Of a DNA stretch of 23,024 nucleotides, positions 1 through 23,024 are shown piece by piece (the first letter of the stretch is position 1; each line of letters opens with the position of its first letter). A program made the translations under genes and the position numbers. The stretch spans positions 1 to 23,024 of the IMG/VR virus record IMGVR_UViG_3300036466_000344; one strand, 5' to 3'. Under the pieces are notes generated by a model. That model did no database searches. It had not been told where the DNA came from and worked only from the letters and a program-made list of their open reading frames with translations. The stretch comes from a virus.

Positions 1-10
1 AATCAAGTAT

Positions 11-265
11 TTTGATAATCAAAAGGAACCCCCATGAGTATCAAGTAGTTTGACAATCAAAGTATTTGAAAAACGCATGATAGTTATCGGCCTTAGTAAG
101 AGTCCTCAATAGTTTGATAGTCAAAGTATTTACTTGGCCAATCAAAGTAATATGCTAATATGCTAATATGCTAATATTATAATATGATAATATGATAATA
201 TGATAATATAAATTTACTTTGACTATCAAAGTAATTGGACTAGTACAAGTAATTTGAGTGTCAAA
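11..265. repeat. Array of five TTTGA-N3-TCAAA palindromes
   Basis: Perfect 5-3-5 palindromes lie at 11-23, 49-61, 113-125, 218-230 and 253-265, with spacers TAA, CAA, TAG, CTA and GTG. Most are flanked by AGTA on the left and GTA on the right. The copy at 215-233 is a perfect 8-3-8 palindrome (TACTTTGA-CTA-TCAAAGTA). A degenerate copy, CTTGGCCAATCAAAG, sits at 133-147. Two further perfect copies occur at 1906-1934. Conserved arms with a variable 3-bp centre are typical of sites bound by a dimeric helix-turn-helix protein, which is an inference here. Confidence 0.75.
113..230. repeat. 16-bp inverted repeat enclosing tandem AT repeats
   Basis: TTTGATAGTCAAAGTA at 113-128 is the exact reverse complement of 215-230. 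The enclosed 86 bases contain TATGCTAA three times in tandem (151-174) and TATGATAA three times in tandem (183-206), separated by TATTATAA. The arms are themselves members of the TTTGA-N3-TCAAA family, so two opposed binding sites may frame an easily melted segment. Cruciform formation is possible but unproven. Confidence 0.65.
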
Positions 266-275
266 GTAAATAAAT

Positions 276-331
276 GATACTTGGTATCAAAAAGATACTC
301 ACTCTCTTTTTGATCGTTGGTATCAAAAAGA
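276..331. repeat. Second palindrome type: 15-bp direct repeat, 36-bp period
   Basis: TTGGTATCAAAAAGA occurs exactly at 281-295 and 317-331, 36 bp apart. The first copy is part of a perfect palindrome GATAC-TTG-GTATC (276-288); the second is part of the imperfect GATCG-TTG-GTATC (312-324). CTTTTTGAT at 306-314 and ATCAAAAAG at 322-330 also form a 9-bp inverted repeat. The 36-bp spacing equals the period of the iterons at 526-702. Confidence 0.6.
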
Positions 332-343
332 AAGTGTTATAAT

Positions 344-399
344 CTATGATTGATTTAATATATGGTAATGATTTCACCTATGATTGATCTGATATATGG
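344..399. repeat. 22-bp imperfect direct repeat
   Basis: Positions 344-365 and 378-399 share 20 of 22 bases (CTATGATTGAT, then T/C, T, A/G, then ATATATGG), with a 34-bp period. The copies lie between the palindrome arrays and the iterons and are not part of any open frame. Their role is unknown; they may be protein-binding repeats of the same regulatory or origin region. Confidence 0.55.
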
Positions 400-409
400 G
401 TGTGATTGG

Positions 410-510
410 CCCGATTCGGGAATTTCGCGTTGAAACAAAGATCTGTATATCTGTGGGGGTAATCGCTCGAAATGCGTTAAATCGCATGTAAGCGCGCTTT
501 AAATCGATTT
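410..510. repeat. Island of short palindromes in a less AT-rich patch
   Basis: Four palindromes cluster within 101 bases: CCCGA-T-TCGGG (410-420), ATGCG-N6-CGCAT (472-476 with 483-487), AGCGCGCT (491-498) and AAATCGATTT (501-510). This is the only GC-containing patch in the first 880 bases and it directly adjoins the AT-rich iterons. Such an arrangement is compatible with an origin, but no consensus DnaA box (TTATCCACA) is visible. Confidence 0.45.
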
Positions 511-525
511 GATAATATTTTTACC

Positions 526-702
526 TATTATAATATGTTAATATATAATCAAATATAATCATATTATAATATGTTAATATATAATCAAATATTAAAATAT
601 TATAATATGTAAATATATAATCAAATATTAACATATTATAATATGATTATATAATCAAATATTAACATATTATAATATGATTATATATAATCAAACATAT
701 AT
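526..702. repeat. Five tandem 36-bp AT-rich iterons
   Basis: The unit begins TATTATAATATG, usually continues with a TTAATATATAATCAAATAT-like stretch, and recurs at 526, 562, 598, 634 and 668, giving periods of 36, 36, 36 and 34 bp. In copies 2, 4 and 5 the two bases before the unit complete the perfect 14-bp palindrome CATATTATAATATG. The same 12-mer appears alone at 175, 855, 1827 and 1869. Tandem iterons of this kind are known from phage and plasmid origins and centromeres. Assignment to either is inference. Confidence 0.7.
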
Positions 703-818
703 TAAATGTATATCTAACATTGATATCTTATATCAAAGAATATCAAGTAATTCGTGACTATATCGCGAAATGGTCATATAATATATTATAGAAATAAATA
801 AAAAGCAAAATATTTTAC

Positions 819-838
819 ATATTACGAAAGCGTAATAT
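819..838 (+). promoter_or_regulatory. 8-bp hairpin in the leader of the first small gene
   Basis: ATATTACG (819-826) and CGTAATAT (831-838) are perfect inverted arms around an AAAG loop. The element lies 42 bases before the start at 881. The sequence TTACATATTAC at its left edge recurs in the larger hairpin ahead of the third small gene (1449-1482), suggesting a shared leader structure. No T-tract follows, so it is not a typical terminator. Confidence 0.45.
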
Positions 839-880
839 AACAGCCACATTATCGTATTATAATATGAGGAGATGATTTAA

Positions 881-1096
881 ATGAAAATGAACAATTTAAA
901 CTGCTACAATACAGGATACGTATTTCAAGACCAAGATGAAAAATGTTTCATAACAGATATATTCGTAGATGAAAATAAAAATTATTTTCATAATGAATTA
1001 AAAGAAATCTCATACGATCAATATATGAGCGCGAAAAAATTTAATAAAAAAAGAATATTAGTAATGTTTCCTATCGAAGCTGCAAACAAATTCTAA
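881..1096 (+). CDS. Small acidic protein of unknown function (71 aa)
   Basis: I do not recognise this protein. It is 71 residues, starts with MKMNNLNC and ends EAANKF, and has alternating polar and aromatic residues with several acidic patches (DQDEK, DIFVDEN). No signal peptide, membrane segment or known motif is visible. ATG 881 is preceded by GAGGAGATG, a good Shine-Dalgarno sequence with suitable spacing. It is the first of three small + strand genes that share leader elements and end at a single terminator. Its position in a repeat-bounded, very AT-rich module outside the virion cluster suggests an early or accessory phage function, such as host takeover, counter-defence or replication control. 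That is inference from position only. Confidence 0.7.
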   Translation: MKMNNLNCYNTGYVFQDQDEKCFITDIFVDENKNYFHNELKEISYDQYMSAKKFNKKRILVMFPIEAANKF

Positions 1097-1115
1097 TAAC
1101 ATAATATATCGTTTT

Positions 1116-1134
1116 TTACTACCTTAGGAGGTAA
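1116..1134 (+). promoter_or_regulatory. Duplicated 19-base leader with ribosome-binding site, copy 1
   Basis: TTACTACCTTAGGAGGTAA lies 5 bases before ATG 1140 and is repeated exactly at 1490-1508 before the third small gene. It contains a full AGGAGGT Shine-Dalgarno sequence that can pair with the upstream ACCT (TACCT-TAGG-AGGTA). The ribosome-binding site could therefore be partly sequestered in a small hairpin. Confidence 0.55.
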
Positions 1135-1139
1135 CTATA

Positions 1140-1439
1140 ATGAATAAATATACAATAAACGAGAATATCGATAAAAACAATAGATTGAGATTATTTCATA
1201 ATACGATACAAGCTATTTGTATTGTGGAAAAAGAAAAAAATACTACAACTAAATATTATAATCTATATTTACTAAGCAAATTCAAAGATTTCATAGCTGA
1301 AGATGATTTCACAATAGTGTATCAAAATTACGTATTTGAAAATAATGAAATATCTACTATTAGATCTATCTTTGAAGATTTTGAAGATACTAAGCTATTT
1401 GATAGAATAGAAAATTTATTTACTTGTAACATATTATAA
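1140..1439 (+). CDS. Small protein of unknown function (99 aa)
   Basis: This gene is not recognised. The 99-residue product begins MNKYTINENIDK and is rich in Asn, Ile, Phe and acidic residues, with an acidic C-terminal half (FEDFEDTKLFDRIENLF). No membrane segment or catalytic motif stands out. Start ATG 1140 follows AGGAGGTAACTATA, part of a 19-base leader shared with the next gene. It lies 43 bases after the first small gene and 74 before the third. The three have the same strand, similar size and similar leaders, so they probably form one transcription unit. Base composition is clearly more AT-rich than the structural genes, which could mean a different origin or weaker constraint. Confidence 0.7.
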   Translation: MNKYTINENIDKNNRLRLFHNTIQAICIVEKEKNTTTKYYNLYLLSKFKDFIAEDDFTIVYQNYVFENNEISTIRSIFEDFEDTKLFDRIENLFTCNIL

Positions 1440-1448
1440 TAAATCAAT

Positions 1449-1482
1449 ATATTACATATTACCCAAGGGTAATATGTAATAT
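1449..1482 (+). promoter_or_regulatory. 16-bp perfect inverted repeat before the third small gene
   Basis: Positions 1449-1464 (ATATTACATATTACCC) and 1467-1482 are perfect reverse complements around only two bases (AA). In RNA the innermost pairs would open to give a stable hairpin. In DNA it is a near-perfect 34-bp palindrome suitable for a dimeric protein. It has no following T-run, so an intrinsic terminator is unlikely. It lies just before the shared 19-base leader at 1490-1508. Confidence 0.65.
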
Positions 1483-1489
1483 AATTAAC

Positions 1490-1508
1490 TTACTACCTTA
1501 GGAGGTAA
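1490..1508 (+). promoter_or_regulatory. Duplicated 19-base leader with ribosome-binding site, copy 2
   Basis: Exact second copy of the 19-base leader found at 1116-1134, ending 5 bases before ATG 1514 with the same spacing. The exact conservation in an otherwise diverged AT-rich region suggests duplication of a gene-plus-leader unit or selection for a common control signal. Confidence 0.55.
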
Positions 1509-1513
1509 TCAAA

Positions 1514-1765
1514 ATGACAAACAAATTAATAAAAATATTAAATGAAAAGACATATGAAAATATTATCATTGATGATGATAATTTCTTAGTACTAAATGAT
1601 ATGTATATAAATGAAGATGAAGAACTCATATTAGATATTCATGGTATGTCTTATGTATTAAATGAAAGGAATGTAATGTTTAATGAAAAAAATAAAACAT
1701 TTTATATTAATGCATATAATATTGAGAATGAAGAAATTATAATGATAATGATTATAATATTATAA
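1514..1765 (+). CDS. Small acidic protein of unknown function (83 aa)
   Basis: This gene is not recognised. The 83-residue product has runs of acidic residues (IIDDDNF, NEDEELILD) and an isoleucine/methionine-rich C-terminus (residues 74-83). That tail is encoded by an AATGATAATG-type repeat, so it may be a recent read-through into repetitive DNA. Start ATG 1514 follows the shared 19-base leader with AGGAGGT. The terminator at 1777-1810 begins 12 bases after the stop, so this is the last gene of the module. Small acidic phage proteins sometimes act as nucleic-acid mimics in counter-defence; nothing beyond composition and location supports that here. Confidence 0.65.
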   Translation: MTNKLIKILNEKTYENIIIDDDNFLVLNDMYINEDEELILDIHGMSYVLNERNVMFNEKNKTFYINAYNIENEEIIMIMIIIL

Positions 1766-1776
1766 TAATATAATAT

Positions 1777-1810
1777 AATAAAACGATCTTATGCGATCGT
1801 TTTATTTTTT
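1777..1810 (+). terminator. Rho-independent terminator of the small-gene module
   Basis: AATAAAACGATC (1777-1788) pairs perfectly with GATCGTTTTATT (1795-1806) around a six-base loop (TTATGC). A T-run continues to 1810. This is a classic intrinsic terminator closing the three-gene unit on the + strand. Because the stem ends in A/T runs it could also work in the other direction. Confidence 0.85.
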
Positions 1811-1905
1811 ACTTGTAATATTATCATATTATAATATGTTTGCGTATTAACATATGATAATATTATAATATTATAATATGTTAATATGTAAGCCTGTCCA
1901 ATTAG

Positions 1906-1934
1906 TTTGAGTGTCAAACGATTTGAAAATCAAA
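1906..1934. repeat. Two adjacent TTTGA-N3-TCAAA palindromes
   Basis: Perfect copies lie at 1906-1918 (spacer GTG) and 1922-1934 (spacer AAA), with starts 16 bp apart. They match the array at 11-265; the GTG-centred copy has the same 13-mer as that at 253-265. With the left array they bracket the three small genes. The 3-bp gap between the two would place two dimers side by side. Confidence 0.7.
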
Positions 1935-2085
1935 GGACCCGCGGCCCGCTCTTTACTATGTCGGAGTGTATTCCAATATTTACCATTTTAAAACCGAAAA
2001 GGAACGTGTAGACCACATATACAAGGGAAAGCCGAATAACACGCCCCCAAAATATATTATACGGTATATAAAAGACTAAGGGGAA

Positions 2086-2210
2086 CTAAATAAAGAGATC
2101 TAAGGAATAAATACTAAGGAATATCTCTGAAACAATTCCTTAAAGGCTATTTATAGGACATTTCCTTAAGAAATACATAATTAAAGCTATTTTTATAGTA
2201 TTTTCTTAGA
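2086..2210. repeat. CTAAGG cluster and opposed CCTTA elements
   Basis: CTAAGG occurs at 2086, 2100 and 2114, exactly 14 bp apart. The last two extend to CTAAGGAATA. Opposed elements follow: ATTCCTTA (2135-2142), ATTTCCTTAAG (2160-2170) and ATTTTCTTAG (2200-2209). TAAGGAAT at 2115-2122 and ATTCCTTA at 2135-2142 form a perfect 8-bp inverted repeat with a 12-base spacer. A stretch around GCTAT is also repeated imperfectly with a 40-bp period. Function unknown; candidate regulatory or packaging-recognition DNA close to the terminase genes. Confidence 0.45.
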
Positions 2211-2655
2211 CTAAACAGTATAAAAAAGCCGTATCCTGTATAGGAAAATCTCACGAAAACTTGAATAAAATAGGCTAAAATATATTACCTAATTCAAAAA
2301 TCTCCTAAAAACAGTCCTAAAGTTCCGTACTGTCCACTAATTAACTATATATACTTATTTCACTACTGTTATATATATTTAAAATATATAGTAATAAAAT
2401 AAACAGAAATATATAATAGGTATATTTTTCAAATAGTATATAGACGTTAGAGTATAGTATTTAAGGTTAAGCACGCAGGAAGGAAGGCCCTTAATTAACC
2501 CTGAGGCTGTATAAAAGTGCCTTTAGATCGCCCTTATATCAAAGATCCTACACACATATGTATATGTGGTATTTCAATGAAAAAGGTCCTAATATGTGGA
2601 GGGGACTGTTTTTTGTGTGGCATACGAAAAAAATAAAAATAAAGATAAAAAGTTT

Positions 2656-2674
2656 AAAAAAAGCCGGGCTTTTT
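2656..2674. terminator. Possible bidirectional terminator hairpin
   Basis: AAAAAAAGCCGGGCTTTTT is a near-perfect inverted repeat with a GC core (GCC/GGC) and A and T flanks on both strands, as in compact bidirectional intrinsic terminators. The stem is short and the T-run is part of the stem, so activity is uncertain. It would insulate the packaging operon from upstream transcription. Confidence 0.4.
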
Positions 2675-2682
2675 CCTCTGTT

Positions 2683-2742
2683 ATATAGTATAATATATTA
2701 TAGTAGAATATAAAAAGAGCTTAACCTTATATTATACTATAT
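2683..2742. promoter_or_regulatory. 15-bp inverted repeat upstream of the terminase operon
   Basis: ATATAGTATAATATA (2683-2697) and its exact reverse complement (2728-2742) flank 30 bases, and the right arm ends 61 bases before ATG 2804. Next to the right arm is GCTTAACCTTA (2719-2729), the reverse complement of TAAGGTTAAGC at 2462-2472, which is itself preceded by GTATAGTAT. So an AGTAT plus AAGGTTAAGC box appears twice in opposite orientation. The location fits an operator or promoter element for the late genes. Promoter sequences could not be assigned with certainty. Confidence 0.45.
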
Positions 2743-2803
2743 TTTAAGAAAAATGTCAACAGAATCATAAAAATAAAAAAGTCATATTTGGGAGGAATTT
2801 ATT

Positions 2804-3256
2804 ATGAAAGGTTTGTCTATGGAACAAATACAATTTATGGATGTATATTTACGGGATTTTAATTTAGATGATGCTAAAATGGATGTAGATATTTCTGATA
2901 AAGAAGTCCAGGAGGCTTTAGAGCATTCACAAGTAAAAGAATTAATTGAAAGGGAGCAAGCATTCAGATTTAGAAAGTTGGGAATCACTCCGACAAGAAC
3001 ATTATTGCACATCGCCGAAGTAGCTTATAAGAAACCTTGTATATTAGTGCAGGGAGACGAATTTTACGATGAAAGAGAGGCAGCATTAGGTGTAGTAGAT
3101 ACGAAGGAACAGACAAAAGCCTTAGAGCTTTTATGTAAATATCAAGAGGTTCTTGAAAAAGGCCCTAAAGGCAAGAACAATGAAGAGATCTTAGGAAAAA
3201 TTGCAACCGTTGAAGAAGGGTTGTCCATCGCCAAGAGGTTGATGGGAGTGAATTAG
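2804..3256 (+). CDS. Terminase small subunit (putative)
   Basis: This 150-residue protein sits directly before the large terminase, where the small subunit normally lies. Small subunits bind the packaging site in phage DNA and load the large subunit. The N-terminal half (MEQIQFMDVYLRDFNLDDAK, then EVQEALEHSQVKELIEREQAFRF) looks like the helix-rich DNA-binding part; the middle (GITPTRTLLHIAEVAYKKP, EQTKALELLCKYQEVL) resembles the oligomerisation region of phage small terminases. ATG 2804 has GGGAGG with 8-base spacing. Oddly, the frame stops at 3256 while a coding-like frame one step back (-1) continues to 3360, just before the next gene, so the C-terminus may be frameshifted. The assignment rests on size, helix pattern and position. 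Confidence 0.7.
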   Translation: MKGLSMEQIQFMDVYLRDFNLDDAKMDVDISDKEVQEALEHSQVKELIEREQAFRFRKLGITPTRTLLHIAEVAYKKPCILVQGDEFYDEREAALGVVDTKEQTKALELLCKYQEVLEKGPKGKNNEEILGKIATVEEGLSIAKRLMGVN

Positions 3257-3360
3257 TAATAAATGCAGTTCTTAGAAGACAGACACACAGTAAAGTCAAT
3301 GTATTCTATTTCCCTCCGAAAGATAATAAGATGCGTCATCTAGGAGCTGTATTTATATAA
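3214..3360 (+). pseudogene. Start-less coding-like frame after the small terminase gene
   Basis: In the -1 frame relative to the small terminase gene, an open stretch runs from after a TGA at 3211-3213 to TAA 3358-3360. From 3241 it reads DGSELVINAVLRRQTHSKV and continues NVFYFPPKDNKMRHLGAVFI, which looks like real protein in amino-acid balance. It has no ATG, GTG or TTG until an ATG at 3331, and ends 15 bases before the large terminase start, which is normal gene spacing here. It may be the original C-terminus of the small terminase displaced by a one-base indel, a product of ribosomal frameshifting, or chance. No classical -1 slippery heptamer is seen in the overlap. Confidence 0.35.
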
Positions 3361-3375
3361 ATTAGGGAGGTTATC

Positions 3376-5076
3376 ATGTCATTATGGGGAAATACAGGAG
3401 TAGAAGATACAGACAAACCTATAGAAGATGTGAAAGTCGTAAAAGCGCCTATAATGGCCTTTATTCCCAAGGAAAAAGTAAAAGGGTATCCAACAGAGCT
3501 CGATCATGTTAATGCTTTTGATTTAACGGAGGCTGGAGCAGATCTGGGAGAGGTCAGTAGATTAGAGGACTACGTTGAGAAAATAGACTATGCATCATTA
3601 AAGCCTTCACAAAGAAAGGATTATGAAGATTTAGTCAATTACCTAGTACAAAACAGCTATTACAGCTATTTTAAATTATCATTTGATGAAAAAAACCCAT
3701 TAATCAAGGGAAGACATATTAGATTATTGTGCAACATAATGACCAGAGCGCTTAAAGGTGAATATAGAGGAGACGATGGTTTTACAAAGATCATTATCAC
3801 AATGCCTCCAAGACATCTTAAGTCAAGAACAATATCAGAATCTTTACCCTCTTATTTAATGGCGAAAGATCCAACAAGACATGTAATTGCGTGTTCTTAC
3901 TCAGCGGATCTAGGAGTTAAATTTGGAGCCAAAAACAAAGAGAAGTTTGAGACATTAGGAACTCAGTTTTTCGGCGTTGAGCTTAATAAGACGGAAAGAG
4001 CAAAAGCATCTTGGGAAACATCCAAGGGTGCAAAGTTCTTAGGAACGGGTATTGGAGGATCTGTAACAGGATTCGGTGCTGACTTATTAATAGTCGATGA
4101 TCCATTTAAAAACAGACAAGAGGCTAACTCGGAAGTTACGAGAGAGTATGTTTGGCAAGAGTGGGAAGACACATTAAAAACAAGAGCACACAAAAATGGT
4201 ATTATGATCGTAATTCATACGAGATGGCATGACGATGATCTGATAGGTCGGCTCTTAAAAGGCGAAGACTCTCACGAATGGCTACTTGTAAATCTGCCAG
4301 CTGAATGCCAAGATGAATCCACAGACCTACTAGGTAGGAAAATAGGAGAACCATTATGGCCAACTCAGTATAACAAAAAGTACTTCAACCAATTCAGAAA
4401 TCAAAAAAGAACTTGGTCAGCACTTTATCAGCAGAGCCCTGTAGTTGCGGGAGGAAACCTTTTTCGGTCATCTTTCTTTCGATATTTCACAATTGAAGGC
4501 GATGTATTATTACTTCACACATCAACTGGAATAAAAAGGCATTTTATGTATAATTGTTGGTCATTCCAAACAATTGATACAGCTTTGAAGGAAAAGGAAT
4601 CATCCGACTACACAGCTATGATTCAGATCATAGTAACTCCTGATTATGACTTATTAGTCAGAGATATTTTCAATGAAAAGTTGGAAGTACCTAAACAACC
4701 AGGAGCGTTAATATCTTATAGAGCTAAGTGGCAACCACAATTTCAACTAATTGAGGAAGCGCAGAGTGGAATCTTCTTATCACAGCTCTTTAAAGGAACA
4801 AGCATGCCCATAAGGACCGTGAAAGCGACAAAAGATAAGGTTACAAGATCTTATGAAGTTCTTACGTATTACGAAGCAGGTAAAGTGTATCATTACGCAC
4901 AAATGGGAAATTTGGAGATTTTTGAAAAGCAATTAGCAGCATTTCCAAATGTAAAACATGATGATATGGTCGATGCTTTAGCTCATGGAGGAAAGTATTT
5001 ATCACAAATCGAAGCGGATACAGGTATATGGGATGCATCAAAACATCGACATCAAGATGATGACGTAGAATACTAA
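3376..5076 (+). CDS. terL: Terminase large subunit (ATPase-nuclease)
   Basis: The large subunit powers DNA packaging and cuts concatemers at the portal. The 566-residue protein has an ATPase domain with a Walker A-type motif MPPRHLKSR (residues 143-151), the variant P-loop of the TerL group around the TIGR01630-type C-terminal domain, and a Walker B strand ADLLIVDDPF with acidic residues 241-242. The C-terminal RNase H-like nuclease has the expected Asp in QTIDTA (residue 401) and a late acidic cluster HDDMVDALAHG (residues 528-538). Length is normal, so the gene seems intact. The extra N-terminal 100 residues before the ATPase core are common in this group. ATG 3376 follows TTAGGGAGGTTATC. 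The portal gene follows after 20 bases. Confidence 0.95.
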   Translation: MSLWGNTGVEDTDKPIEDVKVVKAPIMAFIPKEKVKGYPTELDHVNAFDLTEAGADLGEVSRLEDYVEKIDYASLKPSQRKDYEDLVNYLVQNSYYSYFKLSFDEKNPLIKGRHIRLLCNIMTRALKGEYRGDDGFTKIIITMPPRHLKSRTISESLPSYLMAKDPTRHVIACSYSADLGVKFGAKNKEKFETLGTQFFGVELNKTERAKASWETSKGAKFLGTGIGGSVTGFGADLLIVDDPFKNRQEANSEVTREYVWQEWEDTLKTRAHKNGIMIVIHTRWHDDDLIGRLLKGEDSHEWLLVNLPAECQDESTDLLGRKIGEPLWPTQYNKKYFNQFRNQKRTWSALYQQSPVVAGGNLFRSSFFRYFTIEGDVLLLHTSTGIKRHFMYNCWSFQTIDTALKEKESSDYTAMIQIIVTPDYDLLVRDIFNEKLEVPKQPGALISYRAKWQPQFQLIEEAQSGIFLSQLFKGTSMPIRTVKATKDKVTRSYEVLTYYEAGKVYHYAQMGNLEIFEKQLAAFPNVKHDDMVDALAHGGKYLSQIEADTGIWDASKHRHQDDDVEY

Positions 5077-5096
5077 TAGACAAGGAGGAGAAGGCC

Positions 5097-6452
5097 ATGG
5101 GTAAGAAACCGCATACAGGTTCAATGAAGAAGCCTGGTATATGGAAAGCTGATATTAAAAACGCAGATGAATCCAAAGGATCATCCAAAACAAAAAATCA
5201 AACAGCTCGAATGGATGCTAAGCTAAAGCAACCATGGTCACCCCTTTTAACTGGTTATGATACAATAAAAACTATCACGCCAGATAATAGCATGACAATG
5301 TCTCCTGAGGAAGTTGAAGGAGTAATTAGAATTAATGGGATTGCGAGGAATGCAGTTGAATTTCCAGCATCCGATGCAATAAGAAACTGGTTTTACATAG
5401 GCGCGATATCAGCGGACGATGATGCTGAAAGGGTATCTGACAGAGATGTGCATCCAATGAATGCTCAAATCCAAGCTAGAATGAGAGATTTGCAGTTTCA
5501 AGAAAAGTTGTTTATACACATAAGAAACGAAGCAGCTTCGGGATCATCACTATTATATATGGATATGAATACTAAAGGACCTGGAAACATATTATCAAAT
5601 CCAATAGAATTGGAAGACATTAAAAAAATCAATTTTTTAAATGTTATTGATCTATATGCAGTCCAAAGTGCACAAGTAAACAATTATCCACTGAGTAAAG
5701 AATATAGACAAGTACTTTCATATAAATTAAAAAATCAACAAGTAGTAGATAGGTCAAGAGTGCACCATTTGAATACGAAGTTCCAAATAGGAAACATCTT
5801 CGGATATTCAATATTAGAGCCTCTTGAATTAGCATTAGATGCTCAAAGAACACTTGTATGGGCAATAGGAGAGGTATCTCACTCAATGCTTTTCAAAGTG
5901 CTAAAGACCAAGGATGTGGACTTTACTGACGTGAAGAAGTACAGAGAAAGAGTAAGCCTGCTTAGGAATACATTAGCAACGAATGACCTTGTGGCAATTG
6001 GTGAGAATGAGGATTTAGACTTTAGAACACCCGGAGATCTTCCAAGAGTTCAAGAAATGTCTAGTATCTTGTGGGAAACGATTTCATGTATCACAAGAGT
6101 ACCAAAATCAATCCTTTTAGGAAAAACAGAAGGTAAAGTAGCCGGAGCGGAATACGATCATTTATCCTATTACATTAGGTTAGTATCTTTACAGGAAAAC
6201 TTCCTTAAAGAAGCTGTAGAGTGGGTTGTAGATGCATTATTTGCAGAAGCAGGACAATTAAATCCAGAATATAAGATAACATTTAATCCTTTGTGGAACG
6301 TATCAGAAGAATTAGATGCAAAGATCAGAAAAATGGAATCTGAGATTGATCTAAATGAAGCAAAAACAGAGGATCTTAAAAAGTTAGCAGATGAGAATTT
6401 AACACCTGAAGAAAAGAAAGAAATTGAACCGGGAGGTGAAGAAGATGAGTAA
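5097..6452 (+). CDS. Portal protein, DUF1073 type
   Basis: The portal forms the dodecameric ring at one capsid vertex through which DNA enters. The 451-residue product follows TerL and has the features of the DUF1073 portal family: an early INGIARNAVEFPASDAIRNWF block, QFQEKLFIHIRNEAASGSSLLYMDM with the strand before the hairpin, a central SRVHHLNTKFQIGNIFGYSILEPL block, and the C-terminal QENFLKEAVEWVVDALF helix. The last 50 residues are acidic and charged, typical of a flexible tail. ATG 5097 follows AAGGAGGAGAAGGCC. The stop overlaps the next gene's start by 8 bases, indicating translational coupling. No Mu gpF-like minor head protein follows, unlike many phages with this portal type. Confidence 0.88.
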   Translation: MGKKPHTGSMKKPGIWKADIKNADESKGSSKTKNQTARMDAKLKQPWSPLLTGYDTIKTITPDNSMTMSPEEVEGVIRINGIARNAVEFPASDAIRNWFYIGAISADDDAERVSDRDVHPMNAQIQARMRDLQFQEKLFIHIRNEAASGSSLLYMDMNTKGPGNILSNPIELEDIKKINFLNVIDLYAVQSAQVNNYPLSKEYRQVLSYKLKNQQVVDRSRVHHLNTKFQIGNIFGYSILEPLELALDAQRTLVWAIGEVSHSMLFKVLKTKDVDFTDVKKYRERVSLLRNTLATNDLVAIGENEDLDFRTPGDLPRVQEMSSILWETISCITRVPKSILLGKTEGKVAGAEYDHLSYYIRLVSLQENFLKEAVEWVVDALFAEAGQLNPEYKITFNPLWNVSEELDAKIRKMESEIDLNEAKTEDLKKLADENLTPEEKKEIEPGGEEDE

Positions 6453-7743
6453 GTTACATATAGTCAAGGGAACTTTTAGAAAAGATGCTATTCGTGAATC
6501 ACCTTCTGACGATTCAATCATTGTACCAATGAGAATCGCACAGGTAGGAATCAGAGAGTATCTCATAGAAAAAGATTTTGAATTTGATTATGAATTCTAT
6601 ATTCAAAGAGAAGCCTTCTTACCAGAACATCTTTTCAGACAGGAAACGTTAGATACAGCTAAAGGTGTGGTAGCAACACATTATCATCCTTGGGATATGA
6701 TAAATTCAAATAACTGGGATTGGGAAATGAAAGGTGTTACTATAGGAGAGGCGACAGTAGAAGACAACCAATTCATTGCAATGGATGTAAAAGTATTTGA
6801 TCCTACAATGAAAGCTTACATATTAAGTGAGATGTCTGATGGTGTATCGATGGGTTATTATTGTGATGTTATTCCAGAAGCTGGAGAATTAAACGGACAA
6901 CCATATGATGCATATGTTGAAAACATAAGATTCAACCACTTAGCATTTTGTGCAAGAGAAGATGCTAGAGGTGGAGAAGAGTTAGGTGTTAAGCTAGATA
7001 CAAAGGATTTAAAGGAACTACCTGATACTTCTAATGTTATATTAGATAAGGATTTAGGTTATAAAACGGCCTTTCTAGAGAAGGTACAGAAGTTTAGAAG
7101 AGACACACAAAATAAAGCGGAGGTACAGAATATGAAAGATTATAGGTTGGATGGAAAAAGCTACAGTATTCCTGATGAAATCGCAGCAAGAATAGATACT
7201 CTTGTTCAAGATGGTCAAGATGCTTCGGCAAAGCTTGATACTGTTAATAAGGAATTAACTGGTGTGAAAGAAGAATTAGCCACAGAGAAAACTGATAAGG
7301 CAGAATTACAAAAGAAGTTTGATACTACTGAAGGAGAAAGAGATGGGCTTCAAGAAAAGGTAACTGGACTTGAGACTGAAAAAACAGATCTTCAAACAAA
7401 ATTAGATGCAGCTCCAAAAGAGGAAGATATTATTGCAAGAATTAATCTTTCTAAGCAAGTTTCAGAAATCACTGGTGAGGAAGTTGACATCAAGATGGAT
7501 GTTACAGACATGAGAAAGAAAGCATTAGAGAAATTATGTGACGGTATAGATCTTGAAGGTAAAAGTGCAGATTATATCGAAGCAAGATATGATACAGTAA
7601 TAGAAAAGCATGAAGAAGAAGGATTCCCAGTAGTAGAAAAAAGAACTGATACTGATGAGGAACCTGGAGAAAAGCCTGAAGGAACTTTAAGAATTGATTC
7701 TAATGGACACGCATCAAATCATTTTTCAAATAAAAACAAATAA
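6445..7743 (+). CDS. DUF2213-type prohead protease fused to scaffold
   Basis: This 432-residue protein has two parts. Residues 1 to about 200 match the DUF2213 family, placed in head gene clusters and thought to act as the capsid maturation protease: HYHPWD (residues 79-84), GVSMGYYCD with Ser135 and RFNHLAF with His165, which resemble the Ser/His motifs of prohead proteases. Residues 230-432 begin MKDYRLDGKSYSIPDEIAAR and continue as a long charged coiled coil (about 260-340), as expected of a scaffolding protein. I chose ATG 6445, with GGGAGGTG six bases before it, over the upstream TTG at 6424. An internal ribosome-binding site and in-frame ATG at 7132 could produce the scaffold part alone. 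Protease function is inferred from family and context. Confidence 0.8.
   Translation: MSKLHIVKGTFRKDAIRESPSDDSIIVPMRIAQVGIREYLIEKDFEFDYEFYIQREAFLPEHLFRQETLDTAKGVVATHYHPWDMINSNNWDWEMKGVTIGEATVEDNQFIAMDVKVFDPTMKAYILSEMSDGVSMGYYCDVIPEAGELNGQPYDAYVENIRFNHLAFCAREDARGGEELGVKLDTKDLKELPDTSNVILDKDLGYKTAFLEKVQKFRRDTQNKAEVQNMKDYRLDGKSYSIPDEIAARIDTLVQDGQDASAKLDTVNKELTGVKEELATEKTDKAELQKKFDTTEGERDGLQEKVTGLETEKTDLQTKLDAAPKEEDIIARINLSKQVSEITGEEVDIKMDVTDMRKKALEKLCDGIDLEGKSADYIEARYDTVIEKHEEEGFPVVEKRTDTDEEPGEKPEGTLRIDSNGHASNHFSNKNK
7117..7134 (+). promoter_or_regulatory. Internal ribosome-binding site and start for a scaffold-only product
   Basis: GCGGAGGT (7117-7124) lies ahead of an in-frame ATG at 7132-7134, with 8 bases between GGAGG and the ATG, the same geometry as real starts in this operon. 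Initiation here would give a 203-residue protein holding only the coiled-coil scaffold region. Nested scaffold genes inside the protease gene are established, for example lambda C and Nu3. Confidence 0.65.
7132..7743 (+). CDS. Predicted nested scaffolding protein (internal start)
   Basis: This is the in-frame 3' part of the protease-scaffold gene, 203 residues starting MKDYRLDGKSYSIPD. It is rich in Lys, Glu, Asp and Thr with heptad-like spacing over DTVNKELTGVKEELATEKTD and the following 40 residues, consistent with an elongated coiled-coil scaffold, then a helical QVSEITGEEVDIKMDVTDM segment. The final 30 residues (DTDEEPGEKPEG onward) are acidic and disordered-looking before a KHD-poor tail ending NHFSNKNK. 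Scaffold proteins organise capsid subunits and leave or are cleaved before packaging. Making it in excess of the protease fits an internal start. The evidence is sequence and analogy only. Confidence 0.6.
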   Translation: MKDYRLDGKSYSIPDEIAARIDTLVQDGQDASAKLDTVNKELTGVKEELATEKTDKAELQKKFDTTEGERDGLQEKVTGLETEKTDLQTKLDAAPKEEDIIARINLSKQVSEITGEEVDIKMDVTDMRKKALEKLCDGIDLEGKSADYIEARYDTVIEKHEEEGFPVVEKRTDTDEEPGEKPEGTLRIDSNGHASNHFSNKNK

Positions 7744-7759
7744 AGAGGAGGAATAGGAT

Positions 7760-8308
7760 ATGGCACAAACATGGAATGATAGACAGTTAGGTAAACCAGG
7801 AGCTGGCGGACTTGCTAACTCCTCAGCAAAAACAGCCTCAGCAGGAGTAGAAATTGTTTTTGGTAAGGGGTTAGTAATGACTACAGGATCCTCTGCAAAT
7901 GAGGGAGAAGTAACTCTTCCAGCAGTTAATGTAGGATCAAATAACACAGCCTCTAAACAATTTGCAGGAATTGCAGGATTCTCTCAAGACGCAGGAAAGT
8001 TCAAGGCTTATGGAGGAGACAGAGCAGCAATACATAACAACTCAGTAGTCGGAGAGGCCTATATACCAGGAGATGTGGTAAAACTTGTAGATAGAGGACC
8101 AATCATTGTTAAGATTGATACTACTGTAAGAGCTGGAGATCACTTATACTTATTAGCTTCAGGAAACTTTGGAGTAGTAACAGAGGCTTCTGGCGGAACT
8201 AAAGAAGCTTATAAATTAGATGCAGTTGCATTATCTAATGGAGTAGCTACCAACAATATATCGATTGAGTTGTATTCATTAGGTGCAACAGTTGTAAAAC
8301 ATAACTAG
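7760..8308 (+). CDS. Head decoration / structural cement protein (putative)
   Basis: This 182-residue protein lies between the scaffold and the major capsid gene, where capsid cement or decoration proteins are usually encoded. It is rich in Gly, Ala, Ser and Val, with a beta-rich pattern: GVEIVFGKGLVMTT, a GVGSNNTASKQFAGIAGFS-like segment, YIPGDVVKLVDRGPIIVKI and GDHLYLLASGNFGVVTEA. This resembles the family of P22-type structural cement proteins and DUF2190-like decoration proteins. They bind the outside of the expanded capsid and stabilise it. ATG 7760 follows AGAGGAGGAATAGGAT. It is not cysteine-rich and has no membrane segment. The exact family is uncertain but a capsid accessory role is likely. 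Confidence 0.65.
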   Translation: MAQTWNDRQLGKPGAGGLANSSAKTASAGVEIVFGKGLVMTTGSSANEGEVTLPAVNVGSNNTASKQFAGIAGFSQDAGKFKAYGGDRAAIHNNSVVGEAYIPGDVVKLVDRGPIIVKIDTTVRAGDHLYLLASGNFGVVTEASGGTKEAYKLDAVALSNGVATNNISIELYSLGATVVKHN

Positions 8309-8321
8309 GAGGGCATGAAAT

Positions 8322-9224
8322 ATGAAAACAAATAAAGGCGCTGCAGGAATGGCAAGAAAAGATGCTCTTCCAGCAAGAATATACCAAAAGATAAAAGCAG
8401 GATTTGTAGTATCACCAAGAAAAGAACTGAAAGCAACTAAAGTATTTTCAGTAAATACAGACTTTGCAGAATATGTAAAAAACATTACATATGAGAAATA
8501 TACTGCAGAAGGAGAAGCAGCAATCGTAGCTGAGGGATCTAAAAACATTCCAGTATTAAATGATTATGTGGATGATGTTACTCAAAAAGTTGTAACTATT
8601 AAGCAAGCCTTAGTAATTACTGACTTAGAGAGAAAGGCATTAGCAGCAGGAAATCAAGAGTTCCAAACAAGAAGAGTATCAGAAATTAGATACAGAATCA
8701 ATGTTAAAATGGATACTACTACTTTTAAAGGGGATAAGCAGTACAAGATTAGTGGTTTATTAGACTTTGCAGGAACTAAGACATATGACTTTGCTAAGGA
8801 TATTGCTACAATGTCTGGATTCGAAATCTTAGAAGCATTAAGAGCTTTGAAACAAAAAACAAGAGAGAATGACGCTATCTATGATGCAAACGTATTATTA
8901 ATACCTAGCTCATATATGGTTTACTTCACAAAAGGGATGTCAGCAGATAATCCAAGAACAGTAATGTCATATATTAAAGAAGAAGCTATGTTTGAGCTAA
9001 TTGAGGATATCTCAGCTTTAGATGATTTAAAAGGTACTGGAAAACCTAAGATGGTTGCAATAGATGCTGATAAAGAAAACATCGAACTTGCAATTATCCA
9101 AGAGCCCCAACAATTATCTGAAAAAGAAGATGAAGCAGATAATCTTCAAATCAACTTCGGAGCAAGATTAGCTGGATTGATGGTCTACCATTCACAAGCT
9201 CTTACATACGTATCACAACCATAG
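8322..9224 (+). CDS. Major capsid protein (HK97 fold, DUF2184-like)
   Basis: The 300-residue product forms the icosahedral shell. Order (protease, cement, capsid, adaptor) and content support it: an N-terminal region of about 50 residues, an E-loop-like segment EYVKNITYEKYTAEGEAA with VAEGSKNIPVLNDYVDD, the spine-helix-like EFQTRRVSEIRYRINVKMD, a GLLDFAGTKTYDFAK insertion, an A-domain core with ANVLLIPSSYMVYF, and a C-terminal AIIQEPQQLSEKEDEADN to LAGLMVYHSQALTYV strand as in DUF2184-type capsids. No separate long N-terminal scaffold domain is present, agreeing with the scaffold being encoded upstream. ATG 8322 follows TAGGAGGGCATGAAAT. Length is normal for the family. Codon use matches its neighbours. 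Confidence 0.85.
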   Translation: MKTNKGAAGMARKDALPARIYQKIKAGFVVSPRKELKATKVFSVNTDFAEYVKNITYEKYTAEGEAAIVAEGSKNIPVLNDYVDDVTQKVVTIKQALVITDLERKALAAGNQEFQTRRVSEIRYRINVKMDTTTFKGDKQYKISGLLDFAGTKTYDFAKDIATMSGFEILEALRALKQKTRENDAIYDANVLLIPSSYMVYFTKGMSADNPRTVMSYIKEEAMFELIEDISALDDLKGTGKPKMVAIDADKENIELAIIQEPQQLSEKEDEADNLQINFGARLAGLMVYHSQALTYVSQP

Positions 9225-9283
9225 GCTGTTAGGATTTGATCCATAAATATATATAACATTTGAATGCAATAGGAGGAGGTAAA

Positions 9284-9823
9284 ATGGCAGAAGATCTTAA
9301 ATTAAAGGTACAAGACAGAGTGAAAGCAATGTGTCCCGAATATCATAAGATTCCGTCAGGATCCTCCTCTTTTTGTATATCAGATGCAACTTATGATATG
9401 GACATTGCACTAGCCGGATTAGATGAAAATATTTACACTAGGATAACTGCTTACTTAGCAGCACACTTCTGTACAGTAGAATTATTTCAGTGGCAACAAC
9501 AAAATGCTACAGATAATTTTCAAGACAGTGTTGGTGGAGAAGTAGGGGACGCTAAACAGGGAGATGTCAAAGTTATATCATATAAAGATAAGAAAAATGA
9601 ATACTTTGATGCGAATGCATCGAGTAAAGCCTCCATTGTAAAATGGAGAAGTAAGCTACCCCCATCTAGAGATATATTAACTGGAACAAGCTACGGAATG
9701 GAATATTTAAGATTGATGAAGCTATATAATGTGGATTCGCCTTTCTTGTTAGGAAATGACCTCAATGAGGGATTAGGTAGAAAGCCTGATGAATATGTCG
9801 GATCTAGATATGATAAGTGGTGA
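9284..9823 (+). CDS. Head-tail adaptor, DUF4054-like
   Basis: The 179-residue protein probably binds under the portal as the first connector ring. Helical N-terminal region (KVQDRVKAMCPEYHKIPS, then DMDIALAGLDENIYTRITAYLAAHF) and the C-terminal TSYGMEYLRLMKLYN motif match the pattern of DUF4054 connector proteins, in which a short (S/T)xYGxxFLRL-like block recurs. It directly follows the major capsid gene, as is usual. I chose ATG 9284, preceded by AGGAGGAGGTAAA, over an ATG at 9260 without its own site. The 59 bases before it form the longest gap in the head cluster. The next gene's preferred start lies 4 bases after its stop. Confidence 0.75.
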   Translation: MAEDLKLKVQDRVKAMCPEYHKIPSGSSSFCISDATYDMDIALAGLDENIYTRITAYLAAHFCTVELFQWQQQNATDNFQDSVGGEVGDAKQGDVKVISYKDKKNEYFDANASSKASIVKWRSKLPPSRDILTGTSYGMEYLRLMKLYNVDSPFLLGNDLNEGLGRKPDEYVGSRYDKW

Positions 9824-9830
9824 TCTTATG
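9815..9830 (+). promoter_or_regulatory. Extended Shine-Dalgarno deciding the start at 9828
   Basis: GTGGTGATCTTATG places GGTGATC in register with the 3' end of 16S rRNA (the complement of GATCACCTCC is GGAGGTGATC), with normal alignment to ATG 9828. An upstream ATG at 9789 would overlap the previous gene by 35 bases and has no such site. The next gene repeats the pattern (GGAAGTGATGTT then ATG 10369). Confidence 0.55.
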
Positions 9831-10364
9831 GGAATAAAAATTATTGATGGAGCTGCAACAGATCTTTCAGATCTTATTGCAGAAGCTTCAAAAAAGTATA
9901 GTATTGAATTTGGTGTTCGAGAGGATGCTGGACCAAAGAATATAATGAAGGCTATTATAAATGAATTTGGTTATGATTCGCCTGGAATACCTGTAACGGA
10001 TGCAATGCGAAAGTATATGGCATATAAGGGATATCCATTAAAGAAGAGTACCAAGTACATAAAGATACCTGCAAGACCTTTTATATCAACTGGTATAGAA
10101 GAAAATCTTAATGAAATCTTTGATCTATTAGACAATCTGACAGCTCAGGTACATGCTAAGAAGACATACAAAACAAAAGGATTTCTTAAAAAAGAAATGG
10201 AGCAAATAGGAGAGCTTGTTATTAAGCAGATCCAGGATTATATGAATAGTAACAATGCTAAGGCAAATCATCCAATGACTATTGAAGGTAAGGGACATTC
10301 AAATCCTTTAGTTGGTAGTGGGGAATTGAGAGATGCTTTAGGTTATGAGATAATAAGGAAGTGA
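9828..10364 (+). CDS. Neck / tail completion protein (putative)
   Basis: A 178-residue product in the position of the neck or minor tail completion proteins (HK97 gp10 or Mu gpG-like group). It shows the pattern NEFGYDSPGIPVTDAMRKYM, then IPARPFISTGI, a long helical region (about residues 85-150), and near the end NPLVGSGELRDALGYEI. In that protein group an ARPF-type turn and a late N-P-L-x-x-(T/S)G-x-L block also recur. It would join the connector to the tail tube. The start at 9828 was preferred because of an extended Shine-Dalgarno match, which shortens the largest open frame by 13 residues. Family assignment rests on these motifs and gene order. Confidence 0.65.
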   Translation: MGIKIIDGAATDLSDLIAEASKKYSIEFGVREDAGPKNIMKAIINEFGYDSPGIPVTDAMRKYMAYKGYPLKKSTKYIKIPARPFISTGIEENLNEIFDLLDNLTAQVHAKKTYKTKGFLKKEMEQIGELVIKQIQDYMNSNNAKANHPMTIEGKGHSNPLVGSGELRDALGYEIIRK

Positions 10365-10368
10365 TGTT

Positions 10369-10764
10369 ATGCCTGTAATGAAGCTTTATAGGAACATGAA
10401 ACCTTTTATGGAGGAGGTAATAGTAATAGTTAAGACCTCTAAGGTTCCTTTAGACAGTATTAGACCTAGCCATACCAGTAAGAAGTATACAATAGAGGGT
10501 TCTATAGCTGATATTACTGGGTATGATTCAGTGTTTAGACCTGGCGGAAAAGCAGAAGTAGGAGATATTTATCTAGAAGTACTTGCGGGAAGTATTCCTG
10601 CAAAAGAGGTAGGTACAGGTAATACTACTTCTATTACATTAGGCGTCGGTGATATAATTGTATTTAATGGTTTTAACCATGAGATTAAATTTATTAGAAA
10701 TGAGCCTACAGTAGTTGACATATCAGATTATTATGCTGCTAGACAGGAGGTACCAAATGGATAA
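10369..10764 (+). CDS. Head closure / connector protein (putative)
   Basis: This 131-residue, beta-rich protein lies between the neck and tail terminator genes, where head-closure (stopper) proteins are encoded. It has a strand-turn pattern: KKYTIEGSIADITGYDSVF, VGDIYLEVLAGSIP, and near the end VGDIIVFNGFNHEIKFIRNE with a short helical tail DISDYYAARQE. That final barrel-like region resembles stopper proteins that seal the connector. No enzymatic motif is present. ATG 10369 has GGAAGTGATG before it, a one-mismatch version of the extended Shine-Dalgarno used by the previous gene. The stop overlaps the next gene's start by 8 bases. The function is inferred mainly from position. Confidence 0.55.
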   Translation: MPVMKLYRNMKPFMEEVIVIVKTSKVPLDSIRPSHTSKKYTIEGSIADITGYDSVFRPGGKAEVGDIYLEVLAGSIPAKEVGTGNTTSITLGVGDIIVFNGFNHEIKFIRNEPTVVDISDYYAARQEVPNG

Positions 10765-11293
10765 AACACTATTTGAAGATGCCTTTGCAAAAGCCATAAA
10801 GAAACTTGCCGGATGCCAAGTACACCTAAAGAATATCAATTATGATAAAATAAAGCTGTCTTATCCTAGAGTTGTGGTAGATATAGGTGAACCACAGTAT
10901 TTAGCAAGACATAGTAATCATAAGGAGTACACAAAATCATCTGATCCAGATAAAATCAAGAGATTCATATCTCAGCAGTTTACAGGAGTTGTAACTCTTA
11001 CAGCGATAGGATCACCTGATGATAACTTAGCTCATGATATGATAACAAAAGTTAGAAATACCTTGTTTGTGGACTATGATATTCTACTTGCAGATGAGGG
11101 ATTAAATAATATAGCAATACAGGATTTTGGGCCTATATTAGATATTTCTGTGGAATTAGAGACAAAGATTGAAAACCGGTTTATAATGACTTTATTGATT
11201 CATGGAACAGATACTATTATAGATGATGAAATAGGAAGAGTTGCCGAGGTATCTTATTCAATTAACGATACAGACATAGAAATCAAAAAATAA
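10757..11293 (+). CDS. Tail terminator protein (putative)
   Basis: A 178-residue protein just before the sheath gene, the standard place for the tail terminator, which caps the tube at its head end and sets the end of elongation. The fold pattern fits: an N-terminal helix (DKTLFEDAFAKAIKKLAG), a YPRVVVDIGEPQYLA strand pair, QQFTGVVTLTAIGSPDDNLAHDMITKV with strand then helix, a loop DYDILLADEGLNNIAIQDFG, and the final strand RFIMTLLIHGTDTIIDDEI. This order (helix, YPxxxV, strand, helix, final beta strands) is typical of phage neck or terminator proteins. ATG 10757 follows AGGAGGTACCAA. The longer frame from 10715 has no site and was rejected. Confidence 0.65.
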   Translation: MDKTLFEDAFAKAIKKLAGCQVHLKNINYDKIKLSYPRVVVDIGEPQYLARHSNHKEYTKSSDPDKIKRFISQQFTGVVTLTAIGSPDDNLAHDMITKVRNTLFVDYDILLADEGLNNIAIQDFGPILDISVELETKIENRFIMTLLIHGTDTIIDDEIGRVAEVSYSINDTDIEIKK

Positions 11294-11310
11294 TTTAGAG
11301 GAGGGGTATA

Positions 11311-12318
11311 ATGTCAAATCCAATAAACATCGTAATCACAGATGCTACGGCCCCAATATCACAAACTGATTTATCAACACCATATCTTTTAGCTACCGAT
11401 AAAGTAGTACCACTTCAAAAGATATCATCGGTTGACGATATTACAGGAGCAATAGTATCAGACACAATATATAAAATGGCAACATCACTTTTAGGAGCTA
11501 GATCCCAAGAAGTGTGGATTCAGGGAATTGCGGCCCCTACGAATCCAGATACAGAAATCTTAGAGGTAATAAAAAATTCCGGAGTAGCTCATTACTTCCT
11601 TAGTATAGATACTGTTGATACAGCTACAAGGACGGCATTAGCAGGGTACTATGGTACTAGAGTAGGGTTATTTAGTTCTAGAATGCCTTTAACTGCTACT
11701 GCAGATGAAGCAATAGCAGAAGCAGAGTCTTTAAGTAATGAATCTTGTATACTAATGGCCCATAAAGGTAGGGGAGAAGCAGGTAGTAAGATAGATGTAT
11801 TTGCAGACGCTGCTATTGTAGGTAAGATGGCTCCAGTATTAGAGGGTACGAGACCTTGGTATTATCAGTTTATTAATGGTATGCCTGATGGCGATTACAG
11901 TGCTGGAGATGTTACAAAATTACATGATGGTAATGTAAATACAATAACAGGTCTTTACGGAAAAAGAATACAGACTTGGACAGGTAAGACTACTGCAGGA
12001 ACATTTATAGATTTTAAAATATTGAAGGATTGGTTGCAGGTAAGACTTACTGAAGCAATTCAAAAAACAGTATTTAATGATTTAGGAGTTCCTTATGATA
12101 ATGTAGGTTTTGGACAAATTGCAAGTGCTTGTAAAGCAGTACTTAATCAAGCAAAGGATGAAAGAGGGGTACTTGTATCTTATACAACATTTATACCTAG
12201 AAGACAAGATATACCTGTAAATGACAGAGCTAATAGAAAGTTTGCGGGTATGAACTTCAAGGTAGTATTTAAAGGGTTCGTTGAGATAGTAACAGTAAAT
12301 ATAATTGCGGAGGTGTAA
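11311..12318 (+). CDS. Contractile tail sheath protein, DUF3383-like
   Basis: The sheath subunit surrounds the tube and contracts at infection; its presence marks a myovirus-type particle. The 335-residue protein has the DUF3383-type arrangement: N-terminal strand INIVITDATAPISQ, a central alpha/beta part (YFLSIDTVDTATRTALAGYYGT and ESCILMAHKGRGEAGSK), a PWYYQFINGMPDGDYSA block and the C-terminal helices and strands that bind the tube, KDWLQVRLTEAIQKTVFNDLG to FKVVFKGFVEIVTVNIIAEV. At 335 residues it is much shorter than T4-like sheaths (above 600), consistent with a minimal sheath lacking the outer protease-resistant domains. ATG 11311 has AGAGGAGGGGTATA. The tube gene starts 3 bases after its stop. 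Confidence 0.85.
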   Translation: MSNPINIVITDATAPISQTDLSTPYLLATDKVVPLQKISSVDDITGAIVSDTIYKMATSLLGARSQEVWIQGIAAPTNPDTEILEVIKNSGVAHYFLSIDTVDTATRTALAGYYGTRVGLFSSRMPLTATADEAIAEAESLSNESCILMAHKGRGEAGSKIDVFADAAIVGKMAPVLEGTRPWYYQFINGMPDGDYSAGDVTKLHDGNVNTITGLYGKRIQTWTGKTTAGTFIDFKILKDWLQVRLTEAIQKTVFNDLGVPYDNVGFGQIASACKAVLNQAKDERGVLVSYTTFIPRRQDIPVNDRANRKFAGMNFKVVFKGFVEIVTVNIIAEV

Positions 12319-12321
12319 AAA

Positions 12322-12786
12322 ATGGCTGGAAAACCAAAAACGTATGATCCCGATGAGGTTAAGATATATATAGGACCTGCGCTCATAACAGACTTTGGGA
12401 CAGATACTTTTATAAAAGTATCCCGAGCAGAATCTATGCGTACTGCAAAAGTAGGTGTTGGAGGAAATGTAACAGTAAATAAAAATCATAACAATACTGG
12501 AATGGTCGAAATTACTCTAATGAACAACAGTGGATCTAATGCAATTTTAAATGGTGCAGCACTGTTAGATACAGGATTCCCACTAGCCGTAGTAGATATG
12601 AATGAGTCGGGAGACTTAGGCGCATCAACAGCAGGAGCATGGGTAGAAAATTTACCTGACTTTGAAAGAGCTAAGGAAGTTGGAGAATGTACTTGGTCAA
12701 TATTTGTATCAGATGTAAACATTGTATATTCTGCATTAGCATCAGTAGCAGAGGCAGCACAAGCAGCAGCATTGGCACTCGTATAA
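12322..12786 (+). CDS. Tail tube protein, DUF3277-like
   Basis: The tube subunit stacks as hexamers inside the sheath. This 154-residue protein follows the sheath gene and has the DUF3277-type pattern: DPDEVKIYIGPALITDFGTDTFIKVSRAE, then a glycine-rich NVTVNKNHNNTGMVEITL strand, and a C-terminal CTWSIFVSDVNIVYSALASV strand. Lack of signal or membrane segments and beta-rich composition fit a tube. The C-terminus is an alanine-rich tail (AEAAQAAALALV), which is low complexity. ATG 12322 follows GCGGAGGTGTAAAAA. The adjacent sheath and tube and the following chaperone pair form the classic contractile-tail order. Confidence 0.82.
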   Translation: MAGKPKTYDPDEVKIYIGPALITDFGTDTFIKVSRAESMRTAKVGVGGNVTVNKNHNNTGMVEITLMNNSGSNAILNGAALLDTGFPLAVVDMNESGDLGASTAGAWVENLPDFERAKEVGECTWSIFVSDVNIVYSALASVAEAAQAAALALV

Positions 12787-12812
12787 AATAAAAATAATTT
12801 GGAGGATATCCC

Positions 12813-13121
12813 ATGGAAGTAACCATAAAGAAAGAGGACGAACAGAAGGCCGTTGAAGGTACAGTATTAAAAAGAGAATTAAGACCCAATCAGATAGAAG
12901 TAGGAGATAAAGTTATATCATACATCGTAACACCTACAAAGTATTACCTAGATATGCAAACAAAGGTTCAGGGACCTGGAGGAAAGATAATGCTTACAAG
13001 GTATGCTGAAGAGGTACTTAAAAGAGTCGAGGAGAAGTACACTGTAAATGATTTCACGCCTAATGAAATCAATGAGGTGATTGAAGGCTTCGACACGTTT
13101 TGTAACACCAAGCCTTACTAA
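12813..13121 (+). CDS. Tail assembly chaperone, upstream frame
   Basis: The 102-residue product sits between tube and tape measure, where tail assembly chaperones are encoded. It holds an N-terminal acidic and strand-rich part (KKEDEQKAVEGTVLKREL) followed by a central strand (VGDKVISYIVTPTKYYLDMQTKV) and a helical end (EEVLKRVEEKYTVNDFTPNE). The downstream frame (13081-13341) overlaps its end in the +1 register and lacks a good start of its own, so a frameshift product like lambda gpG-GT is expected. Slippage at ACG-TTT-TGT (13095-13103) could fuse the first 96 residues to 79 of the second frame, 175 residues in all. ATG 12813 follows TTGGAGGATATCCC. Chaperone function is inferred from order and frame arrangement. 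Confidence 0.75.
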   Translation: MEVTIKKEDEQKAVEGTVLKRELRPNQIEVGDKVISYIVTPTKYYLDMQTKVQGPGGKIMLTRYAEEVLKRVEEKYTVNDFTPNEINEVIEGFDTFCNTKPY

Positions 13122-13341
13122 AACCATTGAAAACGAATGGTTTGATTTAGTTCAGATAATTGATGACAGGGCATACAGGCGTAAGATATCGGGGTATAAT
13201 AAAACGCGCTGGTATCTTATACTTAAATGTGGTATATCAAAAGAAGAGGTAGATAATTTTACTCTTGATGAATTAATGGAAGCATATTATGCATGGGTAA
13301 CATTTCAGGAAGAAGAAAAAAGAGCTCAAGATGCTCAGTAG
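13081..13341 (+). CDS. Tail assembly chaperone, downstream frame (frameshift product)
   Basis: This frame gives up to 86 residues, including SLTKTIENEWFDLVQIIDDR and a helical ISKEEVDNFTLDELMEAYYAWV end, typical of the second part of tail assembly chaperones. The only nearby start codon is a TTG at 13081 directly after an in-frame TGA (13078-13080). Its GAGGTGA is too close to the TTG, so translation probably comes from frameshifting in the upstream frame between 13081 and 13121. The shift is +1 (or -2) relative to it. TTT-T at 13098-13101 or CCT-T at 13113-13116 are possible slip sites. The TAG stop at 13339-13341 overlaps the ribosome-binding site of the tape measure gene. Confidence 0.7.
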   Translation: MKASTRFVTPSLTKTIENEWFDLVQIIDDRAYRRKISGYNKTRWYLILKCGISKEEVDNFTLDELMEAYYAWVTFQEEEKRAQDAQ

Positions 13342-13350
13342 GAGGCGTAT

Positions 13351-15606
13351 ATGGTTGCAGTAAATAGAAAATCCAAGTACGTACTCGAATATCTTGCAAA
13401 TACAGGACCTCTTAAAAAGGCTCGACAATTACAAGAGAAGTTTAATGCTTCTGTAAAAAGGGGAGATGCCTTTTTAAAGCTTATAGCAAGCACTTCAAGA
13501 AGTAGCTTTTCAGGCATTTCTAATAATATCAGATCAGCTGTAGAAGCCTCAAAAAGATTATCTAGATCTTTCTCCGGGGCAATGCGAACAATGCGTAATG
13601 CTATGGTAAATACAAGATTTGAGATTGCAACATTAGGAGCGGCCTTAGCTACAGTATTTGGAAGATTTGTGGGTGACGGCGTCAAGACGGCTGCGGATAC
13701 AGAGGAAATCTTAAATAGATTTCGTGTCTCATTCCAAGGCGTAATAACAGAAGCAACAGTAGTAGTAGATAAAATGTCCTCCTCGATGCGACTGAGTAAG
13801 AATACTGTGGCAGATTATCTATCACAAGCTCAAGACGTTTTAATAGGTTTTGGATATAGTAGGTTAGCAGCATTGGGACTCTCTAAAGAGATAACGCAGT
13901 TATCATTAGATTTAGGATCATTCAATAATATACCATTCGATGAAGCTTTGAAGAACATGTTATCAGGACTCTTAGGAAACCATAATGCTTTAAGAGGTAT
14001 GAGGGTAGTATTAAGAGAAGCAACTCTTGAACAAAAAGCGTTATCTATGGGAATTAAAAAAGGGTGGAATAACTTAGATGAGGCTACTAAGCTTCAGATA
14101 AGATTTCGTGTAGCTGTAGATCAATCAGTAAATGCGATTGGTGACTTACATAGAACAATGTTTGAAACAACAAACAGATTTAGATTTTTTCAAGAAATGA
14201 TAAAGAACATGAAAAATAGTTTATTTCCTGGACTTACTACATGGTTAGGAGAGATAGCGGAACAGCTCGGAGTTTATATACTAAATAATGAGACTATGTT
14301 TTCAGATCTGGGCGAATATATAACTCATGTAGGATATATATTAAGTCAAGTATCTAGACACGTGTTAGCGTTTATGAATCATTGGCAACAACTATCTGAA
14401 ATACAGCAAAAATTAATTATTTTTGCAGGATCAATTGCATTGATTGCAACTCCTGTAATGGGTATAATAGTTATTTTTGGTAGGGCTATGAAAGTCATGT
14501 CCTTTTGGGTAACTATAATTGTATTAGTTGCTTTGGGAATGCAGGATATTTACGCGGTAATGAAAGGTGGGGAAGGATACTTCAAAGACTTCTTAAATTA
14601 TATGGGATGGTCTATTGAGGGTATTAAAAAGTTCACCAGCAGCCTACCAGCTATGGCAAAATCCTTTGTTTTAGGAATAAAAAATTCCAAGGGATTCCAA
14701 ACAGTATTAACAGCAGTACTAGATATAATGGGCCGAGCCTGGAGCGTAATTACAAAAGATATCATACCAGCACTAAGAATGATGTGGGATGTACTTTCAG
14801 CTAATCAAATAATACAGACAATATTTCAACTACTGTATGTCGGACTCAAGGTCTTCCTAGACCTTGTGGGATTAGTATTTTCAATATTCTCTGGAGATTT
14901 GGGGAGGATACAAGAACATGCAAGTAGCTTTGTGACTAGTGTAAAAGAAATGCTCGGAGGAGCTTTTAAACTTTTGCTTGGAGTAGTCGGTACAATACTT
15001 ACAAAGCTTCTTCCCAATCTTATAAGAGGTCTTTTTGGATTTTTAGTAAGTGTTATGGGACAGGTTTTAAAGCTAATTGTTCAAGGCATTGTAGGAATAA
15101 TGTCACCTATAATTAAGGGAGTAGTTTCAATACTGAGTTTTCTGTGGAATGTGTTTAAAACTTTTATTGCGGGTACGCGAGATATTATCTTAGGTGTGTT
15201 TAATGTATTAGTAGATGTTACTGTAGGAGTATTGAAAAACGCATTCTCCTTCCTGGAAGGAAAAGTTAATTGGGTTATAGATAAGATGGCAAAAGCAAAG
15301 GCCTTTATTACCGGAGGATCTACTGATACAGGATCACCGGGAGCTCCAAATCCAGGGGCTCCTAATCCAGGAGGTTTCCCAGGAGGTACTTTACCGCCGG
15401 ATATAGATGCTGGAGGAATTACTGGAGGTGTTATCCACTCCCGAGGTGATACGAAAATCAGTTTTGCCGAGGTAAACATACCGATACAACTACCTGAAGG
15501 GTACCAAGGAGATGTGACAGAATTTAGAAGAATTGCCGCAGAGGAATCGCAAGCAGCAATATCAAATATAATGCTTCGTGCATATGACAGCAATAGGGGG
15601 AGGTAA
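13351..15606 (+). CDS. Tape measure protein
   Basis: The tape measure fills the tube and fixes tail length. It is by far the longest gene after the chaperone pair, with 751 residues. Long helical segments occupy the N-terminal 340 residues. There are hydrophobic membrane-like stretches at about 353-398 (KLIIFAGSIALIATPVMG, FWVTIIVLVALGM), about 488-520 and about 535-625. A Gly-Pro-rich linker (GSPGAPNPGAPNPGGFPGG, about 660-690) is followed by an acidic C-terminal part. At roughly 0.15 nm per residue, the known rule for tape measures, a tail near 110 nm is expected. No lysozyme or peptidase motif is visible. ATG 13351 has TAGGAGGCGTAT, reusing the stop of the upstream frame. Confidence 0.88.
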   Translation: MVAVNRKSKYVLEYLANTGPLKKARQLQEKFNASVKRGDAFLKLIASTSRSSFSGISNNIRSAVEASKRLSRSFSGAMRTMRNAMVNTRFEIATLGAALATVFGRFVGDGVKTAADTEEILNRFRVSFQGVITEATVVVDKMSSSMRLSKNTVADYLSQAQDVLIGFGYSRLAALGLSKEITQLSLDLGSFNNIPFDEALKNMLSGLLGNHNALRGMRVVLREATLEQKALSMGIKKGWNNLDEATKLQIRFRVAVDQSVNAIGDLHRTMFETTNRFRFFQEMIKNMKNSLFPGLTTWLGEIAEQLGVYILNNETMFSDLGEYITHVGYILSQVSRHVLAFMNHWQQLSEIQQKLIIFAGSIALIATPVMGIIVIFGRAMKVMSFWVTIIVLVALGMQDIYAVMKGGEGYFKDFLNYMGWSIEGIKKFTSSLPAMAKSFVLGIKNSKGFQTVLTAVLDIMGRAWSVITKDIIPALRMMWDVLSANQIIQTIFQLLYVGLKVFLDLVGLVFSIFSGDLGRIQEHASSFVTSVKEMLGGAFKLLLGVVGTILTKLLPNLIRGLFGFLVSVMGQVLKLIVQGIVGIMSPIIKGVVSILSFLWNVFKTFIAGTRDIILGVFNVLVDVTVGVLKNAFSFLEGKVNWVIDKMAKAKAFITGGSTDTGSPGAPNPGAPNPGGFPGGTLPPDIDAGGITGGVIHSRGDTKISFAEVNIPIQLPEGYQGDVTEFRRIAAEESQAAISNIMLRAYDSNRGR

Positions 15607-15612
15607 TAGCTC

Positions 15613-16242
15613 ATGCCAATCATTGATCAAATTCCAGCACCATTAAAAGATGCTGCGGAATTCTTAGGACTAGTAAAAGATAAGTGTAAGATTGGTACAG
15701 ACCTTGAGCTAACCCTCGAGGTTGTTTCAAAGCATAAAATAACTCGAGACTATGATGTTCCGGATAAAAGAACTGAAGCTGGGTACAACATTGCAGATAA
15801 TATAGATGATAAACCAATGGGATTTACCTTACAAGCTATTTCAAATGAGTGGGACTGGAGGGACAAAAAGCGTATGTTAGTACAAATGGCAGAGGCTAAA
15901 AAGCCCATACAGTTTTATTCACTTGTAGATAAGATTGTTTATGAAAATCTTGCTATAAAGAACCTTACTTTTGAAGCTTCTTATAGGCAAGCTAATGGTT
16001 TTACAGCAAGTTTTACATTAAAACAAATAAGGGTTGAAGAGGCTGAGAAGTCCGAATTCGGAGTAGATATATCACAAGATAAAAAAGGACAGACCGCACA
16101 GGGGAATGCAAACTCCCTAGGAGATGTGGATGAAGTAAATCCTGCAAAGGATGGACTTTTCGGAAAAGCTTTCGGACCAGATGGAATTTTAAAAGAATTT
16201 AATGCTGAGGGAGGTCTTTCAGGATTTTTAGGAGGTTTTTAA
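15613..16242 (+). CDS. Dit-like / baseplate hub-tube adaptor protein (putative)
   Basis: The gene lies between tape measure and plug, where a distal-tail or hub-connecting protein is expected. The 209-residue product has a core of about 150 residues with strands (DLELTLEVVSKHKITRDYDVPD, MGFTLQAISNEWDW, GFTASFTLKQIRVE) resembling the N-terminal domain of Dit-like tail proteins in related contractile phages. A Gly- and Asp-rich tail follows (about 155-209: QDKKGQTAQGNANSLGDVDE, then GGLSGFLGGF). ATG 15613 follows GGGGGAGGTAATAGCTC, which overlaps the end of the tape measure. Role inferred from the strand pattern and gene order. Confidence 0.6.
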   Translation: MPIIDQIPAPLKDAAEFLGLVKDKCKIGTDLELTLEVVSKHKITRDYDVPDKRTEAGYNIADNIDDKPMGFTLQAISNEWDWRDKKRMLVQMAEAKKPIQFYSLVDKIVYENLAIKNLTFEASYRQANGFTASFTLKQIRVEEAEKSEFGVDISQDKKGQTAQGNANSLGDVDEVNPAKDGLFGKAFGPDGILKEFNAEGGLSGFLGGF

Positions 16243-16244
16243 TT

Positions 16245-16580
16245 ATGGGATTATATATAGATTTCAAAGGATATAATTCGAAGGAGATTAAAAAAAAGCC
16301 TACAAGAGTTGTAGTACCAATAAAAGATAAAAAATTTATTTTTGAGATTTCTATGAATCGCACTACAGAAGCATTAATGCTAAGTATATATGATTTGAAA
16401 GAGGATCCAATATTAAGTGGGATTAGATTAATACCAAATATTGATCTTACGATGTCTCTATCTAAGGATGTGTTTGTAGAAGGTGTTTCTGTTTGGGCTC
16501 AGTGGTCTAATCTTACAAATAATAATGAATTAACCTCCTTTATGAATAATCTTAAATTATATATCGGAGGTGTAGAGTGA
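16245..16580 (+). CDS. Baseplate plug protein (Pam3 gp18-like family)
   Basis: A 111-residue beta-rich protein between the Dit-like protein and the hub. Its size, location and pattern (TRVVVPIKDKKFIFEISMNR, ALMLSIYDLKEDPILSGIRL, then FVEGVSVWAQWSNL) match the small baseplate plug proteins described in minimal contractile phages such as Pam3, which cap the base of the tube. GG(A)GG in the end of the previous gene (TTAGGAGGTTTTTAATT) serves ATG 16245. The stop overlaps the GTG start of the next gene by 4 bases (GTGA), suggesting coupled translation. Confidence 0.65.
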   Translation: MGLYIDFKGYNSKEIKKKPTRVVVPIKDKKFIFEISMNRTTEALMLSIYDLKEDPILSGIRLIPNIDLTMSLSKDVFVEGVSVWAQWSNLTNNNELTSFMNNLKLYIGGVE

Positions 16581-17374
16581 GTTTTAAAGTCTTCGGTCAA
16601 AATTATCAGTGCAGATTATTAGACAAGAATTACAATCAAAATAATCTAGATATTGATTTTGCAATAGAGTATGATAGTAATTCAAAAACAAACACCTCCA
16701 GAATACATCTTTGGAATCTAGCACCTAAGACGCTAGCACAACTAGAAGAGGGGATTCCTATAGAGCTAAGAGGAGGCTGGGAAGAAAGTAATGGCCCTAT
16801 ATTTTTAGGAGAGATTTTAAGATTCTTTACCAAAAAAGAATCTCATGGACAAACAAGAACTACTATATATGTAGGACAGGATAGAGATTACTGGTTTAAT
16901 TCTACAATATCAAATGAGTGGGAAGCTCCTGTAGATGTTAAGGAAATCGTAAGGGACATAATAGATACTACGGGCTTTACATTAGGTCATATAGACCCCG
17001 CTCTAGTCCATAAGTATAGAAGGCCTTGGGGATGTTCAGGAAAGGCTCACGCAGCCCTCAAAGAGCTTGCTGAAGATTGTGGCGCTGAAGTATACAATGA
17101 GGATGGAAAAATATTTTTCATCCGTAAAGGTATGACGGCACTTCAAACAGTAATAATTGAATCTCCCCACATTTTAGAATCTCCACAGAAATCTCAAAAG
17201 GGTTTATGGAAGTTTAGAAGCATTCTAAGATATGAGGGACGACCAGGAACTCAGGTAGATTTAAGATCCAAGTTTTTGTCGGGAGAGTTTATTGCTACAA
17301 AAGTAAAGCATATAAAGATAGATCACAAGCAATTTTATACAGAGTGGGAGGTAAGTACGGGTGAAGAAGAGTAA
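16577..17374 (+). CDS. Baseplate hub protein (gp27 / gpD-like)
   Basis: This 265-residue protein probably forms the trimeric hub joining tube and spike. It shows the barrel-rich pattern of the gp27/gpD superfamily: FKVFGQNYQCRLLDKNYN, DIDFAIEYDSNSKTNTSRIHLWNL, PIELRGGWEESNGPIFLGEI, then a helical domain (VKEIVRDIIDTTGFTLG; GKAHAALKELAEDCGAEVYN) and final barrel strands (LRYEGRPGTQVDLRSKFLSG). It starts with GTG 16577 after CGGAGGTGTAGA. There is no lytic domain, so cell-wall digestion would have to be elsewhere. The spike gene starts 14 bases before its end. Confidence 0.75.
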   Translation: MSFKVFGQNYQCRLLDKNYNQNNLDIDFAIEYDSNSKTNTSRIHLWNLAPKTLAQLEEGIPIELRGGWEESNGPIFLGEILRFFTKKESHGQTRTTIYVGQDRDYWFNSTISNEWEAPVDVKEIVRDIIDTTGFTLGHIDPALVHKYRRPWGCSGKAHAALKELAEDCGAEVYNEDGKIFFIRKGMTALQTVIIESPHILESPQKSQKGLWKFRSILRYEGRPGTQVDLRSKFLSGEFIATKVKHIKIDHKQFYTEWEVSTGEEE

Positions 17375-18179
17375 TCTAATTGAGATAGATGATTTAATTA
17401 AAGCACTTATAAAAGACTTTGCAGATACTGTGTATACCTCATTACCTGCAAGGGTAGTATCTTTCAATACTGATACTATGAGAGCGATAATACAGCCATT
17501 AATAACACACAAGGATATTCACGGACAACCTCAAGAATATAGTGTATTCTCTGAAGTGCCCGTACTTTATCCTAACAGTGCTGATGTATATATTCGTACA
17601 CCGCTCAATAAGGACGACCTAGTATTTGTATCCTACAGTACTGTGGCCTTAGATATATTAATGGGCATTAACAAGCCTGCAGATCCAGACTCATTAAGAA
17701 AGTTTAGTTTAAAAGATGCTTTCGTAGTAGGGGGATATAGATTTGATGGGGGTGCTAAAACACTTTCAGGATTTTCTGAAGACATTGTAATACACCGCAG
17801 AAGTACAAATACAATAATTAGATTTGCAAAGAATGGCGATTTGATAATAACGGGGGCTAAAAAAGTTCAAGTAGATTGCCAGGAATCAGAGGTAACATGT
17901 AATACCACGAAGGTTACTTGCAACACTTCTGAACTTGTAGGTACAAAGCATACCATAACAGGACTAGTAGATATCACAGGAGATACTACAATAAAAGGAC
18001 TTGTGGATATTACAGGAGCTTTGGCTGCATCTGGAGGTATTTCAGGATCTGGAGGAAGCTTCACAGTAGATGAAGGTGTTATGGTGGCCAAAGGAATTAA
18101 GACTGCAAAAGGTGTGGATCTTGATTTACATACGCATACAGATGGAGAGGGTAGAAATACATCTATTCCAATAACTTAA
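17361..18179 (+). CDS. Baseplate spike protein (gp138/gpV-like, membrane-puncturing)
   Basis: The 272-residue protein is the expected tail spike tip. It has an N-terminal OB-like part (SLPARVVSFNTDTMRAIIQP, NKDDLVFVSYSTVALD) and, after residue 150, a beta-helix-like region with near-repeats (GLVDITGDTTIKGLVDITGA at about 198-217) and a Gly-Ser stretch. The C-terminus carries LHTHTDGEGRNTS with His257 and His259. Paired His near the apex binds a metal ion in phage spikes such as P2 gpV, so the same role is probable. GTG 17361 follows GGGAGGTAAGTACGG. Gp138-like is one possibility and gpV-like another; the motif and place leave little doubt about a spike role. Confidence 0.8.
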   Translation: MKKSNLIEIDDLIKALIKDFADTVYTSLPARVVSFNTDTMRAIIQPLITHKDIHGQPQEYSVFSEVPVLYPNSADVYIRTPLNKDDLVFVSYSTVALDILMGINKPADPDSLRKFSLKDAFVVGGYRFDGGAKTLSGFSEDIVIHRRSTNTIIRFAKNGDLIITGAKKVQVDCQESEVTCNTTKVTCNTSELVGTKHTITGLVDITGDTTIKGLVDITGALAASGGISGSGGSFTVDEGVMVAKGIKTAKGVDLDLHTHTDGEGRNTSIPIT

Positions 18180-18193
18180 TAAGGAGGTAATTG

Positions 18194-18601
18194 ATGGCAT
18201 CTGCAAAACTTGAAAATTATGATTATGTTCTAAGTGGTGGATCACTTGAAATGACTTCCGGAATTTCTGAGGAGTTACAAGCACAAGATTTTGAATTGGG
18301 TACCAATCATAATGAATGGTGGTTAGGAAGTAAATTTGGATATCCGTGGTTTGTAAGTGATTCTGATGGAAATAATATTGGGTTATTAGGAACAAGATTT
18401 GATGCTGAAAAAGCTGCCGCCATATTTTCTACTAAGATTCTTAAAAGTAGCTCGGTACAAAGTATACAAAGTATTTCATTTGAGTTGGATAAGAACAATA
18501 GATTCCTAGGTTGTGATATTACGGAACTGCTTATTCCGGGACTTTCCGACGAGGATTCAGTAAAAGGATTTTATACATTAGCTTTTAAGTATGGAGGATA
18601 A
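18194..18601 (+). CDS. Baseplate wedge protein (gp25/DUF2634-like)
   Basis: A 135-residue protein between the spike and J-like genes, where gp25- or DUF2634-type wedge or sheath-initiator proteins are found. It has an N-terminal DYVLSGGSLEMTSGISEELQ, a FDAEKAAAIFSTKILKSSSV helix and SISFELDKNNRFLGCDITEL strands near the end, a pattern seen in these proteins (short strand-helix-strand core). I chose ATG 18194, six bases after AAGGAGG, over the TTG at 18191. The J-like gene starts five bases after its stop. Confidence 0.65.
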   Translation: MASAKLENYDYVLSGGSLEMTSGISEELQAQDFELGTNHNEWWLGSKFGYPWFVSDSDGNNIGLLGTRFDAEKAAAIFSTKILKSSSVQSIQSISFELDKNNRFLGCDITELLIPGLSDEDSVKGFYTLAFKYGG

Positions 18602-18606
18602 TATTT

Positions 18607-19779
18607 ATGGCACAATATGGAGTAACACCAGAAGGATTCAAAAGTAAAAATTATCAAATATGCCTTACAGAAATTGTAACAGTATATAAAAATAAATATC
18701 CCGACTTTAAAGAGCATGAGTCTAATGCCTTATACTTACAGGCACAAGCACAGGCGAATCAAGAAGAGCAACTATGGAATACACTAGAAGCTGTATATAA
18801 CTCTCAATTTGTATTAACATCAGAACATACAGCATTAGATTATAAAACAGTTGATAGAATAGGTCCTAGAGGGGAAAGTACTTATGCTTCAGGTAAGGTT
18901 ACTATTTCTGGAAGTGTGGGAACAAAAATTCTTCAAGGAGAGTTGTTGAGAACTTCTGAAGATTCTGGACTGAGATTTAGAATCTTAGCATCTTATACAA
19001 TACCTTCGGGAGGATCACTAGAAGTAGAGGTGCAGTGTACAACATCTGGAATTTCTGGCAACCTATTCGCACACACTATTGTATCTTTTGTAAACACGAA
19101 AGTCGGGATAACTAATGTGGATAATAGTGATATACTAGTGGGCGGTAGAGAAGCTGAGACAGATATAGAGTTACGTGAGAGGTATTTTGCCTCTTTACAA
19201 GATTTCAGAGGATCTAATGTACCAGCTATTGCAGCAAGACTTCGAAGAGTGCCTGATATAATAGCATATAAGATAAGAGAGAACAAAACAAGCAATACAA
19301 AAACCATTGAAGGAATTTCAATGACATCTCACAGTATAGGAGTAACCGTTATTGGAGGAATAGATTTAGAGGTCGGCAAAGCATTATTTACTTCTAAAGC
19401 AGGAGGAATAAATGACCTGGGTACAACTTCTATAAAAGTGCCTGACGTAGACGGTACAGAATACAATGTGGGATTTACAAGAGGTAAAGGAACACCTCTA
19501 AATGCTAAACTAGAGTTAGTAACCACAGATTTTTTCTTAGGTAATAATATTGAGGTAATTAAAGAGCAGCTTGCAAAATACATCAATGAGTTATCCATAG
19601 AAGAGGACTTCTTATATAATCAATCAATTGCTAAAGCCTTTAGTTGCGTAGATGAAGTAACTAGCTTTAACCTATATGTAGGAAAAGGATCCTCTCCAAC
19701 AGGTCAGGTAGATATTAAAGCAGCACAACATGAAAAATTTATTATAGATATATCAGACATAACAATAACAAGATCTTAG
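18607..19779 (+). CDS. Baseplate J-like protein (wedge)
   Basis: The J-like protein forms the baseplate arms. The 390-residue product shows the family's N-terminal helices (GVTPEGFKSKNYQICLTEIV, ALYLQAQAQANQEEQLWNTL), a central domain with GPRGESTYASGKVTISGSVG and the strands TTSGISGNLFAHTIVSFVN, and the ETDIELRERYFASLQDFRGS motif. The last is a hallmark block of baseplate J proteins (ES/TDxELRxR). A C-terminal segment IKEQLAKYINELSIEEDFLY follows. Length is within the family range. ATG 18607 has GGAGGATAATATTT. It is followed after 10 bases by the I-like protein, the usual partner. Confidence 0.85.
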   Translation: MAQYGVTPEGFKSKNYQICLTEIVTVYKNKYPDFKEHESNALYLQAQAQANQEEQLWNTLEAVYNSQFVLTSEHTALDYKTVDRIGPRGESTYASGKVTISGSVGTKILQGELLRTSEDSGLRFRILASYTIPSGGSLEVEVQCTTSGISGNLFAHTIVSFVNTKVGITNVDNSDILVGGREAETDIELRERYFASLQDFRGSNVPAIAARLRRVPDIIAYKIRENKTSNTKTIEGISMTSHSIGVTVIGGIDLEVGKALFTSKAGGINDLGTTSIKVPDVDGTEYNVGFTRGKGTPLNAKLELVTTDFFLGNNIEVIKEQLAKYINELSIEEDFLYNQSIAKAFSCVDEVTSFNLYVGKGSSPTGQVDIKAAQHEKFIIDISDITITRS

Positions 19780-19789
19780 GAGGAAGTGT

Positions 19790-20449
19790 ATGGGAAAAAG
19801 TATTGAAGATTTATTTAATAATTTAGACACCTTCCAAGATATAATTGACTCACTTCCCACAAAAGTACAAAATGCTCCTAACTTCTTAGAGGCATTGAGT
19901 ATAGGGCATCAAAGAATTATGGGTATGTTTAAAGTACTACAGGATATTTATATATTAAATGACCTGCAAAGATGTTACGGAGTTAGTTTAGATTACCGAG
20001 GAGCTGAAGAGGGTGCTCCTAGAGGTAATTATAATGATGTAGACTACAGAGTATTTATTCAACTAACGAGTGCTATCAATAGATTAAACGGAGGTACAAT
20101 TCCAGAGATTCGTAAAATATTATCAATTATATTTGGAGATGTGTATACTCAGATAGAGGTTATTGATTTAAAGGACGGTAATATAAAAATTATTATACCC
20201 TCCACTTATTCGAGTGATATTTTATCAACTTCTGGATCTGATATGTCCGCAGCAGGAATTAATTTAATCTTTGAGATTGTGGCTTCCTTTGATATTGGGT
20301 TATCTTTTGTACCTGCTAAGGATGGCGTAAAAGATCGAGATGATGCTCCAGCAAAACTTAGATTACATAAGAAGCTTACCTCTGGTAGGAAGCTCAGTAA
20401 ATATGCATCTAGAATAGATTTGGGTATATCCCCAATAGATAATAATTAG
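19790..20449 (+). CDS. Baseplate I-like / DUF2612-like protein
   Basis: A 219-residue protein directly after the J-like gene, as in P2 I and Mu gp48-type arrangements. It has the expected helical N-terminus (SIEDLFNNLDTFQDIIDSLP), a conserved-looking CYGVSLDYRGAEEGAPRGNYNDVDYR block, and a central FIQLTSAINRLNGGTIPEIRK helix, features shared with the DUF2612-type proteins (G-x-x-(R/E)G-x-(P/R)R-x-D-x-x-YR). It probably links the wedge to fibres. The C-terminal 45 residues are basic and lack a clear partner domain. ATG 19790 follows TTAGGAGGAAGTGT. Confidence 0.75.
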   Translation: MGKSIEDLFNNLDTFQDIIDSLPTKVQNAPNFLEALSIGHQRIMGMFKVLQDIYILNDLQRCYGVSLDYRGAEEGAPRGNYNDVDYRVFIQLTSAINRLNGGTIPEIRKILSIIFGDVYTQIEVIDLKDGNIKIIIPSTYSSDILSTSGSDMSAAGINLIFEIVASFDIGLSFVPAKDGVKDRDDAPAKLRLHKKLTSGRKLSKYASRIDLGISPIDNN

Positions 20450-20460
20450 GAGGTAATATA

Positions 20461-20874
20461 ATGGCCCAAGTAGTTACTAAATACTTAGTTAGAATGTTAG
20501 AACATAAGAAAAAGATTGCCGATAAGCTTGTATTTAATACGGGTAGTGTAGATCAGATGACAAAAATACGATTTGGAGATGGTGGAAAAACAGGTGTTGG
20601 GGAGCTTATAGTACCCAACGGTAATAATCCAGTCCTAGGAAACCAACTTTTAGAAATTGATATCACTCGTACAGATCGTGTAACGGATTATGAATACATC
20701 TCTTATGGGGTAATCGATACTTCAGTACATACAGCCCTTGTAGGAAAAGACATTAATGAAAGAGCTATTATGGATGCTGGAGGCACTATGGTAGTAATGG
20801 AAACGTTTGCAGGCTTTGGAGTACTTCAGGCTAATAAAACATATGAGTATGCATTAAGATATACAATAATATAG
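20461..20874 (+). CDS. Short fibre-attachment protein (DUF3751-like N-terminal domain)
   Basis: A 137-residue protein before the long fibre gene. It has a pattern seen in the N-terminal attachment domains of tail fibres such as DUF3751: MTKIRFGDGGKTGVGELIVPNG, then LLEIDITRTDRVTDYEYI and DINERAIMDAGGTMVVME. In many phages that domain is fused to the fibre; here it is encoded alone, as a small connector between baseplate and the fibre that follows. It ends with a strand ANKTYEYALRYTII. ATG 20461 follows AGGAGGTAATATA. Assignment is from pattern and position. Confidence 0.6.
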   Translation: MAQVVTKYLVRMLEHKKKIADKLVFNTGSVDQMTKIRFGDGGKTGVGELIVPNGNNPVLGNQLLEIDITRTDRVTDYEYISYGVIDTSVHTALVGKDINERAIMDAGGTMVVMETFAGFGVLQANKTYEYALRYTII

Positions 20875-20887
20875 GAGGTTAGGAAAT

Positions 20888-22402
20888 ATGCCTTATGATG
20901 GAAGTAGACAAAAACTTGTAGGAGATGCTACAGAGGCTCTCAAGCTTGAGATCACTGCAGTACAAGATAATCATACAGATCAGGTAGGAGAGATTACTCT
21001 AATCAACGGTAAGGAATATCCGGCAGCAGATCTTAACGAGATATTTTTACAACTAATAAATAACGATGTGGTATTAAATAAAATTACTGCTAAGTTGGCA
21101 GCTAATAATACATTTACTGGATATAATGACTTTACCAACGATATTTTATTAGCAAACAACAGGAGTTTAAAAGGTAGAAAGTCTGATGGTAGTTCTTATC
21201 AATCTTTAATAGGTTGTGGGGCAGATAATATTACTTATTTGGGAAACGTTGCAAGTCCTACAAAACTTGTAGGAAGTACAAATCCAGTAGCTAGAGTAAG
21301 TAATGTAGATTATACAATGTTCCATAAAGGATATATGGGAGTAAGTGCAGGATTAGATGCAGGTACACTAGAAAATAAGTCCCTTAATACTATTAAGAGT
21401 GAGACCCAAGATCAGACAATTGCAAGTGTAGATTTGCACAACATATTAACAGAGTCTTTTGGATTAAATAAATCTTCTGGAAATTTGGTAGCATATGCAA
21501 AGAATAAGATTACTACTCGGAAATCCTTGAATCCTTTTATACTTACCGGGGTTTCTGATTTAGTAGGAAGTCCCTCGGGATGGTCTCATGGGGAGATTAT
21601 TATATTACCACACGATCTTAATGGATTATATTTTCAACTAATCGCCAAAGATGGTCCCTCTAATAAGATGTGGTTAGGATCTTATGTAAATGGGGCGTTT
21701 GGAGGGTGGAAGACTGTAGCAGATAATGCAGATGTGATACAAGCTCAAAATAGTGCGGATGGAAAAGAACCTAAATTTAATAAAAAAAGTGGATTTAATA
21801 AAGAAAAAAGCGACTCAGTTACTACAGACAGTTCAATAATATTGGCTACAGCTAAGGCTATAAAAACAGTCTGGGATACTCTCACAAACCATAGGAATAG
21901 TACTAGTAATCCTCATACAGTTACTAAGAGTCAAGTAGGGTTAGGGAATGTTCCTAATTATACAATCACTGATTCTACAACTGATGGATCTAGTTCAAAA
22001 TTTGGGAGTGCAAAAGCAGTTAAGATTGTATGGGATAAAGTCTTAGAAGCAATAGGTTTTACAAATACAAATAAAAATGCAATACAGAATAACCAAGAAC
22101 AAATAGAGAATTGTGGTATCGGAAACAATCAAACATGGCTAAATGTAAAGAGTTCTAGAAGTTTTGGTACTACTTATACAAATGACACTCCAAAAACTAT
22201 TATTGCAACTGTATCTTTTAGTATGAAAGGTCATCAGTATTATGTTGACGGATACATAGACGGAGTACTGATAAAAAGATTTGCACCTGGTACTGGTGAC
22301 ACAACAGTAATAAATAATATGGAACTCATAATACCTAGAGGCTCTACTTATAGATTTTACTCTAACGGGTATACACTAACTCATTGGAGTGAGTTAAGAT
22401 AA
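20888..22402 (+). CDS. Tail fibre protein with knob and receptor-binding tip
   Basis: The 504-residue fibre has a modular layout. The first 160 residues are a beta-rich shaft (AANNTFTGYNDFTNDILLAN). A pyocin-knob-like domain follows at about 213-279 (LNPFILTGVSDLV to GGWKTVAD). Next come two related repeats with TTDSSIILATAKAIKTVWD and FGSAKAVKIVWD around NPHTVTKSQVGLGNVPN (about 341-357), a recurring fibre motif. The tip starts GIGNNQTWLNVKSSRSFGTT (about 410) and ends HWSELR, as in fibres with a GxxQTW-type C-terminal receptor-binding domain. The fibre would contact the host surface. Such modular fibres evolve by exchange. ATG 20888 follows TAGGAGGTTAGGAAAT. Confidence 0.85.
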   Translation: MPYDGSRQKLVGDATEALKLEITAVQDNHTDQVGEITLINGKEYPAADLNEIFLQLINNDVVLNKITAKLAANNTFTGYNDFTNDILLANNRSLKGRKSDGSSYQSLIGCGADNITYLGNVASPTKLVGSTNPVARVSNVDYTMFHKGYMGVSAGLDAGTLENKSLNTIKSETQDQTIASVDLHNILTESFGLNKSSGNLVAYAKNKITTRKSLNPFILTGVSDLVGSPSGWSHGEIIILPHDLNGLYFQLIAKDGPSNKMWLGSYVNGAFGGWKTVADNADVIQAQNSADGKEPKFNKKSGFNKEKSDSVTTDSSIILATAKAIKTVWDTLTNHRNSTSNPHTVTKSQVGLGNVPNYTITDSTTDGSSSKFGSAKAVKIVWDKVLEAIGFTNTNKNAIQNNQEQIENCGIGNNQTWLNVKSSRSFGTTYTNDTPKTIIATVSFSMKGHQYYVDGYIDGVLIKRFAPGTGDTTVINNMELIIPRGSTYRFYSNGYTLTHWSELR

Positions 22403-22447
22403 ATTCTAAATTTGTTTTGATCAATAAATAAAAAATGAGGTGAAAAA

Positions 22448-22981
22448 ATGGAATACCACTTATTTAAAAAAGAACCAGCTTCCTCATGGGAAGGAGCAAA
22501 AGAAAAACATATAAAATCTACTGCTTTGGATGAAAACAGAATCAATGGGAAATATGAAAAAGCATTTCCATATAACTATGATCCAGAAATCAATTTTGTA
22601 TATGAAGGGAGAATAACGGGACCATTTACTATTCAATCCGATTTTACTCTATATTTTTTAAACGATAGAGAGCAAATAGAAAAAGGGTATAAGGTTCTTG
22701 GAACTGGAGAGATCTTAGAAGGAGACGCGATAAATAGTATCCTTTCTCCTGGAGAATTTTATACCTGGAATGATGACACCTGGACATACGATAGACAACT
22801 GGAAATAGAAAGTATAAATAGCAAAATTAAAACAATTGAGACTGACTTAGAAGACACACGGGCTAAATTAGATTCTAGAGAAAAACTAGGGATGTATATT
22901 GAGGATCTAAAAAATAGAATATCTGAACTCTTACAACAACATTCTGAAGAATGTCAAAAATTATTACCCTTAGTCAAATAG
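22448..22981 (+). CDS. Tail fibre assembly-like protein
   Basis: The gene follows the fibre gene, the usual place for a fibre assembly chaperone. The 177-residue product begins MEYHLFKKEPASSWEGAKEK and holds a region (YDPEINFVYEGRITGPFTIQ; PGEFYTWNDDTWTYDRQLEI) whose W-x-x-D-x-W-type spacing recalls such proteins, then a coiled-coil-like end (about 115-177: SKIKTIETDLEDTRAKLDSR). That end could bind fibre trimers. It may instead be a minor structural protein of the fibre. ATG 22448 follows GAGGTGAAAAA. The stop (TAG 22979-22981) is part of the ribosome-binding site of the next gene. Confidence 0.55.
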   Translation: MEYHLFKKEPASSWEGAKEKHIKSTALDENRINGKYEKAFPYNYDPEINFVYEGRITGPFTIQSDFTLYFLNDREQIEKGYKVLGTGEILEGDAINSILSPGEFYTWNDDTWTYDRQLEIESINSKIKTIETDLEDTRAKLDSREKLGMYIEDLKNRISELLQQHSEECQKLLPLVK

Positions 22982-22989
22982 GAGGAAAA

Positions 22990-23024
22990 ATGAAATATGC
23001 GCTTACAAATCAACCACAAAAAAT
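22990..23024 (+). CDS. Start of a further gene, truncated by the window end
   Basis: ATG 22990 follows TAGGAGGAAAA and opens a frame starting MKYALTNQPQK that runs to the window edge. Only 11 codons are visible, so product and function cannot be named. The tight spacing after the fibre assembly-like gene suggests it belongs to the same operon. Confidence 0.6.
   Translation, partial: MKYALTNQPQK

Follow-up and report, generated by a model that had tools for sequence, protein, structure and literature searches.

A recurrent 8-bp half-site register beside a small-gene operon of a myovirus-like phage suggests a possible multi-site operator

Ribbon-helix-helix proteins repress promoters, and some of them double as centromere proteins. 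Met boxes are contiguous and tandem, and they are bound cooperatively. In general, contiguous short half-sites in direct and inverted orientation are the signature of small dimeric ribbon-helix-helix proteins (PMC9499535, PMC2775130, PMC7308502). In E. coli, the 8-bp met boxes recognised by MetJ lie in promoter regions (PMC2775130), and on plasmid pSM19035 omega occupies series of 7-bp heptads that are direct or inverted and overlap promoters (PMC9499535). The parS of pSM19035 comprises several clusters of contiguous repeats, about four of which suffice (PMC9499535), and parH of TP228 is built of short, degenerate boxes separated by AT-rich spacers, an array that dimers of the ribbon-helix-helix protein ParG coat (PMC7308502).

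We analysed an entire linear virus record of 23,024 bases (the window), a metagenomic fragment that carries a myovirus-like tailed-phage late module from 2804 rightward. By PHROGs, this module contains the small and large terminase, portal, protease, major head protein, sheath and tape measure genes, while further tail and baseplate-type genes were assigned by position. All genes in the window point right. The 2.8 kb to the left of the small terminase gene (terS) is very AT-rich and holds three small ORFs whose family was not recognised; the repeat region described here lies 2.1 kb left of terS and is 75% A+T. The closest protein relatives come from Bacillales and from Listeria B054-type myovirus prophages, at about 25–37% identity. 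Searches with the terminase and capsid proteins gave no close relatives among viral and genome contigs, and none was found in viral, phage, plasmid and genome collections, from which very near records may be omitted. A remote-terminase alignment yielded 160 loci with structural proteins only about 25–41% identical. ORF1–3 had no significant match in these loci, and an array of the type seen at 526–702 was absent from those scanned. The DNA of the left region found no match in phages and only a trivial AT-rich match in plasmids. The large terminase (3376–5076) has 566 aa, where aligned relatives have roughly 450–500 aa, and carries an N-terminal extension of several dozen residues relative to them.

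The first-pass annotation had described the repeats as five 36-bp units built on a 12-mer core. Exact copies of the 12-mer TATTATAATATG do lie at 526, 562, 598, 634 and 668, spaced 36-36-36-34, with single copies at 175, 855, 1827 and 1869 (n = 9 in total), and the perfect palindrome CATATTATAATATG is intact three times in the array (560, 632 and 666) and once more at 1825. The spacing was thus correct, but the 12-mer is not the basic unit, as the register is 8 bp. The 12-mer is the junction of two 8-bp half-sites, TAATATGN, placed back to back, and the 36-bp repeat consists of four half-sites, two leftward followed by two rightward (32 bp, called a full block below), and a 4-bp linker, AATC. 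The 34-bp spacing results from the same block with a 2-bp linker, found between units 4 and 5. The array also ends earlier than the 702 originally given, the final bases of that range being outside the repeat: the half-sites begin near 523 (at 551 if only complete units are counted) and end at 688. Altogether, 33 half-sites match 6 or 7 of the 7 bases of TAATATG in the 8-bp register, which appears in five separate places (148–211, 515–688, 844–867, 1816–1839 and 1858–1889). They are contiguous and stand in direct or inverted orientation, as the 7–8 bp half-sites of ribbon-helix-helix arrays do. Match counts below run from left to right.

148..211, plus strand: direct half-site run of eight tandem 8-bp copies (TAATATGC three times, TAATATTA, TAATATGA three times, TAATATAA)
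515..546, no strand: array unit 1, centre 530/531, full block, 4, 6, 7 and 6 of 7, the outer left half-site being degenerate
551..582, no strand: array unit 2, centre 566/567, full block, 5, 7, 7 and 6 of 7, core CATATTATAATATG at 560–573
587..618, no strand: array unit 3, centre 602/603, full block, 6, 6, 7 and 5 of 7
623..654, no strand: array unit 4, centre 638/639, full block, 6, 7, 7 and 5 of 7, core at 632–645
657..688, no strand: array unit 5, centre 672/673, full block, 6, 7, 7 and 5 of 7, core at 666–679
844..867, no strand: isolated site, two leftward half-sites (TAATGTGG, TAATACGA) and one rightward (TAATATGA), 6, 6 and 7 of 7
1816..1839, no strand: isolated site, two leftward half-sites and one rightward, 6, 7 and 7 of 7, core CATATTATAATATG at 1825–1838
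1858..1889, plus strand: four half-sites in register (TAATATTA, TAATATTA, TAATATGT, TAATATGT), the first two readable in either direction

As in the parS/omega (ParBpSM) system of pSM19035, the words are short and non-palindromic, and they stand in contiguous direct and inverted runs that form several clusters. However, the word here is TAATATGN (8 bp) and not WATCACW (7 bp), the blocks are fixed and joined by 4-bp linkers, and no ParA or omega gene was recognised in the window. The met boxes of MetJ share the 8-bp length of the operator word, but their sequence differs, and here there are up to 15–20 half-sites, strict inverted pairing within the array and no metabolic regulon. Likewise, TP228 parH is an array of short boxes, although its box sequence and arrangement differ and no ParF/ParG genes were recognised in the window. 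Tandem direct repeats in AT-rich DNA are also found in the iteron origins of plasmids and phages. Unlike these, the unit here is a composite of inverted half-sites, copies occur outside the array as well, and no initiator gene was recognised.

The earlier claim that nine exact 12-mers exceed chance held by a wide margin under both shuffles and Markov models. Per 2 kb, 0.006–0.77 copies were expected (Markov orders 1–5, AT-rich region) and 9 were present; at ≤1 mismatch, TATTATAATATG was seen 25 times against 0.94 expected from dinucleotide shuffles. Same-strand TAATATG words (≤1 mismatch) 8 bp apart occurred 21 times in 1–2000, compared with 0.4–2.4 expected at orders 2–4 and 6.4 at order 5 with the model trained on the repeats themselves. 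The full block, or the block minus one outer arm, was found 11 times against 0.01–0.04 expected from a training sequence that excludes the arrays. The complete four-part form was present 7 times, three of them overlapping readings of the single run at 1858–1889, against an average of at most 0.13 from the order-5 model trained on the repeats. Because they all have the linker in common, the five units are tandem duplicates and count as one event. The most telling site as to the independence of the register is 844–867, next to the ORF1 ribosome-binding site, where two of the three words carry G/C changes (TAATGTGG and TAATACGA) and the 8-bp step is retained. The half-site register is non-random and recurs beyond the array.

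The half-site clusters bracket one three-gene operon (ORF1-ORF2-ORF3) with its own terminator.

628..691, plus strand: sigma-A-like promoter matches in units 4 and 5, 11/12 each
881..1096, plus strand: ORF1, 71 aa, no family found
1140..1439, plus strand: ORF2, 99 aa, no convincing family (phrog_19307 at E 0.0036)
1514..1765, plus strand: ORF3, 83 aa, no family, 3' end entering AT repeats
1777..1812, plus strand: intrinsic terminator of the ORF1–3 operon, 12-pair stem and T run

The site at 844–867 abuts the ribosome-binding site of ORF1, and that at 1816–1839 directly follows the terminator. The promoter match of unit 4 reads TTAACA-16-TATAAT (628–655) and that of unit 5 TTAACA-18-TATAAT (662–691), both with the palindrome core in the spacer; promoter-like matches in the region as a whole are barely enriched (42 found, 30.5 expected). 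None of ORF1–3 matched a DNA-binding or ribbon-helix-helix family. The single-sequence structure model of ORF1 is beta-rich (mean pLDDT 62), and it suggests, with low confidence, that the protein is not of the ribbon-helix-helix type. The model of ORF2 was uninformative (pLDDT 41).

Several other elements were observed in the left part of the window. A second dyad, TTTGANNNTCAAA, is present in exactly seven copies, at 11, 49, 113, 218, 253, 1906 and 1922 (spans 11–265 and 1906–1934), and nowhere else in the window, with about 0.03 copies expected in 2 kb. Its copies, too, lie on both sides of the small-gene region, which may therefore be under a second regulator. Between ORF2 and ORF3 lies a near-perfect hairpin of 16 pairs (1448–1483, -19.5 kcal/mol, z -6.3), and a similar but weaker one precedes ORF1 (819–838); either may serve in RNA processing or attenuation. 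ORF2 and ORF3 are each preceded by a copy of the leader TTACTACCTTAGGAGGTAA (1116–1134 and 1490–1508), which can fold, weakly, onto its own ribosome-binding site. The only perfect sigma-A match of 1–3400 (TTGACA-17-TATAAT) is on the minus strand at 2731–2759, pointing leftward, away from the late genes, and the leftward stretch is bordered by an inverted repeat of about 11 bp that was noticed by eye, TAAGGTTAAGC / GCTTAACCTTA (near 2462 and 2720). We also considered the array as an RNA hairpin. Its predicted folding is strong (-50 kcal/mol, z -8), yet any palindrome array folds, and the single core is weak (-0.9); this reading was rejected.

In a scan of viral contigs, paired CATATTATAATATG cores were found in three records only. 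Two large ones from phages unrelated to this one, G001 (143 kb) and G002 (176 kb), have 39 and 58 copies at ≤2 mismatches, compared with 4 and 5 for the reversed control. We treat them as one lineage, since the loci read from both overlap in sequence, and neither gave a terminase match to the window. Their dyads, CATATTNNAATATG, are almost all intergenic in the region read and often paired 27–34 bp apart. Several follow a terminator and lie about 27–49 bp upstream of a perfect TTGACA-17-TATAAT promoter. Within G002:28000-45000, about 30 dispersed 14-bp palindromes lie between genes over 17 kb, in a small-gene region with perfect promoters. Unlike the array of the window, the G001/G002 dyads are dispersed over many gaps, and they consist of the inner half-site pair only, outer half-sites being present in 2 of 64 sites. 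Their position near terminators and promoters supports transcriptional control, and the fact that such a dyad is dispersed and promoter-linked in a phage weighs against its being an origin mark. The core could be common to these phages and the window through convergence, and a different protein may act on it there. No protein of the RHH_1 family was found in G001, G002 or L192, a contig that encodes a T5-type DNA-transfer protein. Other candidates were set aside: six contigs with the four-part block (L193–L198) come from unrelated phages and have lone palindromes between genes, possibly by convergence, and the repeats of L171 and L191 are isolated or coincidental. A scan of 399 genomes from the phylum to which a Bacillales centre (G003) belongs gave no half-site block at ≤1 mismatch, GTTTGANNNTCAAAGTATTT gave single matches only in other phages, and exact literature matches to the 12- or 14-mer were confined to unrelated papers.

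We then weighed what else the region might be. Replication initiation had been proposed from the outset, with the 36-bp units as iterons for a phage initiator and their melting as the unwinding element. The tandem direct repeats and AT-rich melting region typical of iterons are present, the units adjoin the least stable DNA of the window, and the setting is 880 bp of non-coding DNA with several other repeats. The array is indeed the least stable 150-bp stretch in the window, which an origin would require, but the same would be expected of any AT-only operator array. No initiator or helicase gene was recognised among the proteins scanned in the 23-kb record, the one DnaA-box-like match in 1–3000 is weak and lies inside an ORF (at 1223), and the motif also forms isolated sites, one by a ribosome-binding site and one past a terminator, while in G001/G002 the same dyad is spread over many intergenic gaps. 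Nor does the skew of this 23-kb linear fragment turn at 526–702; with all genes pointing right, it stays positive over nearly the whole length, and the cumulative curve climbs accordingly. We consider an origin unlikely. Slightly less likely still is a type Ib parS/parH-like centromere of a plasmid-living phage, whose ribbon-helix-helix partition protein would also repress its own genes. Precedents for such a centromere exist in the omega heptads of pSM19035 (PMC9499535) and the parH tetramer boxes of TP228 (PMC7308502), and some of the distant terminase relatives are found on plasmids, in one case on a record that also has an annotated ParA-family gene. These plasmid-borne relatives, however, are related through the terminase only, at about 30–35% identity, and neither a ParA gene nor one for a centromere-binding protein was recognised in the window.

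The repeats might instead be AT-rich satellites that arose by polymerase slippage and tandem duplication, without selected function. The 75% A+T of the region suits this, and slippage or duplication typically yields repeats like the run at 148–211 and the five 36-bp copies. Still, the sites at 844–867 and 1816–1839 keep the register though they are not tandem copies, and even the order-5 model trained on the repeats yields too few full composites (0.13, where 7 are present). We consider a satellite origin improbable. We give very little credence to a part in packaging or DNA entry, either as a terminase-recognition array or as a non-coding stop region like those near T5-like first-step-transfer genes. 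The distance of 2.1 kb to the small terminase gene would suit packaging, and in the T5-type contig L192 a non-coding gap contains a long array of the octamer TAATATNC. Yet an operon and a terminator separate the array from terS, no DNA-transfer gene was recognised in the window, the L192 terminase belongs to another family, and the L192 arrays look like simple satellites. The gap in question measures 2.3 kb and contains two satellites (L192:6154-6435 and 7380-7550), one of the octamer TAATATNC and one with a 16-bp unit, AGTCAACGCTAATATT.

At roughly even chances of being right, we prefer to see in the array a multi-site operator, bound by a small dimeric protein that reads TAATATGN, most likely with an effect on transcription; such an array could possibly serve as a centromere too. 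The first-pass annotation had argued for function and listed cooperative regulator binding among its options; the 8-bp register in five separate places supports both, and we favour regulator binding over replication initiation. Contiguous inverted and direct half-sites suit cooperative binding by small dimers, as at MetJ, omega and ParG operators and centromeres, and an operator is preferred because the sites bracket a terminator-ended operon and two units read, weakly, as promoters. From this we infer protein binding, a binder of the ribbon-helix-helix type and transcriptional control as the outcome. The binder would be encoded elsewhere in the phage or by the host. On each 36-bp unit, four adjacent half-sites, two leftward and two rightward, would place dimers side by side and cooperatively, and five units would build a long nucleoprotein patch upstream of the operon. 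The same protein would also occupy the sites at the ORF1 ribosome-binding site and past the terminator, as well as the direct array at 148–211, so that transcription of the small-gene operon and its surroundings would be held down or timed. Among ORF1–3 and the late-module proteins scanned in this fragment, no cognate ribbon-helix-helix gene was found; as none was recognised nearby, and the gene may lie beyond the fragment, we do not file the array as a member of the ribbon-helix-helix class. By analogy, it would work like such arrays rather than be one of them. More speculatively, and in our view improbably, TAATATG may be the word of an undescribed family of phage regulators, used as four-part blocks here and as simple dyads at many early promoters of G001/G002.

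The array is real, well ordered and functional-looking, and its general kind is already known. With the repeat unit corrected from 36-bp iterons to 8-bp half-sites, binding work has a different basis. If the operator reading is right, the recognition word TAATATGN and its strict arrangement could guide a search for the cognate protein among complete relatives, and the control region of one phage would be linked with a dispersed, promoter-linked site in large phages.
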